In this document: positions 1-49,114 of the stretch, one piece after another
Position numbering within the stretch: the first letter of the stretch is position 1
Layout of the letters: each line of letters begins with the position of its first letter
DNA from: Xanthobacter autotrophicus
GTDB lineage: Bacteria > Pseudomonadota > Alphaproteobacteria > Rhizobiales > Xanthobacteraceae
Assembly (NCBI RefSeq): GCF_029991245.1
Contig: NZ_JAIVFO010000013.1
Span: 1 to 49,114 of the forward strand
Reading direction: 5' to 3'
DNA: 49,114 nucleotides
Translations under genes and position numbers: made by a program
Notes under the pieces: model-generated
Database searches by the model: none
Seen by the model: the letters and a program-made list of their open reading frames with translations, nothing else
Told to the model about the DNA's origin: nothing

Positions 1-1569
1 GGTCAGGATCTCGAACACCCCCACCCGCCCGCGATAGCCCGCCCCGCCGCAGCGCTCGCAGCCCTTGGGCTCGTAGACGGTCTCCCCGGCCGCAAAGCCC
101 AGCGCCGAGAAGCGCGGGTCATCGGCCACGTCCATCGCCGTGAGGGTGCGCGGGCGCTTGCAGCGGTCGCAGAGCTGGCGCACCAGCCGCTGGGCGATCA
201 CCGCCCGCAAGGTGGATTTCAGCAGGAAGCCCTCCACCCCCAGGTCCAGCAGGCGCGGCACCGAGGCCGCCGCCGTGTCGGTGTGGAGGGTGGTGAGCAC
301 CAGATGGCCGGTGAGCGCCGCATGAACCGCGATGTGCGCCGTCTCCGGATCGCGCACCTCGCCCACCATGATCACGTCCGGGTCGTGGCGCAGGAACGAG
401 CGCAGGGCAGCGGCGAAGGTGAGGCCGATGGAGGGCTTCACCTGCGACTGGTAGACGCCCTTGATCTCGTATTCCACCGGGTCCTCGATGGTGAGGATCT
501 TGCGCGTCGGCTCGTTCAGGATGGAGAGGATGGTGGCGAGCGTGGTGGTCTTGCCCGATCCCGTGGGGCCGGTGACCACCACCATGCCGTGGGGCAGCGC
601 CAGCAGCCGCTTGAGGATTTCCGCATCGCCCGGCGACAGGCCGAGCTTGTCCATGTTCAACAGGCCCCGGTCGCGCGGCAAGAGGCGGATCACCGCCGCC
701 TCGCCGTGCTGGGTGGGCATGAGTGCCACGCGCACGTCGATCTCCGAGCGCCCGAGCTTGAGGCGCGCCGCACCGTCCTGCGGCAGGCGGCGCTCGGCGA
801 TGTCGAGGCCGGCGAGGATCTTGATGCGCGAGATCACCGCCTGCGGCAGCACGTCGGCGGGCGCGGGCACCACCCGCAGCAGGCCGTCGATGCGCATGCG
901 CACCTCGATGGTGCCCCGGAACGGGCCGATATGGATGTCGCTGGCGCGCAGCTCCATGGCCTTTTCCAGCAGGTCGTTGACCGCGCGCACCACCGGCGCG
1001 CCGCTGGCGAGATCGCGCAGGCTGTCGATATCGTCGTCGGCCCGCGCGCTGCCGGCCTCCGTGATCCCCGCCGCCGGCGCCTCATCCCCACCGAGCCGCT
1101 CGGTGAGCACGGTGGCGATGTCCTCGAAGGAGGCGACCACAAGCGCCACCTTTTCGCCCAAGGCGATCTCGGCGGCGCGGCGCACCGCTCCGTCGGTGGG
1201 ATCGCCCACGGCGAGGCGGGCTGCGCCATCGGCGCCGCGATAGGGCAGCGCCGTCATCTCGCGCAGGAACCGCGGCGAGAAGTGCGACACCAGCGCAGAT
1301 GCCGCCATCAACTCGGGCAGGCTTACCCGCGGCAGGTGATAGAAGGCGGCCACCGCATCGGCGAAATCGCCGGCCGCTAGCTCGGTGGATTCCCATAGCT
1401 TGCGCAGGGCCTTTGTGCCCTCCGACCCGGCCTGCGCGGGAGAGTGCGCGCTGGCGGGGGCCACCTCATCCAGACGCACCGGCACGGCGTCGCCCGGCCG
1501 CAGCAGCCCGCATCGCGCCAGATAGCCCATGAAATCGCCGACGAATTCGCCCGCGCCGTCGGCCGTCAT
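1..1569 (-). CDS. gspE: GspE-type secretion ATPase (C-terminus cut by window edge)
   Basis: Hexameric AAA-type ATPase that powers pseudopilus assembly in the type II secretion system from the cytoplasmic face of the inner membrane. About 523 residues are visible, read from ATG at 1569 leftward; an in-frame stop at 1636-1638 and no better start support this choice. Seen in order: an N-terminal GspE/PilB domain, ASDIHIGPF and RIDGLLR (N2 domain), Walker A GPTGSGKTTT, Asp-box/Walker B region (IEDPVEYE, VIMVGEVRDPETA), the His-box HLVLTTLHTDTA, and a C-terminal tetracysteine zinc motif (CDRC, then CERC). The last few dozen residues and the stop lie outside the window. It is divergent from gspD at 1894, so the rest of the T2SS operon probably continues to the left. 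PilB is an alternative, but the gspD neighbour favours GspE. Confidence 0.93.
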   Translation of the reverse strand, partial: MTADGAGEFVGDFMGYLARCGLLRPGDAVPVRLDEVAPASAHSPAQAGSEGTKALRKLWESTELAAGDFADAVAAFYHLPRVSLPELMAASALVSHFSPRFLREMTALPYRGADGAARLAVGDPTDGAVRRAAEIALGEKVALVVASFEDIATVLTERLGGDEAPAAGITEAGSARADDDIDSLRDLASGAPVVRAVNDLLEKAMELRASDIHIGPFRGTIEVRMRIDGLLRVVPAPADVLPQAVISRIKILAGLDIAERRLPQDGAARLKLGRSEIDVRVALMPTQHGEAAVIRLLPRDRGLLNMDKLGLSPGDAEILKRLLALPHGMVVVTGPTGSGKTTTLATILSILNEPTRKILTIEDPVEYEIKGVYQSQVKPSIGLTFAAALRSFLRHDPDVIMVGEVRDPETAHIAVHAALTGHLVLTTLHTDTAAASVPRLLDLGVEGFLLKSTLRAVIAQRLVRQLCDRCKRPRTLTAMDVADDPRFSALGFAAGETVYEPKGCERCGGAGYRGRVGVFEILT

Positions 1570-1893
1570 CCCCGTCCCCGTCGCCCGAACGGCGCGCCGC
1601 CCCGTCTTGGCTCGCCCTGGCTCACCCGTCGCGCCTCACCTTGATTCATGCCGCCGGGCAGGGCTTGACCAAAGCCCGCGCGGGTGTCCCTCGGTGGACC
1701 CCGGTCGAACGCGGCGCAGCCCTGCCGCCCGATCGCGCTCTCGCCGGCGGGCGCATCATCGTGTCGCCCCATGAAGGTTTCGCGGCAACTTCGTGACAGT
1801 CCCGCAACAGTCCCGTCCCGCACCCCGTGCAAGGCCAGTCGTTCCGCAACTTCGGGTGCCCCTAATATTTCTGTCATACGGCATCGATACTAG
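1570..1893. other. gspE/gspD divergent intergenic region
   Basis: 324 bases between the divergent starts of gspE and gspD. It must hold both promoters, but I see no convincing -35/-10 pair or strong palindrome. Open frames across it have no family resemblance and look like chance frames of GC-rich DNA. Confidence 0.5.
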
Positions 1894-4269
1894 GTGTCGT
1901 TCGTCCGGAGATCGGGGCCGTCCACCTCGAACGGCAGCTTGGTTCTATCGAGGCATCGGGTGGAAGTGCGGAAAGATCGGCCAAACCGGTTCGGCTCCCG
2001 ACCGGGCACTCTGCTGTTGACGTGCGCGATCCTCATCGCCACGGCACTGGCCGCGTGCTCGCTGGTGCCCGACGACGTCAAGCCGCCGAGCGTGATGGAC
2101 CAGGTCCGCGCCATCGACCTCCTGCCGCGCGAGACCAGGCCCGTCCCCGGCCCGCAGGATATTCCCGACGACCGCAAGGCCATCGAATATTTCGGCTCAA
2201 GCACCGCAGCGCCGGTCTCCGACCGCTCCGAGGTGGGGGTGGCCGGGCGGGGCGGCGTGAGCGGCGGCGCCGACGGCTATGACCTCAACTTCGACAACAC
2301 CCCGGTCACCAGCGTCGCCAAGGTGGTGCTGGGCGACATCCTCGGCGTGGGCTACGTCATCGACCCGCGGGTGCAGGGCACGGTCACCCTCGCATCGGCC
2401 CGGCCGGTGCCGAAGACCGAGCTGCTCTACGTGCTCGAAACCGCGCTGAAGACCAACAACGTGGCCATGGTGCGCGAGGCCTCCGGCTATCGCCTCGTGC
2501 CCCTCACCGAGGCGGCGGGCGGCGGCAATGCCGACGTGGGCACCTCGCGGCCGGAGCCGGGCTACGGCCTCTCCGTGGTACCGCTGCGCTATGTCTCGGC
2601 CGAGGCGCTGATGCCGCTGCTCGACAGCTTCGCCACCAGGGCCGGCGCGGTGCGCGCCGATCCCGGCCGCAACCTGCTCATCATCCAGGGCACCGGGGCG
2701 GAGCGGCAATCGGCCATCAACACCGTGCTCTCGTTCGACGCCGACTGGATGCGCGGCCAGTCGGTGGGCATCTATCCGGTCCGCAACAGCGCGCCCGAGC
2801 CGCTGATCGCCGAGCTGGAAAGCGTGATGGACGCGGGCGACAGCGGGCTCAGCCACAAGATGGTGAAGTTCCAGGCCATCACCCGGCTCAACGCCATCAT
2901 GGTGGTGGCGAAAAAGCCGGAGCTGCTGCAGACCGCCGCCACCTGGATCGGCCGCCTCGACCGCTCCGACACCACGGCGGGGGTGCGCGTCTATCGCCTG
3001 CGCTATGGCGATGCCAAGCAGATGGCGAAGGTGCTCAACGACCTGTTCTCGGGCGGATCGTCCAGCGGCCTCGATCAGGCCGCGAGCCAGATCGCGCCCG
3101 GCTCCGGCGCCTCGGTCTCGTCCGGCGGCGGGTCGGACGGCAATGGATCGGGGTCCGGATCGGGTCTCACGGTGCAGCAGCGGCTGGGCCAGTCCCCGCC
3201 CAAGCAGGACACCGGCGGGACGAGCGGCAAGGCCGCCGCCGTCGACAGCGAGGGCGCGCCGCTGGGCGGCTCCGGCGGGAGCGGCGGTGGAGGCGGCGCA
3301 CTGCTGCCCGGCATCCGCATCACCGCGGACGCCGTCAACAACTCGCTGCTGATCTTCGCCAGCCAGGAGAATTACCGCATCATCGAGCGCACCCTGATGC
3401 AGCTCGACCAGCCGCAATTGCAGGTGGCCATCGAGGCCACCGTGGCCGAGGTGACGCTGAACGACACGCTGGCCTACGGCGTGCAATTCTATCTCACCAG
3501 CAAGGACCTCGGCCTCGGCCGCAACAACGGCTCGGTGCTGAACACCCTATCCGGCGAGATCACCGACCAGGCCATCAACCGCGTGCTGCCGGGCTTCAAC
3601 CTCCTCATCGGCAAGGAAAACCAGCCCCGCGCCATCCTCGACGCCCTGCACACGGTCACCGACGTGAAGGTGCTCTCCAATCCCTCCGTGGTGGTGGTGG
3701 ACAACCAGAAGGCGACGCTGCAGGTGGGTGACGAGGTGCCGGTCTCCACCGGCAGCGCCACCGTGCTGTCGTCGTCCAACACCGTGGTCAACACCATCGA
3801 GTACAAGAACACCGGCATCATCCTGCATGTGGTGCCGCGGGTGAACGTGAACGGGCAGGTGCGCCTGGAGATCGAGCAGGAGATCAGCAACGTCACCCAG
3901 TCGGAGACCACCTCCGGCGGGACCAGCAGCAACTCCACCGGCCTCACGCCCACCGTGTCCCAGCGCAAGGTGAAGAGCGTCATCGCGGTGACGAGCGGGC
4001 AGACGGTGCTGCTCGCCGGCCTCATCAGCGAGCGCCACAACGGCGTGCGCCAGGGCGTGCCCATCCTCGACCAGATCCCCGGCGTGGGCGACGCCTTCGC
4101 CCATACCACCGGCACGGTGAAGCGCACCGAGCTGATCATCTTCATCCGCCCCCAGATCATCCGCGACAATGTGGATGCCCACACGGTGGCGGAGGAGCTG
4201 CGCGCCAAGCTGCGCGGCACCGTCACCACCCTGCCCGGCGGCCCGCAGGCCCCGCTGGGCGCGCGGTGA
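1894..4269 (+). CDS. gspD: GspD secretin, outer-membrane channel of type II secretion
   Basis: Forms the multimeric outer-membrane pore of the T2SS. Up to 791 residues from GTG 1894; in-frame GTGs at 1960 and 1966 are alternative starts that would place the hydrophobic export segment (LLLTCAILIATALAAC) closer to the N-terminus. That segment ends in a lipobox-like LAAC, so it may be a lipoprotein secretin. Then come an N0/STN domain (about residues 130-210: LNFDNTPVTSVAKVV), repeated N1-N3 ring domains (RNLLIIQGT, RLNAIMVVA, NNSLLIFA), and the secretin barrel with VPRVNVNGQVRLEIEQE and the C-terminal signature VLLAGLISE...GVPILDQIPGVG...TELIIFIRPQII. A Gly/Ser-rich insert (about residues 390-470) splits the N3 domain. 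It is transcribed away from gspE, with the prepilin peptidase gene 7 bases downstream. Confidence 0.93.
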   Translation: MSFVRRSGPSTSNGSLVLSRHRVEVRKDRPNRFGSRPGTLLLTCAILIATALAACSLVPDDVKPPSVMDQVRAIDLLPRETRPVPGPQDIPDDRKAIEYFGSSTAAPVSDRSEVGVAGRGGVSGGADGYDLNFDNTPVTSVAKVVLGDILGVGYVIDPRVQGTVTLASARPVPKTELLYVLETALKTNNVAMVREASGYRLVPLTEAAGGGNADVGTSRPEPGYGLSVVPLRYVSAEALMPLLDSFATRAGAVRADPGRNLLIIQGTGAERQSAINTVLSFDADWMRGQSVGIYPVRNSAPEPLIAELESVMDAGDSGLSHKMVKFQAITRLNAIMVVAKKPELLQTAATWIGRLDRSDTTAGVRVYRLRYGDAKQMAKVLNDLFSGGSSSGLDQAASQIAPGSGASVSSGGGSDGNGSGSGSGLTVQQRLGQSPPKQDTGGTSGKAAAVDSEGAPLGGSGGSGGGGGALLPGIRITADAVNNSLLIFASQENYRIIERTLMQLDQPQLQVAIEATVAEVTLNDTLAYGVQFYLTSKDLGLGRNNGSVLNTLSGEITDQAINRVLPGFNLLIGKENQPRAILDALHTVTDVKVLSNPSVVVVDNQKATLQVGDEVPVSTGSATVLSSSNTVVNTIEYKNTGIILHVVPRVNVNGQVRLEIEQEISNVTQSETTSGGTSSNSTGLTPTVSQRKVKSVIAVTSGQTVLLAGLISERHNGVRQGVPILDQIPGVGDAFAHTTGTVKRTELIIFIRPQIIRDNVDAHTVAEELRAKLRGTVTTLPGGPQAPLGAR

Positions 4270-4276
4270 GGCGGCC

Positions 4277-4870
4277 ATGGTGATGTCCTCTCCAGCCGGT
4301 CAGCTTTCAGCCTCCGGCCCCGCCGGCAAGGCTGCCCTCGCGGCGGTGGTGGTGGCCGCCATGGCGGCAAGCCTTGCCGTCGAGCCGTCCATCGGCGGCC
4401 TGCTGGCGGCAGCGCTGGTGCCGGTCCTTGCCGCCATCGCCGTCATCGATGCACGGCACTTCATCATTCCCGATTCATTGAACGCGCTGGGAGCGCTGCT
4501 CGGCCTTGCGCATGCCGCTGCCACGGCACCGGAGCCGGCGGAGGGCCTCGTCGCGGCCATCCTCGGCGGGGCGGGGCTGGCCCTCGTCTTCCTGGCCATC
4601 CGCGTCGGCTATGGCGCGCTGCGCGGCCGCGACGGGCTGGGGCTGGGCGACGTGAAGCTCGCGGCCGTGGCGGGGGTCTGGCTCAGCGTCACCGCCATGC
4701 CGGTGGTGGTGGAGATCGCGGCGCTTGCGGGGCTCCTCGCCTATGGCATCACGCGGCTCGCCGGCCGCCGCGCCCCGCGCGTGCGGGACCGGCTGCCGTT
4801 CGGACTGTTCTTCGCGCCGGCCATCTGGATCGGCTGGCTCTTCGACCGCTGGGCGGTCGGGCTGACGTGA
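4277..4870 (+). CDS. Short prepilin peptidase (A24 family), peptidase domain only
   Basis: Inner-membrane aspartic protease that cleaves leader peptides of (pseudo)pilins. 197 residues from ATG 4277, with a GAGGCGG ribosome site just after the gspD stop; ATG 4283 is also possible. Mostly hydrophobic helices. The two family aspartate motifs are present: VIDARHFIIPD (about residue 58) and GLGLGDVKL (GxGD, about residue 120), followed by LPFGLFFAPAIW. The N-terminal N-methyltransferase domain with paired CxxC motifs found in GspO/PilD is absent, so this resembles the short CpaA/TadV-type form. Position behind gspD suggests it processes the T2SS pseudopilins, which is inferred. Confidence 0.85.
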   Translation: MVMSSPAGQLSASGPAGKAALAAVVVAAMAASLAVEPSIGGLLAAALVPVLAAIAVIDARHFIIPDSLNALGALLGLAHAAATAPEPAEGLVAAILGGAGLALVFLAIRVGYGALRGRDGLGLGDVKLAAVAGVWLSVTAMPVVVEIAALAGLLAYGITRLAGRRAPRVRDRLPFGLFFAPAIWIGWLFDRWAVGLT

Positions 4871-4890
4871 GGGAGGATCGGGAGGCGCCA

Positions 4891-5424
4891 ATGAAGCTGA
4901 CGGGTCCCTCTGCCCCGTGCCGGATGCTGGCCGCGCTCCTCGTCGCCGCCGTCCTCGGCCTGCCCGCGATGCCCGCCGGCGCGGGCGCGCCCTCCACCGG
5001 CCACGCCTTCGCGCTCTACGCCCGCGGCGACTACGAGGCCGCCGCCGCCGAGCTGACGCCGCTGGCGTGGGCCGGAGACTCCCGCGCCCAGGGCCTGCTC
5101 GGCTTCCTCTACGAATACGGCAAGGGCGTGCCGCAGAATTATGTGGCAGCGGCCAGCTGGTACGCTTGCGCGGCCGAGCAGGGCGAGGCCACGGCGCAAT
5201 ATCTGCTGGGCCTGCTCTACGACAAGGGCCACGGCGTGCCGCGCGATGTGGTGCTGTCGCAGAAGTGGCTCATCCTCGCCACCGCCCGGGCCTCCAAACG
5301 CGAGCGGGATGTCTACACCCGGCTGCGCAATGCGGTGGCCACCAAGATGAGTCCCGCCCAGCTCGCGGTGGCCCAGCGCCTCGCCATCGAATGGGCGCCG
5401 GCGCCGCGCCTGCCGGTGCCATAG
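4891..5424 (+). CDS. Exported Sel1-repeat (TPR-like) protein
   Basis: 177-residue protein with an N-terminal export signal (basic MKLTGPSAPCR, then a hydrophobic stretch ending AMPAGAGA). Two Sel1-like repeats follow (AQGLLGFLYEYGKGVPQNY and AQYLLGLLYDKGHGVPRD), each about 36 residues, preceded by a TPR-like helix pair (GHAFALYARGDYEAAAAEL). Sel1 repeats form helical scaffolds for protein contacts; no enzyme motif is present. ATG 4891 was chosen because GGGAGG sits just upstream; a GTG at 4867 overlapping the preceding stop is an alternative. It probably belongs to the gspD operon and could be a periplasmic accessory of the secretion system, though a specific role is not shown. Confidence 0.8.
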   Translation: MKLTGPSAPCRMLAALLVAAVLGLPAMPAGAGAPSTGHAFALYARGDYEAAAAELTPLAWAGDSRAQGLLGFLYEYGKGVPQNYVAAASWYACAAEQGEATAQYLLGLLYDKGHGVPRDVVLSQKWLILATARASKRERDVYTRLRNAVATKMSPAQLAVAQRLAIEWAPAPRLPVP

Positions 5425-5426
5425 GC

Positions 5427-6314
5427 TCAGCCCGCCAGCCCGCCGAACCACGCGCCGAAATAGCCGGCATAAAGCTCCGGCGCCTCCAGGTTCAGCGAAT
5501 GGCCGATGCCGGGCACCGCGATGAGGCGGCAGTCGGGCATCACAGCCGCCATCTCCTTCAGGTCGCGCTCGGGGATCACGCCGTCATACAGGCCCCAGAC
5601 CACCAGGTGGGGATGGGTGATGGCGCCCATGCGCGCCTTCAGCTCGCCGCTGTTGGCTTCCTTGGTCAGCGTGTCCGGCGTGCCGAACCAGATGCCGTCG
5701 GAGACCGCCATGGTCTGGTCCACGATGCGCTCGAACAGGCCGGCGCGTGGCCCCGCACCCGGCTTGAAGCGGGCCGGTCCCTGGGCAAGGCTTTCCGGCT
5801 CGAACAGGCTCATGGCGGTGGCCGCCAGGATCTGCCGCGTCAATTCCTTGCTCGCCTTCATCTGGCCGAAGAAGGCGGCCTGCTCGGGGCGGAAGGCAAG
5901 GCCCTGCGGCCCCACCGGGGAGAGCGAGAACACCCGGCCGAAGCGCTCCGGCTGCTTCAGGATCATCCGGGTGGAGATGATGCCGCCCGTGGAGTGGGTG
6001 GCCAGGTGGCAGAAGGAGACACCGAGCGCGTCCAACGCCGCCAGCATGTCGTCGGCATGCTGGGCGATGGAATAATTGGAGAAGTCGGCCAGCGGGGCCG
6101 GCTTGTCGCTGTCGCCGCAGCCGCGCCAGTCGATGGCGATGGTGCGTACCCCGCGCGGGAAGTGGGGCGCGGCCAGCTCGATCCACTCCTTGCTCGCGAG
6201 GTTGCCATGGATGAAGAGGACGACGGTGTCGCCCTCCCCCCATTCGCGCCAGGCGAGGTTTACCTCGCCCGCTTGAACCTTGCGGGTGACCTCGCCTGCT
6301 TTCAACATGGGCAT
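5427..6314 (-). CDS. Alpha/beta hydrolase
   Basis: 295-residue single-domain alpha/beta hydrolase with no export signal, so probably cytoplasmic. The oxyanion strand VVLFIHGN (residues 31-38) and IDWRGCGDSDKP (61-72) are typical. The nucleophile elbow reads THSTGG with Ser108, so the first Gly of the usual GxSxG is Thr. The acid residue is probably in WGLYDGVIPE and the catalytic His in VPGIGHSLNLEAP. Substrate cannot be told from sequence; esterase, lactonase or haloperoxidase-like activities all occur in this fold. The gene begins 8 bases after the stop of the 834-residue hydrolase gene, so the two are probably co-transcribed. ATG 6308 is an alternative start. Confidence 0.85.
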   Translation of the reverse strand: MPMLKAGEVTRKVQAGEVNLAWREWGEGDTVVLFIHGNLASKEWIELAAPHFPRGVRTIAIDWRGCGDSDKPAPLADFSNYSIAQHADDMLAALDALGVSFCHLATHSTGGIISTRMILKQPERFGRVFSLSPVGPQGLAFRPEQAAFFGQMKASKELTRQILAATAMSLFEPESLAQGPARFKPGAGPRAGLFERIVDQTMAVSDGIWFGTPDTLTKEANSGELKARMGAITHPHLVVWGLYDGVIPERDLKEMAAVMPDCRLIAVPGIGHSLNLEAPELYAGYFGAWFGGLAG

Positions 6315-6322
6315 GGCGGGTC

Positions 6323-8827
6323 CTATTTGTTGAGGCCGGTGGGCGCGGCGGCGGTGGCGGCCTGCGGCGCGGCATCCGCGGGCGCGCCGTGGACCAGCCG
6401 GTCGATGCTCGCCGGCGAGGCCGTGGGCACGCGGCCAGTCTCGATGAAGTCCACCACATCCTGCGCGAATGCCACCGGCTCGTCGGTGTGGATGAAGTGG
6501 GCGGTGCCCGGATAGACCTTCACCCGCACATCCCCGCCCGCCGCATCCATGCGCCGCACGAAGGGCAGGATGAGCTGGCGCGAAAGGTCGTTCAGCCCGT
6601 TGAAGGCATAGCCGGGGATGAACGGCTCCTTGTCGCCGAAGGCGAGGAAGATGGGGATCTTGATGTCCGTGAGCCTTTTGTAGAGGCTCGCCGGGTCCTT
6701 CTCCTGAAGTTCAGCCACCATGGCATAGATGTCGAAGATGAAGACATCCACCCATTGCTGCAATTCGCGCGGATCACCCTTGATCATGCCGATGCGCTGG
6801 GCGGTGTGCAGGCGGGCATATGCGCTGTCGCGCAGGAAATAGCCCGAGCGCTGCGGCTTCACCGCGCCGGTCACCGGATCGCGGCTGCGGAAGTGGAAGA
6901 AATCGTCGATCTGCTGGGCGGTGAGGTTCTTCTCCCGCTCGCGCAGGCCGGTCTTGTCCCAGGTGGCCTTCCACTTGTCGAAGTCGTGGGCATAGGCGGG
7001 ATCGAACAGGTCCAGCTTCAGGCCCGGCGCCACCGTCACCTCGCGGGGATATTCCTCAAGCCCGGCGGGGGCTTCCAGGATCAGCTTGGTCACCGCGTCG
7101 GGCCAGGTGAGGGCATAGCCGAGCACGATCTGCCCGCCCATGGAATGGCCGAGATAGGCAGCCTTTGGCACCTTGAGCTGGTTCACCACCACCTCGTGCA
7201 CCACCTCCCGCATCTCCTGCATGGTGCGGGCGGGGCTCTTGTCCAGGTTGCCGGGGCCGGACATGCCGTAGTGCGGCAGGTCCACGGCGATCACCCGCAG
7301 GCCGCGCTCCAGCGCGATGCGCATGATGTTGCCGTAGTGGCCGCTGAACGCGCCCTTGCCGTGGATGATCACCAGCACGTCCGGGTTGGGCGCGGTGCCG
7401 GCATATTCATCCATGTAGCCGACGTCCCACGCGATCCCGCGTGAGTCCTTGGCCGTGGTCTTCTTCACCGGGAAAGGATAGGTGACGAAAGTGTTCCAGA
7501 ACGACTTGTCCGGCGTGATGTTCGCGGCCACCGAGGGGGTGCGGTAGGTCTTCGCCACCAGGTCGCGGTCGCGGGTGAGGCGCGAGACATCACTGAGGAA
7601 GCCGGCGACGGTGGGGTCGAATTCCCGGTTCTTCAGGATGGAGAACACGCCATAGTGCGCCACCGGGCTCTTCTCATGGACGAAGTCCGCCCCGGGCACG
7701 AGGTCCACCGTGCGCTTGGCCCGGTCGAAGGTGAGCCACTGGTCGTTGTCGATGTGCATCACCAGCGTGCGCGCGGTGATGCGCTTGAGCTGGTCATTGA
7801 TATTGTATTGCTCGCCGGCGCGGTTGCGCCACAGCAGGTCCACCGCATCGAACAGCAGGGCGCGCTTGTTCACGCTGGCGCCGGCCTGGGGCGTGGGCGG
7901 GTTCCAGTAGAACACGTCCGGCTGCACCTTGGCCCAGTCCTGCTGGGAGCGGAACTGGAAGTCGAAGCCGGTGAGCAGCAGCACCGACCAGCCGAAGGCG
8001 ACGCCCTGGTTGGGGTGCTTGTCCCTGGGCAGGTCATAGTAATTGCCGCCGGTGGCCCGCCATTGCGGATCGCTCTCGATGGCCGCCGACATGAGCTGGA
8101 AGGTCCAGTTGCCCACCGGGTCTGCGCCATCCGACTGGCTGGTGCCGCCGATGGGCATGAGGCCGTTCATGAAATCGGGATGCATGACGCCCCAGACATA
8201 GGTCTGCGTCGCCCCCATGGAGGCGCCGGTGACCAGTGCCGCGCGGGCGACCTTCAGGTGGTCGCGCAGCATGCGGTAATTGGCCTGCACCATGTCCTGG
8301 TAGCTGTATTGGGGAAACTTCTGCCCCAGCCCCTCCGACGGCTTGGAGGTGCCCCACAGGCCCAGCGCATCGAGGATGACCACATAATACTGGTTGGTGT
8401 CGATGGCCCGGCCCGGCCCGATCACCGATCCCCCCGACAGGGCGGTGCCCTCCACCCATTGGGCGTACATGTCGGTGGCGTCGCCCGAATAGAAGGAATT
8501 GATGACCACCGCATTGGTGATCTCCCCCGCCGCGTTGCGGATCGGGGTGCCCAGCGCGATGTAGGCGGTCTTCAGCGGACCGGCGCCCAGCGATTCGAGG
8601 GTGGTGCCGCCCTCCCCGCCATTGGCCCATTTTTCAGGGCTGGCGAGGTCGTAGGTGCCGCCGATCCTGAAGTTGCCGATGTCGTAGAAGGTCTTGAGAT
8701 GGCAGAGCCGCTCCTGCGAGCAGGTGGGCGTGATCTTGCGCGGCTCCATCGCGGCCTGGGCCGAAGGGACCTGTGCCAGAGGGACCTGCGCCAGGAGCGC
8801 GAGGCCAAGGGCAAGGACGTATCTCAT
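6323..8827 (-). CDS. Exported protein with two tandem alpha/beta-hydrolase domains
   Basis: 834 residues with an N-terminal signal peptide (MRYVLALGLALLAQVP..., cleavage probable near SAQAA). Two hydrolase domains follow. Domain 1 (about 45-415) resembles the homoserine acetyltransferase (MetX) fold: elbow TGASMGA with Ser203, acid in HIDNDQW (about 359-364) and His in SPVAHYGV (about 391). Domain 2 (about 470-815) has VIIHGKGAFSG, VDLPHYGMSGPG, elbow GHSMGG with Ser562, acid in FGDKEPFIPGY and His in YPGTAHFIHTDEP. Both triads look complete. A short low-complexity Ala/Pro tail follows. Most family members have a single domain of 270-400 residues, so the duplication is unusual. Export implies a periplasmic or secreted esterase-like enzyme; substrate unknown. 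The smaller hydrolase gene lies immediately downstream. Confidence 0.85.
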   Translation of the reverse strand: MRYVLALGLALLAQVPLAQVPSAQAAMEPRKITPTCSQERLCHLKTFYDIGNFRIGGTYDLASPEKWANGGEGGTTLESLGAGPLKTAYIALGTPIRNAAGEITNAVVINSFYSGDATDMYAQWVEGTALSGGSVIGPGRAIDTNQYYVVILDALGLWGTSKPSEGLGQKFPQYSYQDMVQANYRMLRDHLKVARAALVTGASMGATQTYVWGVMHPDFMNGLMPIGGTSQSDGADPVGNWTFQLMSAAIESDPQWRATGGNYYDLPRDKHPNQGVAFGWSVLLLTGFDFQFRSQQDWAKVQPDVFYWNPPTPQAGASVNKRALLFDAVDLLWRNRAGEQYNINDQLKRITARTLVMHIDNDQWLTFDRAKRTVDLVPGADFVHEKSPVAHYGVFSILKNREFDPTVAGFLSDVSRLTRDRDLVAKTYRTPSVAANITPDKSFWNTFVTYPFPVKKTTAKDSRGIAWDVGYMDEYAGTAPNPDVLVIIHGKGAFSGHYGNIMRIALERGLRVIAVDLPHYGMSGPGNLDKSPARTMQEMREVVHEVVVNQLKVPKAAYLGHSMGGQIVLGYALTWPDAVTKLILEAPAGLEEYPREVTVAPGLKLDLFDPAYAHDFDKWKATWDKTGLREREKNLTAQQIDDFFHFRSRDPVTGAVKPQRSGYFLRDSAYARLHTAQRIGMIKGDPRELQQWVDVFIFDIYAMVAELQEKDPASLYKRLTDIKIPIFLAFGDKEPFIPGYAFNGLNDLSRQLILPFVRRMDAAGGDVRVKVYPGTAHFIHTDEPVAFAQDVVDFIETGRVPTASPASIDRLVHGAPADAAPQAATAAAPTGLNK

Positions 8828-9216
8828 GGTGTCTCCCAGTGCCGGTCTTCGGTCGCCGGCTGGCGAGAGAACACCACGGCCGGGGGCACAAGGGAAGCGC
8901 CATCAACGCGAGGAAGCGTCGGCAGAGCATGGGGCCAGAGCTGCCGATCGCGGCTCATCTGCCGTCCTCCCGGCATCAACCACTGCGATCCACGAATACT
9001 TGGCCCACTTCAATCATTTCGGCCTGATCGAGTGGCGCTCGCACAACGCACCGGTGTTCAACGGCAACACCGCAGCATTCGCCACCGAAATCTTCGAGAA
9101 CAGGGAGGTCTTCGAACCGCGCTCGGCCCACCGCGCCCCGCCCTGCTGCGCTCCTTCGACGCCGCCCGGCGCCGATGCCGAGGCGAAGGACGCCCAATGC
9201 TCCGGCCAGACGGCCC
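8828..9216. other. Intergenic region with a possible coding remnant
   Basis: 389 bases between the start of the tandem hydrolase gene and the end of hyfI. No complete gene is recognised. On the + strand around 8990-9130 one frame reads like protein (HEYLAHFNHFGLIEWRSHNA, then NGNTAAFATEIFENREVF) with less GC-biased codons than the neighbours, but has no clear start, stop context or family. It may be a degraded gene or chance. The promoter of the hydrolase pair should lie near 8830-8900. Confidence 0.4.
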
Positions 9217-9729
9217 TCAGCCGCGGCCGGCCCGCAGCAGCGCGAGCAGGCCGGTCAGCAGCGCCACCGGCGTCGGCGGGCAGCCGGGAATGCGAAGGTC
9301 CACCGGAACGATGGCCTCCACGCCCCCGGCGCAGGCATAGCCGCCGGCGAAGACGCCGCCGTTGATGGCGCAGTCTCCCGCCGCCACCACCCATTTGGGC
9401 GCGGGCGTGGCGTCATAGGTGCGTTTCAGCGCCTCGGCCATGGTCTTGGCCACCGGCCCGGTCACCAGCAGCACGTCCGCATGGCGCGGCGAGGCGACCA
9501 CATGCAGGCCGAAGCGCTCCAGATCATAGAAGGCGTTGCCCAGCGCATGGATTTCCAGCTCGCAGCCATTGCACGAGCCGGCATCCACCTCGCGGATGGA
9601 GAGGCTGCGCCCCAGCCGCGCGCGCGCCGCCGCATTCAGCTCGGCGGCGAGCTTGTCCACCGCCACATCTTCCGGGGCCGGCTCCGTGAGGGGGGCTTTC
9701 AACAGCCCTTGGAGGAGAAGCTTGCGCAT
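9217..9729 (-). CDS. hyfI: Small Fe-S subunit of a hydrogenase-4-like (Ehr) complex, NuoB/HyfI family
   Basis: 170 residues, homologous to NuoB of complex I and HycG/HyfI of group 4 hydrogenases. It sits on the cytoplasmic side and carries the [4Fe-4S] cluster next to the large subunit. Four candidate ligands are intact: Cys53 and Cys56 in GSCNGCELEI, Cys120 in GDCAINGG and Cys150 in PGCPPTP. The start is ATG 9729, just after the hyfG stop at 9738; a longer frame reading through hyfG is an artefact. It is the last gene of the leftward operon. Normally a HyfH/NuoI ferredoxin gene lies between G and I, but here they are directly adjacent. The retained cluster beside a large subunit that lacks Ni ligands suggests a redox role other than H2 chemistry (inference). 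Confidence 0.9.
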   Translation of the reverse strand: MRKLLLQGLLKAPLTEPAPEDVAVDKLAAELNAAARARLGRSLSIREVDAGSCNGCELEIHALGNAFYDLERFGLHVVASPRHADVLLVTGPVAKTMAEALKRTYDATPAPKWVVAAGDCAINGGVFAGGYACAGGVEAIVPVDLRIPGCPPTPVALLTGLLALLRAGRG

Positions 9730-9737
9730 GGCGGCTC

Positions 9738-11243
9738 CTAGAGATCCACGCCCGAATAGGAGCAGTTGAAGGATTTGTTGCAGAGGGGGAAGTCGGCGAC
9801 GATGTTGCCCTCGATGGCGGTTTCCAGAAGCGGCCACTGGAACCAGGACGGGTCGCGCAGGTGCGCCCGCCGCACACGCCCGTCCGCCTCCAGCGCCACG
9901 AAGGCGAGCACGTCGCCGCGGAAGCCCTCCACCACCGCGAGGCCCTCCCCGGGACCCGGCGGGACTTCGGTCGCGACCGGCCCGGCCGGCAGGGTGTCGA
10001 GCAGCCGCACAATGAGGCCCAGGCTCTCCTCCACCTCGCGGATGCGCACCCACACCCGCGCATTCACGTCGCCCTCGGTCCGCACCACCACCTCGAACGG
10101 CAGGCGGTCATAGGGCGGATAGGCAAGGACCCGCCGCGCGTCGAAAGGACGGCCGGAGGCGCGGCCCACGAAGCCGCCGGCACCGAACTGGCGGACATAA
10201 TCCGGCCGGGTGAAGCCGGTGCCCACGGTGCGGTCCTGCAACGAGGCGGTGTTGTCGTAAAGCTCCACCAGCGCCGGGAAGGCCGCGCGCACCTCGGACA
10301 CCAGCACGCGGATAGACGAGACGCCCTCCCGCGCCAGATCCCCCGCCACCCCGCCGGGGATGACGCCATCCATCATCAGGCGATGGCCGAAGGCGCGGGC
10401 ACAGACCCGCAGCACCTTCTCGCGCAGCACGCCGCAATGGGCCAGCATCAGCGCGAAGGCGGCGTCGTTGCAGATGGCGCCGATGTCGCCGAGATGGTTG
10501 GCGAGGCGCTCCAGCTCCGCCATCACCCCGCGCAGGGCATGGGCCCGCGCCGGCACGCTCACCCCCCGCGCCGCCTCCACCGCGCGGCAGAAGGCCAGCG
10601 CATAGGCCACCGTGCTGTCGCCGGACTGGCGCCCGGCAAGCCGCGCCGCCTGCGCCACGTCGGCGCCGGCCATGAGGCCCTCGATGCCCTTGTGGACGTA
10701 GCCGAGCCGCGCCTCCAGCCGCACCACTGTCTCGCCGTAGCAGGAGAAGCGGAAATGGCCGGGCTCGATGATGCCGGCATGGACCGGACCCACCGGGATC
10801 TGGTGCAGCCCCTCCCCTTCCGCCGCGAGGAAGGGATAAGCGTCGCCCTCAGGTTCCGCCGGCAGGTTCGCCCCCAGCGGATGGCGCACGCCCCAGCGGC
10901 CGTGATCGAGCCAGGGGCGATCGTCGGGCGCGCCCTCGGGCACGAGGCCGTAGAGGTCGCGCACCGTGCGCTCCAGCCGCGCCGCCGGCGGGTGATGGCG
11001 CGCCACCGAGGGGAAGGCACCGCCGACGCTGGCACAGGTGGCCACGGCCAGCCGGCCGGACGCCTCGTCCAGCAGCGCCATGTGCACCGCGCCCGCATCG
11101 CCCCACAGGCCCATGAGCACCAGGTCGCCCGCCGCCAGATGTTCGGCGAGGGTGGTCCACTGTTCCGCGCTCACCTGCGCGCGCGGAAAGGGCCGGCAGG
11201 GGCCGGCGCGGCCACTTTCCAGAAGCTGTGCGAAGGCTTGCAT
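9738..11243 (-). CDS. hyfG: Large subunit of a hydrogenase-4-like complex lacking the Ni-Fe ligands, NuoCD/HyfG family
   Basis: 501 residues. Residues 1-130 are NuoC-like (ERTVRDLYGLVPEGAPDDRPW) and 145-501 NuoD/HycE-like (IPVGPVHAGIIEPGHFRF, GYVHKGIEGLM, MAELERLANHLGDIGAI, DRTVGTGFTRPDYVRQFGAG). In true group 4 hydrogenases two CxxC pairs bind Ni-Fe: a CGIC motif after the 'YVH+G' segment and a C-terminal DPCYSC. Here the first site reads RLAGRQSGDS (201-210) with no Cys. The C-terminus reads LCNKSFNCSYSGVDL, with single Cys488 and Cys494 that do not form a CxxC. A Ni-Fe centre therefore looks impossible, so this is probably an Ehr-type subunit, not an active hydrogenase. The gene starts about 110 bases after hyfF, separated by palindromic repeats, the only gap in an otherwise overlapping operon. 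Confidence 0.9.
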   Translation of the reverse strand: MQAFAQLLESGRAGPCRPFPRAQVSAEQWTTLAEHLAAGDLVLMGLWGDAGAVHMALLDEASGRLAVATCASVGGAFPSVARHHPPAARLERTVRDLYGLVPEGAPDDRPWLDHGRWGVRHPLGANLPAEPEGDAYPFLAAEGEGLHQIPVGPVHAGIIEPGHFRFSCYGETVVRLEARLGYVHKGIEGLMAGADVAQAARLAGRQSGDSTVAYALAFCRAVEAARGVSVPARAHALRGVMAELERLANHLGDIGAICNDAAFALMLAHCGVLREKVLRVCARAFGHRLMMDGVIPGGVAGDLAREGVSSIRVLVSEVRAAFPALVELYDNTASLQDRTVGTGFTRPDYVRQFGAGGFVGRASGRPFDARRVLAYPPYDRLPFEVVVRTEGDVNARVWVRIREVEESLGLIVRLLDTLPAGPVATEVPPGPGEGLAVVEGFRGDVLAFVALEADGRVRRAHLRDPSWFQWPLLETAIEGNIVADFPLCNKSFNCSYSGVDL

Positions 11244-11253
11244 GGTGCGCCCC

Positions 11254-11301
11254 TAGAGCAATTTCAGCAAAAGCGGGAAACGGCTTTGCGTCCAAAATTG
11301 C
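11254..11301. repeat. Imperfect palindromic repeat between hyfF and hyfG
   Basis: Outer arms GCAATTT (11258-11264) and AAATTGC (11295-11301), with an inner imperfect stem of GCAAAAGC (11267-11274) against GCTTTGC (11283-11289). The wording (CTAGAGCAATTT...GCGTTAAAACA) resembles the interspersed palindromic elements I know from Rhizobiales intergenic regions. Together with the next hairpin it fills the whole hyfF-hyfG gap. Confidence 0.65.
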
Positions 11302-11314
11302 GTTAAAACAACAA

Positions 11315-11360
11315 GCTAGAGCATATTTCGCAAACTTCAGTTCGCGAAATATGCTCTAGC
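11315..11360. repeat. Perfect 17-bp inverted repeat overlapping the hyfF stop codon
   Basis: Left arm GCTAGAGCATATTTCGC (11315-11331) and its exact complement at 11344-11360, with a 12-base loop that contains a further AAC/GTT stem. The right arm includes the hyfF stop codon. In mRNA this forms a very stable hairpin between hyfF and hyfG; it could pause or partly stop transcription or protect the upstream message from decay. No T-run follows, so a simple terminator is not indicated. The CTAGAGCA start is shared with the adjacent repeat. Confidence 0.8.
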
Positions 11361-12813
11361 CCAGAAGCCCGGCCACGTGCCGGAACCACGCCACCAGAGG
11401 CGGCGGCAGATAGAGCCCGGCCACCAGCACCAGGGCGAGATGCACTGTCATGGGCAGATGGCTCGCCTTCACCTTGTCGGTGCCGGGGCTGGGCGCGCCG
11501 AAGGCGATGCCGGAAAGCTTCACCATCAACGCGCCGAAGGCGAGGAGCAGTCCGGCCACCAGCGGCAGCGCGAGCCACGGCCGGTGCGCGAAGGCGGAGG
11601 TCACCAGCAGGAACTCGCTCATGAACACGCCGGCCGGCGGCAGGCCGGCGATGGCCGCCACCGCCACCACGAGGCCCCAGCCCAGCGCCGGATGGGAGGT
11701 GGTGAGCCCACGGATGTCGGCGAGCTTCTGCGTGCCCTTCACCTGGCACACATGGCCCACCGCGAAGAAGATGGCCGATTTGGTGAGGCTGTGCATGGTC
11801 ATGTGCAGCAGCCCGGCGAAATTGGCCACAGGCCCGCCGAGCCCGAAGGCGAAGGCGATGAGGCCCATGTGCTCGATGGAGGAATAGGCGAACAGCCGCT
11901 TGATGTCCCGCCGCCGGTACAGCATGAAGCCGGCGAGCAGCAGCGAGGCGAGGCCCATGGCCATCATCAGCGGCCCCGGCGCCAGCGTGCCGGGATGGGC
12001 CGCCATCAAGAGCTTGAAGCGCAGCACCGCATAGAGCGCCACGTTGAGCAGCAGCCCCGAGAGAACCGCCGAGATGGGGGTGGGGCCTTCCGAATGGGCG
12101 TCGGGCAGCCAGGCATGGAGCGGGGCAAGGCCCACCTTGGTGCCGTAGCCCAGCAGCAGGAACACGAAGGCGACATTGAGCAGCGCCGGGTCGAAATTGC
12201 GCGCGTGCTGCATCAGCACGCTCCAGACCATGGCGTCCGGCCCCTCGCCCACCACCGGCTGGGCCACCATGTAGACCAGGATGGTGCCGAACAAGGCGAG
12301 CGCGATGCCCACCGAGCCCAGCATGAAATATTTCCACGCCGCCTCGATGGCCGCCTCGGTTCGATAAAGCCCCACCATCAGCACCGTGGTCAGTGTCGCC
12401 ACCTCGATGGCCACCCACATGACGCCGAGATTGTTGGAGACGAGCGCCAGGGTCATGGCCGCCAGCAGTACCTGGTACATGGCGTGGTAGAAGCGCAAAT
12501 GCAGCGGCGTGAGGCGCCCGGTCTCCAGTTCGTGGGCGATGTAGCTTGCCGAGAAGACGCTGGTGGTGAAGGCCACGAAGGTGTTCAGCACCACGAACAC
12601 GATATTGAGGTCGTCCACGATGAGGAACGGCCCGGCGACGCGCGGCGCCACCAGCAGGGACAGGGCCGTGAGGAACGTGAGGGCGCAGGCGCCCACATTG
12701 AGCGCGGCCGAGACGCGATAGGACGGGATCAGCGCCAGCAGCACCGCCGCGACCGCCGGAATGGCGAGGATGACCGGCGCGGGATTGAACGGCAGCGTCG
12801 CGAGGACGGTCAT
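11356..12813 (-). CDS. hyfF: Antiporter-like membrane subunit, NuoL/M/N / HyfF family
   Basis: 485 residues, almost entirely transmembrane helices, of the Mrp-antiporter-like family that forms proton channels in complex I and group 4 hydrogenases. Key polar residues are kept: Glu in VAIEVATLTTVLMVGLYRT, Lys in GYGTKVGLAPLHAWLPDAH, and Lys in HSLTKSAIFFAVGHV. The discontinuous-helix motif LPDAHSEGPTPISAVLSG is also present. ATG 12813 overlaps the hyfE stop by four bases (ATGA), indicating translational coupling. The stop codon lies inside a perfect inverted repeat. The conserved channel residues argue that ion translocation is retained even though the catalytic subunit has changed. Confidence 0.92.
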   Translation of the reverse strand: MTVLATLPFNPAPVILAIPAVAAVLLALIPSYRVSAALNVGACALTFLTALSLLVAPRVAGPFLIVDDLNIVFVVLNTFVAFTTSVFSASYIAHELETGRLTPLHLRFYHAMYQVLLAAMTLALVSNNLGVMWVAIEVATLTTVLMVGLYRTEAAIEAAWKYFMLGSVGIALALFGTILVYMVAQPVVGEGPDAMVWSVLMQHARNFDPALLNVAFVFLLLGYGTKVGLAPLHAWLPDAHSEGPTPISAVLSGLLLNVALYAVLRFKLLMAAHPGTLAPGPLMMAMGLASLLLAGFMLYRRRDIKRLFAYSSIEHMGLIAFAFGLGGPVANFAGLLHMTMHSLTKSAIFFAVGHVCQVKGTQKLADIRGLTTSHPALGWGLVVAVAAIAGLPPAGVFMSEFLLVTSAFAHRPWLALPLVAGLLLAFGALMVKLSGIAFGAPSPGTDKVKASHLPMTVHLALVLVAGLYLPPPLVAWFRHVAGLLG

Positions 12814-13490
12814 GCGCGCCCTCCCCGGAAGCGGTCGAGGGCGTCCACGTCCACGGTGTCGAACCGCTCGCGGATGCGGAACAGGAAGATGCCGATGACG
12901 ATGAAGGCGATGAGCACCGAGAAGGCCACCGAGATTTCCACCACCAGCGGCATGCCCTTGGCCCCCGTGGCGGCGAGGATCAGGCCGTTCTCCAGCGACA
13001 TGAAGCCCACCACCTGGCTCACCGCGTTGCGGCGCGTGACCATCATCAGGAGGCCCAGCAGCACCACCGAGAGGGCGAAGGCGAGGTCCTCCCGCGCCAG
13101 CGCGTCGGCGGCGGGGGTGGCCTTGAGCATCACCACCATGGAGAGGGCGACGAGGGCGATGCCGGCCAGCATGGTGGGGCCGATGGACACCGCCGTCTCC
13201 ACCTGCCGGTGGATGCCGAGCCGCGCCACCATGCGATGCAGCGCCACCGGGATCACCAGCGCCTTGAATACGAGGGCGATGCCCGCCGTCACGTACAGGT
13301 GCGGCGCATCCTGGGCATAGGCCTGCCACGCCACCGCGAGCGCCAGCGCCACCGCCTGCAGGGCGAAGACGTTCAGCAGCGCATAGAGCCGGTCCTGGTA
13401 GAGCATCAGGAAGGAGATGAGCACCAGCGCGCCCGCGAACATGTGGGCCACGTCGAAGACGAGGTTGGGGGTGATGGCGTGCTCGATCAT
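12810..13490 (-). CDS. hyfE: HyfE-type membrane subunit (NuoK-like)
   Basis: 226 residues with about six to seven hydrophobic helices, matching the HyfE family, whose C-terminal half resembles NuoK. Features include MLYQDRLYALLNVFALQAVALA near the N-terminus and MMVTRRNAVSQVVGFMSLENG (about residues 140-160), where the Glu in a membrane helix corresponds to a NuoK proton-path residue. It ends with a cytoplasmic basic/acidic tail (FRIRERFDTVDVDALDRFRG). ATG 13490 shares one base with the hyfC stop and its own stop overlaps the hyfF start. It probably helps connect the antiporter modules in the membrane arm. Confidence 0.88.
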   Translation of the reverse strand: MIEHAITPNLVFDVAHMFAGALVLISFLMLYQDRLYALLNVFALQAVALALAVAWQAYAQDAPHLYVTAGIALVFKALVIPVALHRMVARLGIHRQVETAVSIGPTMLAGIALVALSMVVMLKATPAADALAREDLAFALSVVLLGLLMMVTRRNAVSQVVGFMSLENGLILAATGAKGMPLVVEISVAFSVLIAFIVIGIFLFRIRERFDTVDVDALDRFRGGRA

Positions 13491-14443
13491 CACAGGATCC
13501 CCGACACGAAGAGCAGCAGCGTGCCCAGCAGCCCGAGCATGAGCGCCGCGCCGAGGAAGTCCGGCACGCGGAACACCCGCATCTTGGCGATGGAGGTCTC
13601 GAACACGGCGACGAGCAGCGCGCCCACGGCGAGCTTGCCCCCATAGCTCACGAGGCCCAGCGCCATCCCGGGGACACCCGCCCCCACCGGGGCGAGGCCC
13701 CACGGCACGAACACGCAAGCGACCAGGGAGAGGAACAGCAGCAGCTTCAGCTGCGCCGCCAATTCGATCAACGCCAGATGGCGGCCGGAATATTCCAGCA
13801 CCATGGCCTCGTGCACCATGGTCAGCTCCAGGTGGGTGGAGGGATTGTCCACCGGGATGCGGCCGTTTTCCGCCACCGCCACCATCAGCAGCGCCACCAG
13901 AGCCAGCGCCAGCGAGACCCGCAGGCCCACCCCCGCCAGCATCACCGAGGCGATGGTGGAGAGCTGGGTGGAATGGGCGACCAGGGCGAGGGCGAACACG
14001 ATCATGATCATGGCCGGCTCGGCCAGCGAGGAGATCATCACCTCCCGGCTCGATCCGAGGCCGCCGAAGCTGGTGCCCACATCCATGCCGGCCAGCGCCA
14101 GGAAGAAGCGGGCCGAGCCGATCAGGGCGGTGATGGCGATGAGGTCCGCCGTCCAGGAGAAGATCAGCCCGGTGGCAAAGGTGGGCACCAGCGCCGCCGC
14201 CACCCAGGTGGCCGCGAACACCAGATAGGGCACCACCCGGAACAGCCAGGAGGCGTTCTGCGCCAGCACCACCTCCTTGCGCAGCAGCCGGACGAGGTCG
14301 CGATAGGGCTGGAGCACGCTGGCGCCCCGCCGGCGCTGGAGGCGCGCCTTGGCCTTGCGCACCAGCCCGGTGAGCAGCGGGGCGAGGGCGAGCACAAGCA
14401 GCATCTGCGTGCCCTGCACCAGGATGTGCGCCATCAGGTCCAT
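13490..14443 (-). CDS. hyfC: HyfC-type membrane anchor subunit (NuoH-like)
   Basis: 317 residues with about eight transmembrane helices, of the NuoH/HyfC family, which anchors the hydrophilic arm and lines the quinone or redox-coupling cavity. Seen motifs: LLTGLVRKAKARLQRRRGAS and LQPYRDLVRLLRKE (N-terminal cytoplasmic loop), SLAEPAMI, and VAENGRIPVDNPSTHLELTM with VHEAMVLEYSG, the acidic loop conserved in HyfC/HycD. ATG 14443 lies 10 bases inside the end of hyfB, so translation is probably coupled. The acidic coupling loop is intact, supporting a working ion-translocating unit. Confidence 0.92.
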   Translation of the reverse strand: MDLMAHILVQGTQMLLVLALAPLLTGLVRKAKARLQRRRGASVLQPYRDLVRLLRKEVVLAQNASWLFRVVPYLVFAATWVAAALVPTFATGLIFSWTADLIAITALIGSARFFLALAGMDVGTSFGGLGSSREVMISSLAEPAMIMIVFALALVAHSTQLSTIASVMLAGVGLRVSLALALVALLMVAVAENGRIPVDNPSTHLELTMVHEAMVLEYSGRHLALIELAAQLKLLLFLSLVACVFVPWGLAPVGAGVPGMALGLVSYGGKLAVGALLVAVFETSIAKMRVFRVPDFLGAALMLGLLGTLLLFVSGIL

Positions 14444-16479
14444 AGGGCGAGCACCAGAAGCAGCAGCACCAGGGCCGAGAAGACGAGGCCCAGATACTGG
14501 CGGATGGTGAGGTATTGCAGCGTGTTCGCCCGCTCGGCCACATATCCCACCGCCGCCGTCAGCGGCAGGAACAGGAAGGCCCAGGCCGGGTCGCGCGCGC
14601 TGGAGGAGAAGCGGGCCGGGGTGAGCGCGCCGGGGGGCGGCATCTCCACCTTCTCGCGCGCCGCGAACAGGCCGCGGGCGAACACCCGGCGGATGGGCTG
14701 GGCGAACGAGGCGGCGGAATATTGCGCCAGCGGGCTGGCATTGGGGAAGCCGCAATCCCACGGCGGCGCCCGCCGCACCGCCCGCGAGGCGAAGCGGTGG
14801 ATGGCGACCGCGGCCAGCAGCGCCGACAGCGCCGTGAAGGCAAACACCAGCAGCCCGTTATAGGAGCTGCGGCTCTCCGCCACCGGGATGATGGAGAGCC
14901 ACGCCACGGAGCCCTGCGCCGGCATGGTCTCGCCCACGAGACCCCCCACCGCCGGCTGCAGCGCATCGATGACGAAGCCGGGCAGCAGGCCGGCGAGCAC
15001 GCACGTTGCCGCAAGCGCGATCATGGCGGCGCGGGAGAAGGCGTCCACCTCTTGGGCCCCGGCGGCCATGGGGCTGCGCGGCCGGCCGAGGAAGGCGACG
15101 CCGTAGAGCCGCACGAAGCAGGCGGCGGCGAGCGCTGCGGCCAGCGCCATCAGCGCGCCCACGGCCGGCACCATCAGCTTCAGACCCCAGGCCGGCAGGT
15201 CCGGGCTCAGCAGCACCGCCTGGAACACCAGCCATTCGGAGGCGAAGCCGTTGAGCGGCGGCAGGGCCGAGATGGCGGCGCAGCCGATCAGCATCACCAC
15301 GGCGGTAGCAGGCATGCGGTGGATGAGGCCGCCCAGTTCGTCCATCTGCCGGGTTCCGGTGGCGGTGAGCACCGCGCCTGCGCCGAAGAACAAGAGGCTC
15401 TTCATGGCCGCATGGTTGAGCACATGGAACAGGGCGGCGGTGAGCGCCAGCGCGGCGGCGGCGGGAAAGCCGTTGGCCGAGAAGGCGAGCGCCAGCCCGA
15501 GGCCAATGAAGATGAGGCCGATATTCTCGATAGTCGAGTAGGCCAGCACCCGCTTGGTATCTCCCTGCAACAGCGCCTGCAGCACGCCGATGACAGCCGC
15601 AATGCCTCCCGCCGCCAGCACCGGAATACCCCACCACCAGTCCGGCGGGCCGGACAGATCGAACACGATGCGGATGAAGCCGTAGACCGCCACCTTGGTC
15701 ATCACCCCGCTCATGAGGGCGGAGACGTGGCTGGGCGCGGCGGGATGGGCCAAAGGCAGCCAGACATGCAGCGGCACGAGGCCCGCCTTGGAGCCGGCGC
15801 CCAGCATGGCAAGGGTCAGAACCAGCGCGGCGAAGGCCCCCACGGGGGGCGCCTCGCGCATGGCATCGAAGGCATAGCCGCCCCCGGAGCCGGCGGCGAG
15901 CAGGCCGAAGGCCAGCATCAGCGCCAGCGTGCCGAAGGACGCCATGAGGATATAGACGAGGCCGGCGCGCACATTGCCCGCCTCCTTGTCGTGGGCCACC
16001 ACCAGCGCCCAGGACGCCAGCGACATGAATTCCCACGACAGGAGGAAGCTGTAGGCGTCGTCCGCCAGCAGCACCATGTTCATGCCGGCGAGGAAGGCCG
16101 GGAAGAACGGCAGCACCCGTTCCGGCGCATGATCGTGCCGGCCGTAGCCGAGGCCATAGAGGCTGGCCGCCGCGCCGCCGAGATTGATGACGGCGAGGAA
16201 GACCGCCGACAGCGCATCGAGCCGCAGGTGCGTGCCGATCCAGGGAATGCCCAAGGGCAGCACCATACCGGCAGCCGGCGCCGCAATGGCGGTGAGGGCC
16301 GAGAGGCCGGCCACCAGCGTCACCGCCAGCGCGCCGCCATAGATCAGGGGCCGGCCCGCAGGGCGGTGAGCGCTCGCCACACCGAGCGCGGCGAGGGCCA
16401 GCAGCGCCGCCACCGCGCCGAGGGCAACGAGGAGGTGTCCGCTCGGGGGAAGCTGCGCGGCGAAGGCGGCCTCGGGCAT
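14434..16479 (-). CDS. hyfB: Antiporter-like membrane subunit, NuoL / HyfB family
   Basis: 681 residues with about 16 transmembrane helices. NuoL-like features: SWEFMSLASWALVVAH (channel Glu), GAGSKAGLVPLHVWLPLAHP (Lys), MSGVMTKVAVYGFIRI, AYSTIENIGLIFIGLG and HVLNHAAMKSLLFFGAGAV (Lys). The C-terminal extension (PPWDCGFPNASPLAQYSAAS) is typical of HyfB. ATG 16479 was chosen because GGAGGAG, lying at the end of the upstream xre gene, is well placed; the gap to the xre stop is only 4 bases. It is the first structural gene of the complex and is clearly co-transcribed with the regulator. Confidence 0.93.
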   Translation of the reverse strand: MPEAAFAAQLPPSGHLLVALGAVAALLALAALGVASAHRPAGRPLIYGGALAVTLVAGLSALTAIAAPAAGMVLPLGIPWIGTHLRLDALSAVFLAVINLGGAAASLYGLGYGRHDHAPERVLPFFPAFLAGMNMVLLADDAYSFLLSWEFMSLASWALVVAHDKEAGNVRAGLVYILMASFGTLALMLAFGLLAAGSGGGYAFDAMREAPPVGAFAALVLTLAMLGAGSKAGLVPLHVWLPLAHPAAPSHVSALMSGVMTKVAVYGFIRIVFDLSGPPDWWWGIPVLAAGGIAAVIGVLQALLQGDTKRVLAYSTIENIGLIFIGLGLALAFSANGFPAAAALALTAALFHVLNHAAMKSLLFFGAGAVLTATGTRQMDELGGLIHRMPATAVVMLIGCAAISALPPLNGFASEWLVFQAVLLSPDLPAWGLKLMVPAVGALMALAAALAAACFVRLYGVAFLGRPRSPMAAGAQEVDAFSRAAMIALAATCVLAGLLPGFVIDALQPAVGGLVGETMPAQGSVAWLSIIPVAESRSSYNGLLVFAFTALSALLAAVAIHRFASRAVRRAPPWDCGFPNASPLAQYSAASFAQPIRRVFARGLFAAREKVEMPPPGALTPARFSSSARDPAWAFLFLPLTAAVGYVAERANTLQYLTIRQYLGLVFSALVLLLLVLALWT

Positions 16480-16483
16480 GGCC

Positions 16484-16810
16484 CTACTCCTCCCCCGGCA
16501 AGGGCCGGCTGGCAAGGGGCCCGGGAGAGGGTGCCGGAGAAGAGGGCGCCGGAGAAGAGGGCACTTGTGCCCGCAGCCGCACGCCCCGCCCTCCGGCCTC
16601 GCTGACGGCCCCTTCGCCGATAAGCTCGATGCCCGCCGCCTCCAGCCCGCCCACGAGCTTCATGAGCGAATCCACGTTGCCGCGGATGACGCCGTCGCTG
16701 GCTTCCATGCGCTGGATGGTGGGCAGGGACAGGCCGCTCAGGGCCGCGAGGGCGCGCTGATCGAGGCCGAGAATGGCACGGGCGGCGCGAAGCTGGGCGG
16801 CTGTGATCAT
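16484..16810 (-). CDS. Small XRE-family (Cro/CI) regulator at the head of the hyf-like operon
   Basis: 108 residues. Residues 4-60 form a helix-turn-helix (LRAARAILGLDQRALAALSG, then LSLPTIQRMEAS), followed by LVGGLEAAGIELIGEG and GGRGVRLR, a C-terminal pattern common in small rhizobial XRE regulators. The last 25 residues are a Ser/Pro repeat tail (SSPAPSSPAPSPGP) with no fold. Its stop is 4 bases from hyfB, whose ribosome site lies within the xre coding end, so the regulator is part of the operon. A palindromic site 67-95 bases upstream (16877-16905) could be its own operator, giving autoregulation of the whole complex. That link is inferred from position only. Confidence 0.82.
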   Translation of the reverse strand: MITAAQLRAARAILGLDQRALAALSGLSLPTIQRMEASDGVIRGNVDSLMKLVGGLEAAGIELIGEGAVSEAGGRGVRLRAQVPSSPAPSSPAPSPGPLASRPLPGEE

Positions 16811-16876
16811 GACGGCCAGGGTGGACGCGTGTGACAGGGTCTTTCCTGCTTACGCCTCCCACATTCACCGTTCAAG

Positions 16877-16905
16877 CATCATTTATGATGTGTGAAACAT
16901 CATAA
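16877..16905. promoter_or_regulatory. Candidate operator of the xre-hyf operon
   Basis: Perfect inverted repeat TTATGATG (16883-16890) / CATCATAA (16898-16905) with a 7-base spacer, and a third half-site CATCAT at 16877-16882. It lies in an AT-richer pocket upstream of xre (start 16810) and after the PadR gene. Such paired half-sites are typical for XRE dimers. Binding is predicted, not shown. Confidence 0.6.
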
Positions 16906-17001
16906 AGTCGAAGCCTCAGCCCCAGCGATGCGGGGGCCGCAGGCCCGGATGGCGCGGGCATGTTCGCGGCTCAACCCACCGCGAACATGCGGTCGCGGGG
17001 A

Positions 17002-17655
17002 TCACGCCTCGCGGATGTCGTTGGCCACGCGGGCGAGGATCTCGACGATGCGTGTCTCGGCACCGCGATTGGCCTCCAGCTTCTGCTGGGCCACGTCCCG
17101 CAGGTTTTCGAGGGCGGCCTCCACCAGGCGGGGAAGTTCGGCGCCCTGGCTCGGGCCGTTCTCGCTCCAGCCCATCCACTTGCGCACCCGCCCCATCTTG
17201 AGGCCGATCTCCGACAGGCGCCCGATGATGGCATCGGCGAAGTCGCGGTTCTCGGCGAGATAGGCGCGGCCTTCCTCGGTGATGGCGTAGCGCTTCTTCG
17301 CCCCGTCGGGCTCGGAGGTCACGTAGCCCGCCTCTTCCAGGAAGGTGAGGGTGGGATAGACCACGCCGGGGCTCGGCGAATACCAGCCGGCGGTCTTCTC
17401 CTCGATCACCTTGATGATCTCGTAGCCGTGCCGCGGCTGCTCGGCGATGAGCGACAGGGCCAGCAGCTTCAGGTCGCCCTGCGCCAGCATCCGGCCGATG
17501 CGGAACATGTCGCCGCCGCCCCGTCCGCCACGCCCGCCACCGCGATGGCCGCCGAATTCGCCGCCGCGGCCGGGTCCAACCGCTTGGCGCACCTCTTCCC
17601 AGTCACCCCGGTTGCGATCGCCGCCATGGTGTCCGTCACGTTTGCATCCAAACAT
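17002..17655 (-). CDS. PadR-family transcriptional regulator
   Basis: 217 residues. The N-terminal 48 residues are rich in Gly, Arg and His (MFGCKRDGHHGGD..., GGHRGGGRGGRGGGD) and probably disordered. The PadR winged helix follows (MLAQGDLKLLALSLIAEQ, RHGYEIIKVIEEKTAGWYSP, SPGVVYPTLTFLEEAGYV, KRYAITEEGRAYLAEN), then a C-terminal dimerisation helix bundle. The start at 17655 has AGGAGAC upstream. PadR proteins usually repress their own gene and a neighbour in response to a small molecule. The upstream region holds two palindromes and the divergent xerC-like gene. The His/Cys-rich head might bind metal, but this is speculation. Confidence 0.88.
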   Translation of the reverse strand: MFGCKRDGHHGGDRNRGDWEEVRQAVGPGRGGEFGGHRGGGRGGRGGGDMFRIGRMLAQGDLKLLALSLIAEQPRHGYEIIKVIEEKTAGWYSPSPGVVYPTLTFLEEAGYVTSEPDGAKKRYAITEEGRAYLAENRDFADAIIGRLSEIGLKMGRVRKWMGWSENGPSQGAELPRLVEAALENLRDVAQQKLEANRGAETRIVEILARVANDIREA

Positions 17656-17674
17656 GATGCGTCTCCTAAGTTAT

Positions 17675-17716
17675 GTCGTAAGATATAACGACACGACGTA
17701 TATCGTTCGATATATC
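17675..17716. promoter_or_regulatory. Double palindromic operator upstream of padR
   Basis: Two adjacent AT-rich inverted repeats: GTCGTAAGATATAACGAC (17675-17692) and TATATCG-TT-CGATATA (17699-17714, perfect arms). They lie 20-60 bases upstream of the padR start, between it and the divergent recombinase gene, and are strikingly AT-rich in this genome. They fit the PadR autoregulatory pattern and may also overlap the padR promoter. Confidence 0.65.
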
Positions 17717-17806
17717 TGAAACGCAAGGGGCGCAACGGCGGTTCCGTTCAGGGTTTTTGAAGGCGGCACGTCCATAGAGGGAGGCACCGTCTTCCGGAGT
17801 GCTCCC

Positions 17807-18799
17807 ATGGCCATGAGCGATGAGCAGAAAGCCGCCCGCGCCGCCCACGGCCTGCTTTCCGCCGTGACGCCGGACGTGGGCGCGGCCATCGAGGCCTGGC
17901 TCGCGCGCCTTGCCCACGAGCGGCGCCTGTCGCCCAAGACGCTGGAAGCCTATGCCCGTGACCTCTCTGTGGTGCTGATGCGCCTCACCGACCATCTCGG
18001 CGCACGCCCGGGCATCTCCGATCTCGCGGCGCTCACTCCCGCCGACGTGCGCGCGGTGCTCGCCGCCCGCCGGGCCGACGGGGTGGCGCCGCGCACGCTG
18101 GTGCGCCTGCTCGCCGCCGCGCGTTCCTTCGGCCGGCATCTGGAGCGCGAGGGGCTGGGCAAGGTGGGGGCGCTCACCGCCGTGCGCGCGCCCAAGGTGC
18201 CGCGCAGCCTGCCGAAGCCGGTCACAATCGCCGCCGCCCGCGCCTTGTCCGATCCTGCCACCCGCGCGGGGGAGGATCGCGAGCCCTGGGTGCTGGCGCG
18301 CGACGCGGCGGTCATCGCTTTGCTCTACGGGGCGGGGCTGCGCATCTCCGAGGCTCTCGGCCTCACCCCCCGCGACGTGCCGCCGGACGCCGAATCCATC
18401 ACCGTCACCGGCAAGGGGCGCAAGACGCGCATGGTGCCGCTCATCGCGCCGGTGCGCCGGTCCATCGCCGAATACCGGGCCGTCTGCCCCCATGCCCTCG
18501 GGCCGGACGGGCCGCTGTTTCGTGGCACCCGGGGCGGTCCGCTGTCTCCGCGCATCGTGCAACTGGCGGTGGAGCGCATGCGCGGCGCCCTCGGCCTGCC
18601 GCAGAGCGCCACGCCCCACGCCCTGCGCCACGCCTTCGCCACGCACCTTTTGTCCCGGGGCGGGGAAATCCGCGCCATCCAGGAATTGCTGGGGCACGCC
18701 TCGCTCTCCACCACGCAGATCTATACGGAGGTGGACGCCACCGCGCTCATGGCTGCCTGGCGCGCCGCCCACCCGCGCTCCGGCGCGTCGGATACGTGA
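17807..18799 (+). CDS. xerC: Tyrosine recombinase, XerC-like
   Basis: 330 residues with a SAM-like core-binding N-terminal domain (about 25-115: RLSPKTLEAYARDLSVVLMR) and a catalytic domain (about 140-325). All catalytic residues are present: Arg in LYGAGLRISEALGL, Lys in GKGRKTRMVPL, HxxR in HALRHAFATHLLSRG, His in LLGHASLSTTQIYT with the Tyr nucleophile. Length and the motif LLSRGGEIRAIQELLGHASL fit XerC, which resolves chromosome dimers at dif with XerD in the cytoplasm. No attachment-site duplication or phage gene lies nearby, so a housekeeping role is more likely than an integrase. The start ATG 17807 has GGAG upstream; ATG 17813 is possible. Confidence 0.88.
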   Translation: MAMSDEQKAARAAHGLLSAVTPDVGAAIEAWLARLAHERRLSPKTLEAYARDLSVVLMRLTDHLGARPGISDLAALTPADVRAVLAARRADGVAPRTLVRLLAAARSFGRHLEREGLGKVGALTAVRAPKVPRSLPKPVTIAAARALSDPATRAGEDREPWVLARDAAVIALLYGAGLRISEALGLTPRDVPPDAESITVTGKGRKTRMVPLIAPVRRSIAEYRAVCPHALGPDGPLFRGTRGGPLSPRIVQLAVERMRGALGLPQSATPHALRHAFATHLLSRGGEIRAIQELLGHASLSTTQIYTEVDATALMAAWRAAHPRSGASDT

Positions 18800-18830
18800 T
18801 GCAGAGATGAGCCGCCTGAAAGGAGACCCC

Positions 18831-19265
18831 ATGAGCTTCCCGCCCGTCCGCCCGGTCATCGAGCATCTGTCCATCACCACGGTGGACCTGCCGCGCGCGG
18901 TGCGCTTCTACGATGCGGTGCTGGCGCCGCTGGGTCTGGTGCGGGTGGCCGATTATGACGAGCCGGAGGGTGCCTCCGCCTGCTGGGGGCCGCCGGGCAC
19001 AATCCCCGCCCCAGAAGGCGCCATCGGCGCCGCGCCGTTCTGGGTGCAGTTGCGTGACGGGCCGGTTTCCCCGCCGCCGGGCACCCACATCGCCTTTTGC
19101 GCGCCGGATGAGGCCGCCGTCGCCGCCTTCCATGCGGCGGGTCTTGCCGCCGGCGGGACGGACCACGGCGCACCGGGCCTGCGGCCCCACTACGGGCCGG
19201 GCTATTACGCCGCCTTCCTGAAGGACCCGGACGGCTGGCGCATCGAGGCGGTGACGTTCATCTGA
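18831..19265 (+). CDS. VOC-superfamily (glyoxalase/dioxygenase-fold) protein
   Basis: 144 residues forming one VOC module: RPVIEHLSITTVDLPRAVRFY at the start, WVQLRDGP in the middle, and GYYAAFLKDPDGWRIEAVTF at the end, with two beta-alpha-beta-beta-beta units. The first metal-ligand His (EHLSI) and final Glu (IEAV) are in the expected places. Family members include glyoxalase I, fosfomycin-resistance enzymes and dioxygenases, and many have unknown substrates; this one cannot be assigned. AAAGGAGA lies just before ATG 18831. It follows xerC by 31 bases and may share its transcript. Confidence 0.85.
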   Translation: MSFPPVRPVIEHLSITTVDLPRAVRFYDAVLAPLGLVRVADYDEPEGASACWGPPGTIPAPEGAIGAAPFWVQLRDGPVSPPPGTHIAFCAPDEAAVAAFHAAGLAAGGTDHGAPGLRPHYGPGYYAAFLKDPDGWRIEAVTFI

Positions 19266-19301
19266 GGGCTGCGCTCCTCAACGCGGAAGCGGCGCGGCGG
19301 C

Positions 19302-19366
19302 GTGGCGCGCCGGCATGGCGCACCGACGTGGCGCGTCGTCGTGGCGCGTCGTCGTGGCGCGCGTGA
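19302..19366. repeat. 13-bp tandem repeat, five copies
   Basis: Five head-to-tail units of consensus GTGGCGCGTCGTC: 19302-19314, 19315-19327, 19328-19340, 19341-19353 (identical to the third) and a degenerate 19354-19366. They lie between the VOC gene and the small exported protein gene, outside any recognised coding sequence. Such short arrays change copy number easily. Confidence 0.8.
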
Positions 19367-19527
19367 CCGAAGGCGCGTTTCCAGCGCGTGCGAGCAGCGG
19401 CCCGGACAATAGCGACGCTCAAGGGTGCGCGAAATCGTGATCGGACCTCGGCCGACGAAGGGTTCGCGTGAAGGCCGCAGCGTGGCTTAATCGGAGCGTA
19501 CCCCCCGACCGAGGCCAGGAGAAGAAG

Positions 19528-19689
19528 ATGAAGCGGATTGCTTTCACCTTATGCGCCCTGACCGTTCTTGCCGGAACCGCGCCCGCTTTCGCCGGCGGCG
19601 CGGGATGTGCCGGCATGACCAACGCGTCGTCGCAAACCGGCGCACCGACCACGACGGCGAGCACGTCCACCGCCCAAAAGGGCGGCTGA
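19528..19689 (+). CDS. Small exported protein of unknown function
   Basis: 53 residues starting MKRIAFTLCALTVLAGTAPAF, a clear signal peptide (cleavage probable after AFA). The mature part is about 31 residues: a short Gly/Cys patch (GGAGCAGM) then a Thr/Ser-rich tail. AGGAGAAG lies just before ATG 19528 and a strong terminator follows at 19722, so this is a self-contained transcription unit. No family is recognised. The single mature Cys could allow lipid or disulfide attachment, but no canonical lipobox is evident. Confidence 0.65.
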   Translation: MKRIAFTLCALTVLAGTAPAFAGGAGCAGMTNASSQTGAPTTTASTSTAQKGG

Positions 19690-19721
19690 CGCGCTCGACA
19701 GATCTTCAAGGGACCTCCATT

Positions 19722-19752
19722 GCCCTCCGGCCCCAGGCCGGAGGGCTTTTTT
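19722..19752 (+). terminator. Rho-independent terminator after the small exported protein
   Basis: Perfect 11-bp stem GCCCTCCGGCC (19722-19732) / GGCCGGAGGGC (19736-19746), 3-base loop, followed by six T. It ends the + strand transcript before the convergent lpd gene. Confidence 0.92.
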
Positions 19753-19805
19753 CTGGAAGAGGCCGATGCGTCCAGCACACCGGCCAACTCACCGGCCTCG
19801 GCGCA

Positions 19806-21209
19806 TCACATGTGGATGGCGCGCTTCTCCACGGCCATGGCCGCTTCCTTCACCGCTTCCGAGCGGGTGGGATGGGCGTGGCAGGTGCGGGCGAGGTCTT
19901 CCGACGAGCCGCCGAACTCCATGAGCACGGCGCATTCGTGGATCATCTCGCCGGCCTCGGGGCCGATGATGTGGGCGCCCAGCACCTTGTCGGTGGCGGC
20001 ATCGGCGATGATCTTCACGAAGCCGTCCGTGGTGTTGTTCACCTTGGTGCGGCCGTTGGCGGTGAAGGGGAACTTGCCCACCTTGTAGGCCACGCCCGCC
20101 GCCTTCAGGTCGTCCTCGGACTTGCCGACCGACGCCACCTCCGGGAAGGTGTAGACCACGCCGGGGATCACGTCATAGTTCACGTGCCCGGCCTTGCCCG
20201 CCAGCAGCTCCGCCAGTGCCACGCCTTCATCCTCGGCCTTGTGGGCGAGCATGGGGCCGACGATCACGTCGCCGATGGCATAGATGCCCGGCACGTTGGT
20301 GGCGAAGTGGTGGTCGGTCACCACGCGGCCGCGTGCATCCTTGGCGACGCCCGCCTCGTCCAGGCCGAGGCCCGCGGTGTAGGGAATGCGGCCGATGGCC
20401 ACCAGCACCACGTCCGCCTCGATCACCTCGGCCGCGCCGCCGGCCGCCGGCTCCACCGACACCTTCAGGGTCTTGCCCGAGGTATCGACGCCGGTGACCT
20501 TGGTGCCGAGCTTGAAGGCGAAGCCCTGCTTGTCGAGGATACGCTGGAAGCTCCTGGCCACGTCGCTGTCCATGCCGGGCAGGATGCGGTCGAGGAACTC
20601 CACCACGGTCACCTGCGCGCCGAGACGGCGCCACACCGAGCCCAACTCCAGGCCGATGACGCCGGCGCCCACCACCAGCAGCTTGCCCGGCACCTTGGGC
20701 AGCGACAGCGCGCCGGTGGAGGAGACGATGCGCTGCTCGTCGATGGTCACGCCCGGCAGGGGCGCCACGTCCGAGCCGGTGGCGATGACGATGTTCTTGG
20801 TCTCCAGGACCTCGACCTTGCCGTCGGCGTTCAGCGTCACCTCGACCTTGCCGGTGCCGAGGATCTTCCCGGCGCCCATGTAGACGTCGACCTTGTTCTT
20901 CTTCAGCAGGAACTCGACGCCCTTGACGTTGCCGTCCACGCCCTTGTCCTTGAAGGCGAGCATGGTCTTCAGGTCGAGCTTGGGGGCGGGGACGCCGATG
21001 CCCATCTCGCCGAACTTGTGGCCGGCTTCCTCAAACAGTTCGGAGGCGTAGAGCAGCGCCTTGGAGGGGATGCAGCCCACATTGAGGCAGGTGCCGCCAT
21101 GGGTGCCGCGCTTCTCCACCACGGCCACCTTGAGGCCGAGCTGGGCCGCGCGAATGGCACACACATAGCCGCCGGGGCCGGTACCGATGATGGTGAGATC
21201 GTAGGACAT
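19806..21209 (-). CDS. lpd: Dihydrolipoamide dehydrogenase (E3)
   Basis: 467-residue flavoprotein that reoxidises dihydrolipoamide with NAD+, the E3 component of the 2-oxoglutarate dehydrogenase complex encoded upstream. Seen: N-terminal FAD Rossmann [17 protein letters not shown], redox-active disulfide [13 protein letters not shown] (Cys41/Cys46), NAD-binding [15 protein letters not shown], second FAD motif [22 protein letters not shown] and the C-terminal active-site His in [13 protein letters not shown]. Full length. It is the last gene of the leftward sucCD-odhAB-lpd block. Confidence 0.96.
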
Positions 21210-21230
21210 GCGGATGTTGTGCTCCGTTGA

Positions 21231-21521
21231 TCAGCTGGCCGCGAGCAGATGAAGCTGCGCCTGCTTCTCGCAGTCCTTGCGCAGCTGGTCGGCACCGAAA
21301 TCGATCTCGTAGCCGTTCTCGTCGACCCAGAAAATGTGATGGCCGTATTCGTCCAGCTGCAGGCGGGCGAAATGCTCGGGCGTCTGCAGGTAAGTGAAGA
21401 TCTGGCCGCGCGCTATGATCGGCCGCAAATCGACCACGCCTTCATAGCCGCCGGTGAAGACGAGCTTCACCACGCCGGGAATGACCGGTTCCGCGAGAGT
21501 GATGCGCAGCGCAGGCGTCAT
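21231..21521 (-). CDS. DUF2442-family protein
   Basis: 96 residues of the DUF2442 family: PGVVKLVFTGGYEGVVDLRPIIARG then LDEYGHHIFWVDENGYEIDFGADQLR. These small proteins are often linked with DUF4160 partners and toxin-antitoxin-like loci, but biochemical function is unknown. ATG 21521 is preceded by GAGGATCCC, a good ribosome site; a longer frame to 21563 is less likely. Its position between odhB and lpd in a TCA operon is odd: it could be a passenger or a regulator of the complex. No DUF4160 gene is visible nearby. Confidence 0.75.
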   Translation of the reverse strand: MTPALRITLAEPVIPGVVKLVFTGGYEGVVDLRPIIARGQIFTYLQTPEHFARLQLDEYGHHIFWVDENGYEIDFGADQLRKDCEKQAQLHLLAAS

Positions 21522-21730
21522 GGGATCCTCGTCGTGGGAAGGCCGGAGGTGGCGTTGGTCCACTGGAGAAATTCGTCATCGCCCCATCCGCCCCGATGGA
21601 TCGCCTGCTGATCGAAAGGCCCGCCGTACCACCCGCTGAGCGCCGCGCAGACCATGCCCGCACAGGCGATCGGCCCGCACGGGCGATCAGAAGGATGGCC
21701 AGGCGTTCCAGTGCCTGGCCATCCCCTCAA
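21518..21730 (-). CDS. Possible small ORF coupled to the DUF2442 gene
   Basis: A frame of up to 70 residues whose TGA overlaps the DUF2442 ATG (ATGA). It has no recognised family, only weak start candidates (TTG 21730 or ATG 21655) and no clear ribosome site. The overlap suggests coupling but could be chance, since the region is only a 210-base gap between odhB and DUF2442. Confidence 0.2.
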   Translation of the reverse strand: MRGWPGTGTPGHPSDRPCGPIACAGMVCAALSGWYGGPFDQQAIHRGGWGDDEFLQWTNATSGLPTTRIP

Positions 21731-21734
21731 ATTC

Positions 21735-22970
21735 TCACAGATCCAGCACGAGCCGCGCGGGATCCTCCAGGGTCTCCTTGACGCGCACCAGGAAGGTCAC
21801 GGCCTCGCGGCCGTCGACGATGCGGTGGTCGTAGGAGAGAGCGAGATACATCATGGGGCGGATCACCACCTGGCCCTTGATGGCCACCGGGCGCTCCTCG
21901 ATGCGGTGCATGCCGAGGATGCCCGACTGCGGCGCATTCAGGATCGGGGTGGACATCAGCGAGCCGTAGATGCCGCCGTTGGTGATGGTGAAGGTGCCGC
22001 CCTGCATGTCCTCGATGCCGAGCTTGCCGTCACGCGCCTTGCGTCCATAGCCGGCGATGGCCTTCTCGATCTCCGCCACGGAGAGCAGGTCGGCGTCGCG
22101 CACCACCGGCACCACGAGGCCCTTCTCGGTGCCCACCGCGATACCGATGTTGTAGTAGTTCTTGTAGACGAGGTCCTGGCCGTCGATCTCGGCGTTCACC
22201 GCCGGCAGGTCCTTCAGGGCGGCGATGACCGCCTTGGTGAAGAAGCCCATGAAGCCGAGCTTGGTGCCGTGCTTCTTCTCGAACGCATCCTTGAACTGGG
22301 AGCGCAGGCTCATCACGGCGCTCATGTCCACGTCGTTGAACGTGGTGAGCATGGCCGCGGTGTTCTGCGCGTCCTTCAGGCGCCGCGCGATGGTCTGGCG
22401 CAGCTTGGTCATCTTGACCCGCTCCTCGCGCACCGCATCGGTGGGCGCCGAGGGGGCGCGGACCGCGACCGGGGCGGCGGCGGGAGCCGCAGCGGCGCCG
22501 GCGGCGATGGCGGCCAGCATGTCACCCTTGGTGACGCGGCCATCCTTGCCGGAGCCGGCGACGCCGGACGGATCCACACCGCTCTCGGCGGCGATGCGGC
22601 CCACGGCCGGGCCGTTGGCGCCGGACGCGGCAGCGGCGGCAGGCGCCGCAGCGGGAGCGGGAGCGGGAGCCGGCGCCGCGGCGGCGGGCGCCGGAGCGGC
22701 GGCAGCGGGAGCAGCCGCGGCGGCAGCGCCGGAACCGGCGCCGATGGAGCCGAGCAGGGCGCCGACGCCCACCGTGTCACCGTCCTTGGCGACGATCTCG
22801 GCCAGCACGCCGGCGGCGGGCGCAGGCACTTCGACCGTGACCTTGTCGGTCTCCAGTTCCACCAGCGGCTCGTCGGCGGCGACGGTATCACCGGGCTTCT
22901 TGAACCACTTGCCGATGGTCGCCTCGGTAACGGACTCGCCCAGGGTCGGTACGCGGATCTCGGTGGTCAT
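21735..22970 (-). CDS. odhB: Dihydrolipoyl succinyltransferase (E2 of 2-oxoglutarate dehydrogenase)
   Basis: 411 residues. Lipoyl domain 1-76 with the lipoylated Lys43 in [11 protein letters not shown]; Ala/Pro/Gly-rich flexible linker (about 78-125); E1/E3-binding domain ([31 protein letters not shown], about 125-155); catalytic acyltransferase domain ending with the active-site [13 protein letters not shown]. It transfers the succinyl group to CoA in the core of the complex in the cytoplasm. The order odhA-YCII-odhB-lpd places the three complex components in one leftward unit. Also called sucB. Confidence 0.96.
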
Positions 22971-22997
22971 TGCGTTCGCCCCAGTGCGGGGCCTCCC

Positions 22998-23339
22998 TCA
23001 ACTATCGGCAGGTGAAGATGGGACAGGCACCGGGCCAGCCACCCGGCGCTGTATGAGCGACAGGATGGGCATCACCTCATAGGCGAAGCCCAGCCCTGCC
23101 GCGATGACGGGGTCCTGCGCGGCGAGAGCGTCCGCCGCGTCCTGATCTTGCGCTTCCACCAGCGCCATGCCCCAGATGCCCGAGGGGTCCGCCACCGGCC
23201 CGACGGCGAGGGCGACGCCGTGATCGGCCTCGCGCTGCCAGAAGGCGCCGTGGGCGGCCATGGCATCCATCTCCGCCGCAGTCGCGTCCGCCGGGAAGGC
23301 GGGACGCGGCGGGGAGAGGCGCAGGAGGAAGTGGGCCAT
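22998..23339 (-). CDS. YCII-domain (YciI-like) protein inside the odh operon
   Basis: 113 residues with the YCII fold: MAHFLLRLSPPRPAFPADAT, MAAHGAFWQREADHGVALAVGPVAD, then GIWGMALVEAQDQDAADALAAQDPVIAAG. The conserved His/Asp pair of the family (H30 and the D in AAQDPV) is present. YCII proteins are small dimeric possible enzymes related to muconolactone isomerase-like folds, mostly uncharacterised. It begins 9 bases after the odhA stop and ends 27 bases before odhB, so it must be co-expressed with the dehydrogenase complex. No role there is established. Confidence 0.82.
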   Translation of the reverse strand: MAHFLLRLSPPRPAFPADATAAEMDAMAAHGAFWQREADHGVALAVGPVADPSGIWGMALVEAQDQDAADALAAQDPVIAAGLGFAYEVMPILSLIQRRVAGPVPVPSSPADS

Positions 23340-23348
23340 GTCGCCGGC

Positions 23349-26303
23349 TCAGCCCAGGGCTTCGTCGAGGAAGGCCTTGAGCTGGGCCAGATGCTTGGAC
23401 ATGAGGCCCGTGGCGGTCGCCGCCGAGGCGGGACGACCGGCATAGCGCGGACGCTTCGCGGCGCCGCCCACCTGCTCCAGCACCCATTCGAGATAGGGCT
23501 GCACGAACGCCCAGGAGCCCTGGTTCTTGGGCTCTTCCTGGCACCAGGACACCTCGGCGTTCTTGAAGCGCGAGAGTTCCTGCACCAGGGTCTTGAGCGG
23601 GAACGGGTAGAGCTGCTCCACGCGCATCAGGTAGACATCCGACACGCCGCGCTTCTCGCGCTCCTCGAGCAGGTCGTAATAGACCTTGCCCGTGCACAGC
23701 ACGACGCGACGGATCTTGTCGTCCGGCACCAGCTTGATGGCGTTCTCCTCCGGATGGGACTGGGCATCGTCCCAGAGCACCCGGTGGAAGGAGGTGCCGG
23801 TCACCATGTCGCTCAGCGAGGACACCGCCCGCTTGTGGCGCAGCAGCGACTTCGGCGTCATCAGGATCAGCGGCTTGCGGAACTCGCGCTTCATCTGGCG
23901 GCGCAGGATGTGGAAGTAGTTGGCCGGGGTGGAGCAGTTCGCCACCTGCATGTTGTCCTCGGCGCAGAGCTGCAGGTAGCGCTCGAGGCGGGCGGAGGAG
24001 TGCTCCGGACCCTGGCCCTCATAGCCATGCGGCAGCAGGCAGACGAGGCCGGACATGCGCAGCCACTTGCGCTCGCCCGAGGAGATGAACTGGTCGAACA
24101 CCACCTGCGCGCCGTTGGCGAAGTCGCCGAACTGCGCTTCCCAGAGCACCAGGGTGTTGGGCTCGGAGAGGGTGTAGCCATACTCGAAGCCGAGCACCGC
24201 CTCTTCCGAGAGCATCGAGTTGATGACCTCGTACTTGGCCTGGGTCTCGGAGAGATGGTTGAAGGGCTTGAAGCGGGCCTCGGTCTCCTGGTCGGTCAGC
24301 ACCGAATGGCGCTGGGAGAAGGTGCCACGCTCCACGTCCTGGCCGGAGAAGCGCACGGGATGGCCTTCCAGGAGCAGGGACGAGAGGGCCAGCGCCTCGC
24401 CCGTGGCCCAGTCGATGCCCTTGCCGTCCTCGATGGACTTGCGCCGGTTGTCCAGGAAGCGCTGGATGGTGCGGTGGAGCTGGAAGCCCTCCGGCACCCT
24501 GGTGATCTTCTCGCCGATGGCCTTCAGCGTATCCTCGGCGACGCCGGTGTTGCCGCGCCGCGGATCGTCGTCCTCATGGGTCGCCTTGAAGCCGGCCCAG
24601 CGGCCGTCGAGCCAGTCGGCCTTGTTGGGCTTGTAGGCCTGGCCGGCCTCGTGCTCGGCCTCCAGGCGCTCGCGCCACGCCGCGCGCATGGTGTCCACCT
24701 CGCCGGCAGTCACCACGCCCTCGGCTTCGAGCTTCTTGGTGTACAGCTCCAGCACGCTCGGATGCTGGCGGATCACCTTGTACATCTTCGGCTGGGTGAA
24801 CGCCGGCTCGTCGCCCTCATTGTGGCCGAAGCGGCGGTAGCAGAACATGTCGATGACGACGGGCTTGTGGAAGCGCTGGCGGAATTCGGTCGCCACCTTG
24901 GCGCAGAACACCACCGATTCCGGATCGTCACCGTTGCAGTGGAAGATCGGCGCCTCGATCATCTTCGCCACGTCCGAGGGATAGGGCGAGGAGCGCGAAT
25001 AGCGCGGATTGGTGGTGAAGCCGATCTGGTTGTTGATGATGACGTGGATCGACCCGCCGGTGCGGTGGCCCTTCAGACCAGAGAGGCCGAGGCACTCGGC
25101 CACCACGCCCTGGCCGGCGAAGGCGGCATCGCCGTGCAGCAGCAGCGGCAGCACCTGCACCCGCTCGGTGTCCTGCATCTGGTCCTGCTTGGCGCGGGCC
25201 TTGCCGAGCACCACCGGGTCCACGATCTCGAGATGCGACGGGTTGGCCGTCAGCGACAGGTGGACCTTGTTGTTGTCGAACTCGCGGTCGGACGAGGCAC
25301 CGAGGTGGTACTTCACGTCGCCCGAGCCTTCCACGTCGTCGGGGGCCCAGGAGCCGCCCTTGAACTCGTGGAACAGGGCGCGGTGGGGCTTGCCCATCAC
25401 CTGGGTGAGCACGTTCAGGCGGCCGCGATGGGCCATGCCGAACACGATGTCCTTCACGCCCAGGTTGCCGCCGCGCTTGATGATCTGTTCCAGCGCCGGG
25501 ATCAGGCTCTCGCCGCCGTCGAGGCCGAAGCGCTTGGTGCCGGTGAACTTCACGTCGAGGAACTTCTCGAAGCCCTCGGCTTCCACCAGCTTGTTGAGGA
25601 TGGCGCGCTTGCCCTCGCGGGTGAAGGTCACCTCCTTGTCGGGACCCTCGATGCGCTCCTGGATCCACGCCTTCTCCTCGGGCGAGGAGATGTGCATGAA
25701 CTCGACGCCGATGCTGGCGCAATAGGTGCGGCGCAGGATCGTGACCATCTGCCGGACCGAGGCGAACTCGAGGCCCAGCACGTGGTCAATGAAGATCTTG
25801 CGGTCGAGATCGGCCTCATAGAAGCCGTAGGAGGCGGGATCCAGCTCCGGCGCCTCGCGCGGCGGGGTCAGGCCGAGCGGGTCGAGATTGGCATGCAGGT
25901 GGCCGCGCATGCGATAGGCGCGGATCATCATCAGCGCCTTGACGCTGTCGCGGGTGGCCTGCTGCACCTCGGTGGCGGAGAATTCGACGCCCACCTTCTG
26001 CGCCTTGGCCTTCACCTTGTCCGAGATGGCCTTTTCCACCTCGATCCACTGGCCGTCCAGGGCCGAGACCAGCTCGCCATTGGCGTGCACCGGCCAGTGC
26101 GGCTTCTTCCAGGATGCACCGCGGGCGTTCTGGATCACCGCGTTCGGATCGTCCTTCAGCGCCGCAAAGAAGCTCTGCCAGTCGGGGCTGACCGAATTCG
26201 GGTCGGCTTCGTAGCGGGCGTAGAGATCCTCGATCCAGGCGGCGTTGGCGCCATCAAGGAAGGAGGTGGAGAGGAAAACGTCGTTCTGTTCCGCGCGCGA
26301 CAT
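23349..26303 (-). CDS. odhA: 2-oxoglutarate dehydrogenase E1 component
   Basis: 984-residue thiamine-diphosphate enzyme that decarboxylates 2-oxoglutarate and passes the succinyl group to the lipoyl arm of OdhB. Seen: short N-terminal E2-binding segment (FLSTSFLDGANAAWIEDLYARY), GMAHRGRLNVLTQVMGKP (active-site His), ThDP motif HGDAAFAGQGVVAECLG...NNQIGFTT, and the C-terminal CTGKVYYDLLEERE with RVEQLYPFP. Full length and uninterrupted. The upstream gap to sucD is 368 bases and holds hairpins, so odhA may have its own promoter. Also called sucA. Confidence 0.97.
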   Translation of the reverse strand: MSRAEQNDVFLSTSFLDGANAAWIEDLYARYEADPNSVSPDWQSFFAALKDDPNAVIQNARGASWKKPHWPVHANGELVSALDGQWIEVEKAISDKVKAKAQKVGVEFSATEVQQATRDSVKALMMIRAYRMRGHLHANLDPLGLTPPREAPELDPASYGFYEADLDRKIFIDHVLGLEFASVRQMVTILRRTYCASIGVEFMHISSPEEKAWIQERIEGPDKEVTFTREGKRAILNKLVEAEGFEKFLDVKFTGTKRFGLDGGESLIPALEQIIKRGGNLGVKDIVFGMAHRGRLNVLTQVMGKPHRALFHEFKGGSWAPDDVEGSGDVKYHLGASSDREFDNNKVHLSLTANPSHLEIVDPVVLGKARAKQDQMQDTERVQVLPLLLHGDAAFAGQGVVAECLGLSGLKGHRTGGSIHVIINNQIGFTTNPRYSRSSPYPSDVAKMIEAPIFHCNGDDPESVVFCAKVATEFRQRFHKPVVIDMFCYRRFGHNEGDEPAFTQPKMYKVIRQHPSVLELYTKKLEAEGVVTAGEVDTMRAAWRERLEAEHEAGQAYKPNKADWLDGRWAGFKATHEDDDPRRGNTGVAEDTLKAIGEKITRVPEGFQLHRTIQRFLDNRRKSIEDGKGIDWATGEALALSSLLLEGHPVRFSGQDVERGTFSQRHSVLTDQETEARFKPFNHLSETQAKYEVINSMLSEEAVLGFEYGYTLSEPNTLVLWEAQFGDFANGAQVVFDQFISSGERKWLRMSGLVCLLPHGYEGQGPEHSSARLERYLQLCAEDNMQVANCSTPANYFHILRRQMKREFRKPLILMTPKSLLRHKRAVSSLSDMVTGTSFHRVLWDDAQSHPEENAIKLVPDDKIRRVVLCTGKVYYDLLEEREKRGVSDVYLMRVEQLYPFPLKTLVQELSRFKNAEVSWCQEEPKNQGSWAFVQPYLEWVLEQVGGAAKRPRYAGRPASAATATGLMSKHLAQLKAFLDEALG

Positions 26304-26671
26304 GGGCTTGTTCCCGGATGATCGAAGGCGCCTCGCATTGCTTCAGCGCATTTTGCGCTGAAAATGAAGCCCCAAAGACCGCTCGTCTGCCACAAATCCG
26401 GCGTCCGGCTCTCGCCGGGCGCCCTTTCACCCCTGCGAGGCTCGTGGCGGCCTTCAGCAGAGGTGCTCGACAACCTTTAGATGGGATGCGCCGCGACCGG
26501 CCGAAAGACCGTCGCGGCGCATCCCCCAAACCGCGCTCGCCAGTCGCCGAACTTCATGGCGATTGCGCGGCGTATCCGGCTTCACGGCGGCTGCCCCCTC
26601 CCTTTACGGAAGAGGGCGCCGGATCGCTCAGCCCAAGACACAGCCCAAGACACAACCCAAGAGAAGGTCGC
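26304..26671. other. sucD-odhA intergenic region with hairpins and a short tandem repeat
   Basis: No gene is recognised. It holds: a 9-bp stem TTCAGCGCA/TGCGCTGAA at 26342-26362, 39 bases before the odhA start; a perfect 15-bp inverted repeat at 26483-26497/26511-26525; and three 12-bp tandem units (CAGCCCAAGACA type) at 26629-26664. The larger hairpin could end or attenuate the sucCD transcript, though no T-run follows it on the minus strand. Confidence 0.6.
26483..26525. repeat. Perfect 15-bp inverted repeat between sucD and odhA
   Basis: Arms GGGATGCGCCGCGAC (26483-26497) and its exact complement (26511-26525), loop of 13 bases. It is stable enough to act as a transcript-end or decay-blocking hairpin for sucCD. 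There is no T-tract on the minus strand, so intrinsic termination is uncertain. Confidence 0.7.
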
Positions 26672-27556
26672 TCAGCCCTTGAGCACTTCGACGAGGGTCT
26701 TGCCGAGACGGGCCGGGGACGGCGACACGCGGATGCCCGCCGCCTCCATGGCCGCGATCTTGTCCTCGGCGCCGCCCTTGCCGCCGGAGATGATGGCGCC
26801 CGCATGGCCCATGCGGCGACCGGGAGGCGCCGTGCGGCCGGCGATGAAGCCCACCATCGGCTTCTTGCGGCCCTTCTTCGCCTCGTCGGCGATGAACTGC
26901 GCCGCCTCTTCCTCCGCCGAGCCGCCGATCTCGCCGATCATGATGATCGACGTGGTCTTCGGATCGGCGAGGAACATCTCCAGCACGTCGATGAACTCGG
27001 TGCCCTTCACCGGGTCGCCGCCGATGCCCACCGCCGAGGTCTGGCCCAGGCCCTCCTGCGAGGTCTGGAACACCGCCTCATAGGTCAGCGTGCCCGAGCG
27101 CGACACCACGCCCACCGAGCCGGTCTTGAAGATGTTGGCCGGCATGATGCCGATCTTCGACTCGCCCGCCGTCACGATGCCGGGGCAGTTGGGGCCGATG
27201 AGCCGGGACTTCGAGCCCGACAGCGCCCGCTTCACCTTCACCATGTCCAGCACCGGGATGCCTTCGGTGATGCAGACGATGAGGGGGATCTCGGCGTCGA
27301 TGGCCTCCAGGATCGCATCGGCGGCACCGGGCGGCGGCACGTAGATCACCGAGGCGTCGGCCCCGGTCTTCTCCTTCGCCTCGATCACGGTGTCGAACAC
27401 CGGCAGGTTCAGGTGGGTGGTGCCGCCCTTGCCCGGCGAGGTGCCGCCGACCATCTTGGTGCCGTAGGCAATGGCCTGCTGGGCGTGGAAGGTGCCGTTC
27501 TTGCCGGTGAAGCCCTGGGTGATGACCTTGGTGTTGGCGTCGATAAGCACGGACAT
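26672..27556 (-). CDS. sucD: Succinyl-CoA synthetase alpha subunit
   Basis: 294 residues. The alpha subunit binds CoA and carries the phospho-histidine in the reversible conversion of succinyl-CoA to succinate with NTP formation. Seen: [19 protein letters not shown] (CoA-binding Rossmann start), [54 protein letters not shown], and [16 protein letters not shown] (active-site His). ATG 27556 overlaps the sucC stop by one base (TGATG); a GTG one codon earlier is less likely. It forms the enzyme with SucC and feeds on the product of the OdhAB-Lpd complex encoded downstream. Confidence 0.97.
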
Positions 27557-28758
27557 CACGCAGCTTCCTTCTTCACGGCCGCGACGATCTTCTGCGCCGC
27601 GTCATCGAGATCGTCCGCCGGGATCACGTTCAGACCCGACTCGCGGATGATCTTCTTCCCCTCTTCCACGTTGGTGCCGGCGAGGCGCACCACGAGGGGC
27701 ACGTTCAGACCCATCTGGCGCACGGCGGCGATGACGCCCTCCGCGATCACGTCGCAGCGCATGATGCCGCCGAAGATGTTCACCAATATTCCCTCGACAT
27801 TGGGATCCGCGGTGATGATCTTGAAGGCCGCCGTCACCTTCTCCTTGGTGGCGCCGCCGCCCACGTCGAGGAAGTTCGCCGGCTCGCGGCCGTAGAGCTT
27901 GATGATATCCATGGTGGCCATGGCGAGGCCCGCGCCATTGACCATGCAGCCGATGGTGCCGTCGAGGGCGATATAGGACAAATCGTAGCGCGAGGCCTCG
28001 ATCTCCTTGAAGTCCTCCTCGCTCTCGTCGCGCAGCTGCACCACCTCGGGATGGCGGAACAGGGCATTGGCATCAAAGCCCACCTTGGCGTCGAGGCAGA
28101 CGAGGCGATCGTCCCGCGTCAGCACCAGGGGGTTGATCTCCAGCAGGCTCATGTCCTTGTCGGTGAAGGCGCGATAGAGGTTTTCCGTCAGCGCCACCGC
28201 CTGCCTGGCGAGGTCGCCGGACAGCCCCAGCGCCTGCGCCACCTTGCGGCCGTGCAGGGGCTGCACGCCGGTGGCCGGGTCCACGGAGAAGGTGACGATG
28301 CGCTCGGGGGTGGAGTGGGCCACCTCCTCGATATCCATGCCGCCCTCGGTGGAGACCACGAAAGCGACGCGCGCGGTGGCGCGGTCCACCAGCATGGACA
28401 GGTAGAGTTCCTTGTCGATGGAGGCGCCTTCCTCAATATAGAGGCGGTTCACCTGCTTGCCGTCCGGGCCCGTCTGCGCGGTGACGAGGGTATTGCCAAG
28501 CATCTCGACGGCGTTCGCCTTCACGTCGGCGGGGGTCCTCACCACCCGCACGCCGCCCTTGGCGCCCTCGGGCAGTTCCTTGAAACGGCCCTTGCCGCGC
28601 CCGCCCGCATGAATCTGCGCCTTCACTACGAAGGCGATGCCGCCCAGCTTCGCGGCGGCCGCCTCCGCTTCCTCCGGCGTGAAAGCGGCGATGCCGCGCG
28701 ACACCGGCACGCCGAATTCCTTGAGAAGGGCCTTGGCCTGATACTCGTGAATGTTCAT
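27556..28758 (-). CDS. sucC: Succinyl-CoA synthetase beta subunit
   Basis: 400 residues with an N-terminal ATP-grasp domain ([54 protein letters not shown]) and a C-terminal CoA-ligase domain ([50 protein letters not shown]). It binds the nucleotide and succinate. ATG 28758 has GAGGGAGGAACCC upstream. It is the first gene of the TCA block here. In many Hyphomicrobiales mdh precedes sucC, but here the upstream neighbour is the oxalate cluster across a 493-base gap. Confidence 0.97.
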
Positions 28759-29004
28759 GGGTTCCTCCCTCGTCGAGGGCCGCGCATGCGGCGACCTCGG
28801 GCGCGGCTCTTCCGGCTGCGTCCTGCATCCTCGGTCTTGCGACCAAAGTCGGAGTGTGCACGCATTCCGGGCCGCGCACCAATGCGACACGACGCCAGTT
28901 CTCGACGCCAAACGGGGCCGCAGGCGTGACGCGCTCGGCGGGGTTCCAGAGTGATTTGTGCGGCCCCTCAGGGGCGTGGCGGGACCGGCTGGAGCTCGCG
29001 TTGT

Positions 29005-29031
29005 CCAATCAGATTGAGCCAATCTGTTTGG
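29005..29031. repeat. Rhizobiales-type palindromic repeat
   Basis: Arms CCAATCAGATTG (29005-29016) and CAATCTGTTTGG (29020-29031) with one mismatch and a 3-base loop, followed by GATCGCGCTCT. This wording is close to interspersed elements with a GATCAGATTG-CAATCTGATC core and AGCGCTCT tail that I recall from rhizobial genomes. Confidence 0.65.
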
Positions 29032-29097
29032 ATCGCGCTCTCAGGCGCTCAGCGCCGCAGGGTCCGGACGGGGCTTGGCAAACAATCGAACAAGATG

Positions 29098-29124
29098 TCA
29101 TGCCCCGGCGTGTCCGGGGCATGA
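29098..29124 (-). terminator. Candidate terminator hairpin downstream of frc
   Basis: Perfect 11-bp stem TCATGCCCCGG (29098-29108) / CCGGGGCATGA (29114-29124), loop CGTGT. It lies about 130 bases past the frc stop on the minus strand and may end the oxalate transcript. There is no T-run, so it may instead be a dispersed palindrome. Confidence 0.45.
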
Positions 29125-29251
29125 TGGTGCGGAGACGTGCGGCGGCGGAGCGTTTCGGACCGCAGCCGTCGGGTGCCCCAACGCCTTTTCGTCGCGCGAA
29201 CTTGCGTTCAGGTCGCTCGAAAACGCGTCGGACGCACAGGCCTGCGGTCGA

Positions 29252-30505
29252 TCAGACCACGCGGCTCTCGTGCATGGACTTGATCTGGTCCGCCGAGTAC
29301 CCAAGCTCGGAGAGGACCTCGTCAGTGTGCTCGCCGAGCAGCGGGGAGCCGGTGACTTCCACGCTCAGGTCGGAGAACTTGATGGGGCTGCCCACGGTGA
29401 GGTACTTGCCCCGCTCCTTGTGATCCACCTCGACGATGGTGCCGCTCTTGCGCAGCGACTCGTCCTCGGCGATCTCCTTCATGGTCAGCACCGGCGCGCA
29501 GGGGATGTCGAACTTGCGCAGGATGTCCACCGCCTCGAACTTGGTCTTGTCGGCGAGCCATTCCTCGATGGTGGCGAAGATGTCGAAGATCTTGTCCTGG
29601 CGGGCGCGGGCGGTGGAATAGGCCGGGTCGTTGATCCATTCCGGCTTGCCGATGGCCTCCGCCACCTTGCCCCAGGCCTGCTCCTGCACGGTGAAGTAGA
29701 TGTAGGCGTTGGGATCGGTCTCCCAGCCCTTGCACTTCAGCACCCAGCCCGGCTGGCCGCCGCCGCCCGCATTGCCGCCGCGCGGCACCACGTCGGAGAA
29801 GGTGCCGTTGGGATACTGCGGGTATTCCTCAAGATAACCCACGCGGTCGAGGCGCTGCTGGTCGCGCAGCTTCACGCGGCACAGGTTGATCACGGCGTCC
29901 TGCATGGACACGGCCACCTTCTGGCCCTTGCCGGTCTTGTTGCGGGCGTGCAGCGCGGTGAGGATGCCGATGGCAAGGTGCATGCCGGTGTTCGAATCGC
30001 CGAGGGCGGCGGCCGACACGGTGGGCGGGCCATCCCAGAAGCCGGTGGTGGAGGCCGCGCCGCCGGCGCACTGGGCGACGTTCTCGTACACCTTCAGGTC
30101 TTCATAGTGGTGGCCGTCGGAGAAGCCCTTCACCGAGGCGACGATCAGGCCCGGGTTCAGCTCGTTGATGTGCTCCCAGGTGAAGCCCATGCGGTCGAGC
30201 GCGCCGGGTCCGAAATTCTCCACCAGCACGTCGCTCTCCTTGATGAGCTTCGTGAGCACTTCCTTGCCCGCGGGGGTCTTGGTGTCGAGGGTCAAGGAGC
30301 GCTTGTTGGAATTCAGCATGGTGAAGTAGAGCGCGTCGGCATTGGAGATGTCGCGCAGCTGGTTGCGCGTCACGTCGCCGGAGCCGGGGCGCTCCACCTT
30401 GATCACGTCCGCGCCGAACCAGGCGAGGAGCTGCGTGCAGGCGGGACCGGCCTGGACGTGCGTGAAGTCGATGATCTTGATGCCTTCCAATGGCTTGGTC
30501 GTCAT
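29252..30505 (-). CDS. frc: Formyl-CoA:oxalate CoA-transferase, copy 1
   Basis: 417-residue class III CoA-transferase that moves CoA from formyl-CoA to oxalate, giving oxalyl-CoA and formate. Seen: [20 protein letters not shown] (N-terminal Rossmann region), [16 protein letters not shown], catalytic Asp170 in [14 protein letters not shown] (Asp169 in the characterised enzyme), [11 protein letters not shown], and the flexible tetraglycine loop GGGGQPGW (about residue 255). Length is close to the usual 428. It is transcribed leftward after the PAS gene and is the last gene of the oxc cluster. It keeps the glycine-loop form better than the second copy. Product and substrate are inferred by family and by the adjacent oxc. 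Confidence 0.93.
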
Positions 30506-30656
30506 GGTCGCGTTCCCTTGTCAAGCGTTGCCTTAAGACCGGGAGGAGAGCGGCAGTGGCGCCCCCTCGCCCCGAGAACCCTCCGGCCGCGGCGGCCGGG
30601 GGCCGCCATCGAACCGATCCGTGCCGGTTGACCCGGCTATTGTGCGAGAGCACGCG

Positions 30657-30685
30657 CCGATCAGCTTGTCCTGCAAGCTGATCGG
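30657..30685. repeat. 12-bp inverted repeat downstream of the PAS gene
   Basis: Arms CCGATCAGCTTG (30657-30668) / CAAGCTGATCGG (30674-30685), loop TCCTG. It is followed by GAGCGCGTTCTCT, similar in layout to the repeat at 29005, and by a second palindrome sharing the CCGATCAG edge at 30724. Confidence 0.75.
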
Positions 30686-30723
30686 TGAGCGCGTTCTCTT
30701 CTATGAGTTCAGAGACGGATTCA

Positions 30724-30747
30724 CCGATCAGGTCATGACCTGATCGG
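30724..30747. repeat. Perfect 24-bp palindrome covering the PAS stop codon
   Basis: A loopless 24-base dyad made of CCGATCAGGTCA and its complement. The PAS-gene TGA (30733-30735) lies within it. Edges match the repeat at 30657, so both are probably copies of one element family. It may form a 3' end hairpin for the PAS message. Confidence 0.75.
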
Positions 30748-31194
30748 ATCCGGCTCTGGTTCCGTTGCCTTCAGCTTCGCCTCAAGCTCGGCGACGCGCT
30801 TCTGAAGGTTGCGTTCTTCTTTCCACCGCTCCGTCTCGTCGCGGATGACCGCGGCGACGTGCGTCGGCTTTCCATCGGCCGAGAGGACGAGGGCGACGGT
30901 GAAGGCGATGGACAGGGCGTGGCCGTCCTTGTGGACGGCCGGGACGCGCAGCAGGCTCGTCCCGTAGCGGGTGACGCCCGTACGCATGGTCACGTCGTAG
31001 CCGTCCCAGTGCCGCTTGCGCTGGCGCTCCGGGATGATGATGTCGAGCGACTGGCCCAGGGCCTCGGTGGGCGCAAAGCCGAACATGCGCTCGGCGCCCG
31101 TGTTCCAGAGCGTGATGGCGCCGGCCTGGTCGCAGACGACGATGGCGTCTCCGACGGCATCTAGCAGCTGAGCAAGATCTAGGGCCGCAGTCAT
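30733..31194 (-). CDS. Stand-alone PAS-domain protein in the oxalate cluster
   Basis: 153 residues. A single PAS domain (about 8-120) of S-box type: LLDAVGDAIVVCDQAGAITLWNTGAERMFGF, LDIIIPERQRKRHWDGYDVTMRTG, LRVPAVHKDGHALSIAFTVAL, AVIRDETERWKEE. A short coiled-coil tail follows (RNLQKRVAELEAKLKA). There is no kinase, cyclase or DNA-binding domain, so it could sense a ligand or redox state and act through a partner. It lies between the two frc genes, transcribed with them; AAGGA precedes ATG 31194. The C-terminal codons lie in a palindrome. Function in oxalate metabolism is unknown. Confidence 0.85.
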   Translation of the reverse strand: MTAALDLAQLLDAVGDAIVVCDQAGAITLWNTGAERMFGFAPTEALGQSLDIIIPERQRKRHWDGYDVTMRTGVTRYGTSLLRVPAVHKDGHALSIAFTVALVLSADGKPTHVAAVIRDETERWKEERNLQKRVAELEAKLKATEPEPDPIRS

Positions 31195-31286
31195 GAATCC
31201 TTATCCTCTTCCTGCCCTTTGCTCCCCGCCGGCGCGGGGCCGGCGGCAAGGGGCGGCCCCTCAGGGTGCCGCCCGGAGGCGATGCC

Positions 31287-32564
31287 CTATTCCGCCGCCA
31301 TCCGCCGCGGCGCGCCGAGCGCGCCCGACTGGCGCAGGTCGTCGATGCGGTCGGGCGTGAGGCCCAGCACCTGGGAGAGCACCTCGTCCGTGTGCTCCCC
31401 GAGCAGCGGCGAGCGCTCCACGTCCACCTGGTTGTCCGAAAGCTTGATGGGGTTGCCCACGGTCAGGTAGGTGCCGCGCACCGGGTGCTCCACCTCCACC
31501 AGCGTGCCGGTGGCGTAGAGCGAGCGGTCCTCGGCGATCTCCTTCATGGACAGGATCGGCCCGCAGGGAATGTCGTACTGGTTGAGGATCTCCATGGCCT
31601 CGAACTTGGTGTGGGCCATGGTCCACGCCTCGATGCGGGTGAAGATCTCGTTGAGGTGCGGCAGGCGGGCGGCCGGGCTCGCATAGTCCGGCTTGGTCTT
31701 CCATTCCGGCTCGCCGATGACGTCGCAGATCTTCGCCCACACCGGACCCTGGGTGATGAAGTAGATGTAGGCGTTGGGGTCCTGCTCCCAGCCCTTGCAG
31801 CGCAGGATGCGCCCAGGCTGGCCGCCGCCGGAATCGTTGCCGGCGCGCGGCACGGTCTCGCCGAAGGGCACGCCCTCGCCATACTGGCTGTATTCCCTGA
31901 GCGGGCCCGAGGCGAGGCGCTGCTGGTCGCGCAGCTTCACCCGGCACAGGTTCAGCACCGCGTCCTGCATGGCGCACAGCACCTTCTGGCCGCGGCCGGT
32001 ATGCTCGCGCTGGAACAGCGCCGTGACGATGCCCAGCGCCAGATGCAGGCCGGTGCCGCTGTCGCCGATCTGGGCCGCGCTCACCACGGGCGGGCCGTCG
32101 CGGAAGCCGGTGGTGGAGGCGGCGCCGCCCGCGCACTGGGCCACATTCTCATAGACCTTGCAGTCCTCGAACGGGCCGGGGCCGAAGCCCTTCACCGAGG
32201 CGAGGATGAGGCGCGGGTTGATGGAGGACAGGCGCTCCCACGTCAGCCCCATGCGATCCAGCGCGCCGGGAGCGAAATTCTCCACCAGCACGTCGCAGCG
32301 CCGCACCAAGTCCTCGAGCACGGCCTTGCCGTCGGCGGTCTTGGTGTCCAGGGTGATGGAGCGCTTGTTGGAGTTGAGCATGGTGAAGTAGAGGCTGTCC
32401 GCGTCGCCGACATCGCGCAGCTGGCCGCGCGTCACGTCGCCTTCGCCCGGCCGCTCCACCTTGATCACGTCGGCGCCGAACCACGCGAGCAGCTGGGTGC
32501 AGCTCGGTCCGGATTGAACGTGGGTGAAGTCCAGGATGCGGACCCCCTCTAGTGCCTTGCCCAT
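31287..32564 (-). CDS. frc: Formyl-CoA:oxalate CoA-transferase, copy 2
   Basis: 425-residue class III CoA-transferase, paralogue of the gene at 29252. Seen: [40 protein letters not shown], catalytic Asp168 in [25 protein letters not shown], and the glycine loop as [10 protein letters not shown], where the first Gly is Ser. These active-site differences suggest divergence in kinetics or CoA donor/acceptor choice. It lies between oxc (137 bases upstream) and the PAS gene, with GAGGACAAG before ATG 32564. Either paralogue could be the main oxalate enzyme; one may use another dicarboxylate or succinyl-CoA. Confidence 0.92.
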
Positions 32565-32701
32565 CTTGTCCTCGCTCCGGCTGGTCTTGCGACGCTGCGC
32601 CGCTTTCGTGTCTCGTTCCCGGATGACTGCTTATTGTTTTTGGTCTTCGGGTTTGGCAGGCGGAATTTCTCCCGCCCGCCGGATTCATGGGGTCAAAAAG
32701 C

Positions 32702-34456
32702 TCACTTCTTCTTTTTGACCACGCTCTGCGGGTTGAGCGAGCCGATGTTGCCGCTCTCGGAGCCGGCCGCCGGATCGATCACCGCGTTGATCAAGGTCGG
32801 CTTGCCGCTGTCCATGGCGGCGCTCACCGCGCGATAGAGTTCGTCGGGGGAGGTGACATGCACGCCCACGCCGCCGAAGGCTTCCATCATCTTGTCGTAG
32901 CGGGCGCCGGGCACGAACACCGTGGTGCCGGGATCACGCCCGGTGGGGTCGGTGTCGGTGCCGCGATAGATGCCGTTGTTGTTGAAGATGACGATGGTGA
33001 CCGGCAGGCCGTAGCGGCAGATGGTCTCCACCTCCATGCCGGAGAAGCCGAAGGCGCTGTCGCCTTCCACCGCGAGCACCGGCTTGCCGGTCTCCACGGC
33101 CGCGCCCACCGCGAAGCCCATGCCGATGCCCATCACGCCCCAGGTGCCCACATCCAGGCGCTTGCGCGGCTGGTGCATGTCGATGATGCCGCGGGCAAGA
33201 TCGAGGGTGTTAGCGCCCTCGTTGACGAGGATGGCGTCGGGCCGCTCCTTGATCACATTCTTCAGCGCGCCGAGCGCCGAGTGGAAGTCCATGGGCACCG
33301 AATTCTTGAGCAGCTTCGGCGCCATCTTGGCGATGTTGGCGTCCTTCTTGGAGCGGATGGTCTCCACCCACTCGGCGGGCGGGGCCTGCCAGCTGCCGTC
33401 GATGCGGGCGTTGAGCGCCGCGATGACGGAGCCGATGTCGCCCACCAGCGGCGCCGCGATCTCCACGTTGGAGTCCATCTCCTTGGGCTCGATGTCCACC
33501 TGGATGAACTGCTTGGGCTTGTCGCCCCAGGTCTTGCCCTTGCCGTGGGACAGCAGCCAGTTGAGGCGGGCGCCGACCAGCAGCACCACGTCGGCATCCT
33601 TCAGCGCGGTGGAGCGCGCGGCGCCGGCGGACTGGGGATGGGTGTCGGGCAGAAGGCCCTTGGCCATGCTCATGGGCAGGAAGGGGATGCCGCTGTTCTC
33701 GACGAAGGCGCGGATCTCTTCATCGGCCTGGGCATAGGCGGCGCCCTTGCCGAGGATGACGAGGGGCTTTTTGGCGCCCTTCAAAAGCTCGATGGCGCGG
33801 TCCACGGCTGCGGGCGAGGGAAGCTGCGCCGGGGCCGGGTCAATCACCTTCACCAGCGATTTGGCGCCGGCTTCGGCATCCATCGCCTGCGAGAACAGCT
33901 TGGCGGGCAGGTCGAGATAGACGCCGCCGGGACGGCCCGACACCGCCGCGCGGATGGCGCGCGCCACGCCGATGCCGATGTCCGCCGCGTGCAGCACGCG
34001 GAAGGCCGCCTTGCACAAGGGCTTGGCGATGGCGAGCTGGTCCATCTCCTCATAGTCGCCCTGCTGGAGGTCGACGATCTCGCGCTCGGACGAGCCGGAG
34101 ATGAGGATCATCGGGAAGCAGTTGGTGGTGGCGTTGGCGAGCGCGGTGAGGCCGTTGAGGAAGCCCGGCGCGGAGACGGTGAGGCACACGCCCGGCTTCT
34201 TGGTGAGGAAGCCGGCGATGGCCGCCGCGTTGCCGGCATTCTGCTCGTGACGGAAGGAAATGACCCGGATCCCCTCCTCCTGGGCCATGCGGCCGAGGTC
34301 GGTGATCGGAATGCCGGGGACGCCGTAGATGGTCTCGATACCGTTGAGCTTCAGGGCATCGATGACGAGGTGGAAGCCGTCGGTAAGCTCCTGCTCGGCC
34401 GCCGGATCGAGATGCACCACGTTGTCTTCAATCTTGGTCTTTTCCGCCGTTGCCAT
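32702..34456 (-). CDS. oxc: Oxalyl-CoA decarboxylase
   Basis: 584-residue ThDP enzyme converting oxalyl-CoA to formyl-CoA and CO2. N-terminal Pyr domain with the ThDP-activating Glu in [16 protein letters not shown]; central domain ([21 protein letters not shown]); C-terminal PP domain with [20 protein letters not shown]...[12 protein letters not shown] (GDG-NN motif) and a Lys-rich tail (VVKKKK). The tyrosines and Ser loop near the C-terminus typical of Oxc are plausible but not checked. TAAGGAGA precedes ATG 34456. Its gene is directly downstream of gntR and upstream of frc, forming the core of oxalate breakdown. Confidence 0.95.
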
Positions 34457-34502
34457 GAGGCGTCTCCTTACATGTGCCGTTCCGGTTCAGCCTGTGATCG
34501 GC

Positions 34503-35231
34503 CTATTCGGGGAAGACACCGTGCCGCTCCACATGGGCCGCAAGGCCCATGGTGTGTTCCCGCACCAGGCGCTCGGCGAGATCTGGGTCCCTTTGCTCGA
34601 GCGCGTCGATGATCGCCATGTGTTCCCGCATGGAGATTTCGAACCGGTTCTCCTGCCGCACCGACACCGCGCGGATGGCGCGCATGTGCAGGAACAGGTT
34701 CCCGGTCATGTCCACGATCAGGCGGCAGCCCCCCATGCGGATGACCGCCTGGTGGAAGGCGATGTTCGCCTGCGAATATTCATGCATGGGGCCCGCCGGC
34801 GGCGTGGCCTCGAATTCGTTGAACAGCCGGCGCAGGCTGGCGATCTCGTCGTCGGAGGCGCTCGTCGCGGCAAGCCGCGCCGCCATGCCCTCCAGCGCCG
34901 CCCAGACCACGATGAGGTCCAGGATCTCGCGCTTGGTCTTGCGCACCACGAAGATGCCCCGGCGGGGCACCGAGCGCACGAAGCCCTCCTGCTCCAGAAC
35001 CGTCATGGCCTCGCGGATCGGCGTGCGCGACACCCCGAGCGTCTCGGAGAGTTGGCGCTCGTCGAGTCGGAACTCGGCGGCGCTGCCGTAGATATCCATC
35101 TGGGTGATGGCGCGCTTGAGCGCGTCGTAGGCCAGCATGCGCAGGCTCGAGGCAGCCTCCAGCGGCTCGACGTTGAGCTTCGGAGCATCCGCGACCGGCG
35201 CGGGGGTCTGATGCACAGGCAATTGATGCAC
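34503..35231 (-). CDS. GntR-family (FCD domain) regulator of the oxalate genes
   Basis: About 242 residues from GTG 35231 (AGAGGAAG upstream); a longer frame to ATG 35324 is possible but would place an operator-like palindrome inside the coding region. Winged helix: SSLRMLAYDALKRAI, LDERQLSETLGVSRTPIREAMTVLEQEGFVRSVPRRGIFV. FCD ligand domain follows with its metal/acid-binding His residues (NIAFHQAVIRMGG, MREHMAIIDALEQRD, LVREHTMGLAAHVERHG). These proteins usually bind small carboxylates. The gene is 46 bases upstream of oxc on the same strand, so it probably controls oxc-frc-PAS-frc and itself; oxalate, oxalyl-CoA product or glyoxylate are possible effectors (inference). Confidence 0.85.
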   Translation of the reverse strand: MHQLPVHQTPAPVADAPKLNVEPLEAASSLRMLAYDALKRAITQMDIYGSAAEFRLDERQLSETLGVSRTPIREAMTVLEQEGFVRSVPRRGIFVVRKTKREILDLIVVWAALEGMAARLAATSASDDEIASLRRLFNEFEATPPAGPMHEYSQANIAFHQAVIRMGGCRLIVDMTGNLFLHMRAIRAVSVRQENRFEISMREHMAIIDALEQRDPDLAERLVREHTMGLAAHVERHGVFPE

Positions 35232-35293
35232 GACCTTGGCTTCCTCTCCCTGGATCGGCAGCCTTCTGACGAGGCGGTCCGACACCGTGAAAT

Positions 35294-35305
35294 ACTGTAT
35301 ACGGT
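35294..35305. promoter_or_regulatory. Candidate GntR/FCD operator
   Basis: Near-perfect dyad ACTGTATACGGT (one mismatched pair) in an AT-rich pocket upstream of gntR. It resembles TGTATACA-type sites of FCD regulators. It sits within the optional longer N-terminus of gntR, supporting the shorter start. Confidence 0.45.
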
Positions 35306-35482
35306 CTTCATAACGCCAACGCAATCCCGCCGCCCGGAGTTTCGATGGCGCACCGCAGCATGGCTGGGCTTGCGCGGGATCGGGACAAGCGCCCGGAGGC
35401 GTCGGCGGAGACTTTTGTGCGGCAATACCGGAGGCGGGGCGACGACCCGATGCCGCCCCGCCCTGTTTCGCTCAGGCCCCGC

Positions 35483-37000
35483 TCACTCGGCGGCGGCGGG
35501 CTTCGAGCCGTGCGGCTTGAAGCGGGCGAGGATCATGGCGATCAGCGGCCAGATCAGCATGACCAGGGCCAGCGTCACGATGGAACCCACCAGCGGGTTG
35601 GACCAGAAGATGGAAAGATGGCCCTGGGACACCAGCATGGCCTGCCGGAAGGAGCTTTCCGCCATGTCGCCCAGCACCAGGGCCAGCACCAGCGGCGCCA
35701 GCGGATACTGCAGCTTCTTGAACAGGTAGCCGATGACGCCGAACACCAGCATCACGGCGATGTCGAGCCCCGCATTGTGCACCGTGTAGGCCCCCACCGC
35801 GCAGATCACGAGGATGATGGGCGCGATGACGCTGAAGGGAATGCGCAGGATGGCCGCGAAGATCGGCACCGTGGTGAGCACCACGATCAGCCCGGCGATG
35901 TTGCCGAGGTAGATCGAGGCGATGAGGCCCCACACGAAGTCCTTCTGCTCCACGAACAGCAGCGGCCCGGGCTGGAGGCCCCAGATCAGCAGGCCGCCCA
36001 GGAGCACCGCCGCCGTGGGCGAGCCGGGGATGCCCAGCGTCAGCATGGGCAGCAGCGCCGACGTGCCGGCCGCACGGGCCGCCACCTCCGGCATCACCAC
36101 CCCTTCCAGCTCGCCCTTGCCGAAGTTGCGGCCGTTCTTGGAGAATTTCTTGGCGAGGCCGTAGCTCATGAAGGAGGCCGGCGTGGCGCCGCCGGGGGTG
36201 ACGCCCATCCAGCAGCCGACGATGGCCGAGCGCAGGCAGCCCACCCAGTATTGCGGCAGCTTCTTCCAGGTTTCGAACACCACCCGCGCGTTGATGGCGG
36301 CGCTTTTGCCCTTGAAGGCGAGGCCCTCTTCCATGGTGAGCAGGATTTCGCCCACGCCGAACAGGCCGATGACCGCTACCAGGAAGTCGAAGCCGCGCAG
36401 CAGCTCCACCGAGCCGAAGGTCATGCGCAGCTGGCCCGTCACCGTGTCGATGCCCACCGCGGCCAGGGCAAAGCCCAGCATCATGGCCGCGATCACCTTG
36501 GCTGCCGGCTCCCGCCCCATGCCCACGAAGGCGCAGAAGGTGAGGAGATAGACCGCGAAGAATTCCGCCGGCCCGAACTGCAGCGCGAACTTCGCGATGA
36601 CCGGCGCGAGGAAGGTGATGAGCAGCACCGCGAAGAAGGCGCCGATGAAGGAGCCGGTGAAGGCTCCGGTCAGGGCTTCTCCGGCTTTTCCCTTCTGGGC
36701 CATGGGGTGCCCGTCGAAGGTGGTGGCGACACTCCAGGGCTCGCCGGGAATGTTGAACAGGATGGAGGTGATGGCGCCGCCGAACAAGGCCCCCCAATAG
36801 ATGGAGGACAGCATGATGATGGCGGAGACCGGCGTCATGGAGAAGGTCAGCGGCAGCAGGATGGCGACGCCGTTCGCGCCCCCCAGCCCCGGCAGCACCC
36901 CGATGAGCACGCCGAGCATGATGCCGACAAACATGTAGACGATGTTCATGGGGTCGGCGAGGACACCGAACCCTCCGATGAGTGAGGTGAGCGCTTCCAC
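35483..37000 (-). CDS. tctA: TctA, large membrane subunit of a tripartite tricarboxylate transporter
   Basis: 505 residues with about 11-12 transmembrane helices. TctA signatures: GVLIGVLPGLGGANGVAILLPLTF, SSIYWGALFGGAITSILFNIPGEP, ATTFDGHPMAQKGKAGEAL, MGVTPGGATPASFMSYGLAKKFS, and LTLGIPGSPTAAVLLGGLLIWG. It forms the solute channel with TctB and receives ligand from periplasmic TctC. The order is tctC-tctB-tctA, but 448 bases separate tctB from tctA, which is unusual. Substrates of the family include citrate and many other carboxylates. Location beside oxc/frc suggests oxalate or a related acid, without direct proof. Confidence 0.95.
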   Translation of the reverse strand: MEALTSLIGGFGVLADPMNIVYMFVGIMLGVLIGVLPGLGGANGVAILLPLTFSMTPVSAIIMLSSIYWGALFGGAITSILFNIPGEPWSVATTFDGHPMAQKGKAGEALTGAFTGSFIGAFFAVLLITFLAPVIAKFALQFGPAEFFAVYLLTFCAFVGMGREPAAKVIAAMMLGFALAAVGIDTVTGQLRMTFGSVELLRGFDFLVAVIGLFGVGEILLTMEEGLAFKGKSAAINARVVFETWKKLPQYWVGCLRSAIVGCWMGVTPGGATPASFMSYGLAKKFSKNGRNFGKGELEGVVMPEVAARAAGTSALLPMLTLGIPGSPTAAVLLGGLLIWGLQPGPLLFVEQKDFVWGLIASIYLGNIAGLIVVLTTVPIFAAILRIPFSVIAPIILVICAVGAYTVHNAGLDIAVMLVFGVIGYLFKKLQYPLAPLVLALVLGDMAESSFRQAMLVSQGHLSIFWSNPLVGSIVTLALVMLIWPLIAMILARFKPHGSKPAAAE

Positions 37001-37448
37001 GGGGTCCTCCGTTGCGCCGCCTCGACCGCATCTGACGGCGGCATGGAGGGGCGGGCGCGTTGTTTTTTCAGGGTTGGGCCGTGTTCAGGCATCGCGGCTG
37101 AGCCGGCGCGCCGGGCTTGTCTTTCGCGGGGCGCCCAAAGCCCCTGTCCACCGGACGAGGCGATGCGGGCGCAGCGCACGGTGCGCGGGCCTTGCCCTGG
37201 CGCACCTCGATCATTTTCGTGTTGTCCTAAACAGTAAAAACGATCGAACTGCCTTGTCCGGCCCGCCGTCTTCGTGCGAGCCGGCATCCGCTTCACTTGA
37301 AAACGCTCTGCCGGTCACCGTCGGACCGACGGCTCGGGCTGCGTCCGCCCGGGCGGAGCCGGTCTTTGAGCCGTGCCGAGAGGGCTTCGCTCAAGCCCCG
37401 CTCGGGCTTGCGCCAGTGGCCGGGAGTTCAACTCATCGGCCGTTGGCG
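37001..37448. other. Long tctA-tctB gap with a hairpin
   Basis: 448 bases without a recognisable gene inside what is normally a compact operon. A GC-rich hairpin CCGTCGG-A-CCGACGG lies at 37318-37332, 117 bases past the tctB stop. An AT-richer stretch near 37210-37245 could carry a separate tctA promoter. Frames in the gap are basic, low-complexity and unlike known proteins. Confidence 0.5.
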
Positions 37449-37964
37449 TCAGTAGCCGAGCGCGGTTTCCAGCGGACCCTTGGGCAGGGGAACAAGGAAC
37501 CAGACCTCGAACATCACGAAGAGCGCAAGCGGCACGCCCACCGCGACGGGGATGATCTTCGCCGGCGGATACTTGCCCAGCCACCACATGAAGAAGGCGA
37601 TGAAGATGGCGGAGGCAACATAGATCCCCAGAAGGAAGATCAGCCCCACATAGGCCACCGTCGGTATCAGCACCTGCATCACCGAGACGAGCTGCGTGCG
37701 ATCGACGAAATTGGTGAGGTCGGGATGGCGCGTGACCATGTTCTGCACCAGCGTCACGGCGCTGGCGATGAACATGATCAACCCCACGTAGAACGGGAAG
37801 TAGCCCGCCTGCGGCCCGTCCGCCGCCCAGCTCGCGCCGACGCGCCAGCTGTCGCTCATCACCAGCGCCGAAACCCCCATGAAGACAAGGGCCACCACCA
37901 TGTCCATGGTGCGGTTGGTGACGGTTTTCTCATTCTGGCCGGTCTGGCCGGTTTCGCTGCTCAT
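37449..37964 (-). CDS. tctB: TctB, small membrane subunit of the tripartite tricarboxylate transporter
   Basis: 171 residues with about four transmembrane helices (MDMVVALVFMGVSALVMSD, AGYFPFYVGLIMFIASAVTL, VLIPTVAYVGLIFLLGIYV, PVAVGVPLALFVMFEVWFLV). The segment GPQAGYFPFYVG is the typical TctB signature. ATG 37964 has GGGAGA at a good distance; ATG 37991 is an in-frame alternative. It begins about 78 bases after tctC on the same strand. It supports TctA in the inner membrane. Confidence 0.9.
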   Translation of the reverse strand: MSSETGQTGQNEKTVTNRTMDMVVALVFMGVSALVMSDSWRVGASWAADGPQAGYFPFYVGLIMFIASAVTLVQNMVTRHPDLTNFVDRTQLVSVMQVLIPTVAYVGLIFLLGIYVASAIFIAFFMWWLGKYPPAKIIPVAVGVPLALFVMFEVWFLVPLPKGPLETALGY

Positions 37965-38042
37965 GACCCATTCTCCCGTTGACGAAGACATGACCGCCGC
38001 GTCGGGACGGGCTCCGCCGGAGGCCCAGCGGAGCCCCGCCCG

Positions 38043-39056
38043 CTATTTCGCGACGAAGCCGGCCTTCTCCATCAGGTCCTTGTGGGTCGCCTCGGCCTTG
38101 GTGAGCCAGGCGGCATAGTCGGTGCCGGTCAGGGCGGTGGTGTTGAACGCGCCCTTCTGCATGAAGTCCTGCCACTCGGGGGTGGCGCGCACCCGCTTGA
38201 ACAGATCGACGAAATACTCGACCTGCTCCTTCGAGGCGCCCGGCGGCATGAAGATGCCGCGCAGCATCAGGTATTCGATGTCGAGCCCGGCTTCCTTGCA
38301 GGTGGGAATATCCGCCCACGACTTGCCGTTGGCGATGGGCTCCTTGTAGGGCAGCCGCTTGTCGTCGAACACGCACAGCGGCTTCAGCTCGCCCGCGCGC
38401 CACTGGGAGACCGCCTCGATGGGATTGTTCACCGAAGAGGTGACATGGCCGCCGACGAGCTGCGCCGCCACGTCGCCGCCGCCCTTGTAGGGCACGTAGA
38501 TGAACTTGGCGCCGGTCTTCTGCTCGATGGCGGCGGTGATGATCTGGTCTTCCTGCTTGGACCCGGTGCCGCCCATCTTGAAGACCTGGTCGCCCGACGC
38601 CGCCTTCAGCGCATCGAGATAGCCCTTCACGTCGCTATAGGGCGCCTTCGCGTTCACCCACAGGACGAACTCGTCGAGGGCCAGCATGGACACCGGCGTC
38701 ATGTCCTTCCAGGAGAAGGGCACGCCGGTGGCGATGGGTGTGGTGAAGAGGTTGGACAGGGAAATGATGATCTTGTGGGGGTTCCGATTGGAGCCCTTCA
38801 CGTCGAGGAAGCCTTCGGCACCTGCGCCGCCGGACTTGTTGATGACGACGAGGGACTGAGTCATCAGGTTGTTCTTCTGAACAATGCCCTGAATCATGCG
38901 CGCCATCTGGTCGGCGCCCCCGCCCGTGCCCGCCGGCACGATGAATTCCACGGTCTTGGTCGGTTCCCAGGCGTGTGCCGCCAAGGGGGAAAAGGCAGCT
39001 GCGACGGCGAGCGCCGCTGCACCTCGCCGGATGGTTCTGGCGATAGCCGAATGCAT
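38043..39056 (-). CDS. tctC: TctC-family periplasmic solute-binding protein
   Basis: 337 residues with an export signal (MHSAIARTIRRGAAALAVAA..., cleavage probable after AAHA). Bug/TctC fold: TVEFIVPAGTGGGADQMARM (ligand-binding loop 1), VINKSGGAGAEGFLDVKGS, VFKMGGTGSKQEDQIITAAIEQKTG (loop 2), KFIYVPYKGGGDVAAQLVGGHV, and GIFMPPGASKEQVEYFVDLFKRV. It captures a carboxylate in the periplasm for TctAB. GGGAGGAAG precedes ATG 39056. As the first gene of the tct unit it is preceded by a 365-base regulatory region with palindromes. Confidence 0.93.
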   Translation of the reverse strand: MHSAIARTIRRGAAALAVAAAFSPLAAHAWEPTKTVEFIVPAGTGGGADQMARMIQGIVQKNNLMTQSLVVINKSGGAGAEGFLDVKGSNRNPHKIIISLSNLFTTPIATGVPFSWKDMTPVSMLALDEFVLWVNAKAPYSDVKGYLDALKAASGDQVFKMGGTGSKQEDQIITAAIEQKTGAKFIYVPYKGGGDVAAQLVGGHVTSSVNNPIEAVSQWRAGELKPLCVFDDKRLPYKEPIANGKSWADIPTCKEAGLDIEYLMLRGIFMPPGASKEQVEYFVDLFKRVRATPEWQDFMQKGAFNTTALTGTDYAAWLTKAEATHKDLMEKAGFVAK

Positions 39057-39346
39057 GATGGTCTTCCTCCCGGATCGTCCGCGTTTTTATTTTGCGGATC
39101 GAGACTTATGCCGAACGCGACTGATGCCGATCGAGATATGGAGCTGCATTCGCACGGGCTGGCCGGCCCGCACGCAGGATCCGTCCCTCGATTACGGAGA
39201 GAGACCGCTTGACCGGCTGGATGACGATGGGATCGGGCCGAAGCGGACTCTCGCGTCTTGTTTTCTCTGGCGTTCTATTGAGGCGTCTGCGCCGCTTACG
39301 TTAGGGCGGCTTCCAAAGAGTATAATGCACTTGCCTTGTGTCAATT

Positions 39347-39361
39347 GGAATTTTCAATTCC
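39347..39361. promoter_or_regulatory. Candidate IclR operator upstream of tctC
   Basis: Perfect inverted repeat GGAATT-TTC-AATTCC, directly upstream of a TTGACA-like -35 on the minus strand. IclR-family operators commonly have GGAA/TTCC half-sites. A similar site lies in the iclR/panE intergenic region (40374). Confidence 0.55.
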
Positions 39362-39381
39362 GCATGCGGTACTCCGTATTC

Positions 39382-39398
39382 CAATATTTAGAATATTG
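39382..39398. promoter_or_regulatory. AT-rich inverted repeat upstream of tctC
   Basis: Perfect CAATATT-TAG-AATATTG dyad, 20 bases from the GGAATT palindrome. It could be a second regulator site (IclR or GntR) or the end of the iclR message; the binding protein is unknown. Confidence 0.4.
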
Positions 39399-39421
39399 TA
39401 TGCCAAGTCGGTCAGCAGACT

Positions 39422-40276
39422 TTACCGATACGCGGCATAGTCCTGCGAAAGGCTTTCATCGACGCCGGAATAAAGGCGCGTCATCTGCTCGGCCGCGGAT
39501 GCCACCCGCCGCCCGAGGCGCAGGATGCGGTCCTCGCTCATGCGCACGGCGGGCGCGGAGACCGAGACCGCACCGATGGGATCGCGCCATTCGTTGAGGA
39601 TGGCGGCGGCCACCGCCCGCATGCCGGGCGCATGCTCCTCCCGGTCCACCGCGAATCCGCGCTCCAGGATTTCGCCTACGTCATCCATCAACGCCCGCTC
39701 CTCGCGATGGGTGGCGGTGGTGAAGGGCTCGTAGCGGATCTGGCCAAGGCAGGCACCGCGGAACGCGGGCGTGGCGGCGGCGAGCACCGCCTTGCCCGCC
39801 GCCGTGGCATGCAGCGGCAGCCGCGCCCCGAGCCGGAAGAAGGCGCGCACCGGCGCATGGGCCTCCGCCTGGGCCACCACCACCAGCTCCATGGCGTCGA
39901 ACATGGCGAGGTTCACGGTCTCGTCGGTCTCGTGCAGCAGCCGGCGGATCACCGGACGGCCGATGTCCGGCAGCTTGCGGATGCGCAGGTAGGCCGAGCC
40001 GATGCGGAACAGGCCGAGCCCCACGGTCCACAGCCCGGTGGACAGGTCGTGGTTCACCAGCTGGCGCTTCTCCAGCGTCGTCAGCAGGCGGTGCACGGTG
40101 GACACCGGCAGTTCCGCCCGGCGGGCGATCTCGGCCAGCGCCATGCCGTCCTGGTCCGCCACCACCCGAAGCAGGGCGATGGCGCGATCCAGCGACTGGA
40201 CCTCGGCCCCACCCTCGGCGGCGGTCCCCGATGCGGGGCGACCCCGGCGGCGCGGGGCGACCTCGGTCTCCGGCAT
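39422..40276 (-). CDS. IclR-family transcriptional regulator
   Basis: 284 residues. After a basic disordered head (PRRRGRPAS), the winged helix (about 26-85: VQSLDRAIALLRVVAD, MALAEIARRAELPVSTVHRLLTTLEKRQLV) and the effector-binding GAF-like domain (about 100-275: RLPLHATAAGKAVLAA, EILERGFAVDREEHAPGMRAVAAAILNEW, IGAVSVSAPAVRMSEDRI) follow. It is divergent from the PanE-like gene and upstream of tctCBA on the same strand. Palindromes of one type lie in front of both targets, so it probably controls carboxylate uptake and the reductase. The effector could be glyoxylate or a similar acid, as for several IclR proteins, but that is inferred. Confidence 0.9.
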   Translation of the reverse strand: MPETEVAPRRRGRPASGTAAEGGAEVQSLDRAIALLRVVADQDGMALAEIARRAELPVSTVHRLLTTLEKRQLVNHDLSTGLWTVGLGLFRIGSAYLRIRKLPDIGRPVIRRLLHETDETVNLAMFDAMELVVVAQAEAHAPVRAFFRLGARLPLHATAAGKAVLAAATPAFRGACLGQIRYEPFTTATHREERALMDDVGEILERGFAVDREEHAPGMRAVAAAILNEWRDPIGAVSVSAPAVRMSEDRILRLGRRVASAAEQMTRLYSGVDESLSQDYAAYR

Positions 40277-40373
40277 CCCTATACTCCTTACCTACATGGT
40301 CACGGCTCTGCGTCGGCCCCAAGTTAGCCAGACCGCAGCCCGCGTCCACCCTGTGACAAATTTTCCATCTTCC

Positions 40374-40386
40374 GGAATTAATTTCC
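40374..40386. promoter_or_regulatory. Candidate IclR operator between iclR and the panE-like gene
   Basis: GGAATTAATTTCC, a near-palindrome with GGAA/TTCC half-sites about 95 bases from each divergent start codon. It matches the style of the tctC site (39347) and a classical IclR consensus. Confidence 0.5.
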
Positions 40387-40480
40387 ACTGCTATCGTGGC
40401 GTCGATGGTTGCCAAGGGCAGATCATGCGCCCTAATCTGGCATACATAATACGTAATGACCGTATCGGGAGGAATCTGCC

Positions 40481-41521
40481 ATGAAGGTGTGCATCTACGG
40501 CGCCGGAGCCATTGGTGGATATCTGGGCGCCCAGCTCGCGGGAGCCGGAGCCGAAGTGAGCCTGGTGGCGCGCGGTGCCCATCTCGAAGCCATGCAGACC
40601 AACGGCCTGAAGCTGCTGATCAATGGCGAGGAGCGCGTGAACCGGGTCCGCGCCACCGACGACCCCCGCGAGCTGGGCCCGCAGGACTATGTGATCATCG
40701 CCCTCAAGGGCCATTCGGTGCCGGGCGTGGTGGAGCGGATGCGCCCCCTCATCGGCAACGACACCTCCATCGTTACCGCCGTGAACGGCGTGCCCTACTG
40801 GTATTTCTACAAGCACGGCGGGGCGCTGGAGAATCGCACGCTGGCCACCATCGATCCCGGCGCCCGCCAGTGGGAGGTGCTGCGACCCGAGCGCGCGCTC
40901 GGCTGCATCGTCTATCCGGCCACCGAGGTGGTGGCGCCGGGCGTGATCCAGCACATCTACGGCGACAAGTTCCCCCTCGGCGAGCCCTCGGGCGAGATCA
41001 CGCCGCGCGTCACCGCGCTCAGCCAGATGATGGAGAAGGGCGGCCTGCGCGCGCCGGTGATGACCAACATCCGCGACGAACTGTGGCTGAAGCTGTGGGG
41101 CAACCTCTGCTTCAATCCCATCAGCGCCCTGACCCACGCCACCCTCGACATCATCGCCGCCGATCCCGGCACCCGCGCCGTGGCCCGGTCCATGATGCTG
41201 GAGGCCCAGGCCGTCGCCGAGAAGCTGGGCATCACCTTCCGCGTGGACGTGGAACGGCGCATCAACGGCGCCGGCGCGGTGGGCGCGCACAAGACATCCA
41301 TGCTGCAGGACCTCGAGCGCGACCGCCCCATGGAGATCGACCCGCTGGTGAGCGCCGTCCAGGAGATGGCGCAGATGCTCGATCTGCCCACCCCCACCCT
41401 CGACGTGGTGCTGGCCCTAGTGCGCCAGCGCGCCGCCATGGCGGGCCTTGGCGACATCCTCGCCGTGCCGCCGGTCACCGCCGCCGATCTCGTGCCGGCG
41501 CAGAAGGCGGCCGCGCACTGA
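40481..41521 (+). CDS. PanE-family reductase (2-dehydropantoate 2-reductase-like; possible oxalyl-CoA reductase)
   Basis: 346 residues: N-terminal Rossmann domain MKVCIYGAGAIGGYLGAQLAG with DYVIIALKGHS, and a helical C-terminal domain with the catalytic Lys in IRDELWLKLWGNLCFNPISALT and acidic MEIDPLVSAV. It uses NAD(P)H. Full length; GGGAGG precedes the ATG. Ketopantoate reductases are about 300 residues, and this one is longer. In Methylobacterium extorquens a PanE paralogue (panE2, as I recall) reduces oxalyl-CoA to glyoxylate during oxalate growth. The nearby oxc/frc genes make this role attractive here. A true pantothenate enzyme is an alternative, but no pan genes are close. Confidence 0.85.
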   Translation: MKVCIYGAGAIGGYLGAQLAGAGAEVSLVARGAHLEAMQTNGLKLLINGEERVNRVRATDDPRELGPQDYVIIALKGHSVPGVVERMRPLIGNDTSIVTAVNGVPYWYFYKHGGALENRTLATIDPGARQWEVLRPERALGCIVYPATEVVAPGVIQHIYGDKFPLGEPSGEITPRVTALSQMMEKGGLRAPVMTNIRDELWLKLWGNLCFNPISALTHATLDIIAADPGTRAVARSMMLEAQAVAEKLGITFRVDVERRINGAGAVGAHKTSMLQDLERDRPMEIDPLVSAVQEMAQMLDLPTPTLDVVLALVRQRAAMAGLGDILAVPPVTAADLVPAQKAAAH

Positions 41522-41594
41522 GCCGGACGGGGCGGCCGGTGCCGGCAGCGCCCCGGAGCCCCCCTGCCCCCAGGTCAGGAGCCAGCAAAAGAAA

Positions 41595-41619
41595 AGGCCG
41601 GGACATGCCCGGCCTGTTT
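41595..41619 (+). terminator. Terminator after the panE-like gene
   Basis: 8-bp stem AGGCCGGG (41595-41602) / CCCGGCCT (41608-41615), loop ACATG, then GTTTCGTTT. The A-rich left flank gives a T-rich tail in the other direction, so it may also end the leftward small-peptide transcript. Confidence 0.75.
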
Positions 41620-41699
41620 CGTTTCAGTGACGCCATGTCCGGATCAGGTCCGGCCTCGCACGCCGCGCCGGCACGGGGCCGGCGGCGCGGGGGACGCGA

Positions 41700-41825
41700 T
41701 CACTCGCTCTCCGTCATCGGCGCGGCGAGGGGCGTGCCCGGGTTCGGCTGGCTGGCGTTCAACGCCATTCCCGTCAGGACGTAGCCCAGCACGAGAGCGG
41801 CAAACACGGCGATTCGCTTGAACAT
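41700..41825 (-). CDS. 41-residue membrane or exported peptide
   Basis: Short ORF starting MFKRIAVFAALVLGYVLTGM, a basic head with a single hydrophobic helix, then NASQPNPGTPLAAP and an acidic end MTESE. GAGGGATGAGG directly precedes the ATG, and a terminator-like hairpin (41595) lies about 80 bases downstream. No family is recognised. The layout (ribosome site, signal or anchor, short polar tail, terminator) is that of a real small gene, but coding status rests on this pattern only. Confidence 0.55.
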   Translation of the reverse strand: MFKRIAVFAALVLGYVLTGMALNASQPNPGTPLAAPMTESE

Positions 41826-42268
41826 CCTCATCCCTCAACTTGGTCGCGGCCAGACCGAGCCGAATTGTGCATCGCCCCGACGTCGCATGCTTCTAATCGC
41901 CATGCGCCGCACAAGAGCTGAACGCTTAAGTCAGCAGCGGTTCATAAAGCCTGAACAGGCTGGTCCCACTTGAGTTCCAGGTCCTCTCCCGGACAGCAGC
42001 ACCACGCCGATCGGCACCGAAACCGGGGCTCGCCCCGCGCGACTCAGGTTTCGGTGCCTGTGGTCATACACCGCACGAAACGCCCTGTCTGTGTCCGGCC
42101 GGTCACAGCCCGCCGTCGCGTGGAGATCACAGTAAAGCAATGGTTTACGCGTCGTGCGGGGGGCTGGCGGGATGTCGCGGGGACCTTTCACAGCCTCCCG
42201 GCGCTTTACTCGACCGGTGGGACGCTCTAAGCCGAGAGACCTTTTATACCGCACTGCACAAGGCGCCC
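41826..42268. other. Intergenic region with a nested hairpin
   Basis: 443 bases upstream of the VTT membrane gene with no recognised protein. It contains AGCCTG-AA-CAGGCT (41948-41961) and a larger nested stem at 42013-42058. The latter could be a structured leader, an sRNA or a dispersed repeat. Confidence 0.45.
42013..42058. repeat. Perfect 12-bp inverted repeat with an inner hairpin
   Basis: Outer arms GGCACCGAAACC (42013-42024) and GGTTTCGGTGCC (42047-42058). The 22-base interior has its own GGGG-CTCG-CCCC stem (42025-42036). The RNA would fold as a stacked two-part stem. It is about 210 bases upstream of the VTT gene start. Confidence 0.65.
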
Positions 42269-42850
42269 ATGCTCCGCAAGCTCTACGACTGGATCATCGC
42301 CTATTCCGCGAAGCCGTCGGCGCCCTGGGCGCTCGCTTTGGTTGCATTTGCGGAAAGCTCCGTCTTCCCGGTGCCGCCGGACGTGCTGCAGGTGCCCATG
42401 ACCCTGGCGCGCCCCGACCGCGCCTGGCGCTATGCGCTCATCGCCACCGTGGCGTCGGTGCTCGGGGGCCTGGTGGGCTATGCCATCGGCGCGCTGCTGT
42501 ATGACAGCGTCGGCAAGTTCCTGATCGACCTGTATGGCTACGGCTCGAAGGTGGACCAGTTCCGCGCCGCCTACGCCCATTACGGCCACTGGGTGATCCT
42601 GCTGAAGGGGCTGACGCCGATCCCCTTCAAGCTCGTGACCATCACCTCGGGCTTCGCCGACTACAATCTGTTCTGGTTCGTGCTGCTCTCAATCATCACC
42701 CGCGGCGCGCGCTTCTTCATCCTGGCGGCAATCCTGCACCATTTCGGGGCGGCGGCCCGGGAGTTCATCGAGAAGCGGCTCGGCCTCGTCACCCTCGGCT
42801 TCCTGGCCGTCCTGGTGATCGGCCTGGTGGCGGCGGCCTACTTCGCCTGA
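42269..42850 (+). CDS. YqaA/DedA-type (VTT domain) membrane protein
   Basis: 193 residues with about five to six hydrophobic segments. VTT-domain features: ALVAFAESSVFPVPPDVLQVPMTL (the re-entrant E-x-x-FPxPP loop), SVLGGLVGYAIGALLYDSVG, and LLKGLTPIPFKLVTITSGF (G-x-TPIP...). The family is linked to lipid-carrier or lipid scrambling in the inner membrane, mostly undefined for the YqaA branch. ATG 42269 follows AAGG; the frame is open further upstream to 42140 but that part is not family-like. A strong terminator follows at 42882. Confidence 0.82.
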   Translation: MLRKLYDWIIAYSAKPSAPWALALVAFAESSVFPVPPDVLQVPMTLARPDRAWRYALIATVASVLGGLVGYAIGALLYDSVGKFLIDLYGYGSKVDQFRAAYAHYGHWVILLKGLTPIPFKLVTITSGFADYNLFWFVLLSIITRGARFFILAAILHHFGAAAREFIEKRLGLVTLGFLAVLVIGLVAAAYFA

Positions 42851-42881
42851 CGCATCCCGCCGCATCGCGACCGAAGACCAG

Positions 42882-42912
42882 CGGCCGGTGAGCCTTCCTC
42901 ACCGGCCGTTTT
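42882..42912 (+). terminator. Rho-independent terminator after the VTT gene
   Basis: Perfect 11-bp stem CGGCCGGTGAG (42882-42892) / CTCACCGGCCG (42898-42908), loop CCTTC, then TTTT. It lies between convergent genes, 3 bases short of the stop of the leftward Pro-rich gene. Confidence 0.9.
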
Positions 42913-42914
42913 CG

Positions 42915-43700
42915 TTACTGCGCCTTCGGGCGCGACAGGACCGATGCGGAACCTGCGGTGGCCGTGTCGGTGGTTGCGGTGCCCGCTCCCGCCTTGCGCC
43001 GCTGCGGTGCCGCCGGCGCCGATTGCGCCGCCGATCGTCCCGCCTCCGGGTTCGCGGAGGTCGCGCCCGGATCAGCCGGCGCGGCTTGCGGAACCGCGGC
43101 TTGCGCGGGGATTGATTGCGGCGAAGCGGTATTGGCCGCATCCGGTGCCGGAGCAGGCCGGGGCGCGGGTGTCACCGTGGCGACCGCCGGCTCCGGAGGA
43201 CGCGACGGCGGCAGGGGCCTGGCCGGCGACACCGGCGCCGCAGCCACCGGCGGCGAGACCGGAGCCGGCGCACGCGGCGGCGGCGGGGTGCGACGGGGGC
43301 CCGGCCCGGGCGGCGTCGGCACGGCGATGGTCGGGCCGCCATAGACGCTGCGCGCGCTCACCACCCGGCCGGTGAAGGCATCGAGCCGCAAGACCGCCGG
43401 GCCGTCCTCGTCCACTCCGGTCACCACATAGGTGCGCCCGGCCAGGCGCGGCCGTGACACCTGCCGATAGCCCATGCCGACCACGATGGCGCGCACCTCG
43501 CCCGGCGGCAGCATGCCATAGCCGCGCGGCGGCGGCGCGGGCACATAGCCACGGGGCGGCGGCCCGTAGGGTCGCTCATAGCCATAGGGCCCCTCATAGA
43601 GCAGCACCTGTGCCGCTACGGGGGCAGATGGCATGATCGCAGCGCTCAAAATTAAGGCACCGATCCCGAAGCGCAGGGGACCTGTGAGGGTTCGCGGCAT
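42915..43700 (-). CDS. Exported proline/alanine-rich protein
   Basis: 261 residues from ATG 43700 (GGAGAGG upstream). The signal peptide is MPRTLTGPLRFGIGALILSA... ending near VAAQ. A Tyr/Pro/Gly-rich patch follows (YEGPYGYERPYGPPPRGY), then a small folded part (about 60-120: PGEVRAIVVGMGYRQVSRPRLAGRTYVVTGVDEDG, LRLDAFTGRVVSARSV). The last includes a PepSY-like pattern (conserved D-x-x-T/G-x-V/I turn). The remaining 140 residues are a disordered Pro/Ala linker. It is probably periplasmic or envelope-associated. No enzymatic motif seen; similar proteins are common but uncharacterised in Hyphomicrobiales. Confidence 0.75.
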   Translation of the reverse strand: MPRTLTGPLRFGIGALILSAAIMPSAPVAAQVLLYEGPYGYERPYGPPPRGYVPAPPPRGYGMLPPGEVRAIVVGMGYRQVSRPRLAGRTYVVTGVDEDGPAVLRLDAFTGRVVSARSVYGGPTIAVPTPPGPGPRRTPPPPRAPAPVSPPVAAAPVSPARPLPPSRPPEPAVATVTPAPRPAPAPDAANTASPQSIPAQAAVPQAAPADPGATSANPEAGRSAAQSAPAAPQRRKAGAGTATTDTATAGSASVLSRPKAQ

Positions 43701-43715
43701 GGCGCACCTCTCCAT

Positions 43716-44287
43716 TCTTGAACCTCATTTGTCCCGACACGCCGGCCGGCGCGCCGAAGCCTGAACACCAGCCCTGCCGACGGACGGTCCGGGCACATGA
43801 ATCCCGTGGAACTTAAGGCGCCCAATGCGGCAGCCTTTGGACGCGCCCGCGGTGTCACGGTGACAGCCATGGAGGGGCCGCCTGAAACTCCGTTGCGTCG
43901 CGGCGCCGCGCGCCGTACCGTTCTTTCGTCCTGACGGTATTGAGCGCAACTTTTCGCCGATCCGACTGCTTTTGCGCCATTGAGGCGCTTGTAGGCGTGC
44001 CGCTTTTCTGGCATGTTCCACGAGATAGGGAAACCATGCTTCCCTATCTCCCGTGTCGATGGCTCAGATTGTCTCAAGCTCGCGTTCATACGAACGGGGG
44101 GCCTTCTGTGTGGCGCGGCAGTGGTGCAAAAGTTGCAGCGTGGCCGTAGGACGTCATCGGGCCGGCCCGGCCCCGATGAGGGCTGCGGCCCGATCCGCGG
44201 GAAACCCGGATCGCGGCGCAAGGGCAAGAGATGGGGAAGGACGGCGGGGCGCATCTGCCCGGCCGCCAGCACAGAAGGAACGACGAG
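43716..44287. other. gltB upstream region with a hairpin
   Basis: 572 bases between two divergent genes, expected to hold the gltB promoter. No protein is recognised. A perfect 11-bp stem GAGATAGGGAA (44022-44032) / TTCCCTATCTC (44040-44050) with loop ACCATGC lies 240 bases upstream of the gltB start; it could be a leader attenuator or a dispersed repeat. No riboswitch class is recognised. Confidence 0.5.
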
Positions 44288-48991
<4,704 letters not shown>

Positions 48992-49114
48992 CGAAGAGAA
49001 CCAGTCTCTTCTCATCCGCTCGCGCTTGCGGGGGCGGATCGGGGAGCGCCGCCCCGGCGGCTCACCATCGCCGGATGCCGGCGCTCAACGGAAAGGGTCA
49101 GCCCCCTCCCACCC
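48992..49114. other. Right window edge after gltB
   Basis: A short stem GAAGAGA (48993-48999) / TCTCTTC (49005-49011) directly follows the gltB stop. It lacks a T-run and is only a weak candidate terminator. Nothing else is recognised before the window ends. Confidence 0.4.

What the first reader, a model, noticed from the sequence alone, without database searches (positions are those of the whole stretch)
9738..11243. Hydrogenase-4-like large subunit that has lost the Ni-Fe site
Sequence shows a normal NuoCD/HycE-type protein in which the first ligand motif (CGIC in HycE) is replaced by RLAGRQSGDS at 201-210, and the C-terminal DPCYSC by NCSYSG with unpaired Cys488/Cys494. The neighbouring small subunit keeps all four cluster cysteines and the membrane subunits keep their channel Glu/Lys residues. 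Known background: 'energy-converting hydrogenase-related' (Ehr) complexes share this loss and their reaction is unknown. Inference: this complex couples an unidentified redox or ligand reaction to ion transport.
Basis: partly seen in the sequence, partly recalled or inferred. Interest (0 to 1): 0.82.

Follow-up and report, generated by a model that had tools for sequence, protein, structure and literature searches.

The report
Nickel-free Hyq relative of complex I
The gene encodes the large subunit of a membrane complex called Hyq, which looks like a cut-down respiratory complex I that has lost its nickel-iron hydrogenase site; the loss was already reported in 2012, and what the complex really does is still an open question.

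Summary
Observation correct; the gene is on the minus strand (11243 to 9738). The four Ni-Fe cysteines of E. coli HycE (C241, C244, C531, C534) align with S207, S210, S495, G498.

It is HyqG of a hyqRBCEFGI operon, known from Azorhizobium caulinodans and Xanthobacter autotrophicus. Sprecher et al. 2012 already reported that HyqG lacks both CxxC motifs and has three conserved cysteines.

Added here:
- 26 of 50 Hyq genomes lack HypD; none of those 26 has HypE over cut-off. A Hyp-built Ni-Fe cofactor is excluded there.
- 22 of 50 lack NifD (by cut-off; one has a likely fragment) and HypD.
- Two complex I quinone ligands (His, Tyr) are Ile and Gly.
- The cysteines are not universal: one is missing in 5 of 99, all three in two betaproteobacterial relatives.
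- No sigma-54 site before 66 of 66 hyq operons.

Best reading: a nickel-free, single-cluster, redox-coupled ion pump with its own pocket and an unknown substrate. Published deletion phenotypes point to H2, so a nickel-free hydrogenase is not excluded.

The parts
16484..16810 (-). hyqR: small XRE-type helix-turn-helix regulator (108 aa), first gene of the operon
   Evidence: Pfam HTH_31 and HTH_3 just below their cut-offs; the best relative lies within 1 kb upstream of hyqB in 52 of 65 loci with enough flank and just downstream of hyqI in 6 more, and those six also show an XRE-family ORF upstream; the A. caulinodans operon is hyqRBCEFGI
14434..16488 (-). hyqB: HyfB/NuoL-like proton-conducting subunit (684 aa)
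   Evidence: NCBIfam hydrogenase 4 subunit B NF005086, 867 bits against a cut-off of 667
13490..14437 (-). hyqC: HyfC/NuoH-like membrane anchor (315 aa)
   Evidence: Pfam PF00146 NADHdh, 134 bits
12810..13487 (-). hyqE: HyfE-like membrane subunit (225 aa)
   Evidence: NCBIfam hydrogenase 4 membrane subunit NF008556, 80.5 bits, under its cut-off of 136
11356..12816 (-). hyqF: HyfF/NuoM-like proton-conducting subunit (486 aa)
   Evidence: NCBIfam hydrogenase 4 subunit F NF005043, 877 bits against a cut-off of 533
9738..11243 (-). hyqG: NuoCD/HycE-type large subunit without Ni-Fe ligands (501 aa); the finding
   Evidence: Best PDB relative 7z0s_E (HycE) by sequence, E 9.6e-56, and by fold, TM-score 0.85 over the model; alignments
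9217..9741 (-). hyqI: NuoB/HycG-type small subunit with one [4Fe-4S] site, CxxC plus two Cys (174 aa)
   Evidence: Pfam Oxidored_q6, 112 bits; best PDB relative 7z0s_G; four ligand Cys each in 97 of 98

Best explanation
This is the HyqG subunit of a Hyq complex (HyqBCEFGI). Four membrane subunits form an ion-translocating arm (HyqB and HyqF antiporter-like, HyqE, and the anchor HyqC). HyqG and HyqI form a cytoplasmic head with one [4Fe-4S] cluster. The pocket that holds Ni-Fe in hydrogenases and the quinone headgroup in complex I keeps neither ligand set: it is built from GPVHAGIIEPGH, R-x-SGDS, CND and DFPLCNKSFNCSYSG. Most likely a small redox substrate (a quinone held differently, or another small acceptor or donor) reacts in this pocket with electrons from the HyqI cluster. 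The cluster would be fed by, or feed, a soluble carrier that docks directly, because the operon encodes no ferredoxin-like subunit. The reaction is coupled through HyqC to ion movement in HyqB and HyqF, and can run either way. Shown here by sequence: operon, intact channel residues, single cluster site in the operon, absence of Ni-Fe ligands, occurrence without Hyp genes. Inferred: redox turnover, coupling, soluble carrier. Unknown: the substrate. The published H2 phenotypes would then be indirect, or due to a special use in diazotrophs. My separate estimates: identity as Hyq 0.97, not a Ni-Fe enzyme 0.97, redox-coupled ion pump about 0.6.
For: Operon order Xre-B-C-E-F-G-I, all six core genes seen in 67 of 80 loci. 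Four Ni-Fe Cys positions carry no Cys, in any of the 99 sequences. HypD absent from 26 of 50 Hyq genomes, and none of these 26 has HypE over its cut-off. In a sample of 199 genomes of the order, 10 of 19 Hyq genomes lack both HypD and NifD over cut-off, all 10 listed as at least 93% complete. Glu/Lys/His of HyqB and HyqF conserved. HyqI keeps the hydrogenase-type CxxC with the same loop length as HycG. An ORF with a ferredoxin-like CxxCxxCxxxC motif lies within 3 kb of the operon, as far as flank is held, in 2 of 80 loci. E160 (HycE E193) and D260 (E. coli NuoCD D325) are both kept, a mixed pocket. Precedent: the MBS complex also lacks the Nqo4 H38/Y87 pair and uses the pocket for another substrate (passages of PMC7684303).
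Against: I found no biochemistry of a purified Hyq complex in the papers seen. In A. caulinodans the H2 phenotypes are strong: nodules of the hup hyq double mutant evolve 27.0 units of H2 against 0.32 for the hup single mutant, which is hard to explain as indirect. HypD, like NifD, is over-represented among Hyq genomes of the 199 sample (9 of 19 against 42 of 180, Fisher p 0.03, relatedness not corrected). Redox turnover is assumed from homology; with no electron-input subunit the head might not turn over at all. The 138-185 and 481-501 stretches of the model, which hold pocket residues, are below pLDDT 50, so pocket geometry is untested.
Confidence: 0.6

Rival explanations
1. Hyq is a genuine but nickel-free H2:quinone oxidoreductase: a new hydrogenase active site in the HyqG pocket oxidises H2 from nitrogenase, and evolves H2 at very low O2.
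For: A. caulinodans genetics from one laboratory: hyq deletion raises H2 evolution about 15-fold at 20 uM O2; at under 1 uM O2, hup mutants evolve 61,000 with hyq and 14,000 without; only the hup hyq double mutant releases much H2 in nodules. The authors state that a complete hup/hyp deletion keeps full H2 recycling and that Rhodocista centenaria SW, which has hyq but no hup/hyp, recycles H2 (data not presented). Using the paper's 135 fg protein per cell and my assumption of 16% N, at least about 1,000 pmol H2 per 10^9 cells per min must arise in the double mutant, against 540 seen: about half, so its H2 loss is of the right order. NifD is over-represented with Hyq: 9 of 19 Hyq genomes against 23 of 180 others, Fisher p 0.0007, relatedness not corrected.
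Against: C488 is lost in 3 of 99 and C494 in 2 of 99, and C258, C488 and C494 are all absent in the betaproteobacterial relatives L123 and L127 with the same six genes, so no cysteine metal site is general to the wider family. 31 of 50 Hyq genomes have no NifD over cut-off, 30 if a fragment in L075 is counted; uptake of outside H2 would still be possible there. The 2012 paper says no cell-free H2 uptake assay was at hand; no complementation was found in the term searches of the 2009 and 2010 papers.
Confidence: 0.17
2. Hyq works without redox turnover: HyqBCEF is a proton or cation exchanger (Mrp-like) and HyqGI is a structural or ligand-sensing head.
For: No electron-input subunit in the operon; Ni-Fe ligands and the quinone His/Tyr gone; antiporter residues intact.
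Against: The four cluster cysteines of HyqI are each kept in 97 of 98 sequences, and 23 of the 24 HyqG positions checked hold one residue in at least 97 of 99 sequences (the other, C488, in 96), as expected for a catalytic site.
Confidence: 0.17
3. Hyq is an ordinary group 4 [NiFe]-hydrogenase with unusual metal ligands.
For: Described as such in 2009; sequence and fold are closest to HycE among solved structures; HypD is somewhat over-represented with Hyq.
Against: No cysteine at any of the four ligand positions; 26 of 50 Hyq genomes lack HypD, and none of these has HypE over cut-off. The 2012 authors themselves call a Ni,Fe site uncertain, if not unlikely.
Confidence: 0.02

Closest known systems
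Hyq 'endo-hydrogenase' of Azorhizobium caulinodans (hyqRBCEFGI; PMC2650096, PMC2930871, PMC3357923)
   Same: Same seven genes in the same order; no CxxC in HyqG; the three family cysteines (A. caulinodans C258, C491, C497; here C258, C488, C494); HyqI with CxxC plus two Cys; X. autotrophicus Py2 XAUT0165-0171 named as an ortholog
   Different: No NifA box or sigma-54 site found in the 350 bases before the window operon, unlike A. caulinodans
Ehr (energy-converting hydrogenase-related) complexes
   Same: Group 4-like large subunit without Ni-Fe ligands, antiporter-like subunits, function unknown (passages); in Geobacter sulfurreducens the Ehr subunits were more abundant on formate (passages)
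   Different: Three other Ehr-type large subunits (L103, L128, L130) have a different pocket, ending in SFGLT(M/I)(A/S)G, and no C488/C494; Hyq is one clade within this group
E. coli formate hydrogenlyase HycE / hydrogenase-4 HyfG
   Same: NuoCD-type fusion, 31-32% identity, HycE best fold match, E193 and R478 kept
   Different: All four Ni-Fe Cys replaced; canopy D529 is N493; counterparts of HyfA, HyfD, HyfH and HyfJ absent from the operon
Respiratory complex I (NuoD/NuoB)
   Same: Fold, antiporter-like arm, D260 at the NuoCD D325 position
   Different: Quinone ligands His and Tyr are Ile159 and Gly208; no NuoE/F/G/I counterparts in the operon; HyqI has CxxC, not the tandem CC of NuoB
MBS sulfane sulfur reductase (Pyrococcus furiosus)
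   Same: Ni-Fe site lost and Nqo4 H38/Y87 absent (passages)
   Different: MBS keeps two of the four Cys and its proximal cluster has only three Cys ligands through a 3-residue shorter loop; Hyq keeps none of the four and has a four-Cys site of the HycG length
Mycobacterium tuberculosis Rv0082-Rv0087 'hyc' operon
   Same: Six genes of similar kinds next to a regulator gene, listed as hydrogenase-like (passages)
   Different: Not compared by sequence here; its pocket residues were not examined

Membership tests
Hyq (hyqRBCEFGI) | Seven-gene order R-B-C-E-F-G-I on one strand | tested here: met
   Window 16810 down to 9217, minus strand
Hyq (hyqRBCEFGI) | HyqG without CxxC motifs, with three conserved Cys | tested here: met
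   C258, C488, C494 present in the window; family 99/99, 96/99, 97/99; published definition
Hyq (hyqRBCEFGI) | HyqI with CxxC plus two further cluster Cys | tested here: met
   C57, C60, C124, C154
Hyq (hyqRBCEFGI) | NifA/sigma-54 promoter (reported trait of the A. caulinodans operon, not defining) | tested here: not met
   Window: neither. Family: no sigma-54 match before 66 of 66 operons and a NifA-box match before 5 of 66. Control: the same patterns find both with nif-like spacing in L117 and L122, 2 of 6 stretches beside nifD; L121 has both but 419 bases apart, L120 a NifA box only, L118 and L119 (261 and 338 bases) nothing
Hyq (hyqRBCEFGI) | H2 uptake and evolution phenotype | not testable with these tools
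   Published data seen for A. caulinodans
Group 4 [NiFe]-hydrogenase | Four Ni-Fe cysteine ligands | tested here: not met
   S207, S210, S495, G498
Group 4 [NiFe]-hydrogenase | Presence with Hyp maturation genes | tested here: not met
   HypD in 24 of 50 Hyq genomes; HypE over cut-off in 0 of the 26 without HypD. The window's own genome does have HypD
Ehr | Group 4-like large subunit without Ni-Fe ligands | tested here: met
Ehr | Groups with other large subunits lacking the Ni-Fe Cys rather than with HyfG/HycE | tested here: met
   21-row clade, support 100/99, 28-row tree with midpoint root; the program warns of long branches
Ehr | Subunit composition in the original definition | not tested
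   The paper I recall as defining Ehr (Marreiros 2013) is not held
Respiratory complex I | Quinone-headgroup His and Tyr in NuoD | tested here: not met
   I159 and G208, each in 99 of 99
MBS sulfane sulfur reductase | Three-Cys proximal cluster with shortened loop | tested here: not met
   Full CxxC of HycG length,

The most novel reading that the evidence does not exclude
Hyq is a nickel-free, Hyp-independent, membrane-bound and reversible H2:quinone oxidoreductase. That would be a new hydrogenase active-site type, sitting in a complex I pocket built from SGDS, CND and NKSFNCSYSG.
Probability: 0.14. Interest if true: 0.95.

Novelty: new member of a known kind. Interest (0 to 1): 0.5.

Why it matters
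Three papers from one laboratory assign H2 oxidation and evolution to a complex whose sequence has no Ni-Fe ligands. The genome surveys here sharpen that conflict. Many Hyq bearers show no HypD or HypE and no NifD, and close relatives lack the cysteines that could have formed another site. So either biology has another hydrogenase chemistry, or a widespread aerobic complex I relative has been misnamed and its real reaction is unknown. Rhizobium johnstonii 3841 (NifD present, no HypD, no HypE over cut-off) is a natural strain in which to decide.

Tried and rejected
Rejected: a frameshift or sequencing artefact (the motif is shared by 99 of 99 sequences). Rejected: a hidden second CxxC pair (no Cys at the ligand positions; the family cysteines are C258, C488, C494). 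Rejected as a general explanation: recycling of nitrogenase H2 (19 of 50 Hyq genomes have NifD over cut-off). Weakened: a cysteine-ligated new metal site or a C488-C494 disulfide (single losses in L008, L040, L092, L094, L096; all three Cys absent in L123 and L127). Not supported: MBS-type catalysis by an open cluster iron (HyqI loop of HycG length).

Led nowhere: conserved neighbours other than hyqR. No other flanking gene family was found in more than 11 loci of 80 plus the window, apart from one 24-locus group that, on reading the sequences, I take for chained ABC-transporter matches (no family search of these was run). The structure model covered HyqG alone, from 57 of the 81 sequences at hand (window and 56 of 80 loci), and two stretches with pocket residues have pLDDT below 50, so no cavity could be judged. 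Literature on Hyq: a search for at least two of hyq, Azorhizobium and hydrogenase gave 58 papers, of which the 25 listed include three that study Hyq; a later search listed six papers, the same three and three others. I did not see the co-occurrence and relative-based tests of this report in those papers; the library is open-access only.

The 99-sequence alignment is not de-duplicated. The co-occurrence test used 50 of the 80 loci because the tool takes at most 50; completeness is not given for these, and many are metagenome assemblies. The 50 and the 199 genomes may overlap. In L075 a short NifD piece at a contig start (model positions 380-466, 158.6 bits) suggests a cut nifD; it was counted as absent because it is under the cut-off, and counting it would give NifD in 20 of 50 and neither gene in 21 of 50. 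HypE was sought only in the 26 HypD-negative genomes. L065 shows a 36-residue match to the HypE C-terminus and may hold a broken or badly assembled hyp cluster. Weak HypE matches occur in all 26 genomes, all under the cut-off; the same search rings in 14 of 14 controls with 4 over the cut-off. Among the 10 Hyq genomes of the 199 sample without NifD and HypD, listed contamination reaches 9%. Operon starts for the promoter scan are the first start codons of the open frames, so some may be misplaced.

Papers: PMC2650096 abstract, Introduction, part of the Results, sections 6-9 and term passages; PMC3357923 parts 1-4 of 5; PMC2930871, PMC6349859, PMC10284858, PMC10432482, PMC7894505, PMC9474812, PMC7684303, PMC3087520 and PMC6901956 passages only; figures not seen, legends only. 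The promoter patterns (NifA box, sigma-54) and the Marreiros 2013 reference are recalled.
Full report
Observation. The ORF is real, on the minus strand from 11243 to 9738, 501 aa with an ATG start. It matches Complex1_49kDa (137 bits) and Complex1_30kDa (34 bits) over their cut-offs and NiFeSe_Hases (23.6 bits) just below its cut-off. The stated motifs are at the stated residues. Its best solved relative is HycE of E. coli formate hydrogenlyase, by sequence (7z0s_E, E 9.6e-56) and by fold (TM-score 0.85 over the model). Aligned with E. coli references, the four Ni-Fe cysteines HycE C241, C244, C531 and C534 fall on S207, S210, S495 and G498.

What it is. The gene is the sixth of a compact seven-gene operon on the minus strand: a small XRE regulator, then HyfB-, HyfC-, HyfE-, HyfF-, HyfG- and HyfI-like genes. 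Compared with the E. coli hyf operon, the counterparts of hyfA, hyfD, hyfH and hyfJ are missing from it. The nearest named relative found is Xanthobacter oligotrophicus (94% identity). All six core genes were seen in 67 of the 80 fetched loci; several of the rest are cut by contig ends. The best match to the regulator lies within 1 kb upstream of the B gene in 52 of 65 loci with enough flank, and just downstream of the I gene in 6 more; those six also have an XRE-family ORF upstream.

It already has a name. Azorhizobium caulinodans carries the same operon, hyqRBCEFGI, described in 2009 as an 'endo-hydrogenase' (PMC2650096), with an ortholog reported in Xanthobacter autotrophicus Py2. The 2012 paper (PMC3357923) states that HyqG proteins from eight genera lack both CxxC motifs, that three cysteines (A. 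caulinodans C258, C491, C497) are conserved instead, and that a Ni,Fe site is 'uncertain, if not unlikely'. The legend of its alignment figure lists X. autotrophicus.

What genetics says. In A. caulinodans, deleting hyq slows diazotrophic growth (doubling time 8.8 h against 7.2 h) and hardly affects growth on ammonium. It raises H2 evolution about 15-fold at 20 uM O2. Below 1 uM O2 a hup mutant evolves 61,000 pmol per 10^9 cells per min with hyq and 14,000 without. In nodules the hup hyq double mutant releases 27.0 units of H2, against 0.30-0.36 for wild type and single mutants. From the paper's 135 fg protein per cell and my assumed 16% nitrogen, at least about 1,000 pmol H2 must arise in the double mutant at its growth rate, against 540 measured: about half, so the loss is of the right order. 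These data are serious. They come from one laboratory; the 2012 paper says no cell-free H2 uptake assay was at hand, and term searches found no complementation in the 2009 and 2010 papers.

Test 1: is nickel chemistry possible? HypD was sought in 50 of the 80 Hyq-bearing genomes: 24 have it and 26 do not. None of those 26 has HypE over its cut-off (HypE was not sought in the other 24). In a sample of 199 genomes from the window's order, 19 carry Hyq (E at or below 1e-160); 9 have both HypD and NifD and 10 have neither over cut-off. All 10 are listed as at least 93% complete, with contamination up to 9%. The residues at the four ligand positions do not depend on HypD: none of the 99 sequences has Cys there. 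A Hyp-built Ni-Fe cofactor is therefore excluded in about half of the sampled genomes, as far as the assemblies are complete. Against this, HypD is over-represented with Hyq in the 199 sample: 9 of 19 against 42 of 180, Fisher p 0.03. The window's own genome has both NifD and HypD.

Test 2: is it about nitrogen fixation? NifD over its cut-off occurs in 19 of 50 Hyq genomes, and 22 of 50 have neither NifD nor HypD. One of the 22, L075, holds a likely NifD fragment at a contig start, which would make it 20 and 21. This goes against the 2010 statement that hyq is absent from non-diazotrophs generally. NifD is nevertheless over-represented: 9 of 19 Hyq genomes against 23 of 180 others, Fisher p 0.0007, uncorrected for relatedness. 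The NifA/sigma-54 promoter reported for A. caulinodans was not found: 0 of 66 operons have a sigma-54 match and 5 of 66 a NifA-box match in the 350 bases upstream. As a control, the same patterns find both with nif-like spacing in 2 of 6 stretches beside nifD (L117, L122); L121 has both 419 bases apart, L120 a NifA box only, and L118 and L119, which are only 261 and 338 bases long, neither. A. caulinodans itself was not among the fetched loci.

Test 3: the pocket. Complex I binds the quinone headgroup with a His and a Tyr (Nqo4 H38 and Y87, passages of PMC7684303). Their counterparts here (E. coli NuoCD H224 and Y273 in this record's numbering) are I159 and G208. Kept are E160 (the HycE E193 position), D260 (the NuoCD D325 position) and R442 (HycE R478); the canopy aspartate HycE D529 is N493 in 99 of 99 (roles of these HycE residues from passages of PMC9474812). 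HyqI has a CxxC loop of the same length as HycG, unlike MBS, whose proximal cluster has only three cysteine ligands. So at these residues Hyq is neither hydrogenase-type, complex I-type nor MBS-type.

Test 4: the three cysteines. C258 is shared with HycE (C292) and with the Ehr-type proteins of L103 and L128, so it is not special to Hyq. C488 is lost in 3 of 99 and C494 in 2 of 99. Relatives in plasmid records of Cupriavidus metallidurans and Paraburkholderia phymatum, 46% identical and with the same six genes, lack all three but keep NKSFN, YAG and HDL at the C-terminus. An Allomeiothermus silvanus relative (39%) also lacks them. A cysteine-bound metal site cannot be the common catalytic core of this wider group. 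It could still be special to the Hyq clade with the cysteines.

Phylogeny. In a 28-row tree, Hyq, the two betaproteobacterial proteins, Allomeiothermus and three other Ehr-type proteins form one clade without Ni-Fe ligands (support 100/99), beside HyfG/HycE/Azospirillum Hyf; Hyq is nested inside. The root is a midpoint for drawing only, and the program warns of long branches, among them Allomeiothermus and NuoD. This fits one loss of the Ni-Fe site in this branch.

How it most likely works. Conserved Glu, Lys and His residues in both antiporter-like subunits and an intact cluster site argue for a redox-coupled ion pump. No ferredoxin-like gene accompanies the operon: an ORF with such a motif lies within 3 kb, as far as flank is held, in 2 of 80 loci, and both look doubtful as partners. 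The single cluster would therefore exchange electrons directly with a soluble carrier and with the pocket substrate. I take a nickel-free redox reaction in the remodelled pocket, coupled to ion movement, as most likely; the substrate remains open. A nickel-free hydrogenase is the boldest reading that the evidence does not exclude.

Verdict. Observation confirmed; already published for the family; a new member of a known kind. The value lies in the conflict it exposes, and in the genome evidence that removes nickel and nitrogen fixation as general explanations.

Noticed in passing
window 6323-8827, minus strand: An 834-aa protein just downstream of the operon matches MetX-like hydrolases in its N-terminal half (within about 85-412) and alpha/beta hydrolases (Abhydrolase_1) in its C-terminal half (484-783): two hydrolase domains in one chain.
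   Followed up: no
   Followed up: partly
L126 1198-10392: Azospirillum lipoferum 4B carries an energy-converting hydrogenase operon with intact DPCISC whose upstream genes are an aldehyde ferredoxin oxidoreductase and a ubiquitin-like small modifier protein.
   Followed up: no
L014, L031, L049, L054, L058, L066, L068, L070: In these Bradyrhizobium loci an XRE-family ORF lies downstream of hyqI on the opposite strand, in seven of the eight in addition to one upstream, next to a gene of about 250 aa that looked methyltransferase-like on reading; no family search was run.
   Followed up: no
G240 (genome of L065), contig C38 62471-62578: A 36-residue match to the HypE C-terminus in a genome otherwise without HypD and without HypE over cut-off: a possible remnant or assembly break of a hyp cluster.
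   Followed up: no
L124 2464-11138: Allomeiothermus silvanus plasmid pMESIL01 carries a six-gene Hyq/Ehr-like operon about 1.2 kb downstream of an ArsR-family regulator gene, outside Proteobacteria.
   Followed up: partly
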